From positions 1 through 64,000 of the forward strand of contig VMSR01000072.1 in the NCBI GenBank assembly GCA_013792075.1: a stretch of DNA of 64,000 nucleotides, written 5' to 3'. Positions within the stretch are counted from its first letter, which is position 1; the number at the start of each line of letters is the position of its first letter. Source of the stretch: Desulfobacula sp. (GTDB taxonomy: Bacteria > Desulfobacterota > Desulfobacteria > Desulfobacterales > Desulfobacteraceae). The notes beneath the pieces were generated by a model. That model was not told where the DNA came from and did not search any database. It worked only from the letters and a program-made list of their open reading frames with translations. A program made the position numbers and the translations under genes. Positions 1 to 64,000 of this stretch are shown in pieces.

Positions 1-206
1 GAGACGGCGCAACCCGACGGCTGGAAAAAGAAGACGCCATTCCCATGCTCAAGGTCAATAAAAAACTTTACAGGGGAACCAAAATCATGGGAACCATGGC
101 ATCCACCATCCTTCAAAATGATGTGGGCATGTCCAAATTCATGGAAATTGACTCCCAAAACCCGGACAGCCCGAAACAAATCACCCATCAGACCCTGAAC
201 CTGTAA
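1..206 (+). CDS. FapA/DUF342 family protein, C-terminal end (partial)
   Basis: The reading frame is open from the left edge and stops with TAA at 204-206, so only about the last 67 residues are visible. The segment containing KVNKKLYRGTKIMG matches in position and pattern the end of the next gene (KVGKNIRSGTKISG), which is a FapA/DUF342 polymer-forming protein. The two genes are therefore probably tandem paralogues. FapA-type proteins carry a right-handed beta-helix and are usually cell-surface or signalling scaffolds of poorly known function. The start and most of the protein lie outside the window. Confidence 0.6.
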   Translation, partial: DGATRRLEKEDAIPMLKVNKKLYRGTKIMGTMASTILQNDVGMSKFMEIDSQNPDSPKQITHQTLNL

Positions 207-258
207 CCGGAAACCATAGAAAGGAGACATTCCCGTCGAAAAACGCGATCTCAAAATA

Positions 259-2682
259 TTGGTGATTGAAGCCGTGGAATCCATGAGGTCCAGGCTGGAG
301 GCCCTCCTGACAGCCAGGGGGTTTGAGGTCCACTGCTTTGACACCTCGGCCGCAGGCCTTGGGGCTCTGAAAGAGGCCGGAAGCGCTCCCTATGCCCTGA
401 TCCTCTCAAGCTATGCCATGCCGAAAATGAAGGGGGACCAGATTCTGTTGAAGGCCAGGGAGGCATCTCCTGAAACCCTCCGCATTCTCATGGCAGATGC
501 AGCCTATCTGGAAACCATGGTTTCCGCCATCAATACGGCCCAGATCCATTCCTGCCTTACCCTGCCCTTTGAGGACGAAGACCTGATCGGCCAGGTCGAA
601 AACTGCTGCCAGCAATATCAGGCAGCCCTGAAATCAAAAAATTTACTCAAAATCACCCATCGCCAGAACAAACAATTGTTCCAGATCGCCAGCAATTTCA
701 AACGCCAGGAAGCCTTGGATCTGGCCCAGATGGAAAAGCGCAAAAAACAGATCCGAATTCTGGAATCAAAACTGGCTGCCGAAAAAAAAAGTATCAACCC
801 GGACAAAATTGTTTCCCTTCAGGAGATTCTGGAATCAAAGGGAGTTGAATTGTCTTCCAGGGGGCTGGGTGCGGAATTTATACGGATGAAAGATCAAATC
901 AAACTGATTCTTGAGACCGCAGCCTTCCGGCACGCTATTGAGCTGAACCCGCTGTATTACAGGGATATGCTTTACCGGGCCGGCCAGGAAAAACAATTTG
1001 TAGACCTGACCCAATCCCTTTTACCGGCTATTCAGATGCTGCTCCACCAGAGCACTGCTGCCGGGATGAACCTGTTTGGAAAAGAATTTCAACAATATCT
1101 GGACAAACACCTCCAGCTGACCCTCTCCCCGGACAGGTCCCAGGCCTCTATCCACATCAAACAATCAGACCCCCGGATCCTGGACCTGACCCTTATCAAG
1201 TCTTTTTTATTCTGGCACACTATCACCCATGGCATTCAAGATGATATGGCCATAAATTCCTGGCTCTCCTCGGCCTCTCCTGAAGGCAAACCCTTTGTCA
1301 TTGCCCAGGGCACGGCGCCTGTCCTGCCCGAAGACGCCGTCATTAAATACCATTTTCCCACAGATTTTCGCCATATCGGCAAGGTCAGCGAAGATGGCAG
1401 CATCAATTTCAGGGACAGGGGAGAAATCCCCTTTGCAAAAGAGAATGCATTTCTGGCGGCCAGAATTCCCCCGAAAAAGGGAACCCCCGGCATTGATGTA
1501 ACCGGCCATGAAATTTTGGTGCGAGAGCCTATGGACAGAGCCTTTGAAGCAGGCCCCGGCACAAGGCTTTCCGAGGATGGAAACAAAATATATGCCCAGA
1601 TTGACGGCCAGCCCCACCTGGACGCCATGGGCAAGGTCACCATCTGCCCGGAGCTGAAAATCAAAGGGGATCTGGGATTTGAAACAGGAAATGTTATATT
1701 TGACGGAAATGTTGTGGTGGAAGGGGTTGTCAAACAGGGGTTCAAGGTAAAAGGGGCCTCTTTGACCGCCAAAGCAATAGAAGGGGCTGAAATTGACTTG
1801 ACCGGGGATCTGAATGTCTCTTTCGGGATAGTGGATACCAAACTGGTCAAGGTAAAAGGATCGGTCCAGGCCAAATACATTCACAATTCAACGATCAATG
1901 CCTTTGGCGATCTCATCGTTCAACGGGAAATCATGGATTCAATCATCCATCTTTCAGGGGCCTGCATCAATACCAACGGGGTCATAATCGCCTCCCGGAT
2001 ATCGGCCAACATGGGCATAGATGCGGGAACCATAGGAACAGACGCCTCCAGTCCGGCAAAACTTATTGTGGGGGTGGATGAACACACCAACACCCTTGTG
2101 GCAGGGGTGGACGCCGAAATGAAGGGCCATTTTGAGGCGGCAGCCCTCTTGAAAAAAGAAATTTCAGCCCTTGAAACAGAAGACCAGGCCCTCCATGGGG
2201 AAATATCACAACATGCCCATGTTCAGGACCGGGCCCAATTGGAATTGCGAAAAATAGAAAGCAAAATAGGTGACCTGAAAGCCTCGGGAAATATGGCCGC
2301 CTACCAGAAAGTAAAAAAGGTGGCAAGCCAGCTTAAAATAGATGCCGCCCAGGCAGAAGAAAAAATAACCCGCCAATTTGAACGCCAGGATGCCATTGCC
2401 CTGGAAATTCACCAAAAGCAAAAGAGGATCAAAGAATTTGAAACCCTGAATCTGGCCCTGGCCGATGAAAAAAAGCGCCTTTTGGAGTTTACCGCCAGAA
2501 AAACACCCCTGGCCCAGGTGAAGGTGGGCAAAAACATCCGGTCCGGCACAAAGATATCCGGCCCCAATGCCGCCATTACCCTGTACACCCCCGACACTCG
2601 GTGCAGGATAATGGAGATAAAGAACACTGCCGATTCGGCCAATGGAATGGTCTATTACGAAATGAAACTAGGGGCCTACTGA
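259..2682 (+). CDS. Pseudo-receiver fused to FapA/DUF342 beta-helix protein
   Basis: The protein (807 aa from the TTG at 259) begins with a receiver-like fold (about 1-120) that lacks every key residue: the acidic pair is EA, the phosphoacceptor Asp is Ser51 (LILSSYAMP) and the switch Lys before Pro is Leu102. A coiled-coil stretch follows, then a FapA/DUF342 beta-helix around residues 360-620, a long coiled coil (about 620-760) and a short C-terminal beta domain like that of the preceding gene. The start is unclear: homology begins with codons at 235-258 (KRDLKI), and the AAGGAG at 221-226 points there, but no ATG, GTG or TTG occurs between it and 259. It may be a non-enzymatic scaffold that takes part in signalling by binding rather than phosphorylation; the partner is unknown. 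Confidence 0.75.
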   Translation: MVIEAVESMRSRLEALLTARGFEVHCFDTSAAGLGALKEAGSAPYALILSSYAMPKMKGDQILLKAREASPETLRILMADAAYLETMVSAINTAQIHSCLTLPFEDEDLIGQVENCCQQYQAALKSKNLLKITHRQNKQLFQIASNFKRQEALDLAQMEKRKKQIRILESKLAAEKKSINPDKIVSLQEILESKGVELSSRGLGAEFIRMKDQIKLILETAAFRHAIELNPLYYRDMLYRAGQEKQFVDLTQSLLPAIQMLLHQSTAAGMNLFGKEFQQYLDKHLQLTLSPDRSQASIHIKQSDPRILDLTLIKSFLFWHTITHGIQDDMAINSWLSSASPEGKPFVIAQGTAPVLPEDAVIKYHFPTDFRHIGKVSEDGSINFRDRGEIPFAKENAFLAARIPPKKGTPGIDVTGHEILVREPMDRAFEAGPGTRLSEDGNKIYAQIDGQPHLDAMGKVTICPELKIKGDLGFETGNVIFDGNVVVEGVVKQGFKVKGASLTAKAIEGAEIDLTGDLNVSFGIVDTKLVKVKGSVQAKYIHNSTINAFGDLIVQREIMDSIIHLSGACINTNGVIIASRISANMGIDAGTIGTDASSPAKLIVGVDEHTNTLVAGVDAEMKGHFEAAALLKKEISALETEDQALHGEISQHAHVQDRAQLELRKIESKIGDLKASGNMAAYQKVKKVASQLKIDAAQAEEKITRQFERQDAIALEIHQKQKRIKEFETLNLALADEKKRLLEFTARKTPLAQVKVGKNIRSGTKISGPNAAITLYTPDTRCRIMEIKNTADSANGMVYYEMKLGAY

Positions 2683-2697
2683 CCGGAAAGGGTCCTC

Positions 2698-3966
2698 CTA
2701 TTTGCCGGGCAGGGTAATGGTAAAGCAGGTGCCCTTGCCCATTTGGCTGTCAACCTCAATTTTTCCCTTGTGCTCTTTGATGATATTATAGGCGATGTTC
2801 ATGCCAAGCCCGGTACCCTTGCCAACCGCCTTGGTGGTAAAAAAAGGATCAAAAATTTTGGACAGATTTTCCGGTAAAATGCCGGAGCCGGTATCGGAAA
2901 TCGTAATTTTCACATCCTTTCCTTCAACAAAGGTTTTGATGCGGATTTCACCTTTTTCCAAAATAGCCTGGGCGGCATTGATAATGATATTCATAAAGAC
3001 CTGGTTCAATTTCTGGGGCCAGGCCTCAACCATGGGAATCTGACCGAAATCCTTTGTCACAACTGCTTTGTATTTGACCTCGTTTGCCACGACATTCAGG
3101 GTGGATTCCAACCCTTTGTTCACATCCATGAGCATCTGCTTGTCATTGCCCGGGTGGGCAAAATTTTTCAAATCCGCCACAATTTTACCCACCCGGGAGG
3201 TGCCCTCGGCGCAATCTTTGAGCAATTCAGGAATGTCTTCTTTCAGATACTCAATTTCAATCTTTTCCTCAAACTGGAGAATCGTGTCCAGAAGAGTTTT
3301 GACCGTCCCAGGGCCGCTGTCTGCCCCGGCCTTTCCCAGGGCGGCTGCCAGGACCTGGTAATGACCCAGCAGGGTATTATAGTCTTTGAGATAATCGGAA
3401 AGCGCCTCCAGGTTGCTGCCGACAAAACCGATGGGGTTGTTGATCTCGTGGGCCACGCCTGCCGCCAGCTGGCCGATGGAGGCCATCTTTTCAGACTGCA
3501 TGGCCTGGGCCTGGGTCTCCTTTAACGCCTGGAGGGTCTCATCTAATTTTTTATTTTTTACCAAAAGCGTTTCCTGGAGCGCGTGGTGCCGGCTTTCCAA
3601 ACTGGTGATCCGTTCCCCGCTTTTGATCCGGGACCTGAGTTCGTCGGGTTTAAATGGCTTGATAATATAATCATCGGCTCCTGCATCAAACACTTCCACA
3701 AGGTCGGTTGTCTTATCCTTTGCCGTCAGCAGAATGATATAAGAATAGGTTTTTTTATCGGATTTCCGGATTCTTCTGCACAATTCAAGCCCGTCCATTT
3801 CCGGCATCATCCAGTCGGAAATAACCATATCCGGTTCATGTTCCTGAAAGGCCTCCCATGCCTGCTGCCCGTTTTCAGCAACAATGACCTCATGTCCGAT
3901 TTTGGTTACCGCTTTTTTGACCAGAAGCCTTGAAACAAAATCATCTTCTGCAATCAGTATTTTCAT
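2698..3966 (-). CDS. Receiver-histidine kinase (REC-HisKA-HATPase)
   Basis: 422 aa. An intact N-terminal receiver has EDD, phosphoacceptor Asp51 (VISDWMMP) and Lys103. A coiled-coil linker (about 115-160) leads to a dimerisation domain with His173 in AHEINNP and then a HATPase with N, G1 (DTGSG) and G2 (GKGTGLGM) boxes. There are no membrane segments, so it is a cytosolic kinase whose activity is probably gated by phosphorylation of its own receiver. It is the last gene of a minus-strand operon and overlaps the hybrid kinase upstream by 4 bp, which suggests translational coupling and membership of one phosphorelay. The output is unknown. Confidence 0.85.
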   Translation of the reverse strand: MKILIAEDDFVSRLLVKKAVTKIGHEVIVAENGQQAWEAFQEHEPDMVISDWMMPEMDGLELCRRIRKSDKKTYSYIILLTAKDKTTDLVEVFDAGADDYIIKPFKPDELRSRIKSGERITSLESRHHALQETLLVKNKKLDETLQALKETQAQAMQSEKMASIGQLAAGVAHEINNPIGFVGSNLEALSDYLKDYNTLLGHYQVLAAALGKAGADSGPGTVKTLLDTILQFEEKIEIEYLKEDIPELLKDCAEGTSRVGKIVADLKNFAHPGNDKQMLMDVNKGLESTLNVVANEVKYKAVVTKDFGQIPMVEAWPQKLNQVFMNIIINAAQAILEKGEIRIKTFVEGKDVKITISDTGSGILPENLSKIFDPFFTTKAVGKGTGLGMNIAYNIIKEHKGKIEVDSQMGKGTCFTITLPGK

Positions 3967-6287
3967 ACCTCACTCCATTTAATCGTGTTTACATATTCTT
4001 TAAACCGGCCCGATTCATTTTCCAATTGCGTGATCCTGTTTCCAGCCAGGCCCAGGTCACCGGCCTCCCCCATTGTTTCAATGGCCTGGGCAGCCTCTTT
4101 GATCGTGTCCGCCCCCATATTGCCCGATGATCCTTTCAAAGACTGGGCCGCTGTGATCACCGCCTCTGTATCTTTTTTGAACACAGCTTTCCGGATGGCC
4201 TCTATCTTTTCGGGGAGGGTTGCCACAAATTCATTTACCAGCATTTCAAGAAACTTTTTGTCGTCCATTGCCCTTTCAAGGGCAACCTTAAGATTGAACA
4301 CAATCCCCTGGTTTTTTTTTGATTTTATCCGGGAATACCCGCCCACATGGGCCCTTAAAAACCCTTCATTTTGCCAGGTCCAGGTTTCGATTGCCTTGAT
4401 CAAATCGGCAGGAAGTATCGGTTTTGACAGGCATGCGTCCATGGATACCCGATGCAGCCCCTTTGCCTGATTCTCCCCTGGGTTTTCGGCCATGGCAATA
4501 ATGGGAACCCAACCCATTTTTTCTTGTTTTTCATACTGGCGCATGGTTTGAACCATGTCCATACTTGACGACAGGTCAATATCCAGAAGAACCAGATTGT
4601 AAGCGCCTGTCTGAAATGCCTTAAAAGCGCTGCCCAGATCTGTTTTTGAGGTTGCGCTATACCCTGATTTGTTCAGGATATTAAGGATGGATTTCCGGAT
4701 GGCCCGGCCGGATTCGACCAAAAGAATCTTGACCTGCTGCTTTTTATTCTCCTGTAAAAGATGCCGGGTGATCATCTGCTTTTGGCCCCGATATTTAACC
4801 GCCATGGCGGTGGCAATACAATCATAGAGTTCCGAAGGTTTGATGGGTTTGGAAAGATATCCGTTCAGCCCCAGCTTCCTGAGTCTTACCACATCTCCTG
4901 GTTTTCCCAAAGATGCCAGCATTATAATAAGAATATCCATGGCCCAGGGAAACCCCATTATTGTCTTGGCCAGCAACTCGCCCCCCATTCCCGGCAGGTC
5001 CATGTTCAACACGATGATATCAAAGGGCGGATTCTTGTCGGTGGCGCCCTTTAATTTTTCAAGGGCAGCTTCCGGGGTGTCGGCCTCGTCAAACAGGCAG
5101 TCCCAATCTTTGCTCAGGGTTTTAAACACCCGACGATCCATTGGATTTTCATCCACCAGCAAAATTTTTTTACCCTGAAAAGATACGGGAACCGCAATCT
5201 TTTTTTTAACCCCAACAGCCTGTTTATCAAAAGAGAGGGTGAAAAAAAAAGTGCTCCCTTTGCCCGGCAGACTTTTGACCTCAATGGCACTGCCCATCAG
5301 CTGAACCAGTCTATTTGAAATACTGAGTCCAAGACCCGACCCCCCGTATTTACGGGTGGCTGACCCATCCGCCTGTACAAAAGAATCAAATATCGACTGG
5401 ATCTGATCGGCGGCAATCCCGATCCCCGTGTCAATGACCTCAAACAGGATATCAGCGGTCTGGTCATCTTCTCTTTCAAGAAAAATATTGACCTTTATCC
5501 CCCCTTTTTCCGTGAACTTAACAGCATTGGAACAAAGGTTGACCAATACCTGGCGCAGGTGCCCGGGATCTCCCACCAGCAGGGAGGGAACAAGCTGATG
5601 GACGATGAGGCTAAACCTTAATCCCTTTTCCGCAGATTTCAGCCCCATGGGGGCGGTTATGGTTTCAGCCAGGGTCCGCAAATCAAATCCAATGTGGTCG
5701 CAGTCCACTTTTCCCGCCTGGATCCTCGAATAATCCAGCATGTCATTGACCACAGCCATGAGGGAAGTTGCACTTTTTTGCAAAATTTCCAAGAACTCCT
5801 GCTGTTCCTCATCCAGCCGGGTAGCCAGCAAAAGGTCAAGCATTCCCATGATATGGTTCATGGGGGTTCTGACCTCATGGCTGATATTGGAGAGGAATTG
5901 TCCTTTGGCCCGGTTTGCCGCCTGGGCCTCCTGCCGGGACGCTACCAGATCACTTATATCCTGGAGGGTGACAACCATTCCGTCAAAAGTATCGGTCTCA
6001 TCTTTTAGGGGTGCGGCACTCAACCTCACATGGATCATCTGCCCATGCTTTGTTGTCCGTCGGGTTTCCATACCGGAAACAGTTTGCCCTGCCAAAACTC
6101 TGGCAACTGCTTGTCCGGTCAGTGATGCCTGATCTTCTGGGACAAAGTCAATCCGTTTGCCCAGAAGTTCCCGGCGCTGCCAGCCGAATACCCGTTCAAA
6201 CCCGGAATTTACATAGGTTGCCAACCCGTTCTTATCGTATACGACAATGGGCTCTGCACAGGTTTCGATTATGGTTTCAAGTTTCAT
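3963..6287 (-). CDS. Hybrid sensor kinase PAS-HisKA-HATPase-REC-REC-HPt
   Basis: 774 aa, cytosolic. Order: PAS (about 1-118), HisKA with His137 (SHEVRTPMN), HATPase (about 245-355), receiver 1 (about 373-495), receiver 2 (about 518-635), HPt (about 665-765). Two relay residues are replaced. Receiver 1 has Asn429 where the phosphoacceptor Asp should be (VLNMDLPGM). The HPt has Gln715 in AAQSLKGSSGN where the family has His. Receiver 2 keeps Asp570 (VLLDIDL) but lacks the usual Pro four residues later. The kinase core looks intact, so it can probably autophosphorylate, but the canonical terminal step to a partner cannot run through this HPt. It overlaps its neighbours on both sides by 4 bp. Confidence 0.85.
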   Translation of the reverse strand: MKLETIIETCAEPIVVYDKNGLATYVNSGFERVFGWQRRELLGKRIDFVPEDQASLTGQAVARVLAGQTVSGMETRRTTKHGQMIHVRLSAAPLKDETDTFDGMVVTLQDISDLVASRQEAQAANRAKGQFLSNISHEVRTPMNHIMGMLDLLLATRLDEEQQEFLEILQKSATSLMAVVNDMLDYSRIQAGKVDCDHIGFDLRTLAETITAPMGLKSAEKGLRFSLIVHQLVPSLLVGDPGHLRQVLVNLCSNAVKFTEKGGIKVNIFLEREDDQTADILFEVIDTGIGIAADQIQSIFDSFVQADGSATRKYGGSGLGLSISNRLVQLMGSAIEVKSLPGKGSTFFFTLSFDKQAVGVKKKIAVPVSFQGKKILLVDENPMDRRVFKTLSKDWDCLFDEADTPEAALEKLKGATDKNPPFDIIVLNMDLPGMGGELLAKTIMGFPWAMDILIIMLASLGKPGDVVRLRKLGLNGYLSKPIKPSELYDCIATAMAVKYRGQKQMITRHLLQENKKQQVKILLVESGRAIRKSILNILNKSGYSATSKTDLGSAFKAFQTGAYNLVLLDIDLSSSMDMVQTMRQYEKQEKMGWVPIIAMAENPGENQAKGLHRVSMDACLSKPILPADLIKAIETWTWQNEGFLRAHVGGYSRIKSKKNQGIVFNLKVALERAMDDKKFLEMLVNEFVATLPEKIEAIRKAVFKKDTEAVITAAQSLKGSSGNMGADTIKEAAQAIETMGEAGDLGLAGNRITQLENESGRFKEYVNTIKWSEV

Positions 6288-7480
6288 TTCATCCGCAGGC
6301 TATCCCGCCACAAGGGAATTCTTTTGGTTCGGTCATATTGATCCAGGTAATCGGTATCCACTCCGGTCAATTTGTCCCATCCACCGGACATCATCTGTTC
6401 GTGGTGCTCCATGAGATTTGCCACATGGACCAGGCCGCAAAGATCAAACCCTTTGACGATGCTGGCAGACGGGCTGTGGTGGAATGCCACCCCCTCGACA
6501 ATATTATCAGGTAGCCCCCATAACCCCAGCAGATATGCGCCGACCTGGGCATGGGTCACGCCCAGGATTTTAAGCTCCGCCCCGTGGACAGGCACCTGGT
6601 TTTCCTTTACATAGGCCATAACCTCACGGTATTCGTCCGGGAAATTGTCTGCCAGAAGCAGTCGGCCCAGATCGTGAAGAATTCCGGCAATCATGGCATT
6701 GTCGGATTCTTCCTTGGTCATGTTTTCAAGAATCGCAATCTTTTTGGCAATGGCGCCGGTCTGGACACAATGATCGTATATTTTGGATACCGGCAAAAGG
6801 GACATGGTGGTTTCCCGAAATTTGGCAAATACTTCAATACTCAATATAAGGGTTTTCACCACATCAATCCCCAGGAGCACAACCGCCTCCATTGGGGTGG
6901 ACACATGCCGGGGCATGCCGAAAAACGAAGAATTTACCAATTGAAGTATCTTGGCCGTCATCCCGACATCCATTGAAATTATAGCCCCCACACTTGCGGC
7001 AGAAGCATCCTTTGAATTGAGTTCCGCCATGATTCGCGTATACAGGGCGGGCAGGATGGGCATGGTATCAATCCCGGAGATGACATATTGAAGGGATTTT
7101 TTATTGAGGGTATCCCGCAGGTAACAGGCCCGTGTAACAGCATCTATGAGTGCCTGTTTCTCACAGGGTTTGGAAAGATATTGATGGGCGGACTTTACGG
7201 TCTTCATGATCATTTCCTGGTCAGAATGACCGGAAAGAATTATCCGGACCATCATGGGATATTTTTCCTGGACCTTCCGGAGCAATTGGGCCCCATCCAT
7301 CAGGGGCATTCTCATATCGGAAATAATCACATCGAACGACTCTTTTTCAAGGCGCTCAAGGGCTGTGGCGGCATCCTCGGCAAATGCCATCTCCCATTGT
7401 TCTCTCAAGGATCTTAAAGTTCTCTGAAGTCCCTTTAAAATATTGGGTTCGTCATCAACAAATAGAATATGCCGTTTCAT
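6284..7480 (-). CDS. Receiver-HDOD domain protein
   Basis: 398 aa from the ATG at 7480, chosen because AAGGA lies seven bases upstream; a GTG six codons earlier is possible. The N-terminal receiver has VDDEP and a phosphoacceptor in IISDMRMP, followed by SGHSD and a KP switch. An HDOD domain follows (about 135-330), with LQLVNSSFFG and ILHDLGRLLL typical of the family, which is related to HD hydrolases but usually not catalytic. HDOD response regulators commonly serve as signalling adaptors. It is the first gene of the three-gene signalling operon and probably receives phosphate from one of the two kinases encoded downstream. Confidence 0.85.
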   Translation of the reverse strand: MKRHILFVDDEPNILKGLQRTLRSLREQWEMAFAEDAATALERLEKESFDVIISDMRMPLMDGAQLLRKVQEKYPMMVRIILSGHSDQEMIMKTVKSAHQYLSKPCEKQALIDAVTRACYLRDTLNKKSLQYVISGIDTMPILPALYTRIMAELNSKDASAASVGAIISMDVGMTAKILQLVNSSFFGMPRHVSTPMEAVVLLGIDVVKTLILSIEVFAKFRETTMSLLPVSKIYDHCVQTGAIAKKIAILENMTKEESDNAMIAGILHDLGRLLLADNFPDEYREVMAYVKENQVPVHGAELKILGVTHAQVGAYLLGLWGLPDNIVEGVAFHHSPSASIVKGFDLCGLVHVANLMEHHEQMMSGGWDKLTGVDTDYLDQYDRTKRIPLWRDSLRMK

Positions 7481-7784
7481 CAATATTTCCTTTTTCACTC
7501 TGTTTGCCGGTAAAAAACAAATACCCGGTCTTTCACTGCCTGGCCAATTCGTCCGGCCGTTCCAATGATCCCAAATTCACAGGTCCGGTCTTTCGCAAAT
7601 AGAGTCGGGCTGGCTCAAGTCCGAATACATCGCACTTTTAAACAACTACTCGACTTCCTGTTTTTATTGTTTTTTAGAGTTTCATCCGAATTATGCCTCA
7701 GTTTAAGAAAATATACCAATTTATTCAAGAACAATTATCTTTAAACGATTCCGGAAGACATAGGCACTCCCTTTGTGTCTTTCA

Positions 7785-8060
7785 GGGCAATCGCATCTAT
7801 ATTTTTAATAACCAGCCTTATACCCGCTCCGGTCGGTGTGCCTTTCTGTCGCTGGATAGGCCAGGGGTGGGTAAGGGGGTGGAATGGCGTAGCTGGACGT
7901 GGTGTCAGGACGACAAAGGCCGCGGCCAGGTCCGCTTCTTTGGTCCTCAAGGACGAGGACCAAAGATTTAATGGAATCCCCCTTGCCCGGCCCTGGACGG
8001 GTTGCAGGGATCATGGACAACTATACCTCTATAAATTACATGCGTTGGCCCTGTTGTGTC
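7785..8060 (+). repeat. Structured repeat, copy A (with 125-nt extra segment)
   Basis: This copy matches 18960-19094 along most of its length. Its ends form imperfect inverted repeats (left from 7785, GGGCAATCGCATCTA; right near 8036-8053). An internal hairpin has arms at 7822-7834 and 7859-7872 with one bulged A and a 24-nt loop at 7835-7858 identical in both copies. Compared with copy B it carries about 125 extra bases (7873-7997), themselves bounded by 19-nt inverted arms (7861-7879 and 7978-7996, 16 of 19 identical) and containing a perfect 11-bp hairpin (7938-7948 with 7955-7965). It could be a structured RNA, a cis-regulator or a MITE-like element; I do not recognise a named family. Confidence 0.75.
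7938..7965 (+). other. Perfect 11-bp hairpin inside repeat copy A
   Basis: CTTTGGTCCTC at 7938-7948 pairs without mismatch with GAGGACCAAAG at 7955-7965 around a 6-nt loop. No T tract follows, so it is not a canonical intrinsic terminator. It sits in the segment that copy B lacks. Confidence 0.7.
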
Positions 8061-8105
8061 TTTTTGGTTGCTCTTTGATTCCGGTGCTGGTAAATCGTAA
8101 GCTCC

Positions 8106-9368
8106 ATGAAAATATTTCTTGGCATATCCTCCTTTCAAATGCTGGCCATGTTCAGGCGAGGCCTTTTTTACAGCTATCTGACCATCTACCTGCGGCATTT
8201 TCTGGGGCTTTCCGTGACCACCACCACCTTGTTTGTAACCCTTCCCATGATTGTCAATGTGGTAAGCCAGCGCTATCTGTGGGGGGTTATTTCAGACAAG
8301 TACCAGAAACGCAGGTCCCTGATCGTCTGGGGAGAAATCCTGGCAGGCCTGGGCACCCTCCTGCTCTGGGCTTGCCACTTGATCCCTTCCGAAAAAGCCA
8401 ACGCCGGATGGGTGATCATCATCGGGCTTTCCCTAATTGAAGTTTTCTGGTCCATGTCCAATATCGGGTGGAGCGCCCTGATCTCTGATATTTACGAACA
8501 AGGAAACCGAACAAAAATAATGGGGAAACTAGAAAGCCTGGGGGGAGTGGGCAGGGTCATGGGCGTGCTTGCTGGAGGGCTTTTGTATGACCGGATGGGG
8601 ACGGCCTTTCCGGGATGGGGGTTTTACCAGGGCATCCTTTTCTGGATATCCGGAGCTGTCATGTTTGCATCCGTTATCCCCATGTTGATGGTGCCAGAAG
8701 GCGGCATGGGCAAACCGCTGGCCAAAGACTCCCAAGAAACGGTAGGGGACCCTTTTGTTCCCCGCACCTTTTTCATCTTCATCACGGCCATGACCCTGAT
8801 CCATTTTGGCAGGAACGCCGTGGCCGTTACCATGCCCCAATACCTTTCCCTGGCCACGGGCCTTAACCTGTCCGCCCTTACCTTAAGCCATGTGGTCAAT
8901 ATCCGATCCCTGGGCATTATCATCACAGGACTATTGGCCGGCAGGCTGTGTCAACGCTTCGGAGAACGTCGCCTTTTGGCCCTCTCCTCTGTTGCCGCAG
9001 CCCTGGCCCTGTTTATCCTGGGGATATTTCCATCCCTTTACTGGGTCTGCATCAGCTCCTTTTTAATGGGATTTTCCGACGTCCTTATCATTGCCGCCTC
9101 CTATGGGCTGGCGGCTTTTTATATCCCTGCCCCCAAAAGGGGCACATTATTTGCTGTGTTTAACGCCACCTTTTTTCTAAGCTGGGGCATGGCCGGCACC
9201 CTCATCTCAGGGCCCATCACCGACGGTCTCATCTATCTGGGACGATTGGAAACCGATGCCTATCGGACATCCTTTAATGTCTCGGCCTTGATCACACTGG
9301 TCGGAGTGGCGGTTCTGCTTGCCCTGTTTTATGATGAACGCAGATTAACCCGGATGAAGAGGCCTTAA
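8106..9368 (+). CDS. MFS transporter
   Basis: 420 aa with about 12 hydrophobic helices and the overall pattern of the major facilitator superfamily, including the loop between helices 2 and 3 (WGVISDKYQKRRSL) and its counterpart in the second half (LLAGRLCQRFGERRLL). It is an inner-membrane secondary transporter of unknown substrate. It is alone on the plus strand, about 45 bases after the structured repeat copy A, which could act in its leader. Its last 4 bp overlap tail-to-tail with the next gene. The ribosome binding site is weak. Confidence 0.8.
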   Translation: MKIFLGISSFQMLAMFRRGLFYSYLTIYLRHFLGLSVTTTTLFVTLPMIVNVVSQRYLWGVISDKYQKRRSLIVWGEILAGLGTLLLWACHLIPSEKANAGWVIIIGLSLIEVFWSMSNIGWSALISDIYEQGNRTKIMGKLESLGGVGRVMGVLAGGLLYDRMGTAFPGWGFYQGILFWISGAVMFASVIPMLMVPEGGMGKPLAKDSQETVGDPFVPRTFFIFITAMTLIHFGRNAVAVTMPQYLSLATGLNLSALTLSHVVNIRSLGIIITGLLAGRLCQRFGERRLLALSSVAAALALFILGIFPSLYWVCISSFLMGFSDVLIIAASYGLAAFYIPAPKRGTLFAVFNATFFLSWGMAGTLISGPITDGLIYLGRLETDAYRTSFNVSALITLVGVAVLLALFYDERRLTRMKRP

Positions 9369-9820
9369 CCGGATTGTTTTCCCGTTATCCGGGTGATCGC
9401 AACCTTTATCAGGGCTGTTTTTTGAAGGTTCTCCTCGGAAAACACAAAAGCCCTCTTGGAATACTGGGCCATGATCACGCCAAGACCCTTGATTTTTTCT
9501 GGGACATCCTCCACCAGAACGGCGCAGCCCTCCCCAATAACGCTTTTAAAGGCCATCCCCCATTCGCAGGCCTCTTTGTTTTTCACAAGTTTGATCATTT
9601 GGTCAAACTCAAAACAAACATGGGGATTCTTTTTTAGCACCGCCATTTTCCGGCCCTCCAGGGCAGAATGAAAATAAATATGGGTGCCGTCGTATCCAAA
9701 ACTTAAGGGGATCACATAGGGCTTGCCCCCATCCACCATGGCCAGCCTGCAAACCTGGGATTGTCTGATAATTTCCTCAATCACCGCTATGTCTGTTATT
9801 TCTTTTTCTTTTCTCCTCAT
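9365..9820 (-). CDS. Pyridoxamine 5'-phosphate oxidase-like flavin-binding protein (NimA type)
   Basis: 151 aa, a single split-barrel domain of the pyridoxamine-phosphate-oxidase-like family. The segments CRLAMVDGGKPYVIPLSFGY and IYFHSALEGRKM are typical of the NimA/Pyridox_ox_2 subgroup, which binds FMN or a related cofactor. The members are small reductases or cofactor carriers, and some reduce nitroimidazoles; the substrate here is unknown. It overlaps the upstream PHP gene by 4 bp and is therefore probably co-transcribed with it. Confidence 0.75.
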   Translation of the reverse strand: MRRKEKEITDIAVIEEIIRQSQVCRLAMVDGGKPYVIPLSFGYDGTHIYFHSALEGRKMAVLKKNPHVCFEFDQMIKLVKNKEACEWGMAFKSVIGEGCAVLVEDVPEKIKGLGVIMAQYSKRAFVFSEENLQKTALIKVAITRITGKQSG

Positions 9821-10725
9821 GGAATCGCCCTCTTAAATAGGTTAAATTCTGATTCTGATATGCCGCTGACGCCTATGGGGCGGTCTGTTGCATCATGGCA
9901 GTCCGACCCGCCGGTTACAAAAAGCCCATGGGTTTGTGCCCATGATTTAAGAATCTGCTCATGTTCTTTGGTATGCCCCGGATAGTAGACCTCAAGCCCC
10001 CGGATCCCGGCCTCAATAAACTCGGGTAAAATTTGTTGAACCGTTTCAAGGGGGGGCAGCACCTCTTTATAATGCCCTTGTCCGGGAAAGGAACCTGCGG
10101 CCGGGTGGGCCAGGACCGCCACAACAGGAAGGGTTTTGATGATGTCTCTTCCCTGTGACAATTCTATGCCCGACGGCAGATAGGCCGGGCTGTCGTTGCC
10201 GATTATCCGGTTGACATCCGCCCTGCCGTCAATGCCCAGCCGTTCTGCCAACGCCAATGCAAAATGCCGCCGGGTTGCGTTTGCGCTGTAATGGGCAATG
10301 TCCTGAAACCCAAGGTCCCGTTTCAACAGGGGGGTGTCCCCTTTGGGCCCAAACACCTGATTTATCCGGGCAATCCGGGCCCTGACCAATCCCTCCCCCC
10401 TGCCCTGGGCCAGGATGGCTTCAAACCTTTGGACAAAGGCATCGTCTGCCAGTCTTGCCCGGGAGAAATAACAGAGCAGATGAAGGGTTCCCGTGAAATA
10501 AGGCCGTTTAAACCGGATGGAAACCTCCACACCGGGAATTATCTCAATCTGGCAGTCATCCCCGGCCACAAGGGCTTTTGAAAGCCCTTGGAGCGAATCA
10601 TGATCTGTGATGCCCAGGGCTTTTAACCCCAGGGACTTTGCCTGCATTACCAGTTTTTCCGGTGCATAATCCCCGTCCGAGGCTGTGGTATGATTGTGTA
10701 AATCCGCAATTATTTTCGGCTTCAT
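9817..10725 (-). CDS. PHP domain phosphoesterase (RNase AM/YciV-like)
   Basis: 302 aa. The N-terminus DLHNHTTASDG and GITDHDS give the metal-binding PHP motifs, followed by PGVEVS, VLAHPAA, GLEVYYPGH and GGSDCH near the C-terminus, i.e. the full set of conserved His/Asp/Glu motifs. Members of this group hydrolyse nucleotide 3',5'-bisphosphates or trim RNA 5' ends; which of these applies here cannot be told from sequence. It is the first gene of a two-gene operon with the flavin-binding protein (ATGA-type 4-bp overlap). Confidence 0.75.
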   Translation of the reverse strand: MKPKIIADLHNHTTASDGDYAPEKLVMQAKSLGLKALGITDHDSLQGLSKALVAGDDCQIEIIPGVEVSIRFKRPYFTGTLHLLCYFSRARLADDAFVQRFEAILAQGRGEGLVRARIARINQVFGPKGDTPLLKRDLGFQDIAHYSANATRRHFALALAERLGIDGRADVNRIIGNDSPAYLPSGIELSQGRDIIKTLPVVAVLAHPAAGSFPGQGHYKEVLPPLETVQQILPEFIEAGIRGLEVYYPGHTKEHEQILKSWAQTHGLFVTGGSDCHDATDRPIGVSGISESEFNLFKRAIP

Positions 10726-10853
10726 ATTCTTTTTTCCCTCCCCAGTATAAGTTTAATTTTTCATGGGTCTGTTTTTATACCGCTTCTCCCGGCAAAAAGA
10801 AAAGATTCTTTGTTATTATTTTTTTAAGATATCGTTTGATTTTTATGCATTAA

Positions 10854-12866
10854 ATGTTAGAAGAAAAAAAACTCTTTTTTTTTGGTAGTCATTTTAAACA
10901 TAACGACGCATACATAATTATGGATACTGACATGGATATTTTGAACACCCTTGGAAAAATCGAATCGCCTGGAGGGGCACACACCATTTTTAAGCAGAAA
11001 ATGGACGATGAGCATCTGGCCCGGATATCAAAGATAAAACATCAGGGCATTCTCATGCGGATTGCCAATGCGATTGTTATTTGCAACCCGGATAAGGTCT
11101 TTATCAATACCGGATCACCCGAAGATAAGGCGTTTATTCGAAATCTGGCCATTGAAAAAAAAGAAGAAAGCCCCCTTGCCATGGAAAATCATACCATCCA
11201 CTTTGACCTGGCCGGTGAACAGGGGAGAATCGTGGACCGAACCTTTTATATTGCCAACCCCGAAGATGATATTTCCTCCCTTGCCAAACGGATGGACCGC
11301 CCAACGGCCCTGGAGGATATCCGATCCAGCCTGTCGGGTATCATGGAAGGTATGACCATGATTGTGGGCTTTTACATGAGGGGACCTGTGGGCTCGCCTG
11401 TTTCCAATCCCGCACTGGAAATAACCAGTTCCGCCTATGTGAGCCATAGTGCCGAACTGCTCTACCGGAATGCCTATGATGATTTTGACAAGGAAGTTGT
11501 CAACCAGGGCCATTTTTTCACAAACCTCCATTCTGAAGGAAAAAACAGACCCCAGGACCTGCCCGATGCCAGGGTCTTCATGGACAGAAAATTTCAGACC
11601 ACCTATAGTTATAAATGCACCTATGCCGGCAATACCCTGCTCCTGAAAAAAGGGAATCACCGATTTGCCGTGGACAAGGCCGTCTACACAAACCGGGGAA
11701 AAGAATTGTCCGAACATATGTTTATTACCGGTATTTCAGGCCCTTCAAACCGGGTGACCTGGTGTGCCGGAGCCGCCCCCAGCGGATGCGGCAAGACCAC
11801 CACCGCCATGGCCGGCAGCGTATTTGTCGGAGATGACCTGGCCCAGATGTGGATTGCCCGGGACGGCAGTATCCGGTCCATCAATCCGGAAAACGGAATC
11901 TTCGGGATTGTAGAGGATGTGAACCTTGAGGGTGATCCCTTGCTCATGAAAGTTTTAAGAAATAAAGGACACGAGGTCATCTGGACCAATGTGCTCATAG
12001 ATGAGAACAAGGTCCCCCACTGGGTTGGGAACGGAGAACCCAGTCCCGCAAAGGGATTCAACTTCCAGGGAGAATGGCAGGCGGGAAAAACAGATGCAGC
12101 CGGCAAACCCGTGCCCCTATCCCATCCCAATTCCCGGTGCACCCTGGCTTCCAGTTCCCTTGACAATTATTCCCCCGAAGCCCAGAATCCCGAAGGGGTT
12201 CTCACCCGAATCTTCACCTATTCGGGCAGGGATGCCGATACCATGCCACCGGTCTGGGTGGCACAGGATTCTGACAACGGAGTGGTCATTGGTGCCTGTA
12301 TCGTCTCGGCCGCCACGGCAACCGAGGTGGGTGCCGTGGGCATCAAGCGGGCTCCCTGGGCCAATGCCCCTTTTATTCCCGGATCCCTGGGCGATTACAT
12401 GGATGCCCAGTTCAAATTTTTTGGAAACCCTGCCATCGGAAAAGCCTACAGGCCGGTCATGGCCGGGCTCAACTATTTTCTCACTGAAAAGGCCCGGGGA
12501 GGATCCAGCAGCAAGCTTTTGGGTGAAAAAAAAGATGTCAAGGTGTGGCTTGCCTGGCTGGAAAGATATGCCCACGATGAAATCGAATTCTTAACCACCC
12601 CCATCGGCAACCTGCCCAAATATGATGATTTGAAACAATTGTTTAAACAGATTCTTGACAAAAAATACCCGCGCTCCCTTTATGATAAACAATTTTCCCT
12701 CTATTGCGACAATATTGTCCAGCGCATCGAACTCCAGGAAGCGGCCTATGCAAAGGAAGAGGCAATTCCCCGTCAGCTCTTTGATATTCTGGCTGCCCAG
12801 AAACGGGCATTGACCGAATTAAAAGCCCAAAAAGGAAGTATTGTGAACCCGGATCATTTTGTATAA
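10854..12866 (+). CDS. Divergent GTP-type phosphoenolpyruvate carboxykinase homologue
   Basis: 670 aa, somewhat longer than typical GTP-dependent PEPCK (about 600). The family's landmarks are present in order: the RGPVGSP segment (about 175), YAGNTLLLKK (YGGNALLGKK in the family), SEHM, the P-loop APSGCGKTTTAMAG that keeps the active-site Cys, GDDLAQM, INPENGIFG and SHPNSR. The FGGRR motif is changed to YSGRD, losing one Arg. It probably interconverts oxaloacetate and PEP, or acts on a related substrate. The start is uncertain: no Shine-Dalgarno precedes 10854, and in-frame ATGs occur at 10920 and 10932. An enolase-superfamily gene follows 44 bp downstream. Confidence 0.7.
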   Translation: MLEEKKLFFFGSHFKHNDAYIIMDTDMDILNTLGKIESPGGAHTIFKQKMDDEHLARISKIKHQGILMRIANAIVICNPDKVFINTGSPEDKAFIRNLAIEKKEESPLAMENHTIHFDLAGEQGRIVDRTFYIANPEDDISSLAKRMDRPTALEDIRSSLSGIMEGMTMIVGFYMRGPVGSPVSNPALEITSSAYVSHSAELLYRNAYDDFDKEVVNQGHFFTNLHSEGKNRPQDLPDARVFMDRKFQTTYSYKCTYAGNTLLLKKGNHRFAVDKAVYTNRGKELSEHMFITGISGPSNRVTWCAGAAPSGCGKTTTAMAGSVFVGDDLAQMWIARDGSIRSINPENGIFGIVEDVNLEGDPLLMKVLRNKGHEVIWTNVLIDENKVPHWVGNGEPSPAKGFNFQGEWQAGKTDAAGKPVPLSHPNSRCTLASSSLDNYSPEAQNPEGVLTRIFTYSGRDADTMPPVWVAQDSDNGVVIGACIVSAATATEVGAVGIKRAPWANAPFIPGSLGDYMDAQFKFFGNPAIGKAYRPVMAGLNYFLTEKARGGSSSKLLGEKKDVKVWLAWLERYAHDEIEFLTTPIGNLPKYDDLKQLFKQILDKKYPRSLYDKQFSLYCDNIVQRIELQEAAYAKEEAIPRQLFDILAAQKRALTELKAQKGSIVNPDHFV

Positions 12867-12910
12867 ATTAACCCTGGGGAACTAATTTTCACATCCAACA
12901 GGAAAATGCC

Positions 12911-14251
12911 ATGAGCAAGATATGCCAGATCGATATGTACCATGTGAGAATTCCCCTTGAACACCCCTTTTACCCCAGCTGGATACCCGGGTATCCGGCC
13001 ACTGACAATCGGTTTGATCTGATCCGCATCACAACACAAGACGGCATCCAGGGGTATAGTGCAGGACCTGCCATTGCCTCGGAAAGACAGGGGATTGGCA
13101 ATTTGATCGCCCCCTATCTTCTGGGACATGATGCCACAGACATGGATCTGATGCTCCAGCGCCTCAGGGAAGTGTCCTATCTGGGGGTCCGGGCCAACTG
13201 GATAGAGCCGGCTTTCTGGGATATCAAGGGAAAACTTGCCAACAAGCCGGTCTATGAATTGCTGGGAGGCCGAAGGGAGCCTGTGGAATTGTATGCCTCC
13301 ACAGGGGAAATCAAGGATGGGGATTCCCGGATTTTTGAAGCCCGTGCACGCCTTGCCGAAGGCTTTAAGACCATCAAAATCAGGGTCCATGACTTTGATG
13401 TACAGACCGACATTGCCCACGTGAAGGCGGTTGTGGATGCGGTGGGGGACAAAATGGCCATTGGGGTGGATGCCAACCAGGCCTGGCGGGTGACCATTAT
13501 CAATGACGCGCCCCTGTGGGACCTTGCCAGGGCCAAATATTTTGCCGATGCCTGTGCAGAGATGAAGATAGCCTGGCTGGAAGAACCCCTTCCCATGGAT
13601 GATTATGAGAATCTTTCCGCCCTGACCCGATACAGCAGAATCCCTATTACCGGCGGCGAAATCCATACAAACGGCAAGACGGAACTTAAATACATGGTGG
13701 AAAAAAAATGCTATGATATTTTCCAGCCCGATGCCATCATGACCGGCGGCATTTCCCATACACTGGAAGTTGCAGCCCATTGCAGACAACACGGCTTAAA
13801 ATTCACCCCCCACACATGGACCAACGGTATTGGCTTTGCCGTGAATCTGAATGTTCTTCTGGCCAGCGGGTTTAATGGGACAAAGCCCCTGGAATATCCG
13901 ATTAATCCGCCCTCCTGGACTGTTGAGAAACGGGACGGCATTCTTAAAACCCCCTTTGGGCATACAAACGGAATCCTGAACCCCACCTATAACCCGGGTC
14001 TTGGATTTGACATCGACCCGGACAAACTCAAAAAATACGGCAAAAAATTTTTCACCATGAACAAAAGAAAGCTTGTGCTCTACACCATACGGGACAAAGG
14101 CCTTTTAACGGCTCTCCGGCTCAACTCAAACAAAAAAAAAATACGGCGTGGATGCCCGGAAGAAACTCAGTCGATAATCCCCAGAAGCTCCACTTCAAAC
14201 ACAAGGGTCTGCCCGGGTTTAATGGCATCTCCCGCCCCCTGGTCGCCATAG
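12911..14251 (+). CDS. Enolase superfamily (mandelate racemase/muconate lactonizing type); probable C-terminal frameshift
   Basis: 446 aa as read. The superfamily motifs are in order: KIRV (general base on strand 2), metal ligands in VDANQAW, EEPL and GGEIHTN, and the C-terminal catalytic-side TPHTW. It belongs to the acid-sugar dehydratase/racemase/cycloisomerase group, substrate unknown. Start supported by ACAGGA before 12911. Odd point: a run of ten A (14132-14141) near the end; deleting one A gives a natural C-terminus ending KKKYGVDARKKLSR with TAA at 14175-14177, about 421 aa. As read, the tail instead runs through the end of the opposite-strand FKBP gene. A sequencing error or polymerase slippage is likely. 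Confidence 0.75.
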   Translation: MSKICQIDMYHVRIPLEHPFYPSWIPGYPATDNRFDLIRITTQDGIQGYSAGPAIASERQGIGNLIAPYLLGHDATDMDLMLQRLREVSYLGVRANWIEPAFWDIKGKLANKPVYELLGGRREPVELYASTGEIKDGDSRIFEARARLAEGFKTIKIRVHDFDVQTDIAHVKAVVDAVGDKMAIGVDANQAWRVTIINDAPLWDLARAKYFADACAEMKIAWLEEPLPMDDYENLSALTRYSRIPITGGEIHTNGKTELKYMVEKKCYDIFQPDAIMTGGISHTLEVAAHCRQHGLKFTPHTWTNGIGFAVNLNVLLASGFNGTKPLEYPINPPSWTVEKRDGILKTPFGHTNGILNPTYNPGLGFDIDPDKLKKYGKKFFTMNKRKLVLYTIRDKGLLTALRLNSNKKKIRRGCPEETQSIIPRSSTSNTRVCPGLMASPAPWSP

Positions 14252-14907
14252 GCAAGGTCGGAGGGGATATACAGTTCCCACCGGGATCCCACCGGCATGA
14301 GCTGCAGGGCCTGGACCCATCCCTTGATAACACCACCCACCTGGAAAACAGCCGGTTTTCCCCTGGTAAAAGAAGAGTCAAACACCGTACCATCCAGAAG
14401 GCTGCCCTTATAGTTGCATTCCACTGTGGCATCGGGTCCTGGCAAGGGTCCATTTCCTTGGCTGAGAATCTTATACTGCAGTCCGGAAGACAGCGTGATC
14501 ACGCCTTCTTTTAGCTTATTTTCTTCAAGGAACCTGGCCCCTTCAGCCCGGTTTGCCTCGGACAAAAGCTTGGCTGTTTCCATCTGTTTTTGCCGGGCAA
14601 TCCGCTGGTAGGCCATGAGCATCTGGGCAAGCTGCTCTTTTTCCATGTTCGGTGTGCCGGCATGGCTGTCTGTCACCCCCTTAATAAAATGCTCTGGATC
14701 CAATTCCATGTACTGGGTCACATTTTTAAAGATGTCATACCCCAGCGCATAGGAAATCTGCCGGGCCAGATCCCCTGATTCCTGAACAGAAATTTCTTTT
14801 TTTTCCCCGGACACAGCCTGGGAACCTTCTTCTCCGGCAAAGACGATTGTGCCAAAAACCATGACCCACACGAAACCGGCCAGTAACATTGTTTGTTTCA
14901 TCCTCAT
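14167..14907 (-). CDS. Exported FKBP-type peptidyl-prolyl isomerase (Mip/FkpA-like)
   Basis: 246 aa. An N-terminal signal peptide (hydrophobic stretch about 7-23, cleavage near FAG-EE) is followed by a helical dimerisation region (about 40-140) and an FKBP domain (about 145-246) with LQYKIL, GTVFDSSF, VIKGWVQALQLMPVG and the C-terminal VFEVELL. This is the architecture of periplasmic Mip/FkpA folding catalysts, which isomerise Xaa-Pro bonds. The start at 14907 is supported by GGGAG just upstream. It is apparently monocistronic; its end lies against the enolase-superfamily gene. Confidence 0.88.
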   Translation of the reverse strand: MRMKQTMLLAGFVWVMVFGTIVFAGEEGSQAVSGEKKEISVQESGDLARQISYALGYDIFKNVTQYMELDPEHFIKGVTDSHAGTPNMEKEQLAQMLMAYQRIARQKQMETAKLLSEANRAEGARFLEENKLKEGVITLSSGLQYKILSQGNGPLPGPDATVECNYKGSLLDGTVFDSSFTRGKPAVFQVGGVIKGWVQALQLMPVGSRWELYIPSDLAYGDQGAGDAIKPGQTLVFEVELLGIID

Positions 14908-15068
14908 TCTCCCTGCTCAATAATTCCATATAAATTGATGTGTAAATTTCATCCGGGAGACGGTAACAAAATCAGATGGGCTTTACAATCTTTAACTTCC
15001 CAGACACAAGACAAAAACCATTCCCCCTGCCCTTTAAAAAAATACCCGACTCCCCTCTTCTTTTCTAC

Positions 15069-15097
15069 TTGATTTTATAGACAAATCTGACTATTAT
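15069..15097 (+). promoter_or_regulatory. Probable sigma70-type promoter of nfnAB
   Basis: TTGATT at 15069-15074 and TATTAT at 15092-15097 are separated by 17 bases, a near-consensus -35/-10 pair about 115 bases upstream of nfnA, in an otherwise empty 304-bp gap. The transcription start would fall near 15104. Predicted by inspection only. Confidence 0.5.
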
Positions 15098-15211
15098 CAA
15101 TTCTTTTGGGCTATCGAAGCGTTCAATTTTTTTAAGATTTAATAAAATTCGATCCTAAGGATTTTTCAGCCGTAAGCTGTTACATATAGATTTTTAGAAC
15201 AGGAGGAAGGA

Positions 15212-16045
15212 ATGGCAACAATTGTATATCGTGAGGAAATGGCCCAAGGGACCATCATTCTCAACGAAATAGAAGCACCCCGCATATCCCGTAAAGCCAA
15301 ACCCGGTCAGTTTGTGATACTTCAGGCCGACGAAACCGGCGAACGTATCCCCTTGACCATGGCAGATACAAACCCGGAGAAAGGAACCATCACCATTATT
15401 TATATGGTGGTTGGCAAGTCCACTGCACGGTTCAAAGAGCTGCAGGTAGGAGATACCTATTACGCTCTCATCGGCCCCCTGGGGGCCCCCACCCATGTTG
15501 AAAAAGTGGGAAAGGTTGTCTGCGTAGGCGGCGGAACCGGCATCGCCGTGCTCCATCCCATCACCCGGGCCCTGAAAGAGGCAGGCAATGAGGTCACCAC
15601 CATTCTGGGTTCCAGAAGCTATGACCTGCTCATCATGGAAGAAAAAATGAGGGCTGCATCTGACCACTTCCACATCTGTACCGATGATGGGTCCAAGGGC
15701 CACCACGGTTTTGTAACCGATGTATTAAAGCAGGTTCTTGCCCAGGATGACATCGCTTTGGTGGTGGCCATCGGCCCCATCCCCATGATGAAATTCTGCA
15801 GCCTGATCACCAAGGACAAAGGGGTGAAAACCCTTGTGAGCCTGAACCCCATTATGGTGGATGGAACCGGAATGTGCGGCTGCTGCCGCGTCACGGTCGG
15901 GGGAGAGACAAAATTTGCCTGTGTTGACGGGCCGGAATTTGACGCCCACAAGGTGGATTTTGATGAACTGGCCAAGCGTCTGGCTTCTTATCTTGAAGAT
16001 GAAAAGAAAAGCATGGATGCCCATAAAAACTGCAAGGTACAATAA
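15212..16045 (+). CDS. nfnA: NADH-dependent ferredoxin:NADP+ oxidoreductase, small subunit NfnA
   Basis: 277 aa. It has a ferredoxin-NADP reductase-like fold: an FAD-binding barrel (KPGQFVIL; RIPLTMAD), a nucleotide-binding domain with CVGGGTGIAVLHPI, and a C-terminal [2Fe-2S] site formed by the Cys residues of GTGMCGCCRV plus a later Cys (FACVDGP). NfnA with NfnB performs flavin-based electron bifurcation, coupling NADPH oxidation to reduction of ferredoxin and NAD+, or the reverse, in the cytosol. Homologues are also annotated as sulfide dehydrogenase SudB. Strong ribosome binding site (AGGAGGAAGG) and nfnB 35 bp downstream. Confidence 0.88.
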   Translation: MATIVYREEMAQGTIILNEIEAPRISRKAKPGQFVILQADETGERIPLTMADTNPEKGTITIIYMVVGKSTARFKELQVGDTYYALIGPLGAPTHVEKVGKVVCVGGGTGIAVLHPITRALKEAGNEVTTILGSRSYDLLIMEEKMRAASDHFHICTDDGSKGHHGFVTDVLKQVLAQDDIALVVAIGPIPMMKFCSLITKDKGVKTLVSLNPIMVDGTGMCGCCRVTVGGETKFACVDGPEFDAHKVDFDELAKRLASYLEDEKKSMDAHKNCKVQ

Positions 16046-16080
16046 AAACACCGGAGACGGTTGTATATAGGGAGGAATAA

Positions 16081-17493
16081 ATGGCAGAAAATAAACCAAA
16101 GAAAGAAGCCGTGCCCCGGGCAAAAATGCCCGAACAGGACCCGGATGTCCGGCGCAGAAATTTTATTGAGGTCCCCCTGGGACTCACCCCTGAAATGGCC
16201 ATGGCCGAAGCCCAGAGATGCCTTCAGTGCAAAAAACCCGCCTGTGTCGACGGATGCCCTGTGTCTGTCGATATACCTGAATTCATAAAATTAATTGCGG
16301 AAAATAATTTTACAGGTGCTGCCAATAAATTGTGGGAACGCAATGCCCTTCCCGCGGTTTGCGGACGGGTATGCCCCCAGGAAGAACAATGCGAAGGCCG
16401 CTGCATTGTAGGGAAAAAAGGGCAACCCGTTGCCATTGGATATCTTGAAAGATTTGCAGCCGATTATGAACGAAAAAATGGTGTGGGCGGTGTCCCTGCC
16501 GTTGAGGCCAAAACCGGTAAAAAAGTGGCCGTCATCGGTTCCGGTCCCTCGGGCCTCACCGTTGCAGGCGATCTGCTGCTCAAGGGCCATGAGGTCACCA
16601 TTTTCGAAGCCTTCCACAAGCCCGGCGGGGTTCTGGTCTATGGGATCCCCGAGTTCCGACTGCCCAAAGAAATTGTGGCTTCGGAAGTGGCCACCCTGGA
16701 AAAAATGGGTGCCAAGATTGAATGCAACACCGTTGTCGGCGCCTCTGTCACCATTGATGAATTGTTTGAAGAAGGCTATGATGCCGCCTATATCGGCGTG
16801 GGTGCAGGCCTGCCAAGGTTCATGAACCTGCCCGGAGAAAACCTCATCGGCATTTACTCTGCCAATGAATACCTTACCCGGACCAACCTGATGAAGGGAT
16901 ATCTTTTCCCCCAATATGACACCCCCATTGCCCGGGGTAAAAACGTCGTGGTCCTGGGGGCCGGAAACGTGGCCATGGATTCTGCCAGAACAGCCATGCG
17001 CCTGGGCGCAGAATCGGTCAAGGTGGTGTACAGACGTTCCAGGGACGAAATGCCGGCCAGGGAAGAAGAACTCCACCATGCTGAAGAAGAAAAAATTGAA
17101 TTTGTACTTTTGACCAATCCCACCCAGTTTTTTGGCGATGAAAACGGTCGGCTCACCGGCATGGAATGCCTGAAAATGGAGCTGGGCGAACCCGATTCCT
17201 CGGGCAGAAGAAGGCCGGTTCCCCTTGAAGGCTCCGAATACAGAATCGACTGCGATATGGTGGTGGTATCGGTGGGCTCCAATGCCAACCCGCTTCTCAC
17301 CAACTCCACCCAAAACCTGAACCTGAACCGGTGGGGCAATATCATTGCAGACCCTGCTACCGGCAAGACCTCCAAACGAGGCGTCTGGGCCGGGGGAGAC
17401 ATTGTCACGGGGGCTGCCACCGTTATCCTTGCCATGGGGGCAGGACGCGCCGCCGCCAACTCCATGCACGATTACCTGACCCTGGGCTGGTAA
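16081..17493 (+). CDS. nfnB: NADH-dependent ferredoxin:NADP+ oxidoreductase, large subunit NfnB
   Basis: 470 aa, homologous to the glutamate synthase small subunit. The N-terminal domain carries Cys residues for two [4Fe-4S] clusters (CLQCKKPACVDGCP and CGRVCPQEEQCEGRC). An FAD-binding site follows (VIGSGPSGLTVAGDLL), then an NADP-binding site (VVLGAGNVAMDSA, VVYRRS) and a C-terminal FAD contact (VWAGGDIVTGAATV). Its position directly after nfnA, with AGGGAGG before the start, identifies it as the bifurcating flavoprotein subunit rather than a glutamate synthase partner. In an anaerobe it balances NADPH, NADH and reduced ferredoxin pools. Confidence 0.88.
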   Translation: MAENKPKKEAVPRAKMPEQDPDVRRRNFIEVPLGLTPEMAMAEAQRCLQCKKPACVDGCPVSVDIPEFIKLIAENNFTGAANKLWERNALPAVCGRVCPQEEQCEGRCIVGKKGQPVAIGYLERFAADYERKNGVGGVPAVEAKTGKKVAVIGSGPSGLTVAGDLLLKGHEVTIFEAFHKPGGVLVYGIPEFRLPKEIVASEVATLEKMGAKIECNTVVGASVTIDELFEEGYDAAYIGVGAGLPRFMNLPGENLIGIYSANEYLTRTNLMKGYLFPQYDTPIARGKNVVVLGAGNVAMDSARTAMRLGAESVKVVYRRSRDEMPAREEELHHAEEEKIEFVLLTNPTQFFGDENGRLTGMECLKMELGEPDSSGRRRPVPLEGSEYRIDCDMVVVSVGSNANPLLTNSTQNLNLNRWGNIIADPATGKTSKRGVWAGGDIVTGAATVILAMGAGRAAANSMHDYLTLGW

Positions 17494-17528
17494 ACAAGGT
17501 CTGAAAAAAAACAGACCGCCTGAAACCA

Positions 17529-17561
17529 ATGGGGGTCATGGTATGATATCATGACCCCCAT
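17529..17561. terminator. Hairpin between convergent nfnB and cooT (possible bidirectional terminator)
   Basis: ATGGGGGTCATG at 17529-17540 pairs perfectly with CATGACCCCCAT at 17550-17561 (12 bp, 9-nt loop). A smaller hairpin, GGTCTG with CAGACC around eight A, lies just before it at about 17499-17518; read on the minus strand that loop is a run of eight T. Neither hairpin is followed by a clean T tract. The position between two converging operons supports a terminator role. Confidence 0.45.
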
Positions 17562-17573
17562 CTTACTTGGCAC

Positions 17574-17762
17574 TTATCGGGGCTGTATGTAAACCTTGTG
17601 GTCCACCAGGGAAAGGGAGTGAATCACCCCCTTGATAAATTTTTGTTCGCCGAAAATGGACACCAGGCGGACCCCGTCCTCTTCCGGCTCAACCCTGTCC
17701 ACGGCTTCCATGACCAGTATTTCCTTTTCGTCTTCCACTATATATGCATTTGCTTCACACAT
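17574..17762 (-). CDS. cooT: CooT family nickel-binding protein
   Basis: 62 aa, the normal size for CooT. It starts MCEANAYIV, so it has the Cys2 that is the nickel ligand in characterised CooT, and ends with the short beta-rich segment LVDHKVYIQPR. CooT is a small nickel-binding accessory protein first linked to carbon monoxide dehydrogenase maturation; homologues occur widely in anaerobes without CODH nearby. It lies 7 bp downstream of a DUF3842 gene and is probably co-transcribed with it and tmk. Confidence 0.75.
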   Translation of the reverse strand: MCEANAYIVEDEKEILVMEAVDRVEPEEDGVRLVSIFGEQKFIKGVIHSLSLVDHKVYIQPR

Positions 17763-17769
17763 GGTTTGT

Positions 17770-18198
17770 TTACTCCTTGTCTAAAAACGATAAATGGATC
17801 GCTATGAGTTCATCCACCAAAAGGGGCAGGGGCAATCCTGCCACCCCCACGATGGCGATGTTTTCCTGGGTCAGGGGCAGCAATATTTTTTTTGCCTCGG
17901 AAAGGCAGATTGCCTCAGCCATTTCCCGGGTCACCTCGCCCATCATGGCATGGGGCATGATAATGCCCACCGGACCGATGATCACATCCGCTTTTTTTAC
18001 CGTCTGCACGATGGCGTTGCTGCCGGAAGCCCCTTTGTTGGCCCTTGCCTTGAGCATCTGGGCCGTTGCAATGGCATTGGTCCCCAGGGCCAGCACCTCT
18101 ACGGTTTCGCCAAACCGTTCCTTGATGCGTTTGATGATGGCAGACCCGATACCGCCGCCCTGGCCGTCAATGATACAGATTTTTTTTATCCTATTCAT
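17770..18198 (-). CDS. DUF3842 family protein
   Basis: 142 aa. The N-terminus IKKICIIDGQGGGIGSAII gives a glycine-rich nucleotide-binding-like loop, and the middle segment IIGPVGIIMPHAMMGE is typical of the DUF3842 family. The function is unknown. The family is commonly next to CooT in anaerobes, as here (7-bp gap), which suggests a role in nickel handling or a related metal-cofactor process; this link is by neighbourhood only. Confidence 0.75.
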   Translation of the reverse strand: MNRIKKICIIDGQGGGIGSAIIKRIKERFGETVEVLALGTNAIATAQMLKARANKGASGSNAIVQTVKKADVIIGPVGIIMPHAMMGEVTREMAEAICLSEAKKILLPLTQENIAIVGVAGLPLPLLVDELIAIHLSFLDKE

Positions 18199-18233
18199 AC
18201 CGCGCCTTTGCCCTAATTCCTGATTTGATAATG

Positions 18234-18863
18234 TTACAGCAATGGCTGGATCTGCTTCCAGATCTCTTGGGTTACCCTGTCCGGGGGGCCGTTGCCGTCA
18301 ATGATGATAATTTTTTCCTGATCCTTGAGTCTTTCAAAGGCCAGAAAATAATTCTCCCTTACTTTTTTAAGGATATCAATTTTTTCATACATGTCAAAAC
18401 AATCCCGATTGGCCCGGATACGCCCAAGGCAGACATCCGGGTCCACATCGATAAACAGGGTGGCCGTTGGCCGAAGAATTTGAGCATTCAGCGCATTTGC
18501 CCGGATCACCCAGTCCATATCCATATACTGGGCATGGTAGGCATAGGAAGAAAAATAATACCGGTCACAGAGCACAACCCTGCCCTGGTCCACCATGGCC
18601 CGCACCCCGTTTTTCCTGTTGACCAGATGATCGGTCCTGTCGGCTGCAAACAATGCAGCAATGGTCAGCTGGTCGGTTTCAACTTTGCCGGCCAGCATTT
18701 GACGGATTAAAGAACCAATAGGTCCATCCGTTGGTTCAAAGGTTGCTACCCCGGGCTGCTTATTTTGGATCAAACGCTCATGGGTTCGAAGAATCTGGGT
18801 GCTTTTACCCGATCCGTCAATCCCTTCAAATACCAGAAACCTGCCACCCTTTTCTATTCCCAA
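18234..18863 (-). CDS. tmk: Thymidylate kinase
   Basis: 209 aa. The P-loop FEGIDGSGKST (about 13-23), the DRYYFSSYAYH substrate-binding motif and a C-terminal region with a lid Arg (LGRIRANRD) identify dTMP kinase, which makes dTDP from dTMP and ATP for DNA synthesis. The TTG start at 18863 is chosen because GAGGG lies eight bases upstream and the P-loop is then at the expected distance. First gene of the tmk-DUF3842-cooT minus-strand run. Confidence 0.9.
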   Translation of the reverse strand: MGIEKGGRFLVFEGIDGSGKSTQILRTHERLIQNKQPGVATFEPTDGPIGSLIRQMLAGKVETDQLTIAALFAADRTDHLVNRKNGVRAMVDQGRVVLCDRYYFSSYAYHAQYMDMDWVIRANALNAQILRPTATLFIDVDPDVCLGRIRANRDCFDMYEKIDILKKVRENYFLAFERLKDQEKIIIIDGNGPPDRVTQEIWKQIQPLL

Positions 18864-19175
18864 TTTACACGCCCTCGGTTGCCAAAAATTTTATGCTTTT
18901 AAAAAATGTTTTATAACAATATCCCATCTTCTTGGCAAGACCATGGATATGATATATCCGGGCAATCGCATCTAGCTTTTTAATAACCGCCCTTATACCC
19001 GTTCCGGTCGGTGTGCCTTTCTGTCGCTGGATAGACCAGGGCCGGGTTGCAGGTATACAATACCTCTATAAATTACATGCATTGGCCCCGTGTCTCCCAT
19101 AGAAATAGCTTGATAATATCTAAAATATTGTTATTTTAAGAAGTTGTCTGCAAATCAAATAAAATAAGGTGAATT
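18864..19175. other. Divergent intergenic region with structured repeat copy B
   Basis: This 312-bp gap separates tmk (minus) from the FAD-dehydrogenase gene (plus). Apart from repeat copy B it holds only AT-rich sequence likely to contain the two divergent promoters. No coding region is convincing. Confidence 0.55.
18960..19094 (+). repeat. Structured repeat, copy B (compact form)
   Basis: The 135-bp compact copy of the repeat also found at 7785-8060, in the same orientation. The two ends pair as imperfect inverted repeats (from 18960 and back from about 19089). A hairpin with arms at 18997-19009 and 19034-19047 keeps the bulged A and the 24-nt loop (19010-19033) seen in copy A; differences between copies in the arms mostly preserve pairing (G-U versus G-C, U-G versus U-A). 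A second small hairpin, AGGTAT/ATACCT, lies at about 19051-19065. As with copy A it lies between divergent genes and upstream of a plus-strand gene. Confidence 0.75.
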
Positions 19176-20552
19176 ATGATATATGATGTAATTATCGTGG
19201 GCGGTGGGCCTGCCGGGCTTTTTGCTGCCTATCATCTGAAAGAGCACTCGAATCTTTCTGTGCTTCTGATCGAAAAGGGCAAAGACTCCCTGAAACGCAA
19301 ATGCCCCAACCACAACCTGCAGAAATGTGTTCAATGCGACCCCTGCAATATTCTGGCGGGTATCGGGGGGGCGGGCCTCTACTCCGACGGAAAGCTCAAT
19401 TTCATTCCCAGATTGGGGAAAACCGACCTGACCCAGTTCATGCCCCTGAACTCAGCCCAACAGCTCATTGACGAGACCGAAGAAATATTTACCCGGTTTA
19501 AAATGGACGGGCCCGTTTATCCCACCAACATGGATGCAGCAAAACAGATCCGAAAAGAGGCCAAACGGTTTGGAATCGACCTTCTTCTGATCAAACAAAA
19601 ACATCTGGGCAGCGACAATCTGCCCGGATATATAACGCAAATGGCAGACCACATCAAATCCAAAGGCCTTGAAATCCGAACAGAGGAAGAGGTCATTGAC
19701 ATTGTTGAACAGGATGGCCGAATCAAGGGTGTTCTCACGGACAAGGGAGAGTACCGGGCCGCCAATGTCATCCTGGCCCCGGGAAGAATCGGTGCCAACT
19801 GGGTGGCCTCGGTGGCCCAGAAACACGGCATCAATTTGAGCCAGCGGGGTATTGAAGTGGGTGTCCGGGTGGAGGTTCACAATGATATCATGGATGATCT
19901 GTGCAATGTCATCTATGATCCTACTTTTTTTATCCAGACCGATACCTATGACGACCAGACCCGGACCTTCTGTACCAACCAGGGGGGATTTATTTCCCTT
20001 GAAAACTACAAAAATTTTGTCTGTGTCAATGGCCATGCCTATTCAGGCAAAAAATCTTCCAACACCAATTTTGCATTTTTGTCAAAGGTGGTCCTGACAG
20101 AACCTGTCACAGACAACCAGGCCTATGGAGAGTCCATCGGCCGCCTTGCCACCATTATCGGCGGCGGAAAACCGATTTTACAAAGATTCGGGGATCTCAA
20201 GCGGGGACGCCGTTCCACCTGGAACAGGATCCGGAAGGGCTATATCGAACCCACCATGACCAATGTGGTGTGCGGGGATATTGCCATGGCCCTTCCCGAG
20301 CGGATTCTCTCCAACCTCATCGAAGGCCTTGAACGGTTAAATCGTGTGGTCCCGGGTGTTTCCAATGATGAGACCCTGCTTTATGCCCCTGAAATCAAAT
20401 TTTTTGCCACCCAGATCGAAACCAATAATTTCCTGGAAACAAAGATAAAGGGCATGTATGTGGCAGGGGACGGGCCAGGGGTTGCCGGCAACATTGTATC
20501 TGCTGCCGCAACCGGTCTGATACCGGCCAAGCGCATCATCGAACTTCAATAA
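19176..20552 (+). CDS. FAD-dependent dehydrogenase (COG2509 type)
   Basis: 458 aa. An N-terminal FAD-binding Rossmann motif (VIIVGGGPAGLFAAYHL) is followed by a cluster of cysteines (KCPNHNLQKCVQCDPCN) and GIGGAGLYSDGKLN, a combination typical of the uncharacterised COG2509 dehydrogenases. The C-terminal MYVAGDGPGVAGNIVSAA closes the FAD site. The substrate is unknown; the Cys cluster could bind a metal or iron-sulfur centre. Start supported by AAGGTGA immediately upstream. It is separated from the preceding gene by repeat copy B and converges on queD. Confidence 0.75.
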   Translation: MIYDVIIVGGGPAGLFAAYHLKEHSNLSVLLIEKGKDSLKRKCPNHNLQKCVQCDPCNILAGIGGAGLYSDGKLNFIPRLGKTDLTQFMPLNSAQQLIDETEEIFTRFKMDGPVYPTNMDAAKQIRKEAKRFGIDLLLIKQKHLGSDNLPGYITQMADHIKSKGLEIRTEEEVIDIVEQDGRIKGVLTDKGEYRAANVILAPGRIGANWVASVAQKHGINLSQRGIEVGVRVEVHNDIMDDLCNVIYDPTFFIQTDTYDDQTRTFCTNQGGFISLENYKNFVCVNGHAYSGKKSSNTNFAFLSKVVLTEPVTDNQAYGESIGRLATIIGGGKPILQRFGDLKRGRRSTWNRIRKGYIEPTMTNVVCGDIAMALPERILSNLIEGLERLNRVVPGVSNDETLLYAPEIKFFATQIETNNFLETKIKGMYVAGDGPGVAGNIVSAAATGLIPAKRIIELQ

Positions 20553-20564
20553 GAAACGACCCGG

Positions 20565-20945
20565 TCAGGGGATATAAGTGGCGCAGGCATCCTCGGATTC
20601 CCAGGCCATTACCCGGGACACGACAAGGCCTTTGTCCATGCTGTCTTCAAGGAGAGCCTGGACCTTTTCGGCAATATATACGGCAATGCGTTCGGAAGTG
20701 GGTTGCTGCCCGTTAAAGGCGTCAAGTTCATTGAGGAACTTATGGTCCAGCTCCTTGTCCACCACCTGTCGCACCGCGCGTTTGATATCTCCGAAATCAG
20801 CCAGCACACCGGCTGAATTGAGTTCCTTACCAATAACACAGACTTCCACCTGCCAGTTGTGGCCATGGAGGTTTTCACATTTATGCCCCACCATGGTGAG
20901 TTGATGGGCACCTGCAAACCGGGTTTTCACCTTTAGCTCAAACAT
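20565..20945 (-). CDS. queD: 6-carboxy-tetrahydropterin synthase QueD
   Basis: 126 aa, single PTPS-like domain of normal size. Zinc ligands are provided by AGAHQL and by the two His in CENLHGHNW, the catalytic Cys is in KCENLHG, and the C-terminal WESEDACATY contributes the substrate-binding Glu. QueD converts dihydroneopterin triphosphate to 6-carboxytetrahydropterin in queuosine and other 7-deazaguanine synthesis. No other queuosine genes are seen in the window. Confidence 0.85.
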   Translation of the reverse strand: MFELKVKTRFAGAHQLTMVGHKCENLHGHNWQVEVCVIGKELNSAGVLADFGDIKRAVRQVVDKELDHKFLNELDAFNGQQPTSERIAVYIAEKVQALLEDSMDKGLVVSRVMAWESEDACATYIP

Positions 20946-20966
20946 ATAACCGCCTTAACTGATCCA

Positions 20967-22070
20967 TTACAGGTTCTTAAATAAATTTTTCAATTTGTTG
21001 GATATTTTATTTGAGTCCAGTCTGTCAAACTCAATCAAAAGGTCTTTTTGCTTCTGGCTCAATTTTTTAGGAATCTTAATAATCACTTTTATGATCTGAT
21101 CCCCCCGGCGTCCGGTTCGAAGGGAGGCGATTCCCTCACCTTTCAGCCTGAAGGTATCCCCGAACTGGGTTCCCTTGGGAATCATGAATTTTTCCTCGCC
21201 CACCAGGGTGGGAATGGTGATCTCATCTCCCAGGGCTGCCTGGACAAAGGAGATGTCAATGGCACAGATAATATCGGTGTGATCCCGCTGGAAAAACTTA
21301 TGGGGATTGACATTGATCACCACATACAAATCTCCCGGGGGCCCTCCGGCAGTGGGAGACCCTTCCCCTTCACCTGTGAGCCGCAGCTTGGAACCCGTAT
21401 CGACGCCGGCCGGAATCTTGACCTGAACCTTGCGGGTGATTTCAACCCTTCCGGCCCCCCGGCATTTGGCACAGGGATCGGCAATAAGTGTGCCGCGCCC
21501 CCGGCAATAGGGGCAGGAGGTCTTTACCTTGAAAAACCCCTGGCTCTGGATGAACTGTCCCGTGCCGTGGCAATGGGAGCAGGTTGCAGGACTTGTGCCG
21601 GGTTTACATCCGGATCCCTCACACTCCTTGCAGGCATCCAGTTTGGGAATGGAGATGGTTTTTTCCGTGCCAAAGGCCGCTTCCATGAAATCAATGGCCA
21701 TATTATAACGAAGGTCTGATCCCCGCTGTACCCGGCTTCCCCGTCCCCCCTGGCCGCCGCCGAACCCAAAAAAATCTTCAAAAATATCTCCAAAGCTTGA
21801 AAAAATATCTTCAAACCCGCTGGGTCCCGAGTGGCCGGACCCCTCAAGCCCCCTATGGCCGAACTGATCATAGATCTGCCGTTTGTTGTCATTGCTCAGC
21901 ACTTCATAGGCTTCGGAGGCTTCCTTAAATTTATCTTCAGCCGCTTTGTTGTCCGGATTTTTGTCCGGATGATATTTAATGGCCTGTTTCCGATACGCCT
22001 TTTTCAGCTCAGCTTTGTCCACATCCCTGGCAACCCCAAGAATTTCATAATAATCGCGTTTTTCAGTCAT
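20967..22070 (-). CDS. dnaJ: Chaperone DnaJ
   Basis: 367 aa. The J domain (about 1-70) has the essential HPD in KYHPDKN. A Gly/Phe-rich linker follows (about 75-115), then four CxxCxGxG repeats ([32 protein letters not shown]) binding two zincs, and the C-terminal substrate-binding domains with a dimerisation tail. It stimulates DnaK ATPase and delivers unfolded substrates. It is separate from dnaK and grpE here; queD follows 21 bp downstream. Confidence 0.92.
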
Positions 22071-22194
22071 ATATTACCCAATCATCCCAAGCGTTATGGC
22101 TCATTTATATTTGTAATATTGGTTTTAGTATGGTATTTTCCCTACCACTCCTGGGAAATACAATAAACTAACTCAGAAATTCAGGTTGTCAACG

Positions 22195-22929
22195 ATGAAT
22201 GAAGAACTTGATTTTGTCAAAGAGATGTTTGACAAAATATCCCCGAAATACGATTTTCTAAACCGTCTGCTCAGTTTTCGGCAGGACAGTTTCTGGCGGA
22301 CCCAGATGGTGTGTGCAGCAAAGCTTCCAAAGGACAGCCATGTCATGGATGTGGCCTGCGGCACCTGTGATGTGGCCCTTGAGGTCAGCGCCCAGTTAAG
22401 GGGCAGGGTAAAAATTTTCGGTATTGATTTTTCCCCGGGCATGCTGTTGCTGGGTCGTCGAAAGCTCTTGGACAAAAAAAACACCAGCATTACCCTCGTA
22501 AGAGCAGATGCCCTGAATCTGCCCTTTAAAAAAAACAAATTTGATGCCATCTTCATTGCCTTTGGCATCCGGAATATCATGGACCGAAAACAGGCACTTG
22601 ATGAATTTCATGGTGCCCTGAAAACAGGGGGCAGGCTGGTGGTGCTGGAGCTGACCACCCCTGAAAAAGGATTTTTCAGGGCAATATACCTGGGATATTT
22701 TAAACAAATTCTTCCTGTGATCGGTTCTTTTTTTTCCAAACACGCCAATGCCTATCGCTATTTGCCGGAATCCGTGCTGAATTTTCCCGCACCTGCTTCC
22801 TTTGCCCGAACGATGAGAAGCGCAGGGTTTGGCCAGATCCGGTTCAAACAGATGACATTTGGGATTGTGACCCTGTTTGTGGGAACCAAAAAGACAAACC
22901 CGTTCAAACCAAAAGGAACCATCGTCTGA
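22195..22929 (+). CDS. ubiE: Demethylmenaquinone methyltransferase UbiE/MenG
   Basis: 244 aa from the ATG at 22195; a TTG at 22186 would add three residues. Class I SAM-dependent methyltransferase with the family's N-terminal signature FDKISPKYDFLNRLLS, the SAM loop DVACGTCDVAL, and the later GIRNIMDRKQAL and LELTTPEKGF. It methylates demethylmenaquinone to menaquinone, the likely membrane quinone of this anaerobe, fitting with MqnB elsewhere in the window. Divergent from dnaJ. Confidence 0.87.
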   Translation: MNEELDFVKEMFDKISPKYDFLNRLLSFRQDSFWRTQMVCAAKLPKDSHVMDVACGTCDVALEVSAQLRGRVKIFGIDFSPGMLLLGRRKLLDKKNTSITLVRADALNLPFKKNKFDAIFIAFGIRNIMDRKQALDEFHGALKTGGRLVVLELTTPEKGFFRAIYLGYFKQILPVIGSFFSKHANAYRYLPESVLNFPAPASFARTMRSAGFGQIRFKQMTFGIVTLFVGTKKTNPFKPKGTIV

Positions 22930-23129
22930 TTTTGTAATAAAAACGTAATACCTGCCTTGCCCATTGAAAGGACAACATACCACCGGGCCAGCCAGGGATC
23001 GTATCCAGGCATATTCCTCACCTGTTCTGAAATGGGTAGATTCCTTGACAATTTTCGGCGCTTGTCTTATAAGACTCTTTGCCTATTATAAAAATTCGGG
23101 ATTTTCCATAAGATGATTGCCAGACACAG

Positions 23130-23792
23130 ATGAAACAGACACTATTTTCCACGGTTGAGGGCAAACTGCTTTTGATCGGCACCCTCCTGACCCTGGTGCT
23201 TGCCATCTGCCTCATATTTTTCGGATTTACCGACTTAGAAACAGCAAAAATACTATTTCTGGTATTTATCACCCATATTTTGGGAAGTCGTGCCGGCGGG
23301 ATCGGCCTGTGCATCCTCAACGGATTCAACCCCCTTACCACCATTGCCTATAATTTTTATGTTGAAGTGTTGATTGTTTGTTTCACCTATTCCGGATTTG
23401 TCCTGAGCACCACCAACTACCTGAAAATTGAATGGATCAAGCGATTCATGGACCAGCTGGCGATAAAAGCGCTGGAACGAAAAGAGAAAATCAGGTCCTA
23501 TGGATGGATTGGGATCTTTCTTTTTGTCATGGCCCCTTTGCCGGTAACAGGGCCTGTGGTGGGTTCCATTATCGGGTATATGCTCAAACTCAGCCTCTTT
23601 AGAAATTTTACGGCTTCGGCTTTGGGCACCCTTGCCGCCAATGTTGCCTGGTGCTTTGGCTTTGAATTTCTTGAACAGCGCTTCCACATGATTCAATATA
23701 TATTTGGCGCCATTGTCATCATTGTGATGATTCCCTATATCAAGCATATCAAAAAATTCATCGTGGATTATAGAAAATCAGACGTCAAATAG
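23130..23792 (+). CDS. Small multi-pass membrane protein (COG2426, Sm_multidrug_ex family)
   Basis: 220 aa with roughly five to six hydrophobic segments. The motif FVMAPLPVTGPVVGSIIGYML in the middle is typical of the COG2426/'putative small multidrug export' family. No transport activity is established for this family, so the name is only historical. It stands alone about 200 bp after ubiE and has no clear ribosome binding site. Confidence 0.65.
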   Translation: MKQTLFSTVEGKLLLIGTLLTLVLAICLIFFGFTDLETAKILFLVFITHILGSRAGGIGLCILNGFNPLTTIAYNFYVEVLIVCFTYSGFVLSTTNYLKIEWIKRFMDQLAIKALERKEKIRSYGWIGIFLFVMAPLPVTGPVVGSIIGYMLKLSLFRNFTASALGTLAANVAWCFGFEFLEQRFHMIQYIFGAIVIIVMIPYIKHIKKFIVDYRKSDVK

Positions 23793-23830
23793 ACAAGGGT
23801 GTTTTGCGTTCAATGCAGCATTTTTAACCA

Positions 23831-25450
23831 TTAGAATTGTTTTTTAAGAATGGTGTGTCTGAGCCAGTTCAGGTCATCTTTTTTCGGGTATCCGATATTA
23901 TAGTGAAGACCCCGGCTTTCCTTGCGCATCAGGGCGGATTGAATGATCAGTTCGGCCTCCGTGGCCAGATTCCTCAGTTCAATCAGGTCTGCCGTCACCT
24001 TGAAATCCCAATAATACTCATTGATTTCCTGCTGGATATTCTCAATCCGTCTCCTTGCACGCTCCAGTCGTTTGTCCGACCGGACAATCCCCACGTAGTT
24101 CCACATCAGCCGCCGGATCTCATCCCAGTTATGGGATACCACAATGGCTTCGTCGCTGTCCCCTGCCTTGGTTTCATCCCACAGGTCCAGAGCCACGGCG
24201 GGTTTGCTGCCAATGGACTTAAACTCTTCAAGGGAAGATTTAGCGGCATTGTGGGCGTAGACCAGGGCTTCCAGCAAGGAGTTGGATGCAAGACGGTTGG
24301 CACCGTGCAATCCGGTGCAGGCGGTTTCCCCCACCGCATAGAGCCGCTGGATATCGGTTTTCCCGCTCAGATCCGTTGCCACTCCACCGCACATATAATG
24401 GGCTGCCGGCACCACGGGAATGGGCTGCCGTGTCATGTCGATGCCGTATTCCATGCACCGGGCATGGATATTGGGGAATCTTTTTTGTATGAAATCGGCA
24501 TCCCGGTGGGTGATATCCAGAAAAACGGAATCCGCCCCTGTTTTCTTGAGTTCATTGTCAATGGCCCTTGCCACAACATCCCTGCAGGCAAGCTCCTTGT
24601 CCGGAGAATACTCCTCCATGAACCTTTTGCCCTTTTCATCAATTAAAAAAGCGCCTTCCCCCCTGACCGCTTCTGAAATCAAAAAATTCTTGGCTTCCGG
24701 GTGGTACAGACAGGTGGGATGAAATTGTACAAACTCCATGTTGGCAACCGAGGCACCGGCCCGATAGGCCATGGCAATACCGTCGCCCGTTGCAATATCC
24801 GGGTTGGAAGTATAAAGATAGACCTTGCTGGCACCGCCGGTGGCAAGCAGGGTGACACCCGAATAAAAGGTTTCTATTTTACCGGTTTCATTGTTCAGGA
24901 CATAGGCGCCGCAGCAAATATTCTCATGCTGGGTGACCACCAGGCCGTTTCTGACGCTGGTGGAAAAGGTAATCAGGTTAACGGCGATATGGTCTTCCAG
25001 GATGGTGATGTTCCCATTGGCTTCAACCTTTGCCACCAGTGTGTCTTCAATCTCTTTGCCCGTGAGATCCTGGGCAAACACAATCCGCTTGGCGGAATGC
25101 CCCCCCTCCTGCCCCAGGGCAAAATCATAGGCCCCCTGGCCGTCCATGTTAAAACGGGCACCCTGGCCGGACAATTCCTTGATGCGGTCGGGGCCGTTTT
25201 CCACCACCATCTTTACCACCTCTTTATTGCACAGGCCGTCCCCTGCACTCAGGGTGTCTTGAATGTGAAGGTCAAAGGAATCTTTTTCGCTGAAAACAGC
25301 CGCCACTCCGCCCTGGGCCAGGGCGGTATTGCTTTTTTGAATCTTTTTTTTGGTCACAATGGTGACCTTCCCAAATTGGGCCACCTTTAATGCATAGCTT
25401 AAACCGGCAAGGCCGCTGCCGATCACTAAAAAATCGGTTTTTTTTATCAT
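23831..25450 (-). CDS. nadB: L-aspartate oxidase
   Basis: 539 aa from the ATG at 25450, where the FAD-binding motif (DFLVIGSGLAGLSYAL) begins as expected; the longer frame upstream belongs to the neighbouring gene. Further succinate dehydrogenase/fumarate reductase flavoprotein motifs include ALAQGGVAAV, HSAKRIVFAQDLTG, FVQFHPT, EAVRGEGAFLI and HYMCGGV. NadB oxidises L-aspartate to iminoaspartate, first step of de novo NAD synthesis; in anaerobes fumarate can be the acceptor. Overlaps the upstream SH3 gene by 4 bp. Confidence 0.9.
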   Translation of the reverse strand: MIKKTDFLVIGSGLAGLSYALKVAQFGKVTIVTKKKIQKSNTALAQGGVAAVFSEKDSFDLHIQDTLSAGDGLCNKEVVKMVVENGPDRIKELSGQGARFNMDGQGAYDFALGQEGGHSAKRIVFAQDLTGKEIEDTLVAKVEANGNITILEDHIAVNLITFSTSVRNGLVVTQHENICCGAYVLNNETGKIETFYSGVTLLATGGASKVYLYTSNPDIATGDGIAMAYRAGASVANMEFVQFHPTCLYHPEAKNFLISEAVRGEGAFLIDEKGKRFMEEYSPDKELACRDVVARAIDNELKKTGADSVFLDITHRDADFIQKRFPNIHARCMEYGIDMTRQPIPVVPAAHYMCGGVATDLSGKTDIQRLYAVGETACTGLHGANRLASNSLLEALVYAHNAAKSSLEEFKSIGSKPAVALDLWDETKAGDSDEAIVVSHNWDEIRRLMWNYVGIVRSDKRLERARRRIENIQQEINEYYWDFKVTADLIELRNLATEAELIIQSALMRKESRGLHYNIGYPKKDDLNWLRHTILKKQF

Positions 25451-26061
25451 AGCAGGGAATTTCTTTTCTTTTTCCGGGTGCTCAGCCCAATGATCAATCC
25501 GACAATGAAGACACCTGCGCCGCTTAGGAACCACAGTTTTTCTTCATTGTTCATATTCTGCTCAAGGGCCTGGATACGATCTTTTTGATCCTGGGATAGT
25601 CTGGTAAGGGCCTTGTAATCATCATTGAGCTTTAAAAAATCGGCAGATGCCTGTTCCAGTTTCTTGTATTTTTCCTCAATATCCACCAGATCGACACTTT
25701 TTTCGGCCAAAGCCTGATTTTTTCCCTCTGCCTGTGCAAGGGCTGCCGTCAGACGCTTATTCTCCGCCTGCAATTGCTCGACCAACAGGGTCTGGGGGAC
25801 TTCTTGTGTCAAAAACCGAGACAATACCCAACCGCTCTTACCCTCCTGTGTTCTCACGTGGGACCAATCGCTTTTGTATTCAATGGTCTCAAGCTTTGAA
25901 CCAGAGGTGAGCATGGCAACAATTTTATGTTCAACACCCGGGCCCGTCCGCATGGTAATTTTGGTAATGCCGCTAACATATATATCCTGGGCCGCCAGGG
26001 GGCCTGCCCACACCCACCCCAAAAGGCAGATGGAAGCCAGAAGTTTCATCATTTTTCTCAT
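25447..26061 (-). CDS. Exported SH3-domain protein with membrane anchor (TIGR04211-like)
   Basis: 204 aa from the ATG at 26061 (GGGAG upstream). A signal peptide (about 1-24) is followed by a bacterial SH3 domain (about 28-90; RTGPGVEHKIVAML, GWVLSRFL), a coiled coil (about 95-170) and a C-terminal membrane helix ending in a basic tail (RKKKRNS). This is the layout of the TIGR04211/YgiM family, thought to act at the cell envelope; the role is unknown. It overlaps nadB by 4 bp, which implies co-transcription without an obvious functional link. Confidence 0.75.
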   Translation of the reverse strand: MRKMMKLLASICLLGWVWAGPLAAQDIYVSGITKITMRTGPGVEHKIVAMLTSGSKLETIEYKSDWSHVRTQEGKSGWVLSRFLTQEVPQTLLVEQLQAENKRLTAALAQAEGKNQALAEKSVDLVDIEEKYKKLEQASADFLKLNDDYKALTRLSQDQKDRIQALEQNMNNEEKLWFLSGAGVFIVGLIIGLSTRKKKRNSLL

Positions 26062-26163
26062 ATTCAGTGGTTCTCCCTTATGGTTTCCGTTTACTGACCT
26101 ATCCATTATCACTGCATATTCCCTTTATCAACCCGAAATACACCCGTCTCCCAGGATTGATTC

Positions 26164-26619
26164 CTATCTTGAATCATAATATTGCCTCGGACTCATGGTT
26201 CTGTAGGCATTTGAGACAATATATTCCATGTAAAAATAAAAAAGCGCCGGCCCGATAAACCCCGGCAGATCCAGCAGGGGGTCCATGTTTTCGTCCAGAA
26301 AAAAACTCTCGGGATATCCGAAAACCTTGTAGGCCTTTACAATTTTTTTTTCATGGTCTCCATCCACCCGGATACTGATAAAATTCTGGCTTAAAAAAGA
26401 GATGATCCCGGGATGCCCAAGGGACTCCTGGTCCATTTTTTCACAATAGGCACACCAGTCGGTGGTAAAATACAAAAACACTTTTTTCCCCTGGGACTTT
26501 GCCTCGGCAACCCCCTGGGTGTAAGATTTCCAATCAATTGTGTTGCAGTCCCCGGAACCGGAAAAAAAAAGATGGGCACCCAACAATACCCCCAGAAACC
26601 TTAGTACCCCAAATTTCAT
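26164..26619 (-). CDS. Exported thioredoxin-like protein
   Basis: 151 aa from the ATG at 26619, preceded by CAGGG and forming an ATGA overlap with the upstream tcdA stop. A signal peptide or membrane anchor (about 1-22) precedes a thioredoxin fold with WCAYC as the active-site CxxC and a cis-Pro region (VFGYPESFFLD). It resembles DUF255/Thioredoxin_7 proteins. It is probably a periplasmic thiol-disulfide oxidoreductase; partner unknown. Confidence 0.75.
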   Translation of the reverse strand: MKFGVLRFLGVLLGAHLFFSGSGDCNTIDWKSYTQGVAEAKSQGKKVFLYFTTDWCAYCEKMDQESLGHPGIISFLSQNFISIRVDGDHEKKIVKAYKVFGYPESFFLDENMDPLLDLPGFIGPALFYFYMEYIVSNAYRTMSPRQYYDSR

Positions 26620-27359
26620 ATGCACCCTGTCTGGGTAATGATCTTGACTACCTCGGCAGCCATGTTGAGCCCGAAGACTCCGGGAACCCAGGGAATTGTT
26701 CCGATGGGCGGCCGGGACCGTCCGTGGCCGGACATACCCTCCACGGCATCTGTCTGGGCATATGGCTGTTTGTTCAAAGGTTTTTCAATGGAATAAACGC
26801 AGATAACCCCTTCGTACAATCCGCGGCGGTGCAGCCGCTGGCGCACCACCCGGGCCAGGGGACAAACACAGGTCTGGGAGATATCCCCTGTTTTGACCAG
26901 GGAAATGTCCGTCTTTCCCCCTGCCCCCATGCTTGCGACCACGGGCAATCCCATGCCGGCTGCCCCGCAGATCAGCTTGACCTTTGAATTAAGCCCGTCA
27001 ATGGCATCCACCACCACGGTAAGATCCGGGGACAAAAGAGAGGTTAAGCTGTCGGCGTTGACAAAGGCATCGTGGACATCCACCGTGCACAAAGGATTGA
27101 TATCGGTAACCCGCTCTTTTGCAAGCTTGGCTTTTTGCCGGCCAATGGTGGAATTTAAGGCATAGAGCTGACGGTTGATATTGGAAGCATCCACCCGGTC
27201 AAAATCCACCAGACGCAGATACCCGACACCCGACCTGGCAAGGGCTTCTGTGGCAAAGGACCCCACGGCCCCCAGGCCGAATACGGCCACCCGGGCCTGT
27301 TTGATTTTCTCCATGGCATCCCGGCCGAGCAACTGTTCTGTGCGGGCAAACTGGTTCAT
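26616..27359 (-). CDS. tcdA: tRNA threonylcarbamoyladenosine dehydratase TcdA (HesA/MoeB/ThiF family)
   Basis: 247 aa. The E1-like ATP-binding motif VAVFGLGAVGSFATEALARSG, the adenylation-site segment DFDRVDASNINRQ and VVDAIDGLNSKV identify the ThiF/HesA family, and the length and ending (GTIPWVPGVFGLNMAAEVV) match TcdA/CsdL. TcdA uses ATP to cyclise the t6A side chain of tRNA position 37 to ct6A. The next gene starts within its stop codon. Confidence 0.82.
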   Translation of the reverse strand: MNQFARTEQLLGRDAMEKIKQARVAVFGLGAVGSFATEALARSGVGYLRLVDFDRVDASNINRQLYALNSTIGRQKAKLAKERVTDINPLCTVDVHDAFVNADSLTSLLSPDLTVVVDAIDGLNSKVKLICGAAGMGLPVVASMGAGGKTDISLVKTGDISQTCVCPLARVVRQRLHRRGLYEGVICVYSIEKPLNKQPYAQTDAVEGMSGHGRSRPPIGTIPWVPGVFGLNMAAEVVKIITQTGCI

Positions 27360-27377
27360 ATGCTTTGCATATCTCCT

Positions 27378-28166
27378 TTAAGGCAGAAGGGTCTTAAACA
27401 GGATTAAACTATTAGTATAAGCATGGTTCACAAATTCTTCATACCCCATATTTGCCCGTTGGGCTGCAATTTGGGCAATGGCCGGCAAATTTTTGGGTTC
27501 ATTGCGTTTGTTTTCAAGGACTCCCGGGATACTTGGATAAAGATCCGGGGTATCGGTCTCGAGTATCAGCCGCGTTCTTGAAACAGCTCCCAAGGCCTTG
27601 ACCCCTTTTTTGGCATTGGGCCGGGTCACGGATCCTGAAAAAGAAATATACAAATTGTATTTTTCAAGCAGGGGAATCATGTCTGCCGACCCGGAAAATG
27701 AATGAATCAGGCCCGGGGTTTTCAGGGGGCCCATTTTTTTCAGCAGATGGATAAAGGTATCCCAGGCCTTGCGGATATGGATGTTGATAGGTCTTTCAAG
27801 GTCCATGGCAAGCTTCAGGTGATGGGAAAAAACACGGATCTGAAGATCCCGGTTTGCCTTTTTGTCCATGAAATCCAACCCGGTTTCACCGATCCCCGAC
27901 CTATGGGCCGTCAAAAACGTTTCAAGCCGCTGCTGCCAGTCACAGGACAGGCTATCCAGAAACCAGGGGTGGATACCAAAACAGGGAAGAATCTCCCCAT
28001 ATGAAGCGGCCAGTCCGGCGGTCCTGTCAAAATTTTCTTCCATGGTGGCACAGGAGACCATGGTGCGAACACCGGCTTTTCGGGCCCGGGCCACAAGTTG
28101 CTGCATATCCGGAAAAACCCTTTCATCATGGAGATGACAATGTGAATCAACAAACAACAAGCCCAT
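27378..28166 (-). CDS. tatD: TatD family metal-dependent hydrolase
   Basis: 262 aa. Motifs: DSHCHLHD near the N-terminus, GIHPWF, IGETGLDF, INIHIRKA, LIHSFSG and ILETDTPDLYP, which supply the His/Glu/Asp metal ligands of TatD nucleases (3'-5' exonuclease/AP endonuclease-like enzymes). An excellent Shine-Dalgarno (AAAGGAGGTGA, three bases before the ATG) fixes the start. It lies 20 bp after the PurF-like gene and leads into tcdA, so these probably form one transcript. Confidence 0.88.
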   Translation of the reverse strand: MGLLFVDSHCHLHDERVFPDMQQLVARARKAGVRTMVSCATMEENFDRTAGLAASYGEILPCFGIHPWFLDSLSCDWQQRLETFLTAHRSGIGETGLDFMDKKANRDLQIRVFSHHLKLAMDLERPINIHIRKAWDTFIHLLKKMGPLKTPGLIHSFSGSADMIPLLEKYNLYISFSGSVTRPNAKKGVKALGAVSRTRLILETDTPDLYPSIPGVLENKRNEPKNLPAIAQIAAQRANMGYEEFVNHAYTNSLILFKTLLP

Positions 28167-28186
28167 CTGTCACCTCCTTTACCCCT

Positions 28187-29590
28187 CTAGTAATAACTGG
28201 AATTATCCCAGCAATGGGTACACAATTTTTCCTTGGGAAGCCCGATGGCCGCCACCAGGTCTGGGAGGGTCTGGTACCTCAGACTGGTCAGCCCCAGACG
28301 CTCTCCAATGTATGCGACCATGGCCCTGTGCTTTTCAGATCCGTCAATGGCGTATTCTGTAAGGTCAATATCCTCGGTTCCTTCTATGCCGTAGATGGCT
28401 TTACGCCCGGCAAGGTCCAGGGTGGATCTGGAGGTTGAAAAATTGAGAAATTCACAGGGATGAATCAGACAGGGGCAGGCAATGCGCATGTGGATCTCTT
28501 TTGCCCCGTATTCATAGAGAATCTGGGTATTGTCCCGAAGCTGGGTCCCCCGGACCACAGAGTCGTCACAAAAGATGATCCGCCGGCCCTGGATAATTTC
28601 CCGGTTGGGAATCAGCTTCATCCTTGCCACAAGATCCCGCAGGGCCTGGTTCTGGGGCATGAAGCTTCGGGCCCAGGTGGGCGTGTATTTCACATAGGGC
28701 CGCATATAGGGCAATTTGCTTTCATTGGCAAACCCAATGGCATGACCAATGCCAGAATCCGGAATACCGGCCACAAGATCGGCCTTTTTTGTCTCCTTCC
28801 GGGCCAGGGCAGCGCCGCAATTATACCGGACCTGTTCCGTGTTGATGCCTTCGTAGGAAGAGACCGGATATCCATAATATACCCACAGAAAAGAACAAAT
28901 CTGCATCTTTTCCCCGGGCGCCTGGATCTTCTCCATGCCCTCGGGCGTCACCAATACAATTTCACCAGGTCCAAGCGTGTATTCCAGCTCAAACCCCAGG
29001 TTGGAAAATGCACTGGATTCGGAACTGGCGGCAAAGGCATTGTCCCGCTTTCCAATCACAATGGGGGTCCTTCCCAACCGGTCCCTGGCGGCAAAAATAC
29101 CCGCTGTTGTCAATACCAGCATGGAACAGGAGCCTAAAATCTTGTCCTGGGCATTTTTGATTCCTGCTTCAAAGGAAGGGGCTTCACAGATCAGGGCAGC
29201 CGCAACCTCGGTGGGATTGATCTCCCCCTGGCTTGTTTCGGCAAAATGGACTTTCCGCCCAAGGGCCTCCCTGACCAGCGCTTCCAGGTTAACGATCTTT
29301 CCCACCATGACCAGGGCAAATGTTCCCAGATGTCCATGGATGATAAGGGGCTGGGAATCAGTATCTGAAATGACGCCAACCCCCATATGACCGGTCAGGC
29401 CCTCAATATCCGCCTCAAATTTCGACCTGAAATATGCATTTTCAAGACTGTGAATGGACCTCTGGAACCCGTCCTTTCCCACTGTGGCAAGACCGCCCCG
29501 GCGGGTTCCCAGATGGGACAGATAGTCGGTTCCGTAAAAGAGTTCCTTGTTGCATGACCTGGTTGCTGCGCATCCGAAAAAACCGCCCAT
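28187..29590 (-). CDS. PurF-like amidotransferase/phosphoribosyltransferase lacking Cys1
   Basis: 467 aa from the ATG at 29590 (GGAAGG upstream). The N-terminal half has the Ntn glutaminase fold (YGTDYLSHLGTRRGG, GHMGVGVIS, RDRLGRTPIVIG) and the C-terminal half the phosphoribosyltransferase with the PRPP motif IIFCDDSVVRGTQL, as in amidophosphoribosyltransferase. However, the protein begins MGGFFGCAA; PurF needs Cys directly after the initiator Met (MCGI) as nucleophile, and here it is Gly. It may use free ammonia, another Cys (Cys7 or Cys13) or another reaction. Whether this is the cell's purine-pathway PurF cannot be decided from this window. Confidence 0.75.
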   Translation of the reverse strand: MGGFFGCAATRSCNKELFYGTDYLSHLGTRRGGLATVGKDGFQRSIHSLENAYFRSKFEADIEGLTGHMGVGVISDTDSQPLIIHGHLGTFALVMVGKIVNLEALVREALGRKVHFAETSQGEINPTEVAAALICEAPSFEAGIKNAQDKILGSCSMLVLTTAGIFAARDRLGRTPIVIGKRDNAFAASSESSAFSNLGFELEYTLGPGEIVLVTPEGMEKIQAPGEKMQICSFLWVYYGYPVSSYEGINTEQVRYNCGAALARKETKKADLVAGIPDSGIGHAIGFANESKLPYMRPYVKYTPTWARSFMPQNQALRDLVARMKLIPNREIIQGRRIIFCDDSVVRGTQLRDNTQILYEYGAKEIHMRIACPCLIHPCEFLNFSTSRSTLDLAGRKAIYGIEGTEDIDLTEYAIDGSEKHRAMVAYIGERLGLTSLRYQTLPDLVAAIGLPKEKLCTHCWDNSSYY

Positions 29591-30058
29591 GATGATTTTA
29601 CCTTCCCCTTTTTGGTCTTTGTTTATGCTCCATTTTTCAGGATTATCAATCGTCATCCCATGAAAGAAAAAAAAAGCCAGCATCGGCATTTTTTAAAATT
29701 TTTCTTTTTGCTATCTCCATGTGTAACTCTTATTACCAGTTTGACACCCCCTTTAAAAGAGTAAAAATTAGCCGTCACCCCGGAATTGATGTTCCAGGAT
29801 TTATTTACGGAAGGTTTTTAAATGGTTCTATATCCCAAAAATTCATTCTTCCATGTGTTTTACAAATATGTCATTTGCCGCCTGGCAAAATTACAAAACG
29901 GTCAAAATCCATTTCTTTTCTCAATTGGATTTGGTTGTAATTTGACCCGCAACATGCTAAATTCCGCTGACCAAATCAGCTTTTGATGATGACAAAGTTA
30001 CATGCGTTCAGACCCGAAAGTTTAAGTTTTAACCATTCTCTTTTAAAAAGGATTCTTT
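29591..30058. other. Divergent intergenic region upstream of the BMP importer
   Basis: 468 bp without a convincing gene. A TTGACA at 29741-29746 with an AT-rich stretch at about 29762-29769 could be a plus-strand promoter. A small hairpin, GCTGA/TCAGC followed by TTTT, lies at about 29967-29985. AAAAAGGA just before 30059 is the ribosome binding site of the BMP gene. I looked for a purine riboswitch, which would suit the downstream operon, and did not find one. Confidence 0.4.
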
Positions 30059-31051
30059 ATGAAGCATTTATCCATTGTTGCCGGTATCCTGATCTTGGGT
30101 ACTGCTCTTTTTGCGGCAAATTCCTTTGCCTCTGAAAAAATCACAGTAGCGGGGATATACACCCAGCCCATTCAGCAGAAATGGGATGCCTGTCTTCACA
30201 AGGCCCTCCAGAAGGCAGCCGATGAAGGCAAGATCGAGTATGTGTATTCGGAGAAGGTGTCCAACACAGATTATATCCGGGTGCTTCGGGAATATTCCGA
30301 AAAAGGGGTCAACCTTGTTGTGGGTGAGGCCTTCGGCATATCCCGGGATGTTCGAAAGGTGGCCAAAGACTACCCAAAGGTTGCCTATCTCATGGGAGAT
30401 ACCTTTGGACCTGCGGAGCCGAACCTGTCCGTCTTTGACAACTATATCCATGAACCCTGTTACCTCATGGGCATGATCGCCGGCAAGATGACAAAAACCA
30501 ATAAAATCGGCATGGTGGGAGGCTATCCCATCGGCGAGGTCAACCGTCTTTTCCATGCATTCATGGCCGGCGCAAAATCTGTCAACCCTGATGTCGCGTT
30601 CAAGGTATCTTTCATCGGCTCCTGGTATGATCCCCCAAAAGCAAAGGAATTTGCATATGCCCAAATTGAATCGGGTGTTGATATCCTTTATGCCGAACGC
30701 GCAGGCGTTGTGGATGCAGCCAGGGAAAAAGCAATCCTTGCCTTTGGCAATGTAAATGACATGAACAAAGAAGAGAACGGGAAGGATATTGTGGTAACCT
30801 CGGCTCTCTGGAATATGGACAACGCTATAAATGAAGCGATTTCCCTTGTCAAAGAGGGCAAATTCACAGCCCAGGACTACAAGGAATGGACCATGATGGG
30901 AAAAGGCGGGGCCTTTCTGGCGCCTTTCTATGAATTTGAAGACAAGATTCCCACGGATATCAAAGCCCTGGTGCAGGATACCCGAAAGGCCATCAAGGAC
31001 GGATCCTTTGTCGTTGAAATCAATGACGAAGAACCCAAATCAAGCTTCTAG
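30059..31051 (+). CDS. BMP family ABC transporter substrate-binding protein
   Basis: 330 aa. A signal peptide (about 1-24, ending SFAS) is followed by the BMP/PnrA fold: IYTQPIQQKWD, VVGEAFGIS, YIHEPCYLMGMIAGKMTKT and IGMVGGYPIGEVNRL. BMP proteins bind purine nucleosides or related compounds. There is no lipobox Cys, unlike many BMP lipoproteins, so this is probably a free periplasmic protein, consistent with a Gram-negative. First gene of an importer operon (ATPase and two permeases) that ends in a cytosine deaminase, so the ligand is likely a nucleoside or nucleobase. Confidence 0.88.
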   Translation: MKHLSIVAGILILGTALFAANSFASEKITVAGIYTQPIQQKWDACLHKALQKAADEGKIEYVYSEKVSNTDYIRVLREYSEKGVNLVVGEAFGISRDVRKVAKDYPKVAYLMGDTFGPAEPNLSVFDNYIHEPCYLMGMIAGKMTKTNKIGMVGGYPIGEVNRLFHAFMAGAKSVNPDVAFKVSFIGSWYDPPKAKEFAYAQIESGVDILYAERAGVVDAAREKAILAFGNVNDMNKEENGKDIVVTSALWNMDNAINEAISLVKEGKFTAQDYKEWTMMGKGGAFLAPFYEFEDKIPTDIKALVQDTRKAIKDGSFVVEINDEEPKSSF

Positions 31052-31069
31052 GCAGTTGCAATACCGGAA

Positions 31070-31103
31070 ACCTGTGGTCCCCCGGGCCACAGGTCATTTT
31101 TTC
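31070..31103 (+). terminator. Intrinsic (attenuating) terminator after the binding-protein gene
   Basis: ACCTGTGG at 31070-31077 pairs with CCACAGGT at 31087-31094 around a C/G-rich loop and is followed by CATTTTTTC. It sits between the BMP gene and the ATPase gene, which starts at 31106. Partial read-through would give more binding protein than transporter, a common arrangement in ABC operons. Confidence 0.75.
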
Positions 31104-31105
31104 AT

Positions 31106-32641
31106 ATGAATGACGCCATACTCACAGTGTCCCACATCACCAAACGTTTCGGCACAATTGTCGCCAACGAGGATATCTCTTTCTCCCTTGGAAAAGGTGA
31201 GATTGTTGCCCTTTTGGGTGAAAACGGAGCAGGGAAAACCACCCTGATGTCCATATTGTTCGGCCATTATGTTGCAGATAGCGGAACGATTGAGGTCTTT
31301 GGGAAAAAACTTGTGGAAGGTTCCCCAAGGGCTTCCCTTAAAGCCGGTGTCGGTATGGTGCACCAGCACTTTACCCTTGCCGGCAACATGGGGGTTCTGG
31401 AGAATATCATGCTGGGCACCGAGTCCCTGACATGCCTTAAAAGCAACCCCGGGAAAGCAAAAAAAAAATTAAACGCTCTCATGGAACGCTTTGGGCTGAC
31501 CGTTAACCCCAAGGCCCTTGTAAAGGATCTTTCCGTGGGAGAACAGCAGCGGGTTGAGATCTTGAAGGTGCTTTACAGGGATGCCAGAATCCTGATTTTA
31601 GATGAGCCGACGGCTGTGCTGACCCCCCAGGAATCCGACAGCCTTTTTGAGACACTCTCACACCTGGTAAAAGAAGGCTTGAGTGTTATCTTTATTACCC
31701 ACAAAATGCGGGAAGTACTGGCGGCAAGCCACAGGTGTATCGTCTTGCGCCGGGGCCGGGTTGTGTTTGCGTCCGAAACCTGCAAGACAAATGCAAAAAC
31801 CCTTGCAAGGGCAATGGTGGGAAGCGACTTGCCAAAAATTTTCAGACAAAGACAGATCCCGGGCAAAGAGGTGCTCTCCCTGAGGGATATTACCCTGGTT
31901 GACAAAAATGGAAAAAAATCATTAACAGGTCTCAACCTGAGTCTCAAATCAAACCAAATCCTCGGCATAGCCGGAGTTTCAGGTAACGGTCAGTCCCAAC
32001 TGGCCGATATGATTTCAGGACTTGTCCCCACCTATGAAGGCCAGATCCTTCTTGATTCAAAGGTTGTCAGCCATATAAGCCCCCGGCGCATGATCACGGA
32101 AGGGGTGGGAAGAATTCCCGATGACAGAACCGGAACCGGCCTCATCAGCGACATGAGTGTCATGGAAAATGTTGCCAGTAAGGACTATGGGCAATTCCCC
32201 TTCTCAAAAAGAGGATTGCTGCAGTTTAAGGCCATTGCAGCCCGGGCAAACCGGCTGGTTAAAAAATTTGACGTGCGCTGTCCCGGCATTGACACGCAGG
32301 TTCGCCAGCTGTCCGGCGGCAATATGCAAAAGCTGATACTGGCAAGGGAATTGTCCGGGTCTCCCAGAATCATCCTTGCCAACCAGCCCACCTGGGGGCT
32401 GGATGTGGGGGCGGCTTCCCATGTTCACCGCCAGCTTTTAAAGGCAGCCGAAGATGGCGCCGGCGTCCTAATCATCTCCGAGGATCTGGATGAACTTTTC
32501 CAGGTGGCCGACAAAATTTGTGTCATGTACCACGGCAGGCTTTCGGATTCCCAGGATGCGGACAGTGTGGACCGGGCACACCTGGGCTTGATCATGTCCG
32601 GCCAGGCTGCCTTCCATGATGGAGAAAAAAATGAGACTTGA
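31106..32641 (+). CDS. BMP-type nucleoside ABC transporter, double ATPase subunit
   Basis: 511 aa with two ABC domains in one chain, as in RbsA/NupA-type sugar and nucleoside importers. Domain 1 has Walker A GENGAGKTT, signature LSVGEQQR and Walker B ILILDEPTA. Domain 2 is typically degenerate: Walker A GVSGNGQSQ, signature LSGGNMQK and Walker B IILANQPTWGLD, where the acidic residues are replaced by N and Q. It energises the two permeases encoded immediately downstream. The start directly follows the terminator and has no clear ribosome binding site. Confidence 0.9.
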   Translation: MNDAILTVSHITKRFGTIVANEDISFSLGKGEIVALLGENGAGKTTLMSILFGHYVADSGTIEVFGKKLVEGSPRASLKAGVGMVHQHFTLAGNMGVLENIMLGTESLTCLKSNPGKAKKKLNALMERFGLTVNPKALVKDLSVGEQQRVEILKVLYRDARILILDEPTAVLTPQESDSLFETLSHLVKEGLSVIFITHKMREVLAASHRCIVLRRGRVVFASETCKTNAKTLARAMVGSDLPKIFRQRQIPGKEVLSLRDITLVDKNGKKSLTGLNLSLKSNQILGIAGVSGNGQSQLADMISGLVPTYEGQILLDSKVVSHISPRRMITEGVGRIPDDRTGTGLISDMSVMENVASKDYGQFPFSKRGLLQFKAIAARANRLVKKFDVRCPGIDTQVRQLSGGNMQKLILARELSGSPRIILANQPTWGLDVGAASHVHRQLLKAAEDGAGVLIISEDLDELFQVADKICVMYHGRLSDSQDADSVDRAHLGLIMSGQAAFHDGEKNET

Positions 32642-33680
32642 ACTGCGTGAAAACACCTCTATCCCGAGGCTGACTGCTGCCATTTTGATTGCCGTGGGTG
32701 TGGCCATGGCGGTTTGCTCTGTTCTGATCATCTGGGCCGGCGCCTCGCCCATTGAGGGGTGGCACCTCATGATAAAAGGAGCCCTTGGTTCAAGATTTGC
32801 CCTGAGCGAAACCCTGACCCGGGCCACCCCGCTTATCTTTACCGGACTTGCGGCTGCCGTGGCCTTCAGGGCAAAGCTGTGGAATATCGGTGGGGAGGGA
32901 CAATTTTACATCGGCGCCTGTGTGGCCGTCCTTTTGGGAACCAGGGGAGCAAACCTTTCCCCTCTGGTGATGATTCCCTATCTGTTTGCGGCAGGCGCCA
33001 TTGCAGGCGGTCTTTTTCTGCTGGTTCCCACCCTGCTTAAAACATATCTCAATGTGGATGAGGTGGTCACCACCCTGTTGCTTAATTTTGTGGTGCTGCT
33101 GTTTGTAAACTGGCTGGTTTTCGGACCCTGGAAGGATCCCATGTCCATGGGCTGGCCCCAGTCGGCACCGGTAGTGGACGCTGCCATGCTGCCGATTCTC
33201 CTGGCAAAGACCCGGCTTCACCTGGGCTTTGCCGTGGCGGTTCTGTCTGCTGTGTTTGTCTGGTGGTTCATGGCATACACCACCTGGGGCTTTGAGATGC
33301 GGGCGGTGGGTGCCGGCCTGAAGGCCAGCACCTTTGCAGGCATGCCCATTACCCGAACCATCGTCCGCACGGCTTTATTGAGCGGCGGCCTTGCCGCCAT
33401 GGCAGGGGTCAGCGAATTGTGCGGGGTAAAAGGCTATCTTACAACGGATCTATCGCCCGGGTTTGGATACACCGGCATTGTGGTGGCCATGCTGGCCGCC
33501 CTGAACCCTTTGGGAATTGTTGCCAGTGCCATTTTTGTGGCCATTATCTATATTGGAGCCGATTTTATGAGCCGGGCCATTAACATTTCAAACTATATTG
33601 CAGATGTGACCACGGCCGTCTCTCTCTTGTCTGTTCTTATGGCCGTATTCCTCACAAAATACCGAATTAAAAGGGGTTAG
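32631..33680 (+). CDS. BMP-type nucleoside ABC transporter permease 1
   Basis: 349 aa from the ATG at 32631, chosen because GGAG lies six bases upstream; an ATG at 32616 would add five residues. About eight to ten hydrophobic helices, with GLAAAVAFRAKLWNIGGEGQ and RAVGAGLKASTFAGMPI typical of the BPD_transp_2 permeases of BMP importers. It overlaps the ATPase gene by 11 bp and is followed after 5 bp by the second permease, so the two make the heterodimeric channel. Confidence 0.88.
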   Translation: MRLELRENTSIPRLTAAILIAVGVAMAVCSVLIIWAGASPIEGWHLMIKGALGSRFALSETLTRATPLIFTGLAAAVAFRAKLWNIGGEGQFYIGACVAVLLGTRGANLSPLVMIPYLFAAGAIAGGLFLLVPTLLKTYLNVDEVVTTLLLNFVVLLFVNWLVFGPWKDPMSMGWPQSAPVVDAAMLPILLAKTRLHLGFAVAVLSAVFVWWFMAYTTWGFEMRAVGAGLKASTFAGMPITRTIVRTALLSGGLAAMAGVSELCGVKGYLTTDLSPGFGYTGIVVAMLAALNPLGIVASAIFVAIIYIGADFMSRAINISNYIADVTTAVSLLSVLMAVFLTKYRIKRG

Positions 33681-33685
33681 GCCGC

Positions 33686-34627
33686 ATGGATCTGATGGGA
33701 TTTTTTATGGAAACAGGGTTCTGGATGGCCTGCATCCGCATGGCAACACCGCTGATCTTCGGCACATTGGGGGAACTTATCTGTGAAAGGGCAGGCGTTT
33801 TAAACCTGGGGATTGAAGGCATCATGGCCGCAGGATGCATGGGCGGATGGATGTGGGTGTATCTGGGGGGCAGCCTGTGGACAGGGATTGTTTTTGCCGC
33901 ATTCATCGGTGCCGTGTTCGGCCTGCTTCACGCAGGGTTTACGGTTTTCCTGGGACTTTCACAGCATGTAACAGGCCTTGGGATCACCCTGCTGGGAAGC
34001 AGCCTGAGTGCTTATGTCTTTCGGATGCTCCTGCCCAAGGCCACCACACCTCCCAAGATTGTACCTTTCCAAGCACTGGAAATCCCCTTTCTTGGCGATA
34101 TCCCCTTTTTGGGTGAAATTTTTTTCAGCCAAACTGCGCTTACCTATCTGGCCCTTGCCGCCATTATTTTTGTGGCCTTTGTCCTCTTTAAAACCCCCCT
34201 GGGACTTGCCCTTCGCATGGTGGGGGAAAACCCCATGGCCGTAGAGGCCCAAGGGCTGAACGTATTTTACCTGCGCACCCTTGCCGTTTGTGCCGGCAGC
34301 GCCATGATGGCCGTTGGCGGGGCATTTCTCACCATGTCCGCCTTTGATGCCTATTATATCGGCATGGTAAACGGCCGGGGATGGATCTGCATCGCCCTTG
34401 TGGTTTTTTCCTCCTGGAAGCCCTTTAAGGCCCTGGCCGGGTGCCTTCTTTTTGCCGCCTTTGACGCCATCCAGATGCGGGTCCAGCAACAGGCCGGCAT
34501 GGCAATCCCCTACCAGTTTTACCTCATGCTGCCCTATGTCTTTTCCATTGTTGCCCTTGTTATCATGTCCAGAAAGGCTGCGTATCCAAACGCCTTGCTG
34601 ATACCTTTTAGAAAAGGAGAACGGTAA
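33686..34627 (+). CDS. BMP-type nucleoside ABC transporter permease 2
   Basis: 313 aa, about eight to ten hydrophobic helices. ATPLIFGTLGELICERAGVLNLGIEG-type N-terminal sequence and LRMVGENPMAVEAQG identify the second BPD_transp_2 permease of the nucleoside importer. Partner of the preceding permease; the deaminase gene starts right after its stop. Confidence 0.88.
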   Translation: MDLMGFFMETGFWMACIRMATPLIFGTLGELICERAGVLNLGIEGIMAAGCMGGWMWVYLGGSLWTGIVFAAFIGAVFGLLHAGFTVFLGLSQHVTGLGITLLGSSLSAYVFRMLLPKATTPPKIVPFQALEIPFLGDIPFLGEIFFSQTALTYLALAAIIFVAFVLFKTPLGLALRMVGENPMAVEAQGLNVFYLRTLAVCAGSAMMAVGGAFLTMSAFDAYYIGMVNGRGWICIALVVFSSWKPFKALAGCLLFAAFDAIQMRVQQQAGMAIPYQFYLMLPYVFSIVALVIMSRKAAYPNALLIPFRKGER

Positions 34628-34628
34628 G

Positions 34629-35903
34629 ATGGTTCTTGACCTGCTGATCATAAATGCAACTATCTGCGGCCAAAAAGACCTTGTGCAGATTGCCTGCAAG
34701 GAGGGAAAAATCCTTGAAGTGGCTCCGAAAATTGAGTCCAGTGCCAAAGAAACCATTGATGCAAAAGGATTTTTTGTAAGTCCTCCCTTCATCGACAGCC
34801 ACCTGCACCTGGACACCACCCTTTCCATGGGTATGCCCCGATTCAACCGGACCGGTACCCTGCTGGAGGGAATCCGGATATGGGGAGAACTAAAGCCAAG
34901 CCTTACGCCTGAAGCCATTAAGGAAAGGGCCAAAAAACTGCTGTACTGGTCCATTGCCAAGGGCAACCTTGCCGTCCGAAGCCATGTGGACACCACGGAC
35001 GAAAGTCTCATGGCCGTTAACGTTCTCCTTGAGCTTCGCCGGGAAATGAAAGACTTTATAGATCTTCAGCTGGTGGCATTTCCCCAGGACGGGGTCCTTC
35101 GGTCAAAGAACGGCATGGCCCTTTTGAAGCGCGCCCTGGATATGGGGGTGGATCTGGTGGGGGGTATCCCCCATTTTGAAAGGACCATGGATCAGGGAAA
35201 AGAGTCCATTCGTCTGCTCTGCGAATTGGCAGAACAGCGGGGGCTGATGGTGGACATGCATTGTGATGAATCCGACGACCCCCATTCCCGCCACATTGAA
35301 ACCCTGACCCATGAGACCCAACGCCTGGGACTTGAAGGAAGGGTGGCAGGCTCCCACCTCACCAGCATGCATAGTATGGACAATTATTATGTGACCAAGC
35401 TTTTCCCCTTAATGGCAGAGGCCGGGATGAATTGTATCTGCAACCCGCTGGTGAATATGAATCTCCAGGGACGCCATGATGCCTATCCCAAAAGAAGGGG
35501 GCTCATGCGGGTGCCGGAACTTCTGGCAGCAGGAATCAATGTCAGCTTTGGCCATGACGATGTGATGGACCCCTGGTACCCCATGGGAACCCATGACATG
35601 CTGGAGGTGGTCCACATGGGGGCACATGCCCTGCACATGACAGGTGTTGACCAGCAGGCTGCTTTGTTTGACGGCATCACCTTTAATGCAGCCAAGACAT
35701 TGAATCTTGAAAACTACGGCCTTGCCCCTGGGTGCAATGCAGACATGGTGATCCTCCAGGCATCTTCCCGGCAGGAATGTATCCGGCTTCGCCCGGCCAG
35801 ACTGTTTGTCATCCGCAGGGGAAAGGTCATCAGCCGCACGCCCGAAACCCGGGCAATCATAAATCTTGGTTTTGGGGACACAAATATTGATTTTTGTCTT
35901 TAA
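34629..35903 (+). CDS. codA: Cytosine deaminase-like amidohydrolase
   Basis: 424 aa, close in length and in many segments to E. coli CodA. Metal and catalytic motifs: DSHLHLDTT (HxH), MHCDESDD (His and catalytic Glu), GSHLTSMHS (His) and FGHDDVMDPWYPMGTHDM (Asp), plus NPLVNMNLQGR and YPKRRG. It deaminates cytosine to uracil or a close analogue. Its place as last gene of a nucleobase/nucleoside ABC operon, 1 bp after the permease and with AAAGGAG upstream, indicates import followed by salvage. Substrate within the cytosine/isoguanine deaminase family remains to be shown. Confidence 0.85.
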   Translation: MVLDLLIINATICGQKDLVQIACKEGKILEVAPKIESSAKETIDAKGFFVSPPFIDSHLHLDTTLSMGMPRFNRTGTLLEGIRIWGELKPSLTPEAIKERAKKLLYWSIAKGNLAVRSHVDTTDESLMAVNVLLELRREMKDFIDLQLVAFPQDGVLRSKNGMALLKRALDMGVDLVGGIPHFERTMDQGKESIRLLCELAEQRGLMVDMHCDESDDPHSRHIETLTHETQRLGLEGRVAGSHLTSMHSMDNYYVTKLFPLMAEAGMNCICNPLVNMNLQGRHDAYPKRRGLMRVPELLAAGINVSFGHDDVMDPWYPMGTHDMLEVVHMGAHALHMTGVDQQAALFDGITFNAAKTLNLENYGLAPGCNADMVILQASSRQECIRLRPARLFVIRRGKVISRTPETRAIINLGFGDTNIDFCL

Positions 35904-35933
35904 AAAATTAAAAATTACGCTATAGTAAATCTT

Positions 35934-36374
35934 ATGAAAATAATTTTGACAAAAAAGTCGAACAAATACCGGATACCAGCTCTGCTGGTTTTTTTTATGG
36001 TTCTGGGAGTATCGTTCACAACAAGTGTCTGTCCACAGCAGGCAAACGGGACAATGGTGATGACCCAGGCGGTCATGTGCGAATCCATTGAAACGTTTAA
36101 ACCCCTTAATCCGGCAGTGGTCTTTTCAATCTCCCAGGGAGAGGTTTATTGTTTTTCAAATTTCGATCCGGTTGTTCAGAAAACAATTGTCTTTCACAAA
36201 TGGTATAAACGGGATCAATTGATTTTTACCATGCAGTTGACCCTGATGCCGCCGAAATGGTCTTCTTTCAGCAGGATACAGCTCAGGGATGCGGATAAAG
36301 GTCCCTGGCGTGTTGAGATCCGCACTGCAGAGGACACCCTGTTACAAACCCTACGATTCAGCATAGTTGATTGA
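35934..36374 (+). CDS. DUF2914 domain protein, exported
   Basis: 146 aa. A signal peptide or anchor (about 12-38) is followed by a DUF2914 domain, seen in VYCFSNFDPVV, VFHKWYKRDQLIFTM and GPWRVEIRT with a final FSIVD. The domain is probably a small beta-sandwich of unknown function in envelope proteins. Its end abuts the diadenylate cyclase gene, so the two may be translated together and both act at the inner membrane. Confidence 0.75.
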   Translation: MKIILTKKSNKYRIPALLVFFMVLGVSFTTSVCPQQANGTMVMTQAVMCESIETFKPLNPAVVFSISQGEVYCFSNFDPVVQKTIVFHKWYKRDQLIFTMQLTLMPPKWSSFSRIQLRDADKGPWRVEIRTAEDTLLQTLRFSIVD

Positions 36375-36376
36375 CA

Positions 36377-37810
36377 ATGGAAGCTCTTTTTGATTTGTTC
36401 TCGGGATTTCGCTGGCAGGACGGACTGGATATCCTGCTGAACGCCTATATTTTATTTCGGCTCTATGTGCTGTTCAGGGGAACCAATATTATCCGGGCCA
36501 TCTTGACCATTTGCGTACTCTGGACCGTAAGCCAGGTCGCCGTTTCTTTGGGCCTTATCATAACCAACTGGGCAATGCAGGGCATTATTACCGTGGCTGC
36601 ACTGATTGTCATCATTGTTTTCAGAAATGAGATCGCCAGCGTTCTCCAGACCAAAAACCTAAAATCATTTTTATGGGGAATTCCCCGGTACCAATTTAAT
36701 ACCCCTTTGAATATCATTGTGGAAAGTGTCTACGAGCTGGCCCGAAAAAAAATAGGGGCCTTGATCGTGCTGCCCCTAAAGCAGGGCATAGACAGTGTGG
36801 TTCAAGGCGGAATTCCCATAAGGGGAAGGCTGTCCCAGGAACTGCTGGTGAGTGTTTTCTGGTCCGACAATCCCCTCCATGACGGTGCCGCCATCCTGCA
36901 GGGGGAACGGATCATCAGCGCAGGAGTGATTCTCCCCCTGTCAAAAAGCAAGGACCTGCCCTCTTTTTTCGGAACCCGGCACAGGGCGGCATGCGGACTT
37001 GCAGAACTCACCGATGCCCTGGTAATTGTTGTGTCAGAAGAACGGGGAGAGATAACCCTGTTCAAGGAAAACCAAATCCATGGGGTCCACAACCGACTGG
37101 CCCTGGGAAAATTGCTCCAGGAACATGCCGGCGATGAGTCTGCCCCGAAAGGCATCCGAAACCAGGCCATAGAGCTTTTTGCAGCCGGATTGATCAGCCT
37201 TTTGTGTTTCACAGGAATATGGCTCAGTTTTTCAAAGGGAATGGAAACCCTTGCCACCTATGAAGTGCCGGTGGAATTTATAAAACCAGACCAGCGAATG
37301 GAAATCATCTCTTCTTCTGCTTCCAATATAAAATTGCAGATCAGCGGGGCAAGAACCTTGATCAATGCGGTCAAACCCGAACAGATCAATATAAAACTAA
37401 ATTTGCTCCAGTCTGTGGTCGGCACGAACAAATTGCCCGTCACCCGGGAAAACATCATGCTTCCCCCGGGGATACGGCTCAAAAAAATAGAGCCTTCCGT
37501 ACTGGAGATCACCCTGGACGCCCTGGTTGAAAAAGAACTTTTCGTCCAGCCCCATTGGGTGGGCACCTTGCCCAAGGGACTGATCATGACCCAGGCCAGG
37601 GTGATCCCCCAAAAAGTTCTGGTCACCGGCGGAGGGCTTGCATTAAAAGAGATTGCCACAATTTTTACCGAACAGCTTTCATTGAGTGACCTGACCGAAC
37701 CGGGCACCATTGTTGCGATTCCGGTTCTGAAACCGGCATCCCTCAGGCTGAAAACAACAGAGACGATCAGGGTCCACTACCTTATTTCAAAAAAGGCCGG
37801 CGCGCGTTAA
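36377..37810 (+). CDS. Diadenylate cyclase fused to YbbR-like region (CdaA-CdaR fusion)
   Basis: 477 aa from the ATG at 36377 (a TTG at 36371 would overlap the upstream stop). Three N-terminal membrane helices (about 18-82) precede a DAC domain with the catalytic DGA (169-171, PLHDGAAIL) and RHR (201-203, GTRHRAA), as in CdaA. A further membrane helix (about 263-283) leads to an extracytoplasmic C-terminal part (about 290-475) with the beta-rich pattern of YbbR domains, the unit found in CdaR. It should make c-di-AMP from two ATP. In Firmicutes cdaA and cdaR are separate genes; here they are one chain. Confidence 0.82.
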   Translation: MEALFDLFSGFRWQDGLDILLNAYILFRLYVLFRGTNIIRAILTICVLWTVSQVAVSLGLIITNWAMQGIITVAALIVIIVFRNEIASVLQTKNLKSFLWGIPRYQFNTPLNIIVESVYELARKKIGALIVLPLKQGIDSVVQGGIPIRGRLSQELLVSVFWSDNPLHDGAAILQGERIISAGVILPLSKSKDLPSFFGTRHRAACGLAELTDALVIVVSEERGEITLFKENQIHGVHNRLALGKLLQEHAGDESAPKGIRNQAIELFAAGLISLLCFTGIWLSFSKGMETLATYEVPVEFIKPDQRMEIISSSASNIKLQISGARTLINAVKPEQINIKLNLLQSVVGTNKLPVTRENIMLPPGIRLKKIEPSVLEITLDALVEKELFVQPHWVGTLPKGLIMTQARVIPQKVLVTGGGLALKEIATIFTEQLSLSDLTEPGTIVAIPVLKPASLRLKTTETIRVHYLISKKAGAR

Positions 37811-38529
37811 ATCGGATGGGTGAGGACCATGCGGCAGATCTGACAGATCCGCTCACAGGCCAGCGGAAAATCCCATTTACCCTTGTCCCGTTCCCCTACA
37901 AAATTTGAGACAGCCCGGATTTCAATGACAGGAACCTTATACAGGGCCGCCACATGAAAGGCGGCCGCCCCTTCCATGGCCTCCATGACAGGAGAAAAGC
38001 GATCATACAGTTTTTGGGCCTGGGCAAAGGAGGGGGTGATGGAGGAAACCGTAATAAAATTGCCCAGGGCAATGGCGCCGGCAACTTCCCGGCTGAAAAG
38101 CCCGCGATAGGGTTCTAAAAGCTTTGCATCAGCCGGGTAGATACCCTGGCGGGTTAAGGGCTGACCGCAAATGAGCTCAAAGGGCAAGGGGGCATACTCT
38201 GGGGTGTCGCATCCCACCCCGGTATGGACATATTGCTCCCGGGCGGCAATACCGATATCCCCGATACCGAATCCGGATGGGGCAAAGACGCCGGCAATGC
38301 CGGTGTGGAGAATCATACTTGGCCTTTTCTGGGTAAGATAGACGGTCAGCGCATGGACTGTATTAAAAACCCCGGGTCCTGAAATCACACAATCAACAAA
38401 TGTCTGACCCAGGACCCCGGAATACAGGGTCAAGTGGGATGGGGTCTTTTCCTTGACCAGTTGTGGATGACGATCCAAAAACAGGGCCATCTCAAATTGG
38501 GTGGCACAAAGGATCAGCAGCCGTGGCAT
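37807..38529 (-). CDS. mqnB: Futalosine hydrolase
   Basis: 240 aa from the ATG at 38529 (a GTG two codons earlier is possible). Nucleoside phosphorylase/MTAN-like fold: VISGPGVFNTVHALTVYL, ILHTGIAGVF, VMEAMEGAAAFHVAALY and RAVSNFVGERDKGKWDF, the last typical of MqnB. It cleaves futalosine to hypoxanthine and dehypoxanthine futalosine in the alternative menaquinone pathway. It lies 11 bp downstream of aroQ, a shikimate-pathway gene that feeds chorismate into the same quinone route. Confidence 0.82.
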   Translation of the reverse strand: MPRLLILCATQFEMALFLDRHPQLVKEKTPSHLTLYSGVLGQTFVDCVISGPGVFNTVHALTVYLTQKRPSMILHTGIAGVFAPSGFGIGDIGIAAREQYVHTGVGCDTPEYAPLPFELICGQPLTRQGIYPADAKLLEPYRGLFSREVAGAIALGNFITVSSITPSFAQAQKLYDRFSPVMEAMEGAAAFHVAALYKVPVIEIRAVSNFVGERDKGKWDFPLACERICQICRMVLTHPI

Positions 38530-38540
38530 GGTCACATCAC

Positions 38541-38999
38541 TTAGGCTTTTAACAATTGATGAACGGCAGCCAGGGCCATCTGATATCCGTAATGACCGAA
38601 TCCGATGACATGGCCCGTGGCAATATCCGCCAGAAAGGATGTGTGACGGAAGGGCTCCCGCTTGTGAATATTGGACAAATGGACCTCCACAATGGGACAG
38701 GACAATAGGAGCAGCGCATCCCGCAATGCCACGGAGGTATGGGTCAGGGCACCGGGGTTGATGATAATACCGGCGGGATTTTCTTCAAAAATTTTGTGAA
38801 TTCTGTCCAGAATCACCCCTTCATGGTTGGACTGGAAAAAATCAAGTTCCAGGCCCAACGCCTTTGCGGCAGTTCCAAGCCCCCGATTGATCTCATCCAG
38901 GCCAAGGGATCCATACAGATGGGGTTCCCGTTTGCCCAGCATATTCAAATTCGGACCATTTATCACATGGACCCGTGGTCCGGCCTCTTTTGTTTGCAT
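38541..38999 (-). CDS. aroQ: Type II 3-dehydroquinate dehydratase
   Basis: 152 aa from the ATG at 38999 (AAGG upstream; a GTG two codons earlier is possible). The N-terminal VINGPNLNMLGKREPHLYG contains the family signature with its flexible lid, followed by SNHEGVILDRIH, INPGALTHTSVALRDAL (catalytic Asn/His) and VEVHLSNIHKREPFRH. It dehydrates 3-dehydroquinate in the shikimate pathway. mqnB follows closely. Confidence 0.92.
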   Translation of the reverse strand: MQTKEAGPRVHVINGPNLNMLGKREPHLYGSLGLDEINRGLGTAAKALGLELDFFQSNHEGVILDRIHKIFEENPAGIIINPGALTHTSVALRDALLLLSCPIVEVHLSNIHKREPFRHTSFLADIATGHVIGFGHYGYQMALAAVHQLLKA

Positions 39000-39130
39000 G
39001 TTCACCTTAAGTTTTTTCCTTCCACTGCCCGGCTGGGTATCCTGAAAAATCAGCCGGGTGTTCCCGGCAGAATATCAACGGAAAAAGCCCTAAAATATTT
39101 TTATTGCTTTTCCCGTTGATCCTTCTGAAA

Positions 39131-39724
39131 TTAACGTGTCTTGGCCGCCTCAATCCCAAGTTCAAAGGCAACAAGATTCTTTTCAAGAAAGGAGGACTTG
39201 GTCCTTCGGCGGATGGCCTCAACCACATTTTCCTTTGTAAACCCCAAGGCCCCGGTCTGGATAAGGGCTCCCAAAAGCACAATATTGACGCTCATGGGGC
39301 TGCCGGCTTCCCTGGCAAGTTTCATGGCGTCAAAGGCGACAAGCCCTGCGGTCTTGGCCGCAAGCAGACGCTTGATTTCCGCCACCTCAGGATATGCCCC
39401 TTTGCCGATACCCACGGTAAAGGGCGGCAGGGTTGCGGTGTTGGTGATCACCATTGTTTTTTTGCTGCACCGCTTGATGGCGCGAAGGGTTTCGGCCGGT
39501 TCAAAGCCCAGGAGAATATCGGCTTCCCCGTCTGAAATGATCGAGCTTGTTGCATCCCCGAACACAATGGCCGATTCCACCACACCACCGCGCTGGGCCA
39601 TACCGTGTATCTCACTCATTCGTACCGGCACCCCTGAAATCAAAGCAGCTTCACCCAGCACCTTGGAAGCCAGAAGATTGCCTTGTCCGCCAACGGCTAC
39701 AATTACAAGCCTGGTTGTTTCCAT
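39131..39724 (-). CDS. iorB: Indolepyruvate:ferredoxin oxidoreductase, beta subunit
   Basis: 197 aa. The N-terminal VIVAVGGQGNLLASKVLGEAA and SEIHGMAQRGGVVESAI identify the gamma-type domain of 2-oxoacid:ferredoxin oxidoreductases as found in IorB. It pairs with IorA, encoded 26 bp upstream in the same operon, to decarboxylate arylpyruvates (from aromatic amino acid transamination) to acyl-CoA, reducing ferredoxin; the enzyme can also run in the reductive direction. Start supported by AAGGATA. Confidence 0.88.
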   Translation of the reverse strand: METTRLVIVAVGGQGNLLASKVLGEAALISGVPVRMSEIHGMAQRGGVVESAIVFGDATSSIISDGEADILLGFEPAETLRAIKRCSKKTMVITNTATLPPFTVGIGKGAYPEVAEIKRLLAAKTAGLVAFDAMKLAREAGSPMSVNIVLLGALIQTGALGFTKENVVEAIRRRTKSSFLEKNLVAFELGIEAAKTR

Positions 39725-39750
39725 ATCTTTTTGGTATCCTTTTCTTAGGG

Positions 39751-41607
39751 TTATTTTTTCAAGGGCCTGATGGCATTTTCAGGACAGATCTGGGCGCAAA
39801 GGGCACAGCCCACACAGGTATCGGCATCAATTTTCACCCGGCCGTCCTCAATATAAAAAGAAGGGCAGGCAATGCCGTTGATACAGTCTTTGTGGTCTGT
39901 ACATTTATCCGAGACCATGAAAGGCCTGGCCGTTTTCAATTTGATGCTCTTGGCAAAAAGAATACAGGGTTCCTGGGATATGATTACGGAAACCCCTTTG
40001 AATGCAAGGGCCTCCTTGATAACCTCGATGCTCTTTTGCACCTTAAAGGGTTTGACGATGGATACATGTTCCACCCCCAGGGCCCGGACCAGGGTTTCAA
40101 TGTTCACCCGGCCGTAGGTGTCAAGGCCAAACCGATTCATATCAACACCCGGATGGGGCTGGTGGCCGGTCATGGCCGTAATATCATTTTCAAGGATGAC
40201 CAGGGTAAAATTATGACGGTTGAAAACCGCATTCACAAGACCTGTGATGCCCGAGTGGAAAAAGGTGGAGTCGCCTATAAACGAGACCACTTTCTGGTCG
40301 GTTGCCTGGCCGAAACCGCAGGCGGTACTGACCGAAGATCCCATGCAGATGACAAAATCACCCATGTTCAGGGGAGGCAGAAACCCCAGGGTATAGCATC
40401 CGATGTCCGTGGGACAGATGATGTCCATTTCCATCTCTTTGGCCGCCCGCTTTATTTCGTAGAAGGTTGCCCTGTGTGAACATCCCGAACAAAGATTGGG
40501 AGGCCGCATGGCAATTTCCGGCACATCCGAGGTATCCATCCCCGGGGCCGGGGTATACGCAATGCCAAAATACTGGGCAATATTTTTCCGGACCATGGCC
40601 GGGTCATATTCAAACAGCCGGGAAAAAAGTTCCTTGGATTTGCCCTTTATGGGAATGACGATGGAAGCTTCCTGGCCAAAGGCTTTAACGGCTTCTTCCA
40701 TGAAAGGCTCACCCTCTTCAATGACCAATACCTTGTCGCACTCGGCCAAAAAGCTTTTTATCAGGTGTTCCGGAAGGGGATTGGAAAATCCGATCCTCAA
40801 GATCCGGGTCTGATCTTCCATACCCAGATCTTTTACGGCATCTTCTGCATAATGGAAGCTCACCCCATTGGTGATGATGCCAAATTTGCCCTTGCCCTGG
40901 ACAAAATTAAATTTGGAAGACTCGGCCAATTGACCTGCTTTTTCCAGCTTTTCCAGCAACTTGACATGGAGTCCGCGGGAAACATTGGGAACCGTAACAC
41001 ACCGATAGGGGTCCCGGATAAACCGGCCCTTTGTATGGGGTTTTTGTATATTGCCAAGGGTCACAAATGCGTTGGAGTGGTTGATCCGTGTGGTGGTCCT
41101 CAACAAAACGGGCTGGCCAAGGGCTTCCGACAGCTCAAAGGCTTCTTTTATCATCTCCTTTGCTTCTGCCACCGAAGAGGGTTCGAGCATGGGGAAACCG
41201 CCGAACTTTGCATAATACCGGTTGTCCTGCTCGTTCTGGCTGGAGAACATGGCCGGGTCATCTGCACTCAAGATGACCATGCCGCCGGTGACCCCCACAT
41301 AGGCCAGTGTCATCAGCGGATCAGCCGCTACGTTCACCCCAACATGCTTCATCATGCAAAAGGTACGAAGACCGGAGTTTGCAGCCGCAGCCGCAACCTC
41401 CAGAGCCACCTTTTCATTGGTACTGTACTCAAAATACAGATCCGATTCTTGGGACATCTGGAAAAGATTCAGAGAGATTTCAGAAGAAGGGGTACCCGGA
41501 TAGGTGGTGGCAAATGCCACGCCTGCCTCAATGGCGCCCCTTGCGATGGCTTCGTTCCCCAGGAGCATTATTTTCTCACCCGGGCTGTCATTTAAAAGTT
41601 TATGCAT
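39751..41607 (-). CDS. iorA: Indolepyruvate:ferredoxin oxidoreductase, alpha subunit
   Basis: 618 aa. N-terminal pyrimidine-binding domain (GNEAIARGAIEAGVAFATTYPG; MKHVGVNVAADPLM), a central domain, a TPP-pyrophosphate domain (CSGCSHRATF, GDSTFFHSGITGLVNAV, LENDITAMTGHQPHPG) and a C-terminal ferredoxin-like domain with CTDHKDCINGIACP and CVGCALCAQICPENA for two [4Fe-4S] clusters. This is the complete IorA architecture. Start fixed by AAGGAG upstream of 41607. The downstream gene encodes IorB. Confidence 0.92.
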   Translation of the reverse strand: MHKLLNDSPGEKIMLLGNEAIARGAIEAGVAFATTYPGTPSSEISLNLFQMSQESDLYFEYSTNEKVALEVAAAAANSGLRTFCMMKHVGVNVAADPLMTLAYVGVTGGMVILSADDPAMFSSQNEQDNRYYAKFGGFPMLEPSSVAEAKEMIKEAFELSEALGQPVLLRTTTRINHSNAFVTLGNIQKPHTKGRFIRDPYRCVTVPNVSRGLHVKLLEKLEKAGQLAESSKFNFVQGKGKFGIITNGVSFHYAEDAVKDLGMEDQTRILRIGFSNPLPEHLIKSFLAECDKVLVIEEGEPFMEEAVKAFGQEASIVIPIKGKSKELFSRLFEYDPAMVRKNIAQYFGIAYTPAPGMDTSDVPEIAMRPPNLCSGCSHRATFYEIKRAAKEMEMDIICPTDIGCYTLGFLPPLNMGDFVICMGSSVSTACGFGQATDQKVVSFIGDSTFFHSGITGLVNAVFNRHNFTLVILENDITAMTGHQPHPGVDMNRFGLDTYGRVNIETLVRALGVEHVSIVKPFKVQKSIEVIKEALAFKGVSVIISQEPCILFAKSIKLKTARPFMVSDKCTDHKDCINGIACPSFYIEDGRVKIDADTCVGCALCAQICPENAIRPLKK

Positions 41608-41642
41608 TTGTTCTCCTTGATTTGAGACGTTTTACACGAGAC

Positions 41643-41942
41643 TTAAGCGTACAATTTTTCCGCATCTTCAAGGGAGGAAGCGTATCCCTTGAATCCTTCC
41701 ACATCTTCACAGGAGTTAATGGAACCACCGGCAAAAAAGCCTTCCACCATGGTTTTCTCACCATGGCGGATCAGTCCCATGAACAGGACAGAGACAAGAC
41801 TGATATCGCCTTTCCCTTTTTCAACTGCAAATTCCAGGGGCGTTTTTGTCTTGTAAACTGCATACAGGTTGTTTTGAACGGGCATAAGCTGAACAATCTC
41901 AGGGTGGTGGTGGTGAGAATGTTCGTTACAATTATTGCACAT
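41643..41942 (-). CDS. Small protein with Cys/His-rich N-terminus, function unknown
   Basis: 99 aa, not recognised. It begins MCNNCNEHSHHHH, a CxxC followed by a His cluster that looks able to bind a transition metal; the rest is a compact mixed alpha/beta sequence with a Gly-rich centre (VEGFFAGGS). AAAGG lies eight bases before the start. It sits between the phosphoesterase and iorA on the same strand, 35 bp upstream of iorA, and could be the first gene of the ior transcript; a metal-carrier or sensor role would be a guess. Confidence 0.6.
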   Translation of the reverse strand: MCNNCNEHSHHHHPEIVQLMPVQNNLYAVYKTKTPLEFAVEKGKGDISLVSVLFMGLIRHGEKTMVEGFFAGGSINSCEDVEGFKGYASSLEDAEKLYA

Positions 41943-41970
41943 GATCTTTGGCCTTTCTTTTATTTAAGGG

Positions 41971-42714
41971 TTAGTATCTGTTGCCGGCTTTTTTAAGCAG
42001 GAGCGCATACTGAATGGGAATACCGGCCTTTTTCATTTTTCTTATCACTTTGGGTATATCATAGGACACAAACCGTGGCTCAATGGTATTCTCCACAGAA
42101 TCCCATACAACATAGTTAGCTTCATTATAGCCGTCACGTGGCTGTCCAACACTACCGGTATTTATAATATATTTATATTCTTTTGCAAGGAAAACTCTTG
42201 ATTTTGTAAAGTTTTTCTTTTTCACCCCTCCTGGGACCATCTCGTAAACCATGAGTTCATGGGTATGGCCCACAAAACAAATCTTCTCTTTCAGGGCGTC
42301 CATGGTGTGGAGAAGACAGGTTGTCTTTTCCTTGAAAATATACCGGTCCACAAGATCCGGGGGGGCTCCGTGTACAAATCGCGCACCATGGTGGACCAGA
42401 AAGAGGGGAAGGGTAGACAGATAGTCAATGGAAGCTTGTGACATCAATTGCCGGTTGATCATAAGGGCTTTTTTGGCCTGGGGATTAAAAGGCCTTAAAA
42501 AATTTTCATCCACCAGGGCCCGTTCATGGTTTCCCATGACCGAGAAAATTCGCTGCCGCTTTAACGCCAGAATCACCTGTTCGGGTTCCGGTCCATACCC
42601 AATGTTATCTCCCAGGGATACCACCTGGTCAACACCGGCAATTGCAATGTCCGCCATTACAGCCGAAAATGCTTCCATATTGCTGTGTATGTCGGAAATA
42701 ACAGCGATGCGCAT
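41971..42714 (-). CDS. Metallophosphoesterase (YfcE/MJ0936-like)
   Basis: 247 aa. Calcineurin-like motifs: ISDIHSN, SLGDNIGYGP, MGNHERAL, FVHGAP and VGHTHELMV, ending with NTGSVGQPRDG. These supply all dinuclear-metal ligands of the family of small cytosolic phosphodiesterases/phosphatases. Substrate unknown. It begins 2 bp after the hslO stop codon, so translation is probably coupled. Confidence 0.85.
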   Translation of the reverse strand: MRIAVISDIHSNMEAFSAVMADIAIAGVDQVVSLGDNIGYGPEPEQVILALKRQRIFSVMGNHERALVDENFLRPFNPQAKKALMINRQLMSQASIDYLSTLPLFLVHHGARFVHGAPPDLVDRYIFKEKTTCLLHTMDALKEKICFVGHTHELMVYEMVPGGVKKKNFTKSRVFLAKEYKYIINTGSVGQPRDGYNEANYVVWDSVENTIEPRFVSYDIPKVIRKMKKAGIPIQYALLLKKAGNRY

Positions 42715-42716
42715 GA

Positions 42717-43634
42717 TTAAAAGGACATCATATCATCTTTGGAAAATTGGTATAGTGTATTACAATGATGGCACCTGGCTTCAACGGGGAAAGGCCCTTT
42801 TGCCCTTATCTCATCCATATCATGGGCTGACAGGTTTCTAAGATAGTCTTCCATTCTCTTCCGGGTACACCGGCAGAAAAATTCCACCCGGGAATTGTCC
42901 AGAAACCGAGGCGACAGGCTGGAGAACTCTTTTTCAATGAGCTGTTCAGGAGCGTCTCCCCTGGCAAAGGCTTCCCCCAGGGAATGAATCTGCTGGATCC
43001 TGTTTTCCGCCTCAATGACCTGTTCCGGCAAAACACCTGGCATGGCCTGGAGAAAAATACCGCCAGCACCGGTCACCTCCTCTTTCTCATTAAAAAACAG
43101 GCTCAGCTTGAAGCCCGTGGGAATCTGCTCGGATCTTAGGAAATAAGCGGCCAGATCCTCGGCAATACTGCCGTGTTCCAGGGTGATCTGACCGGAATAG
43201 GGGTTTTTTGCATCCTCAAGATATTTGGTTATGGTTAAAAACCCGGCACCAAACAGGCTGGACAGAGATTTAATCTGCTTGGGGTCTTCCAGCAGGATCT
43301 CATTGGTTTTCAGGGATCCTTTGACCTCCCCAAAGGTATTGGCTTCCACATCCAGTCCCTGGGCAGGTCCTGAACACCGGATATTCATGCTGATCCTGTC
43401 CTTGCCCTTAAGGCTTGCACACATGAGGGTCGTGGCAATATAGGCCTGGCCCAGAACCAGTGTTTCCAGGGGCCCAAGTCCGTGGTTGGCCCGCATTTCA
43501 TTGACCATCCGGGTGGTGTGGACCACCGCCCCCTTAATCATGCCGCCGGCCATGAGAAACCGATACATCCGGTCTTTGGCAGCGGCTTTGAATTGCGCTT
43601 TTACATCTTTGTCAAAAATATCTTTTTTTATCAT
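42717..43634 (-). CDS. hslO: Redox-regulated chaperone Hsp33
   Basis: 305 aa. N-terminal domain with RMVNEMRANHGLGPL and a C-terminal zinc switch of CRC and CHHC spaced about 30 residues apart (FFCRCTRKRM, ARCHHCNTLY), the four cysteines that release zinc and form disulfides when Hsp33 is activated by oxidation. It holds unfolding proteins in the cytosol during oxidative stress, relevant to an anaerobe exposed to oxygen. First gene of a pair with a phosphoesterase. Confidence 0.9.
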   Translation of the reverse strand: MIKKDIFDKDVKAQFKAAAKDRMYRFLMAGGMIKGAVVHTTRMVNEMRANHGLGPLETLVLGQAYIATTLMCASLKGKDRISMNIRCSGPAQGLDVEANTFGEVKGSLKTNEILLEDPKQIKSLSSLFGAGFLTITKYLEDAKNPYSGQITLEHGSIAEDLAAYFLRSEQIPTGFKLSLFFNEKEEVTGAGGIFLQAMPGVLPEQVIEAENRIQQIHSLGEAFARGDAPEQLIEKEFSSLSPRFLDNSRVEFFCRCTRKRMEDYLRNLSAHDMDEIRAKGPFPVEARCHHCNTLYQFSKDDMMSF

Positions 43635-43896
43635 AATTGTGTTCGCCTTACGTATTTTTTATCCACTTAAGTCTTTCTTATCCATAGGGTGATTTTTATC
43701 CGGCCAGAGGCAGGTGGTTAAACAATAGCATGGTTTCTATTATAAGCCCTTGTAACAGATTGTAAACCATTGATATGCGTTCTTTTATCTTCAAGGATTT
43801 AACCGCTATACAGACAAAGAGAATAAGGGTATAAGAACTATTCTTAGACACCTTGCAGGGAATGCCTGCTATTTTAAAAATTCTATTTACCGGGAT

Positions 43897-44547
43897 ATGA
43901 TTCCAATGACACACCTAAAAGAGTGTACACAATGCGGCACCTGCTGTGAAAAAGGAGGTCCTGCATTGCACCACCAGGATCTGCCGTTAATAGAAAAAGG
44001 AAGCTTATCCGTTGAAGACCTCATCACCATCAGAAAGGGGGAGCTGGTCCATTATCCGGCCACAAATACCATTAAACCGGCAAAAACAGAATTTCTAAAA
44101 ATCAAGGGCACAAAAGGATCATGGGCCTGTACCTTTTACAATAAAACCAGCAGGAAATGCACCCGATACGACAATCGCCCCCTTTCCTGCGGTGCCCTGA
44201 AGTGCTGGGATACAGAAGAAAGCCTCAAACTTGCCGGCAAAAACCTCGTTTCAAGGCTTGACGTGGTGAAAGAAAATGATCCCATGAGAGAACAGCTGAT
44301 TGCCCATGAGTTGCTGTTTCCCCTGCCGGATCTGGAGGCCCTCTCCCGCCCCTCCAAAAAGAGGGTGAAAAAACTTGAGCAGATCTGTAACAAAGAGATT
44401 GCCCACCGCATAAAGGCTGTGGGTGAATTTCATCTTTCGGTTGCACAGGAAGTGTTTTATTTTGGACGACCGATTTTTGGACTGCTGGCCCCCCTGGGAT
44501 TTATTGTCAAGGAAGCCGGTACCGGCATAAAACTCCGGTTTAGATAA
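43897..44547 (+). CDS. YkgJ family cysteine cluster protein
   Basis: 216 aa. Cys residues in CTQCGTCCEKGG, WACTFY, KCTRYDNRPLSCGALKCW give the pattern of the YkgJ/CxxCxxCC family, thought to bind zinc or an iron-sulfur cluster; the function is not established. The C-terminal half is helical without a recognised domain. The start may be the ATG at 43897 or the one at 43906. It stands alone between divergent hslO and convergent comM. Confidence 0.7.
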   Translation: MIPMTHLKECTQCGTCCEKGGPALHHQDLPLIEKGSLSVEDLITIRKGELVHYPATNTIKPAKTEFLKIKGTKGSWACTFYNKTSRKCTRYDNRPLSCGALKCWDTEESLKLAGKNLVSRLDVVKENDPMREQLIAHELLFPLPDLEALSRPSKKRVKKLEQICNKEIAHRIKAVGEFHLSVAQEVFYFGRPIFGLLAPLGFIVKEAGTGIKLRFR

Positions 44548-44597
44548 GACGTCTCTTATAAATTTCCATTTTTTTCTCCATGGACTGCTCCTTGATA

Positions 44598-46139
44598 TCA
44601 AAATGCCGGCCCATCACGCCGGCCACAACTTTTATATTGGATTGCCTCAAGAATATGCTGGCGGCCGATCTGCTTTTCGCAGGCAAGATCTGCAATGGTC
44701 CTGGCAACCTTTAAAATGCTGTTAAAGGTTCTGGCAGAAAAGCCCAAGGTGTCCATGGCCTGGTGAAGAACGGATTGGGCGTCTGTCTCAAGAATGCAGA
44801 ACCTTTTCAGAAGGCGTGGCCCCATCCTGGCATTGCAGATGAGTCCCGACCGTTTAAATCGCTGGTTCTGAATCGCCCTTGCCGCGTCAACCCTGGCGCG
44901 AATGGTCGCAGAAGATTCAGATGGGCTTTCCCCTGCCATCTCATCATAGGAAACCTGGGGCACCTGAATTTGAATGTCAATGCGGTCCAACAGCGGGCCG
45001 GATATTTTTGACCGATACCGCAGGATCTGGGGGCCGGCACAGGAACATTCCTGGAGGGGATTCCCAAAATTTCCGCAGGGACAGGGATTCATGGCTGCCA
45101 CCAGCATGAACCTGCAGGGGTAGGTTGCCTTTACCCCGCCCCTTACAATGGTCACCTGCCCTTCTTCCATGGGCTGACGCAACACTTCCAGCACATTTCT
45201 CTTAAATTCCGGCAATTCATCCAGAAAAAGCACACCGTGGTGGGCCAGACTGATTTCTCCGGGAACCGGCCGGGGTCCGCCTCCCGCCATCCCTGCATCG
45301 GAGATGGTATGGTGGGGGGCCCTGAAGGGACGGCCGCCTAAAACGGGAAAGTTTTTTCCCACAAGGCCCATCACCGAATATATCCGGGCGATTTCCAGGG
45401 ACTCGCCAAAGGTCGGCAGGGGTAAGATGGTGGAAATCCTCTGGGCCAGCATGCTTTTCCCGGACCCGGGAGGTCCTGTCATCAATACGTGGTGACTGCC
45501 TGCAGCCGCTATTTCCAGGGCTCTTTTGACATGGGCCTGCCCCCTGACATCTGCAAAATCCTTGGGATTTGCCGCGTCAGGCCGGCGCGCAAACATCCCA
45601 GGGTCTACCCTATGGGGCGCAATCTGTAAAAATCCTGAAAAAAAATCAACCGCCTGGGCGAGGTGACTGACCGGTAAAACATCAATATCTGTCACCATGG
45701 CCGCTTCGTCGGCATTTTCTTTGGGGACGATGACGCCTTTGAATCCATTTTCCCTGGCAGCCAGGGCATAGGGTAAAACAGCTTTTACGGGCTTTACCCG
45801 CCCATCCAGAGAGAGCTCCCCCAAGATCAGCCAGGGCAAGGGGGTCTGTTTTGGGATCAGACCGGATGCTGCCAAAATACCCAGTGCCACGGGCAGGTCA
45901 AGTCCGGTGCCTTCTTTTTTGATATCTGCCGGCGCCAGGTTGATCACCACCCGGTCCATGGGAAAGGTGTACCCGGAATTATGAATGGCGGTCCTTACCC
46001 GTTCCTTGCTTTCTCTGACGGCTGTTTCAGCCAGGCCCACCATATTAAAAACCGGCAGACCAAAGGAAATATCCACCTCCACTTCCACAACCATTGCGTC
46101 TATACCGCAAACTGCGCATGAATTAACCCGTGCAATCAC
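44598..46139 (-). CDS. comM: YifB/ComM family Mg-chelatase-like AAA+ ATPase
   Basis: 513 aa from the GTG at 46139 (GGGGGTG just upstream); the frame extends seven codons further. N-terminal Lon-S5-like domain (EVEVDISFGLPVFNMVGL), AAA+ core with Walker A TGPPGSGKSM, Walker B VLFLDELPEF, a Mg-chelatase C-terminal part with a zinc-like CPCGN...CSC segment. ComM is a helicase that promotes branch migration during natural transformation; many YifB homologues have no tested role. Confidence 0.85.
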   Translation of the reverse strand: MIARVNSCAVCGIDAMVVEVEVDISFGLPVFNMVGLAETAVRESKERVRTAIHNSGYTFPMDRVVINLAPADIKKEGTGLDLPVALGILAASGLIPKQTPLPWLILGELSLDGRVKPVKAVLPYALAARENGFKGVIVPKENADEAAMVTDIDVLPVSHLAQAVDFFSGFLQIAPHRVDPGMFARRPDAANPKDFADVRGQAHVKRALEIAAAGSHHVLMTGPPGSGKSMLAQRISTILPLPTFGESLEIARIYSVMGLVGKNFPVLGGRPFRAPHHTISDAGMAGGGPRPVPGEISLAHHGVLFLDELPEFKRNVLEVLRQPMEEGQVTIVRGGVKATYPCRFMLVAAMNPCPCGNFGNPLQECSCAGPQILRYRSKISGPLLDRIDIQIQVPQVSYDEMAGESPSESSATIRARVDAARAIQNQRFKRSGLICNARMGPRLLKRFCILETDAQSVLHQAMDTLGFSARTFNSILKVARTIADLACEKQIGRQHILEAIQYKSCGRRDGPAF

Positions 46140-46303
46140 ACCCACCCCCCGAAAACACAAAGTTACAATTAGCTGGTTTACTTTTATCTATCAAAAAATG
46201 AGAATTAACCAAAGAATTTTCTCATTTGTTTTGCTTTGTGTATAAAAAACAGATATATATACCACAAAAATTTTAAAGGAAATTGTGACACACAATTAAT
46301 CAT

Positions 46304-47176
46304 ATGGATACATATTACAGACAAAAGACCCTTGCACAAAATGTTGCCCTGTCCGGTACAGGAGTTCATTCGGGAAAACGGACCAATATCACCATCAAAC
46401 CGGCCAGGGAAAATCACGGCATCAAATTCCGGCGGGTGGACCTGCCGGGCACCCAAGACATCCAGGCCCTGTTCAAACTGGTGGTGGATACCAGCCTGGC
46501 AACGGTTCTGGGCACCAATGGTGCCATTGTTTCCACCATTGAGCATCTCATGGCCAGTTTTGCCGGCCTTGGCATAGACAATGCCCTTGTGGAAGTAGAT
46601 GACTATGAAATGCCCATCATGGACGGAAGTGCCAAGGATTTTACACGGCTTTTAACAGCCGCAGGTTTTATCTACCAGGAAGCGCCCAAACATTTTATCA
46701 TTGTAAAAAAACCCATCCAGGTTCAAGATCAGGACAAATCCGTAATGGTTCTGCCGGAACCCTGTTTTAAAATAACCTGTTCCATTGAGTTTCCCCATCC
46801 CCTGATCGGACGACAAACCATCACCTATGACCGGGCAAAAAACAATTTTGAACAAGAGGTCAGTCGTGCCAGGACCTTTGGCTTTATCCAGGATCTTGAA
46901 CTTTTGAGAAAATTCAGCCTTGGGAAGGGAGGAAGTCTTGACAATGCCATCGTTATTGATAAAGATAGAATTTTAAATGAAGAGGGGCTGCGCTACCCTG
47001 ATGAATTTGTCCGGCACAAACTTCTGGACAGTCTGGGGGATTTTTCACTTCTGGGCATGCCCATCCAGGGACATATTATTACCCACAAGTCCGGGCACAC
47101 CCTGAACCATTTGTTCATTAAAACCTTTCTTGAGAATAAAGACTCCTGGGAAACCGGACCTGCAAAAATTATATAG
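46304..47176 (+). CDS. lpxC: UDP-3-O-acyl-N-acetylglucosamine deacetylase LpxC
   Basis: 290 aa. Motifs: GTGVHSGKR near the N-terminus, STIEHLMAS with the first zinc His, MDGSAKDF, the central SRARTFGF, and HKLLDSLGDFSLLG plus HKSGHTLNH carrying the remaining zinc and catalytic His/Asp. LpxC performs the committed step of lipid A synthesis, which shows that the organism has an outer membrane with LPS. No close ribosome binding site is visible (AAAGGA is about 24 bases upstream). Followed after 11 bp by the DUF4390 gene. Confidence 0.92.
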   Translation: MDTYYRQKTLAQNVALSGTGVHSGKRTNITIKPARENHGIKFRRVDLPGTQDIQALFKLVVDTSLATVLGTNGAIVSTIEHLMASFAGLGIDNALVEVDDYEMPIMDGSAKDFTRLLTAAGFIYQEAPKHFIIVKKPIQVQDQDKSVMVLPEPCFKITCSIEFPHPLIGRQTITYDRAKNNFEQEVSRARTFGFIQDLELLRKFSLGKGGSLDNAIVIDKDRILNEEGLRYPDEFVRHKLLDSLGDFSLLGMPIQGHIITHKSGHTLNHLFIKTFLENKDSWETGPAKII

Positions 47177-47187
47177 GATACCTGACC

Positions 47188-47772
47188 ATGAAAATATTGT
47201 TGCCTTCAAAACGATATCTGGCTCCCCTTGTTTTTATTCTCTGGATCAATCTGCTCCTTCCCATGACCCTACTGGCGGACAGCAATGCCGTTCTTGCCAA
47301 TATCAAGCTTGCCAACACACGGGATGACCTTCTGACCTATTTTGAAGTTAAAAACGCGTTTACCGAAAAAATCAATCAGGCGGTTCAAAAGGGTATCCCC
47401 ACCACTTTCTCTTTTTATGTTTCCCTTTATAAAACCAGCAATTCATGGTTTGACAAGAACATCGCCGATGTCCAGATAAAGTCCACGGTTAAGTACAATT
47501 CTCTGAAAGAGGAATTCTCGGTTGTGCGGCCCTGGAAAGATGCAAAACCCAGCGTAACAAAATCCTTTGAAGAGGCCAAATCCTGGATGACCGATGTGGA
47601 CAATCTTCGTGTCATTCCTTTGGAAAACCTGGTCAAAGGAGATAAATATCAGATCCGGATTAAAGCGGAACTGGACAAGGTCACACTGCCTTTATCCCTA
47701 CATTATGTTTTATTTTTTGTATCGTTCTGGGATTTTGAAACAGACTGGTACCTGATAAACTTTACATATTAA
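47188..47772 (+). CDS. DUF4390 domain protein, exported
   Basis: 194 aa. A signal peptide (about 10-31, LLPMTLLADS) precedes a DUF4390 domain (LLTYFEVKNAF, GIPTTFSFYVSLYK, PLSLHYVLFFVSFWDFETDWY). The domain is periplasmic, function unknown. It directly precedes ntrY (31-bp gap), a linkage that I take to suggest a sensing or accessory role for the NtrYX system; this is inference from position. Confidence 0.75.
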   Translation: MKILLPSKRYLAPLVFILWINLLLPMTLLADSNAVLANIKLANTRDDLLTYFEVKNAFTEKINQAVQKGIPTTFSFYVSLYKTSNSWFDKNIADVQIKSTVKYNSLKEEFSVVRPWKDAKPSVTKSFEEAKSWMTDVDNLRVIPLENLVKGDKYQIRIKAELDKVTLPLSLHYVLFFVSFWDFETDWYLINFTY

Positions 47773-47803
47773 CCGTGTCACCACCTCCCATATCAACAAG
47801 TTT

Positions 47804-50017
47804 ATGAGCGAAATACAAGAAAATTCAGTTCAAAGAAGATCCAGAAGAAAACGGGAAGGATTCCTTATCCTGGCCATTCTGATCCTTGTTGCGGGCCTTA
47901 CTCTTGTCGAAACGAGACTCGCCCCCTTTGGAACAGATTTTTCCCTGTCCAGCACCGTGCTCATGTTCATCCTGATCAATATCAACCTGCTGCTGCTGTT
48001 AACTCTGTTCCTGCTGGTCTTCCGGAACCTTGCAAAGCTGTATTATGAAAAAAAGAACAATATTCTCGGATCCAAACTAAAAACAAGACTGGTCACCGCC
48101 TTTATTATTCTGGCCCTGCTGCCCACAACGGTTCTCTTCTTTTTTTCCATCCAATTCATCTCAACCTCCATTGCTTTCTGGTTCAATGCACCCGTGGAAC
48201 AGACCCTGGACTCTTCCCTGGCCGTGGGTCAAAAATTATATCAATATATTGAAGTCCAAAATGAATTCTCTGCCAAAAGGGCGGCCTTTCAGATAGACTC
48301 AAGACAATTGCTGCTGGAGGACAATCAGAAAAAACTGACCCGCTATGCCCAGGTGGTCCAACGGGCGTTTAACCGCCATGGCATTGAAGTCTACACGCCG
48401 GATGCCAAACGGGTATGCCTGTCTTTGGCCAATGAATTGGAACCCCTTTACTTTGGGCTTCTAACCACCGACGACCTGACCCAGATCCCCTTGGACAAAG
48501 TCAGCAACACCATTTACCAGACCATTGAAGAAGGGGAATTTTTACGGACCATTTCAACCATTCCCTTTGGTGTGGAGCCGTCAAAAGCCCAAGGGTTTAT
48601 TGTTGTCACCACCCTGGTATCCCCGGAGTTGTCGGAAAACCTCAAAGCAATCCTAAAAGGGGTGGAAGAATACCAGCAGCTCAAACTGACCAAAAAACCG
48701 GCCCAGATTTCCTATTATATTGCCCTGTCCATTGTGGCGCTTCTGGTAATCTTCTGTGCCATTTGGTTCGGATTTCAAATGGCCAAATCCATTACCATCC
48801 CCATCATGAAATTTGCAGAAGGCACCCAGCGAATCGCAGCAGGAGACTTCAATTACCAGATTGACTTTCAAACCGATGATGAACTGGGCACCCTGATCAA
48901 ATCCTTTAACTCCATGACCCGCCAGCTGGCAGCAGGAAGGGAACAGATTGCCCTGTCAGGGGAAATGCTCAAAGAACAGAACTCAGAGCTGGAAAAAAGC
49001 CGGCAGTATATTGAAATTGTTCTGAAACACATTTCCGCAGGCGTTGTTTCCATTGATAATGCCGGGACCATCACCACCATTAACAAGGCTGCGGAATCCA
49101 TGCTGGGTATCAATGGCCAGAATATCCTGAACAAAAACTTCAGGCAGGTGCTGAAAGGGGAATATCTTGAAACTGCCAATAAAATATATGAACAGGCCAT
49201 CCGGGGCATGAAAAACATGGAAGTCCCTGTTTCCGCAAGCATATCCGGTGTTCCCAAACATTTTTCCCTGCATTACAGCACCTTAAAAAATGATGCAGAC
49301 CATAGTATCGGAGCCGTACTGGTCTTTGATGATGTCACGGAACTTGAAAAAGCCCAGCGCATGGTTGCATGGCGGGAAGTGGCCCGCAGAATTGCCCATG
49401 AGGTAAAAAATCCCCTCACCCCCATAAAATTATCTGCCCAGCGGCTTAAGCGCCGATACGCAAAACAGATCAATGATGATGTCTTTACCGGATGCGCTGA
49501 TACCATTGTGGAACATGTGGATCTGATCCGGAACCTGGTGAATCAGTTCTCCGCCTTTGCCAGATTCCCGGACACCAATTTTTCCAAGGACAGGATTGAA
49601 AACGTCATCCTTGAAACCATTGTATTGTATAGAGAAGGGCTTGAACGGGTGGATATCCAGTCTCGCTTTGGAAAGGATATCCCTTTTTTGAAACTGGATC
49701 ATCAGCATATGAAACAGGCCTTTATCAACCTGATCGACAATGCCGTATACGCGGTCAACAAAGAAGGAACCATTCTCATTGATGTCTCCTATGATCAAAT
49801 CCTGAAAATTGTCAGGATTGAAATAGCCGACAATGGCAAGGGAATTTCCGATAAAGAAAAAACCAGATTGTTTGAGCCCTATTTTTCAACCAAGAAAACC
49901 GGCATGGGACTGGGTCTTGCCATTGTGAATTCGATCATTTCGGACCACAACGGCGTAATCCGGGTCCAGGACAACCAACCCAGGGGCGCAAAATTTATCA
50001 TTGAGCTTCCGGCGTGA
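47804..50017 (+). CDS. ntrY: NtrY-like membrane histidine kinase
   Basis: 737 aa. Three N-terminal membrane helices (about 19-36, 51-73, 98-120), a large extracytoplasmic region, a fourth helix (about 308-328), HAMP (about 330-385), PAS (about 400-510), HisKA with His532 in IAHEVKNPLTPIKLSAQRL, and HATPase with DNGKGIS and GMGLGLAIV. The order and the HisKA sequence are those of NtrY, linked to nitrogen and redox control or envelope homeostasis. It should phosphorylate the NtrX-type regulator encoded 82 bp downstream. Confidence 0.88.
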   Translation: MSEIQENSVQRRSRRKREGFLILAILILVAGLTLVETRLAPFGTDFSLSSTVLMFILININLLLLLTLFLLVFRNLAKLYYEKKNNILGSKLKTRLVTAFIILALLPTTVLFFFSIQFISTSIAFWFNAPVEQTLDSSLAVGQKLYQYIEVQNEFSAKRAAFQIDSRQLLLEDNQKKLTRYAQVVQRAFNRHGIEVYTPDAKRVCLSLANELEPLYFGLLTTDDLTQIPLDKVSNTIYQTIEEGEFLRTISTIPFGVEPSKAQGFIVVTTLVSPELSENLKAILKGVEEYQQLKLTKKPAQISYYIALSIVALLVIFCAIWFGFQMAKSITIPIMKFAEGTQRIAAGDFNYQIDFQTDDELGTLIKSFNSMTRQLAAGREQIALSGEMLKEQNSELEKSRQYIEIVLKHISAGVVSIDNAGTITTINKAAESMLGINGQNILNKNFRQVLKGEYLETANKIYEQAIRGMKNMEVPVSASISGVPKHFSLHYSTLKNDADHSIGAVLVFDDVTELEKAQRMVAWREVARRIAHEVKNPLTPIKLSAQRLKRRYAKQINDDVFTGCADTIVEHVDLIRNLVNQFSAFARFPDTNFSKDRIENVILETIVLYREGLERVDIQSRFGKDIPFLKLDHQHMKQAFINLIDNAVYAVNKEGTILIDVSYDQILKIVRIEIADNGKGISDKEKTRLFEPYFSTKKTGMGLGLAIVNSIISDHNGVIRVQDNQPRGAKFIIELPA

Positions 50018-50055
50018 TCTTGGCCCTCTCCCCGATAACCGGGAGGGCCAAGATC
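50016..50055 (+). other. Strong hairpin between ntrY and ntrX
   Basis: GATCTTGGCCCTCTC at 50016-50030 pairs with GGGAGGGCCAAGATC at 50041-50055 (15 bp including one G-U pair, 10-nt loop). It overlaps the ntrY stop codon. No T run follows, so it is more likely an RNA-stability or partial-attenuation element than a full terminator. Confidence 0.65.
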
Positions 50056-50098
50056 CTTACACGGACAAACGATAGCCTACAGGAAAGGAATTTATACC

Positions 50099-51445
50099 AT
50101 GTACCCGGCAGTTTTAATTGTTGATGATGAATCAACCATCATAGACTCTCTTGAGGGAATCCTTTCAGATGACGGATTTGAGGTAATGCATGCTTATAAC
50201 GGGTATGAGGCCCTGAAAAAAATTGAAGCGGAATCCCCGGACATTGTATTGCTGGATATCTGGATGCCCGGAATGGACGGCATTGAAACCTTAAAGGAGA
50301 TTAAAAAGATGGCGCCCAATCTCCCGGTGGTCATGATCACGGGACACGGTTCCATTGAGTCTGCTGTGGATGCCACAAAATCCGGTGCCTTTGATTTTCT
50401 GGAAAAGCCTTTGTCCATTGACAAGGTCATGGTGACCATCAGCAATGCATTAAATTTTCGAAAACTGGAAGAAGAAAATAGATATCTGCGCAAAAAATCC
50501 ATAGAAAAAAATTCAATTACCGGTACCAGTTCCGCGGTTCAAAAGTTATACGGAGAAATAATGGCAGCCTCTCCATCGGATGCCTCCATTCTGATAACCG
50601 GAGAAAACGGAACCGGCAAGGAAATGGTGGCAAGGACCATCCATCAGCTCAGCTTGCGGCCGGAAGAACCCTTTATTATCATCAATTGTGCCGCCATCCC
50701 TGAAAAAAATATAGACAGCGAATTGTTTGGTCACGAAAAAGGGGCGTTTGAAGAAGCTGTCTCCAAAAACAAGGGCAAATTTGAACTGGCTTCGGGTGGA
50801 ACCCTTTTCCTAGATGAAATCGGGGATATGAATATCAATACCCAGGCCAAAATTCTGCGGGCCCTTGAATCCAAAACCTTCCAGCGCATTGGCGGAGGGA
50901 GGACCCTTCACATGGATGTCCGCCTCATCGCCTCGACCAATAAAAACCTTGAACAAGAAATCGAAAAAGGCAATTTCAGGCAGGATCTTTTTTTCCGGCT
51001 CAATGTCATTCCCATCCATGTGCCCCCCTTACGGGAGAGGACAGGGGATATCCCGTTGCTGGCAGATACTTTTTTTGACAAGCTGGCAAAACAGTCTTCC
51101 GGCAAAAAAAAGCGCCTTTCCCCCGAAGCCCTTGCCCTGCTGAATCACTACCCATGGCAGGGCAATGTCAGAGAATTGAAAAATCTGGTGGAACGCCTTT
51201 CCATCATGGTGGAAAACCAACTCATCGATGTGGACGATATCCCCCAGCCCTATAACCCGGATTTCACCTCGGGAAAATCCACTGAACGGCGGCGGCTCTT
51301 CAGCATGGACGATCTGGACCTGGCCAGAAAAACCTTTGAGCAGGAATATTTGCGTAAAAAAGTGGCCCAGGCCAAGGGCGACCTCGCGGAAACCGCCAAA
51401 AGAATCGGAACCAGTGTCCATTACATCAAAAAAAGGATATCTTAA
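50099..51445 (+). CDS. ntrX: NtrX-like AAA+ response regulator with altered GAFTGA loop
   Basis: 448 aa. Receiver (1-120) with phosphoacceptor Asp53 (VLLDIWMPGMDG) and a KP switch; AAA+ domain (about 140-375) with Walker A GENGTGKE (168-175), Walker B GGTLFLDEIGDM and NVRELKNLVERL; C-terminal Fis-type helix-turn-helix (GDLAETAKRIGTSVHYIKKR). In place of GAFTGA, the loop that contacts sigma54, it has GAFEEA (215-220). It probably does not activate sigma54 promoters in the usual way and may act as a repressor or via sigma70. AAAGGAA precedes the start. Confidence 0.87.
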   Translation: MYPAVLIVDDESTIIDSLEGILSDDGFEVMHAYNGYEALKKIEAESPDIVLLDIWMPGMDGIETLKEIKKMAPNLPVVMITGHGSIESAVDATKSGAFDFLEKPLSIDKVMVTISNALNFRKLEEENRYLRKKSIEKNSITGTSSAVQKLYGEIMAASPSDASILITGENGTGKEMVARTIHQLSLRPEEPFIIINCAAIPEKNIDSELFGHEKGAFEEAVSKNKGKFELASGGTLFLDEIGDMNINTQAKILRALESKTFQRIGGGRTLHMDVRLIASTNKNLEQEIEKGNFRQDLFFRLNVIPIHVPPLRERTGDIPLLADTFFDKLAKQSSGKKKRLSPEALALLNHYPWQGNVRELKNLVERLSIMVENQLIDVDDIPQPYNPDFTSGKSTERRRLFSMDDLDLARKTFEQEYLRKKVAQAKGDLAETAKRIGTSVHYIKKRIS

Positions 51446-51460
51446 GGGTTAGGATCGGCC

Positions 51461-52042
51461 ATGAGAATTATCAGCGGAAACCTGCGGGGAAGAAAACTTA
51501 CCCAGCTTTCGGGCAATGACATAAGGCCGACCTCCGACCGGGTCAGGGAGGCTGTTTTTAATATTTTGGGGCCCGGCATAAGGGATGCCAGGGTTCTGGA
51601 TCTCTATGCCGGCACCGGGGCTCTCGGGCTTGAAGCCTTAAGCCGGGGAGCACGCCATGCTGTTTTTGTGGATCTGGCCCCGGAATCCTGCGCTGTTATC
51701 CAAAAAAACATTGATCTGTGCAAAATGACCCAGAAAACCCTTCTTCTGTGCCATGACATTATGGGTCTGTCCTTTCCCAAAGCCCTTGGAACCGATCCCT
51801 TTGATCTTATTTTTGTGGACCCGCCCTATGGAAAAGAATATGCAGAGAAAACCCTTGGAAAAAAATCTTTCACGGACCTTCTGGCACCCAAGGGCATTGT
51901 TGTTGTAGAGCAATCGGTTAAAGAATCCCTTGATAATACCTTTAACGGGCTTGACATTTATCGCCAAAAAAAATACTCAAAGACTTTTGTTTCCTTTTTA
52001 AGAAAACCTGAAATTGACAAAGGATCTGGTAACAATGCGTGA
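51461..52042 (+). CDS. rsmD: 16S rRNA (guanine966-N2)-methyltransferase RsmD
   Basis: 193 aa. N-terminal MRIISGNLRGRKL, then RPTSDRVREAVFNIL, the SAM-binding LDLYAGTGALGLEALSRGA and the catalytic FVDPPYGKEY, all signatures of RsmD. It methylates G966 of 16S rRNA in the assembled small subunit. Overlaps coaD by 8 bp, the common rsmD-coaD pairing. Confidence 0.92.
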   Translation: MRIISGNLRGRKLTQLSGNDIRPTSDRVREAVFNILGPGIRDARVLDLYAGTGALGLEALSRGARHAVFVDLAPESCAVIQKNIDLCKMTQKTLLLCHDIMGLSFPKALGTDPFDLIFVDPPYGKEYAEKTLGKKSFTDLLAPKGIVVVEQSVKESLDNTFNGLDIYRQKKYSKTFVSFLRKPEIDKGSGNNA

Positions 52043-52541
52043 TACCAAACGAATAGCGATCTACCCGGGCTCTTTTGATCCCTTGACCAACGGCCATATG
52101 GATGTGATCGAAAGGGCCCTTGAAATATTTGATGAGGTCATTGTGGCTGTTTTGCACAACCCGTCTAAAAAAGCATTGTTCTCATCAGAAGAACGGGTGG
52201 ATATGATCCGACAAAGCGTTAATGGCCTTAAACCCGTGCATGTGGACACCTTTGGCGGTCTTCTGGTGGAATATGCCAGGATGAAAAAAGCCGTGGCCAT
52301 CATCCGGGGCATGCGGGCCATTTCTGATTTTGAAAATGAGTTCCAGATGGCCCTGATGAACCGGAAGCTCAACAAGGATGTTCAGTCGGTATTTCTCATG
52401 ACAGGCCTGCGGTGGATATTCACCAGCTCTTCCATCATAAAGGAAGCCGCCCAATTTGGCGGGGATATTTCAGACATGGTCCCCAAACCGGTCAAACTGA
52501 AGCTCATGGCAAAATTTCCCAAACTCAACGGACAGGCTTGA
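52035..52541 (+). CDS. coaD: Phosphopantetheine adenylyltransferase
   Basis: 168 aa from the ATG at 52035 (AGGAT upstream), the normal size. The N-terminal YPGSFDPLTNGHMDVIERA contains the TxGH nucleotidyltransferase motif, and IIRGMRAISDFENEFQMALMNR and the C-terminal SSSIIKE segment complete the family signature. It transfers AMP to 4'-phosphopantetheine, the penultimate step of coenzyme A synthesis. Confidence 0.93.
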   Translation: MRDTKRIAIYPGSFDPLTNGHMDVIERALEIFDEVIVAVLHNPSKKALFSSEERVDMIRQSVNGLKPVHVDTFGGLLVEYARMKKAVAIIRGMRAISDFENEFQMALMNRKLNKDVQSVFLMTGLRWIFTSSSIIKEAAQFGGDISDMVPKPVKLKLMAKFPKLNGQA

Positions 52542-52574
52542 TAAAAAGAAGGACACAAACAACAAGGACAACAA

Positions 52575-53465
52575 ATGGACCTATGGCAGCTTCACATCTT
52601 TGTATCTGTGGTTGAAAAGAAAAGTTTTTCAAAGGCATCCGAGGCCATAAACCTATCCCAGCCCACCGTATCCACCCATATCAAGGAGCTTGAAGATCAC
52701 TTCCAATGCAGGCTTTTGGACCGGCTGGGAAAAACCACTGAACCCACACAGGCTGGCAGGATTCTCTATGACCATGCCAAAGCACTTTTAGGGTTAAGGG
52801 AGCAGACCGAATCCGCCATGCTTGATTTTTTAGGCCGGACAAAGGGACAGCTGTTTATCGGCGGCAGCACCATCCCGGCCGGTTATATCATCCCGAAACT
52901 CATCGGCGCCTTTACCCAAAAATTTCCCGAGGTCACCGTCTCCCTGTCTGCCGGGGATACCCTGCAGATCATTGATGCCATCAAGCAAGGGGAGATTGAA
53001 ATCGGGGTGGTTGGCGCGTTGACGGAGGATGCGGCCATCCGGCAGGAGAAACTTATGGCCGATGAGATGCGATTGATTGTACCGGCCGGACACAAGTGGG
53101 CAAACAAAAAGGAAATTGCGTGTTCAAAATTATTTTCTGAACCCTTTATTGCAAGGGAGAGGGGATCCGGAACCTGGCAATCGGTCCTTGGGAGCATGGA
53201 TGCAGCCGGGTTTAATTCCAAGGATCTGAATACCCGCGTCACCATGGGAAATTCCGTATCCGTAATCCAGGGGATACTGAACCATGTGGGCATTTCCATT
53301 CTTTCCACCATTGCCGTTGCCGATGAGATTAAGACAGGTCGCCTGCACGCCCTTTGTGTGAAAGGCCTGGACCTTCACCGCTATTTTTACCTGACCCTGC
53401 CCCAAAAGAGAACCCAGTCCCCCATCTGCAATAAGTTCCTAGAATTTGCCCGGCAAAGCCTGTGA
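52575..53465 (+). CDS. LysR family regulator, selenium-metabolism-associated type
   Basis: 296 aa. The N-terminal winged helix (about 1-60; FVSVVEKKSFSKASEAINLS, QPTVSTHIKELEDHF) is followed by a LysR effector domain (about 88-296). The opening MDLWQLHIF and the effector-domain segment IGGSTIPAGYIIPKLIGAF match what I recall of the 'selenium metabolism-associated' LysR subfamily. Effector unknown. It has AAGGA before the start and precedes a hydantoinase-HDAC-epmA set on the same strand, which it might control; no selenium genes (selA, selB, selD) are in the window. Confidence 0.78.
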   Translation: MDLWQLHIFVSVVEKKSFSKASEAINLSQPTVSTHIKELEDHFQCRLLDRLGKTTEPTQAGRILYDHAKALLGLREQTESAMLDFLGRTKGQLFIGGSTIPAGYIIPKLIGAFTQKFPEVTVSLSAGDTLQIIDAIKQGEIEIGVVGALTEDAAIRQEKLMADEMRLIVPAGHKWANKKEIACSKLFSEPFIARERGSGTWQSVLGSMDAAGFNSKDLNTRVTMGNSVSVIQGILNHVGISILSTIAVADEIKTGRLHALCVKGLDLHRYFYLTLPQKRTQSPICNKFLEFARQSL

Positions 53466-53596
53466 ACGCCTTCTCCCTGGACAAACAAACCCCGGAAAAA
53501 CTTCATTGACAACCCTTGTTTTTTCTGACAAGCTTCCCTGGTGTTGCTGATACCAAAGTATTGGCTGATTACAATCCATATGAACAGGAATGCGCC

Positions 53597-55276
53597 ATGA
53601 TAATAGGACTGGATGTTGGCGGTACGCATACAGATGCTGTTCTTCTCAGCACCAAAGGTATTGAAAAAATAGTCAAGGTACCGACTGACCCTACCAACCT
53701 TTTCAATAGTGTCCTGGCAGGGTTCACACAGCTTCTGGACACCACAGATCCCGGAGAAATCCAGCGGGTGGTGATTTCAACCACCCTGACAACCAATGCC
53801 CTCGTCCAGCAGGAGATGGGGCCCATTGGCATGATTGTTTCAGCAGGACCCGGCATCGACCCTAAATTATTTTCCACCGGCGACCATTATTACACTGTTG
53901 CAGGATCCATCAACCACAGGGGAAGAGAAAAAGCCCCGGTCAATGAAATGGAAATTGAGGACATTGCCCAACGCCTGAAAAAAGCAGGGGTGGCGTATGT
54001 GGGGGTGGTCAGCAAATTTAGTGTCAGAAATCCCTCCCACGAGATCCTGATCAAACGGATACTCAACAAACATTTTAAGAAGGTTTTCCTTGGCCACCAT
54101 GTATCGGGAAATCTGAATTTCCCCCGCAGAATTGCCACAACACATTTGAATGCAGCCGTTTTTGACCTGCACAAAGCCTTTTTTGAAGCCGTCAAAAACT
54201 CCCTTGCGGAAAAAGGACTCACCCTTCCCATCCAGATTCTAAAAGCAGACGGCGGCACCATGAGCCTTGAATCTTCCATGGATTTTCCGGCCCAGACAAT
54301 TTTGTCCGGTCCTGCCGCCAGCATCATGGGTGCCATCCCTTATGCGCCTGCAGATCAGGATGTCATTGTCTTGGATATCGGCGGCACCACAACAGATATT
54401 GCCTTTCTGGTGAACAAGGCCCCCTTGCTGGAACCTCTGGGAATCCAGAGGGGACAATATAAGAGCCTGATCAGATCCCTGCGGACAGACTCAAAGGGCA
54501 TTGGCGGAGACAGCGCCCTGCGGGTGATAGACGGGAAACTTACCATCGGTCCGGACAGAAAGGGACCTGCCATGGCCTTTGGCGGCCCCGGCCCCACGCC
54601 AACGGATGCCCTGGTGGTCCTGGGATTGATGGATGAAGGGGATAGTCAAAAGGCCCGGGCCGGTATCCATGAAATTGCCGGGCAACTGAACCTTTCAGAT
54701 ATGGATGCCGCAGACCATATCTTTAAGAAATGCTGCACCATTATTTTGAAAAAAACCTTTGAAATGATTGATGAACTCAATTCTCAGCCCGTATATACGG
54801 TGCATGATTTTCTGGAAGGCTATAAACTCAGCCCCCAAAAAATTCTGTTGCTGGGAGGGCCGGCAAAATTCTTTGCAGACAAAATAGAGGAAATGTACCA
54901 GATCGACACCATGGCCGTGCCAAACGCGTCTGTGGCCAATGCCATCGGGGCTGCCCTGGCCAGGACCACCTGCGAAGTCTCATTGATTGCCGATACAGAA
55001 CAGGGGATTGTAACCGCCCATGAAGAAGATTTTGCCGAACCCATCTCCAAAACCTATTCAGAGGACGATCTCATCGAAACCGCCTATACCCTGTTAAAGG
55101 AAAAAGCCCTCAACTCAGGGGCAGACTCTGAGAACATGGAGGAGGTGGAGGTGGTGGAGTTCCAGAAATTCAATATTGTCCGGAATTTTTCACCCAGGGG
55201 GAAAATTTACAGGACAAAGATCCAGCTCAAACCCGGCCTTATCAAAGGATTTGAAACGATTTTGCATCAAATTTAA
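53597..55276 (+). CDS. Hydantoinase/oxoprolinase family protein (HyuA-like)
   Basis: 559 aa from the ATG at 53597 (AGGA eight bases upstream). The N-terminal GLDVGGTHTDAVLL and central LDIGGTTTDIAFLV are the two ATP-binding phosphate loops of the ASKHA fold used by hydantoinase A and 5-oxoprolinase. Such enzymes hydrolyse cyclic amide or related substrates with ATP, often with a HyuB partner; no HyuB is present here. A glutamate-rich C-terminal stretch (MEEVEVVEFQKF) is unusual. The next gene begins 10 bp later, so it is probably co-transcribed with the HDAC-like gene; the substrate is unknown. Confidence 0.8.
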   Translation: MIIGLDVGGTHTDAVLLSTKGIEKIVKVPTDPTNLFNSVLAGFTQLLDTTDPGEIQRVVISTTLTTNALVQQEMGPIGMIVSAGPGIDPKLFSTGDHYYTVAGSINHRGREKAPVNEMEIEDIAQRLKKAGVAYVGVVSKFSVRNPSHEILIKRILNKHFKKVFLGHHVSGNLNFPRRIATTHLNAAVFDLHKAFFEAVKNSLAEKGLTLPIQILKADGGTMSLESSMDFPAQTILSGPAASIMGAIPYAPADQDVIVLDIGGTTTDIAFLVNKAPLLEPLGIQRGQYKSLIRSLRTDSKGIGGDSALRVIDGKLTIGPDRKGPAMAFGGPGPTPTDALVVLGLMDEGDSQKARAGIHEIAGQLNLSDMDAADHIFKKCCTIILKKTFEMIDELNSQPVYTVHDFLEGYKLSPQKILLLGGPAKFFADKIEEMYQIDTMAVPNASVANAIGAALARTTCEVSLIADTEQGIVTAHEEDFAEPISKTYSEDDLIETAYTLLKEKALNSGADSENMEEVEVVEFQKFNIVRNFSPRGKIYRTKIQLKPGLIKGFETILHQI

Positions 55277-55285
55277 GAGGGAAAT

Positions 55286-56596
55286 ATGTTAAAAGCATTG
55301 AACAAAACAGGACTGGTATTCTTCCCTGCATTTGACTGGGCCATTGACCCGACCCATCCGGAAAGAGAGGAGCGCCTTCTGTATACCCAGGACCAGGTAC
55401 TTGAAGAGGGTGTTTTTGATATCCCGGGCATTGTTGAATACAAACCAGACCTTGCCACAATCCATGATATCCAGAGAACCCATTTTTGTGTGCCCGATGA
55501 AAAGAGCGTAACCACCCAATCCCATCTCATCAGTGCCGGCGGTGCCATGGCCATTGCCAATGCCGTGATGAACAAGGAAATCAAATCCGGGTTTGCCCTT
55601 GTCAGGCCGCCGGGTCATCATGCCATGCGGGTGTCCCATGGCGGCAGGGGCTTTTGCCATATCAACATGGAAGCCATCATGGTCGAGTATATCCGGACCC
55701 AGTTTGGTGTGAAAAAGATTGCCATCATTGACACGGACTGCCACCACGGAGACGGCACCAATGATATTTTCTGGCATGACCCTGATGTGCTGTTCATTTC
55801 CCTTCACCAGGACGGCAGAACCATGTATCCGGGCACAGGCTTTCCCGGTGAACTGGGCGGCCCCAATGCCAAAGGCTCCAACTTGAATATCCCGCTGCCG
55901 CCGGGCACGTCAACCGAAGGATATCTCTATGTCATCCGCAATTGCGTGCTGCCGATCCTAGCGGAGTTTGCACCGGACATTGTGGTCAATTCCGCCGGCC
56001 AGGACAACCATTACACAGATCCTTTGACCAATATGAATTTTTCCGCCCAGGGATATGCACACCTGACGGCCATGCTCAAACCGGATATCGCTGTTCTTGA
56101 AGGCGGATATGCCATTGAGGGCGCCCTGCCCTATGTCAACCTGGGGATTATTCTGGCCATGGCAGGCCTTGATTATTCCGGTGTTATAGAACCGGATTAC
56201 AACCCGGAAAAACTCAAACAATCGGTGAGCATTACCGACAAAATCAAGAAAACCACCGACCAGATCAATGCCTATTGGCAGCAGCGCCACCAATTGCGGG
56301 AACAGGCCGGCAAGCCGGGAGAACTGATTGTCCGCCATAGAGAGGTTTTCTATGACACGGACAATATCTTTGAACGACAGAAGGAAAAAATATGGATATG
56401 CCGGGACTGTGGCGGCAGCTTTGAGATTGATTCCAAAGCAACACCAGGCCACCATGTCCTTGGGGTCCATATCCCCATAAATGCCTGCAAAGCCTGCCAG
56501 GAAAAAGGATATGATTTTTTTGAAAAGGCCGATAAAACCAAGTATGAACGGATTTATCTCCAGGACAGGCCAAAAGACCGATATGAAATCAAATAA
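55286..56596 (+). CDS. HDAC-family amidohydrolase with C-terminal zinc-ribbon-like extension
   Basis: 436 aa. Arginase/deacetylase fold: RPPGHHAM, GGRGFCHINMEAI, the zinc ligands in DTDCHHGDG and NSAGQDNH, and LEGGYAIEGAL. Bacterial members deacetylate acetyl-lysine, acetylpolyamines or acetoin-related compounds. After about residue 320 there is an added region with a helical segment and two CxxC pairs (WICRDCGG, NACKACQEKGY) that could bind zinc; it is not part of the catalytic domain. It lies between the hydantoinase gene and epmA, all on one strand. Confidence 0.82.
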   Translation: MLKALNKTGLVFFPAFDWAIDPTHPEREERLLYTQDQVLEEGVFDIPGIVEYKPDLATIHDIQRTHFCVPDEKSVTTQSHLISAGGAMAIANAVMNKEIKSGFALVRPPGHHAMRVSHGGRGFCHINMEAIMVEYIRTQFGVKKIAIIDTDCHHGDGTNDIFWHDPDVLFISLHQDGRTMYPGTGFPGELGGPNAKGSNLNIPLPPGTSTEGYLYVIRNCVLPILAEFAPDIVVNSAGQDNHYTDPLTNMNFSAQGYAHLTAMLKPDIAVLEGGYAIEGALPYVNLGIILAMAGLDYSGVIEPDYNPEKLKQSVSITDKIKKTTDQINAYWQQRHQLREQAGKPGELIVRHREVFYDTDNIFERQKEKIWICRDCGGSFEIDSKATPGHHVLGVHIPINACKACQEKGYDFFEKADKTKYERIYLQDRPKDRYEIK

Positions 56597-56627
56597 AAGT
56601 TTCTTTTTTTAAACCCATATTCAGGCC

Positions 56628-57536
56628 ATGGAACCCCGCCATCTTCGCAATTTAAAAACCAGATCCCTTGTGATCCATTTCATAAGGGATTTTTTCACCT
56701 GCAACAACTTTCTCGAGGTGGAAACCCCCATCCGCTGTCCTGTCATTATTCCGGAAGCCCATATTGATCCTGTGATGTCAGACGCCCAGTATCTGCAGGC
56801 ATCCCCTGAATTGTGCATGAAGCGGCTTTTATCCCAGAATGTTCAAAAAATTTTTCAAATCTGCAAATGTTTTCGAAAAAATGAGCAGGGACCCCGCCAC
56901 CTGCCGGAACTCACCCTTCTGGAGTGGTATGCAGCAGGAGCCACATACCTTGATTTGATGGACCATTGCCAGGCGCTCGTCGGGCACATTGCAGCAGGTC
57001 TGGGCACAGGTTCCATTCTTGTCTACCAGGGAGTATCCATTGACCTTAACGCCCCCTTTGACAGGATCACCGTTGCTGATGCCTTTGATGCCCATGGATC
57101 CAAGTCCCTGGCCCTGGCCCTTGAAGACGGCAGTTATGATGAAATAATGGGATTTGAGATAGAACCCTTCCTTGGCATCAAACGGCCCTGCATCCTGTAT
57201 GATTACCCGGCGCCCATGGCCGCTCTGGCAAAACTAAAACCCGATGACAACACCCTTGCCCAGCGGTTTGAACTCTATGCGGCCGGCATAGAACTGGCAA
57301 ACGGGTTCACGGAACTGACGGATCCGGTTTTGCAGCGGCAACGGTTTTTAGTGGAAAACCAGATCCGATCGGACCGCGGCCAGCCGGGTCTTCCCATGCC
57401 TGAAAAATTTCTTGCCGACCTTGCCACCATGCCCGATGCGGCCGGCATCGCCCTGGGGGTTGACCGGCTTGTCATGCTCTTTTGCGATGCTGCCACCATT
57501 GATCAGGTGGTGGCTTTTCCACCCGAAGCCCTTTAA
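56628..57536 (+). CDS. epmA: EF-P lysine aminoacylase EpmA (GenX/PoxA)
   Basis: 302 aa, a class II lysyl-tRNA-synthetase-like core without the tRNA-binding domain. Motif 2-like CFRKNEQGPRHLPELTLLEWY and motif 3-like GIALGVDRLVMLF are seen, with FLEVETPIRCP at the N-terminus. EpmA attaches beta-lysine to elongation factor P, easing ribosome stalling on proline stretches. The partner mutase gene epmB and efp are not in the window. Last gene of the plus-strand run before the accessory region. Confidence 0.87.
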   Translation: MEPRHLRNLKTRSLVIHFIRDFFTCNNFLEVETPIRCPVIIPEAHIDPVMSDAQYLQASPELCMKRLLSQNVQKIFQICKCFRKNEQGPRHLPELTLLEWYAAGATYLDLMDHCQALVGHIAAGLGTGSILVYQGVSIDLNAPFDRITVADAFDAHGSKSLALALEDGSYDEIMGFEIEPFLGIKRPCILYDYPAPMAALAKLKPDDNTLAQRFELYAAGIELANGFTELTDPVLQRQRFLVENQIRSDRGQPGLPMPEKFLADLATMPDAAGIALGVDRLVMLFCDAATIDQVVAFPPEAL

Positions 57537-58057
57537 ACAAAATATAGAAAATAAAATATAGTATTGCGTAGTGTTCAGAAAAATTGCGGAATCGGAATTT
57601 TTAATAATCGGCCATGAAAATTGAAGGATAGTATACCCCACAAACCGGCCGGCCAATGGGGGGCTGGCACTGCGCTAAATCCCAATCGATCGTCCGTATC
57701 GATTGGGAAGCGGGAAATGGACTGGTCTTTCTCTCCTGACGCCCAGTCCATTTGACGCCGCTCCGACCAGCCCCCCATCGACCGGCCTAGTGGCCCCGGA
57801 TAACCTTGGACTATCAATCTCAAAATTCTGGGCAGGTAATTTCAGAAAATTACGGAGAAGGGGAAGACTTCACAGGGTTAATGCTCGGTATTTTTTGAAG
57901 TCTCAAAAGGCAGGACTTTAGCCAGGATAGCTCACTTCAATTTTTTATACTATGATCAACATCATAGCGGATAGAAGTAGTGTAGATATATTGGCAACGA
58001 TGCTTTTCAAAGAACTCGATGGTGAATTTTATGTTATGAATATGCTAATTCCCATAA
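57537..58057. other. Intergenic region with cloverleaf-like element, border of accessory island
   Basis: 521 bp with no convincing gene. It contains the structured element 57647-57787 and a near-direct repeat flanking it: TTCAGAAAAATTGCGGA at 57574-57590 and TTCAGAAAATTACGGA at 57841-57856 (15 of 17 with one gap). The sequence becomes more AT-rich to the right, toward the nuclease/helicase genes. A frame at 57952-58218 is probably spurious. Confidence 0.5.
57647..57787. repeat. Cloverleaf-like structured element
   Basis: An outer stem is formed by GGCCGGCCAATGGGGGGCTG at 57647-57666 (plus G57667) and its near-complement at 57767-57787 (19 of 21 paired). Inside are two perfect hairpins: TCCCAATCGAT (57680-57690) with ATCGATTGGGA (57698-57708), and AAATGGACTGG (57715-57725) with CCAGTCCATTT (57743-57753), the second extendable by AGCGG/CCGCT. 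The result is a three-way junction that could be a structured RNA, a MITE-like transposon remnant or a recombination site. I recognise no family, and its sequence differs from the repeat at 7785 and 18960. Confidence 0.7.
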
Positions 58058-58062
58058 TTAGC
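58044..58062 (-). terminator. Small hairpin at the end of the helicase gene
   Basis: GCTAATT at 58044-58050 pairs perfectly with AATTAGC at 58056-58062 around a 5-nt loop, overlapping the helicase stop codon. There is no T tract after it on the minus strand, so a terminator function is only possible. Confidence 0.25.
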
Positions 58063-61000
58063 TCCCTGCTTCACCTGATAATATTTGCCATATTTTTTTG
58101 TATTCACTACCAGACAAATATTGATTATGGGAGGTTACTGAATTCCAATCACTATCGTTCAACTCTGCTAAATATTGACGTGCCGTTGCGACATTTCTTT
58201 TTTCTACATGTTGTTTAAACCTATTCCCAACTGCTTCAGCAATACTTCTTGGAACAGAATTCATACGCATAAGAACAGATTCTTCGTTTTTTACACCGTG
58301 ATAAAGCATTGCTGGCATTAAGTTCAATAGCCTCTTATGCTCATCTGACAGAGTATCAAAGTCGATACCGCTCATTCTGCTTAAAGCTGACAACCCCCAA
58401 GTCCCACCATTAGCCAACTTGCCATAGATGGCATTGTAAACCTTAGATATCTCATTCGATCCACTCCCATCAAAAAAGTTAACAGCTATCTCATGGATAG
58501 CTTGACCTGCTATCCAAGCTTGCGCGATATCTGCCATCCGAGATTGACGTCTACCTTGCTCATCATCAGGGCCAAAATCCAACTGCTTAATTTTAAACAT
58601 AACACTGAACAAATCGGGAAGTTTACTTCCAGATGGACCAAATAGACTGTCAGGCATCCAGTCCGATGGCGTTAATTTATATTCTAATTTATTTATTTCA
58701 TCCATCGTTTTTTTAACCGATTCTACAGAAAAGCCTGTCATGTCAGCTCTCGCCACATTTCCCATATTTTTTGCGATGCTTTCAGTATATTTTTTTGTTG
58801 CTGTTAATAATCGCTCAGACTGATATGAATTTGCATTTTTTAGCTCACTATACCCAAAAGTGTTCGAAAGCATTCGATCCATTTCATTTAATGTTGCCTG
58901 TAATTCTTTCTTTTCATTCAACAAGTGGGCTATATAACAACGAAAATCTTCCCACTGCGGAGCATACATCATACTTTCCAGAGCATTTAACTTTCCGGCA
59001 TCTTCCAACGACTTTAATATAATAATCAAACGAGAAGTTAAATTTCCAGTACTTTTTTTAACATAATCAATTAGCTCTCTTTCCTTTTTTGGAGTATCAC
59101 AGGCAATTCCGACAACTCCGACATTATCTTGTCCGACCCTTCCTGCTCTACCAGCTAAATTCCAAAATTCTCTGTATGACATTTTTTTACCATAGGGATA
59201 TTCGATACTTTGTAAGAATATTGAAGAGACTGGGAAATTAATACCCTGGGCAATTGTGGTTGTAGCGCATAGAACTTTTATTGTTCCTTCCTCAACAAGC
59301 CATTCCATTAAAGCTTTTATTTCATCCGACAATCCTCCGTGATGAATTCCAATGCCTTTGTTGAGCATATTAATCAATTCGAATTCTGGACTGACTTCCG
59401 TTTTTAAATAGTTTTGTACTAATTGAATTTCAGAAGGTATCTCTTCTAAATCATCCATGTTGTCACGGAGGATGCGTGCCAAGCTCCACGCAGTGGGTTT
59501 AGTTTTTGCAATAACAACACTTGTGCCTCGACTTGCAAAAACCTTGGCGCAACCGGCCACAATTTTAGACAAATTAGCGGAGCTATGAGAAACTGGAATT
59601 GGTCTTACTCCACCGATCTGATGCTTGCCTTTTAAATGTATTGTTTTAGGGCTGGTAATCAATGTTTGATAATTTATAGTCCAACCATTACCGGCTTTTT
59701 CTTTTTTTACCAACCCAACAATTCTCTCGTTGGGTTGCCACGGATTAGTGCTTAAGCTGATTGCCAAGCCAGCATCCCTATCATGTGCTAACCAGCGAGA
59801 AAGTGTTTTAGCATTTTCCACATAGGGCATCAGGAGTAAAAAATTCGCCTGCGCTTGATAATGCTGTTTTACGGTAGCAAGTAACAATTCAATCCGTAAC
59901 CCTCTGCTTTCATCTTCTATATTATGCGCCTCGTCCATAACCAGCAAAGATAAAGGCCGCCTTATCTTATGATTTCGCAGAACCAGTTGCATTTTTTCAG
60001 GTGTTGCCACCAAAATATCAAAACTCTCTGCATCGTTGAGCATATCTTCTTCTAAAACATCTATTTCAATTGCACCGCTTAATTTTTCTACCTTGATACC
60101 AAGAGGAGAAAAATCCTTGCGTAAGCGTCGAATAATTTGCCCAACTAAAGCTTTGGTGGGTGCTATATAGGCAACCCATCCTTTGGTTTCTCCAAAATTA
60201 TTGACGGCCTGTAATATTTTGAATTGAGCAAGTAACGTTTTCCCACCCGATGTAGGCATATCAACAACGACCGCTGTTTTAGCTGGATCTAACAATCCAC
60301 ATTCTTTAAGTGCAACTTTTTGAGGAGGCAATAACTCCAGAAGAGGCTGAGCTTGGCTTGATAAATTTTTTATAAATTGAGTGGCTTTTGAATTAATAGT
60401 GCGGGCAACCCACCAAATTGACCCATTGACCATTTGTTCTGCTGAAGCATGTAACCAGCGCAATAATATTTCTAATTGGGCATCGCCACCATCGGCAGAA
60501 ATCTTGATAGCCAGACTGAAATGCCTGTCTAATTGAGATTTTATATCCGCAGGTTCACCTTGAAGCATATATAAAGATAAAAGTTCGGATGCCTTCGCCC
60601 AGTGATAAAGCGACATCAGACGCATTGCCTTGGTTTTATTTTCATTATTTGAATCTGTTTTTAAATAATCCTTTTCGTATTGAGCCTGTTCCTCTCGTAG
60701 TATGGATATAGCGGTAGTAATATTGGTTAATTCCTGCCAAGAATTTTTTCTAAAGAGACTCACCCAACAATCAAACAAACGAAACAAGATGCGCTGATCC
60801 CATTCTACCATCAGATCAGGTGAAAACTTGTCAATCACCCCTGAGTAATCATCATAAATATGTTTTAAGTCTGTCCAACAATCACCACAATAAGCCAGTG
60901 CAGACAAATGTAATAAATGAAATATAAATTTCAAGTCATCATTTTCTGGAGTTTCTAATACTCTGTATATTTCGAAAGCCCTGTGTGAGCCTGCTAAAAA

Positions 61001-61267
61001 CTGATCTTGTAGCTCATCATTGTCCGTATGATTGACAAAATCATGCATTCCCTCAATTGCAACCATTTCATACGCCATGGCCAACCGTCTTAATGCATCT
61101 TCATCATTAAAAGGGTTCTCTACACACAAAGTCAATTGTTCACCGATGGCTTTTTCTACTAATTTCGCTTTGGAAAATTGCAAAATGGCTTGGCGTAATT
61201 CATTATTGCCAACGGCCTGTACCGCCCAATGAGTATCAATTTTTCGTAAGGCCTCATGGGTAATCAT
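58058..61267 (-). CDS. Ski2-like SF2 helicase, HamB-like (Hachiman-type defence)
   Basis: 1069 aa. A helical N-terminal region (about 1-310) is followed by an SF2 helicase core: Walker A MPTSGGKT (337-344), APTKAL (369-374), DEAH (445-448), GIHHGGL (640-646), motif V ATTTIAQGINFP (668-679) and motif VI NLAGRAGRVGQ (703-713), a Ski2/Hel308-like set, then a long C-terminal region of no recognised domain. It starts 4 bp inside the end of the nuclease gene. A large Ski2-like helicase paired with a small PD-(D/E)xK protein is the composition of Hachiman (HamA-HamB), in which the helicase senses or unwinds DNA and licenses the nuclease. Base composition is more AT-rich than the neighbours. Confidence 0.7.
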   Translation of the reverse strand: MITHEALRKIDTHWAVQAVGNNELRQAILQFSKAKLVEKAIGEQLTLCVENPFNDEDALRRLAMAYEMVAIEGMHDFVNHTDNDELQDQFLAGSHRAFEIYRVLETPENDDLKFIFHLLHLSALAYCGDCWTDLKHIYDDYSGVIDKFSPDLMVEWDQRILFRLFDCWVSLFRKNSWQELTNITTAISILREEQAQYEKDYLKTDSNNENKTKAMRLMSLYHWAKASELLSLYMLQGEPADIKSQLDRHFSLAIKISADGGDAQLEILLRWLHASAEQMVNGSIWWVARTINSKATQFIKNLSSQAQPLLELLPPQKVALKECGLLDPAKTAVVVDMPTSGGKTLLAQFKILQAVNNFGETKGWVAYIAPTKALVGQIIRRLRKDFSPLGIKVEKLSGAIEIDVLEEDMLNDAESFDILVATPEKMQLVLRNHKIRRPLSLLVMDEAHNIEDESRGLRIELLLATVKQHYQAQANFLLLMPYVENAKTLSRWLAHDRDAGLAISLSTNPWQPNERIVGLVKKEKAGNGWTINYQTLITSPKTIHLKGKHQIGGVRPIPVSHSSANLSKIVAGCAKVFASRGTSVVIAKTKPTAWSLARILRDNMDDLEEIPSEIQLVQNYLKTEVSPEFELINMLNKGIGIHHGGLSDEIKALMEWLVEEGTIKVLCATTTIAQGINFPVSSIFLQSIEYPYGKKMSYREFWNLAGRAGRVGQDNVGVVGIACDTPKKERELIDYVKKSTGNLTSRLIIILKSLEDAGKLNALESMMYAPQWEDFRCYIAHLLNEKKELQATLNEMDRMLSNTFGYSELKNANSYQSERLLTATKKYTESIAKNMGNVARADMTGFSVESVKKTMDEINKLEYKLTPSDWMPDSLFGPSGSKLPDLFSVMFKIKQLDFGPDDEQGRRQSRMADIAQAWIAGQAIHEIAVNFFDGSGSNEISKVYNAIYGKLANGGTWGLSALSRMSGIDFDTLSDEHKRLLNLMPAMLYHGVKNEESVLMRMNSVPRSIAEAVGNRFKQHVEKRNVATARQYLAELNDSDWNSVTSHNQYLSGSEYKKIWQILSGEAGS

Positions 61268-62022
61268 GACTTAGCCCTCTTCGACAATACACAAGCATGA
61301 AGTGTTTCTATTCCATCGTTTGGGGGTAAATACAGTGCAATAAGAGAAACTTTATTTTTCTCATGTACTTCAAGGTGTTTTTTTAGATAATCCCAATCAT
61401 TTATTTTTGGTTCAACACTACGCACCAACACGCCAAAAACATAAAAATCATTATTGCCCTTCAGATAGGCGATACAGGCTTCCTGATAATCTACAGAGGT
61501 CTTCACACGATGAAATAAATATTGAACCAGAACCCACCGCAAATCATGGTCATGACATAATTTTTTCAATTGTGTATTAAGCCCATCTCCTTTTTTTGAT
61601 GTAACTTGTGGTGGATATTTCTGTTCCGCTGATGTTTTGACCTCGCCAAAGGCAAACTTCCCTTGATGGAAACCAACCATATCCGCTCCAGTTAGGCTTG
61701 AATTAGGGTTTTTTAGATCCCGATTATTTGACCATGGAAAAGAACAGGACAAATGAGCAGTTAGATAGGCTTCGGCAAAGCCCTCGCCCACTTGCCAATC
61801 TCTAACCTCTGGAAAAACGGCAGTTATTGGGCTAAATCCAGTATCGCTTAACGAAAGCATGAATTTTTCAAAAGCCTTCTGCCCTGAAGTGTCAAAACAA
61901 ATATCCGCAATAACTTGAGCTGATCGATTAAGGTCATCTTCATTGTAGAATATACCTTTTACACACAGGCCATTATAGTTTTTTTGATAAATGGCACTCC
62001 CTGTAGGTAAGATATCACTCAT
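61264..62022 (-). CDS. PD-(D/E)xK-type nuclease, HamA/DUF1837-like
   Basis: 252 aa. The central part has a plausible PD-(D/E)xK core: Glu84 in GEGFAEAYL, Asp114 in LTGADMVGF and Glu127/Lys129 in FAFGEVKTS, followed by PPQV and a Gln-Leu helix. Length and partner fit HamA (DUF1837), the effector nuclease of Hachiman and the related AbpA. The assignment to DUF1837 itself is from recalled pattern and is less certain than the nuclease fold. First gene of a two-gene operon, ATGA overlap with the helicase; AT-rich composition suggests transfer. Confidence 0.62.
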   Translation of the reverse strand: MSDILPTGSAIYQKNYNGLCVKGIFYNEDDLNRSAQVIADICFDTSGQKAFEKFMLSLSDTGFSPITAVFPEVRDWQVGEGFAEAYLTAHLSCSFPWSNNRDLKNPNSSLTGADMVGFHQGKFAFGEVKTSAEQKYPPQVTSKKGDGLNTQLKKLCHDHDLRWVLVQYLFHRVKTSVDYQEACIAYLKGNNDFYVFGVLVRSVEPKINDWDYLKKHLEVHEKNKVSLIALYLPPNDGIETLHACVLSKRAKS

Positions 62023-62581
62023 ACAATAGTCCCTTCAGTATCGTTACTCTTTGTAATTTTTGCCATTTATTTCCCCAAGCTTTGACTGATCAACTTGTAT
62101 CAAGAGAAATTATGGATGTAAAGAGCGTTTCAAGTATATGTGAGAACACCAGATTGGATGAAACAAAGATCCAATATATAAAGATCCAGTTGACCCATTC
62201 TTAAAAAAATATGGTTTAGAAAATAAATCTCCGACCAAACCCTCCAGACTGTGTCTATGATTGTGGTGCAGTAAAACCAAATTTCAGCTCGGTTATTTCT
62301 TCTTCGATTGGTTGCTTTTGGTCGCGCCTAAGCGTCAAGGCTTCTTGCAGGGACCACAAAGATGCAGCAGCAATTCTATGGATGGCGGCCTGATGAGTCA
62401 TGGGCATACGCTTTATGCTGATGTGATCGCATGGGGAATCGGTTACAATTGACGGCTGTCTGCAATTTATCTTCAGATACCTTTTTTTCTTTCTTGCTCC
62501 CGGGCCTGTTTTTCGATAGGATAAATTTTTATTGTTAATCACCAAACGGACATTGCTGCAAAAGAACCCCCGGAAAATTAA
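62023..62581. other. Intergenic region upstream of the nuclease/helicase operon
   Basis: 559 bp. No clear gene, tRNA or integrase is visible. It must hold the promoter of the minus-strand nuclease/helicase pair and the promoter of the plus-strand receiver gene. AAGATCCA occurs twice close together (about 62165 and 62181). A weak minus-strand frame (62255-62545) is listed separately. Confidence 0.4.
62255..62545 (-). CDS. Possible small protein, doubtful
   Basis: A 96-codon frame starting with GTG at 62545 and no visible ribosome binding site. The N-terminal third is basic and low in pattern; the last part (residues from about 49, AAIHRIAAASLWSLQEAL) looks more protein-like, so it could be a remnant of a longer gene. 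I recognise no family. Confidence 0.2.
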   Translation of the reverse strand: MVINNKNLSYRKTGPGARKKKRYLKINCRQPSIVTDSPCDHISIKRMPMTHQAAIHRIAAASLWSLQEALTLRRDQKQPIEEEITELKFGFTAPQS

Positions 62582-62986
62582 ATGGCCCAGACAAAATCAC
62601 CCGATGACATGATGTTAGAGACAGGTACAAAAACCATTCTTATTGTTGAGGATGAGGAGATGGTAAGGGATATAGCGGTCAAAGCCCTGGCCTCATTTGG
62701 ATACAAAACCCTTATTGCCGAAGATGGAGAAAAGGCCGTGCAATTGTTTGCAAACGCCTACAAATCCATTGATGCCGTGCTTCTGGATATCATCATGCCC
62801 AAAATGTCGGGCACTGAAACCTTCCGGCAGATGCTGGAGATTGATCCCCAGGTGCGGGTTCTCATTGCCACAGGCCATATCACAAACCAGGATCAGAAAA
62901 AAATATTTACCAAGGCAAAAGCCTATTTGGAAAAACCCTACCAGATCATGGAACTAAAAAAAGCCATAGAATCCATTCTTAAATGA
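62582..62986 (+). CDS. Single-domain response regulator (CheY-like)
   Basis: 134 aa, one receiver domain only. Acidic pair in VEDEE, phosphoacceptor Asp69 in AVLLDIIMPKMSG, Thr in IATGH and the switch Lys in YLEKPY. No output domain, so it works by protein contact or as a phosphate shuttle. Its cognate kinase is not adjacent. It flanks the accessory island on the right and has normal composition for the window. Confidence 0.85.
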   Translation: MAQTKSPDDMMLETGTKTILIVEDEEMVRDIAVKALASFGYKTLIAEDGEKAVQLFANAYKSIDAVLLDIIMPKMSGTETFRQMLEIDPQVRVLIATGHITNQDQKKIFTKAKAYLEKPYQIMELKKAIESILK

Positions 62987-63003
62987 TACTCACATCAGGA
63001 AGT

Positions 63004-64000
63004 TTATGAAGACTCCGCCCGGATAAAGGCAAACATCACCCCACAGCCCACAAGGAAAAAGACAAGGGCAAACAAAAGGCCATGCAGGTTTTCAGGAAGA
63101 ATATTGATGTTGGTGTAAATCCGGGAATTTTCAATCATGAGGATATCGTTGCCCTCCCGGACATACTGCCTGGCCATGATTACTGCGTGCTTAAAAGGCC
63201 AGAGGGCATGCAGGGAGCCTGCCATCAGACCGATGAGAAATCCCATGGTTGTATTGTAATAGTGTTTCAATACAAAACTGATCAATCGTACAAACAATAG
63301 CCCCCCCGCCACTATCCCCACACCGAAACACAACAAAAAGATAAGGGCGTCCGGGTGCCCTGATTTCAGGCCGGATATGGCCGATATTACATCAAAATAG
63401 GCTCCCATGAGAATCAAAACCAGCGAGCCGCTGATACCGGGAAGGACCATGGCAGAAATGGAAACCGCTCCGCAGATACCGGCATAAACATATTCTTCAA
63501 GGGTGTATTTCCCGGTAAATTTCTCTCCCGCGTCTTGCCGGCCCTGGACAATTTTTTTATCCATCAGATTGCCGTCCGGGTGAAGCTGCTGATACTGGCG
63601 TTCGAGAAGGGCTGATTTAATGTTCACCTTTTCATAGGGGTTTACCAGCCAGGAAACTGCGACCGTGGAAATAATTCCCAGCATCACACACACAATGACA
63701 GGCCCGTTCAGACATTTGAGCATCCGTACCGGAATAAGAATGGAGACCAGAATCAACCCGAAAAAGAGGGAATAGGTCAGGGGAAAATGATGGACAAGCA
63801 GGTATTTCATCACATCGGAAAGGGCGAGGATAGCCGCAAGGGCACCCAGGGCCAATTTGCCGAGGAAAAAAAAATCCATCTCCTGTAAATATACAAGTAT
63901 CGCCCGGATGCTGCCCTTCCTGCCCAGATTTTTTGCAGCAGTAAAGGTCATTGCACCCAGCCGCAGAACCAAGGATTGATTGATGCGGTTCAGAATGGCA
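63004..64000 (-). CDS. DUF368 family membrane protein (polyprenyl-phosphate translocase type), 5'-truncated by window edge
   Basis: About 332 residues visible; the frame is open to the right edge. Several hydrophobic helices are present and the second signature repeat of the family, VLPGISGSLVLILMGAY, is seen in the middle. The first repeat (ADxxPGVSGGT) that normally opens the protein is missing, so the N-terminus lies beyond 64000; a TTG at 63972 is not a likely start. DUF368 proteins (PopT) have been shown in other bacteria to recycle undecaprenyl phosphate across the membrane for cell-wall synthesis. A loop of about 30 residues between helices (ERQYQQLHPDGNLMDKK) seems longer than usual. 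Confidence 0.75.
   Translation of the reverse strand, partial: AILNRINQSLVLRLGAMTFTAAKNLGRKGSIRAILVYLQEMDFFFLGKLALGALAAILALSDVMKYLLVHHFPLTYSLFFGLILVSILIPVRMLKCLNGPVIVCVMLGIISTVAVSWLVNPYEKVNIKSALLERQYQQLHPDGNLMDKKIVQGRQDAGEKFTGKYTLEEYVYAGICGAVSISAMVLPGISGSLVLILMGAYFDVISAISGLKSGHPDALIFLLCFGVGIVAGGLLFVRLISFVLKHYYNTTMGFLIGLMAGSLHALWPFKHAVIMARQYVREGNDILMIENSRIYTNINILPENLHGLLFALVFFLVGCGVMFAFIRAESS

Follow-up and report, generated by a model that had tools for sequence, protein, structure and literature searches.

The 64,000-nucleotide stretch of a Desulfobacula sp. contig analyzed here (hereafter the window) contains two similar intergenic repeats, copies A and B, and the question is what kind of element they are and what sets their position beside genes. 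An earlier note, made from the letters of the sequence, described a two-copy repeat with a conserved hairpin that would fit either a structured RNA family or a MITE-like palindromic element. In its description of the two repeats it was accurate: they match at 82 of 91 positions on the left (E = 1e-30) and at 47 of 60 on the right (E = 2e-9), have the same orientation and imperfect inverted termini, and each lies between divergent genes, upstream of a plus-strand gene.

The copies are real, and we corrected their boundaries from 7785-8060 and 18960-19094 to 7783-8053 and 18958-19090 (plus strand, as are all coordinates below unless stated). BLASTN against full-length elements (on contigs C70 and C173) and the target duplication define copy A as a 271-bp deletion derivative. 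It is flanked by identical 10-bp duplications, TTGTGTCTTT, at 7773-7782 and 8054-8063. Its distal (left) terminal inverted repeat, CAGGGCAATCGCATCTA at 7783-7799, is of the ATCGC type and matches the type found at the transposase-5′ end of ISAs1 elements; its promoter-facing (right) repeat at 8036-8053 is of the AACGC type. The ORFs predicted over copy A (window positions 7693-7971 and 7775-8440) are likely artefacts that could confuse gene prediction. Copy B, also a deletion derivative, is 133 bp long and degenerate in its last bases (CC.../...CG); its terminal repeats are at 18958-18974 (distal) and 19073-19090 (promoter-facing). Comparison of the flanks of 18958-19090 revealed no target duplication.

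The repeat is not confined to two copies. A search with the compact copy B matched 45 places in the genome of the window, and a full-length query matched 56. We distinguished 30 right and 26 left junctions, with both ends present in 14 copies, which gives a family size of 30 to 42 copies, i.e., at least 30. Several copies stop at contig breaks, as expected for a repeat in a draft assembly of 308 contigs. Full-length copies are 530-534 bp long, begin with CAGGGCAATCGCAT and end with ATGCGTTGGCCCTG. Among the 14 complete copies, eight have 10-bp target duplications whose two sides agree in nine or all ten bases; none of 182 mismatched flank pairs, used as a control, reached eight or more identical bases. 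Read directly, the 530-bp full-length copies contain no gene. With terminal inverted repeats that match those of an autonomous insertion sequence (IS), target-site duplications and no internal transposase gene, the full-length element is a non-autonomous transposon (MITE) of ~530 bp, of which copies A and B are internal-deletion derivatives. The MITE-like alternative of the earlier note was thus correct, given the terminal repeats, the 10-bp duplications and a parent IS family.

Some copies have unusual surroundings. A 1.5-kb copy (L035, G000:C54:12900-14700) contains a second left end (CAGGGCAATCGCATGTAGAAATTG...) and is a nested or composite insertion. The left flank of the copy on contig C108 is itself a dispersed repeat, found at G000:C108:9300-9538, C107:5847-6068 and C268:30250-30373, on C16, C96 and C288, and also in genome G358. 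A scan of named genomes for the left core of the element identified only one metagenome-assembled genome, Desulfobacteraceae isolate BB40, whose element sequence is that of genome G356.

Judging from its ends, 10-bp target duplications and subterminal modules (M1 and M2), the MITE derives from ISAs1-family insertion sequences. Genome G257, from the same bacterial family, has 24 copies of an ISAs1 transposase (416 bits for NF033564 transpos_ISAs1, where the cut-off is 70; PF13808 and PF01609 present). Complete IS copies in this genome are 1458 bp long, carry both MITE end types and, in most cases, are flanked by exact 10-bp duplications; MITE module M2 is present upstream of the transposase gene. 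In the congener G355, the left end of the MITE and module M1 run directly into a decayed ISAs1 gene. In both of these relatives, matching ends enclose an ISAs1 transposase, and the two MITE end types also match ISAs1 elements in other genomes. Nine unrelated ISAs1 copies on plasmids were examined, five of which have CAGGG-type ends and exact 10-bp duplications (with a CAAGG variant at one end of one of the five). PF13808 profile and protein searches detected no ISAs1 transposase in the 308 contigs of the window's own assembly, from which a collapsed repeat could be missing. The element thus resembles the ISAs1 family in its CAGGG ends, 10-bp duplications and the transposase of its autonomous relatives, and resembles other bacterial MITEs in that it encodes nothing, is bounded by inverted ends typical of an IS family, is present in many copies and undergoes internal deletion. 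It differs from bacterial MITEs in having a promoter-anchored insertion point and two long, covarying internal stem-loops.

The insertion point was assessed relative to predicted promoters, scored with a sigma70 matrix modeled on E. coli frequencies. The spacing of 18-19 bp had been spotted on visual inspection, in the MITE and then in the ISs, and was scored only afterwards, so that the p-values given here, which come from the same data, are descriptive. At 20 of the 30 right junctions of the MITE a promoter scoring >5 starts 18 or 19 bp from the element, against 3.5% expected from the other positions of the same flanks (p = 1.4e-22), and the best score of the flank falls at offset 19 in 15 cases and at offset 18 in three. 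These promoters read away from the element, and most right flanks of sufficient length have their first long ORF on the same strand, starting within ~160 bp. When the sites are aligned, TTGACA and a TA...T -10 box stand out, separated by 17 bp in 27 of 36; the ten duplicated bases show no base preference. Left flanks have a weak excess (5/26 at 18/19 bp, p = 0.001), and the orientation of the MITE relative to promoters is accordingly strong, not absolute.

Within the window, the -35 box of the predicted promoter of the gene downstream of copy B (TTGATA - 16 bp - TATTTT, 19110-19137, score 9.8) lies exactly 19 bp from the end of the element. The divergent dTMP kinase gene has a predicted promoter (TTGCCA - 17 bp - TATAAA, 18910-18938, minus strand, score 10.6) whose -35 box is 19 bp from the left end. 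Copy B therefore sits between two divergent predicted promoters at the same exact distance from its two ends, yet has no target duplication. Ten of the 30 right junctions of the MITE lack a good promoter at 18/19 bp. Copy A is one of them: its best candidate, a weak prediction for the MFS-type transporter gene downstream (8075-8103, -35 TTGATT, score 7.2), is 21 bp from the element and off the canonical spacing.

The same spacing and polarity were found in autonomous relatives. In a complete IS, the AACGC-type end is the one after the transposase gene. This end follows the rule at 11 of 16 junctions in G257 (p = 2e-11), against 0 of 20 at the other end, and further ISAs1 elements from other genomes gave 10 of 13 at the 3′ end and 0 of 12 at the 5′ end. 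In total, none of the 32 junctions opposite to the promoter-facing end in autonomous ISs follows the rule. The promoter-facing end reads AACGC in the MITE and in most other ISs, and ACGC in G257. An element of genome G309, represented by three copies (L172-L174), has AACGC at both ends, and the 3′ preference is still seen in two of them.

Some other ISAs1 elements do not share this behavior. One lineage, in genome G312, has a promoter at the expected distance at one of seven junctions at each end, and by eye the rule was not seen in the more distant G714 copies; it is therefore not general to ISAs1. The seven G312 copies (L163-L169) have the same two end types and offer a natural comparison for locating the determinant. 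Among 395 genomes of the phylum, only two more hosts were detected at E 1e-60, with flanks that show no clear promoter rule by eye, and by the same inspection none of the nine plasmid copies clearly follows it. The papers that we searched report no promoter-spaced, oriented insertion for ISAs1, and the distant members of the family inspected here do not clearly show it. A large survey found ISAs1 over-represented between convergent genes (PMC9208149).

These exceptions would suit an ordinary ISAs1-derived MITE without target selection, in which the association with promoters reflects survival, insertions into genes and promoters having been lost. Selection does drive transposons into intergenic DNA, and the G312 and G714 elements show that members of the family can lack the rule. 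Nevertheless, survival explains neither a peak that is precise to one base, at offset 19 in half of the best scores, nor the dependence on one particular end in the ISs of G257 and other genomes, and we regard it as improbable.

The age of the promoters can be judged at two sites. At the site of copy B, four congeners keep the same promoter (TTGATA or TTGACA...) without the element. At the C108 site, congeners (L213, L218, L219 and L220) have TTGAATTAT...TATACT, again without the element. At both sites the promoter therefore predates the insertion. This bears on the idea that the family activates promoters, through UP-element-like DNA or outward transcription, and was retained where it raised expression of neighboring genes. 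The constant location of the element just ahead of the -35 box would favor such a role, but the promoter boxes are outside the element and pre-existing, and the 18-19 bp that adjoin the -35 box are host DNA. We hold it to be about as doubtful as survival.

The internal structure of the element differs from that described in the earlier note. The hairpin with a 24-nt loop (7822-7872 in copy A) is compatible with the sequences of copies A and B and of a few further deletion derivatives (L067 and L075), but most copies cannot form it: after the loop they carry GGCCAGGTGACAGG in place of GGCCAGGGGTGGGT. The hairpin joins a half-arm of module M1 to a half-arm of module M2, i.e., it combines parts of two different stem-loops as a by-product of internal deletions, and we rejected it as a feature of the family. 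Arm differences between copies A and B, which had been read as preserving pairing, are no evidence for it, since most copies cannot fold this way. Copy B alone does not fold better than shuffled sequences (z = 0.54 and -0.35).

Full-length copies, in contrast, are predicted to hold two larger stem-loops, M1 (z = -5.8) and M2 (z = -7.8). In copy A, the long M2 stem-loop (CCAGGGGTGGGTAAGGGGG / CCCCCTTGCCCGGCCCTGG, with an inner hairpin from 7939) spans 7861-7996, as judged from folding of the full-length version and a compensating stem in G257. The predicted M1 and M2 stem-loops covary across genera. Relatives of M1 in other genera keep the unpaired AAAACTCGCTNCGCTCAAACA and vary in their stems; changes on both sides affected 67 cells, compared with 30.6 in shuffles, a comparison inflated by sequence relatedness, and 71.9% of cells are paired, against at most 47% when slid, with the structure taken from one of the compared sequences. 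The inner stem of M2 is CTTTGGTCCTC/GAGGACCAAAG in the genome of the window and CTTAAGCGGTC/GACCGCTTAAG in G257, a fully compensating change, and AGGACGA is kept in the loop. An integron attC reading of M1, considered for its stem-and-loop layout, was dropped, the 5′ core box being absent by eye. In both autonomous relatives the stem-loops lie between the distal end and the start of the transposase, so they may plausibly shield the element, or its transposase gene, against transcription entering from outside. Free-standing palindromes of ~190 nt with the invariant loop of M1 occur at no fewer than seven places in G356 (L202-L208), a genome of the same genus as the window, and also in genus g4, with further loci at L177, L181, L182, L184 and L197; these are either an independent repeat family or M1 as a separate mobile module.

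The earlier suggestion of a structured RNA family was partly right in that conserved structure exists, albeit not in the named hairpin. As a full account, a structured RNA or cis-regulatory element, such as a leader or riboswitch-like sequence maintained ahead of genes to regulate them, is very improbable and already contradicted. In its favor are the two strongly folding stem-loops with compensatory change and the position upstream of genes. Against it stand the target duplications at the flanks, absence at orthologous sites in congeners, a location upstream of the promoter and hence outside the transcript of the gene, and no match in the Rfam covariance-model search, which the earlier note had proposed, at both thresholds.

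We conclude that copies A and B very probably belong to an ISAs1-type MITE family that inserts preferentially 18-19 bp upstream of pre-existing sigma70 promoters, in a preferred orientation. In the proposed mechanism, the transposase would make staggered cuts that yield the 10-bp duplication and would orient the element so that its AACGC-type end faces a pre-existing promoter and stops 18-19 bp short of the -35 box. The ten duplicated bases would then fall in the UP-element zone, and the promoter would stay intact. Because only the -35 and -10 signals stand out and the ten duplicated bases lack a preference, the transposase may recognize promoter DNA or promoter-bound RNA polymerase. Placement upstream of promoters would spare host genes.

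TnGBS, ISLre2 and some ISKra4 elements (p-MULT) are known to insert with a defined orientation 15-17 bp upstream of sigmaA promoters; their transposases are all Mutator-like, and asymmetric inverted repeats were suggested to underlie the preference (PMC3942029). This 2014 description presented anchoring to promoters as unusual and as belonging to two lineages of Mutator-like transposases (PMC3942029). The MITE resembles these elements in its preferred orientation and its fixed spacing from the -35 box downstream of it, but the distance is 18-19 bp rather than 15-17 bp, and the transposase is of the ISAs1 type (PF13808/PF01609) rather than Mutator-like. A search of the window's assembly for the UPF0236/ISLre2 transposase (PF06782) gave no match, and its controls gave no positive either. 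We rejected an ISLre2 transposase as the driver, as none was found in this search with blank controls and the relatives with these ends carry ISAs1.

Within the literature searched, so precise a promoter landing rule was previously known only for transposons unrelated to ISAs1. We consider it likely that an ISAs1 transposase lineage independently evolved recognition of sigma70 promoters, or of RNA polymerase bound to them, with insertion in one preferred orientation 18-19 bp upstream of the -35 box, that its non-autonomous derivative followed this rule in colonizing at least 20 promoters of a single genome, and that this represents convergence with TnGBS/ISLre2. If true, the finding that two unrelated transposase families have the same polarity and almost equal spacing would point to a common handle, for example RNA polymerase at the promoter, which the close ISAs1 relatives with the rule (G257) and without it (G312) make testable. 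The insertions would also serve as natural promoter markers in uncultured sulfate reducers.
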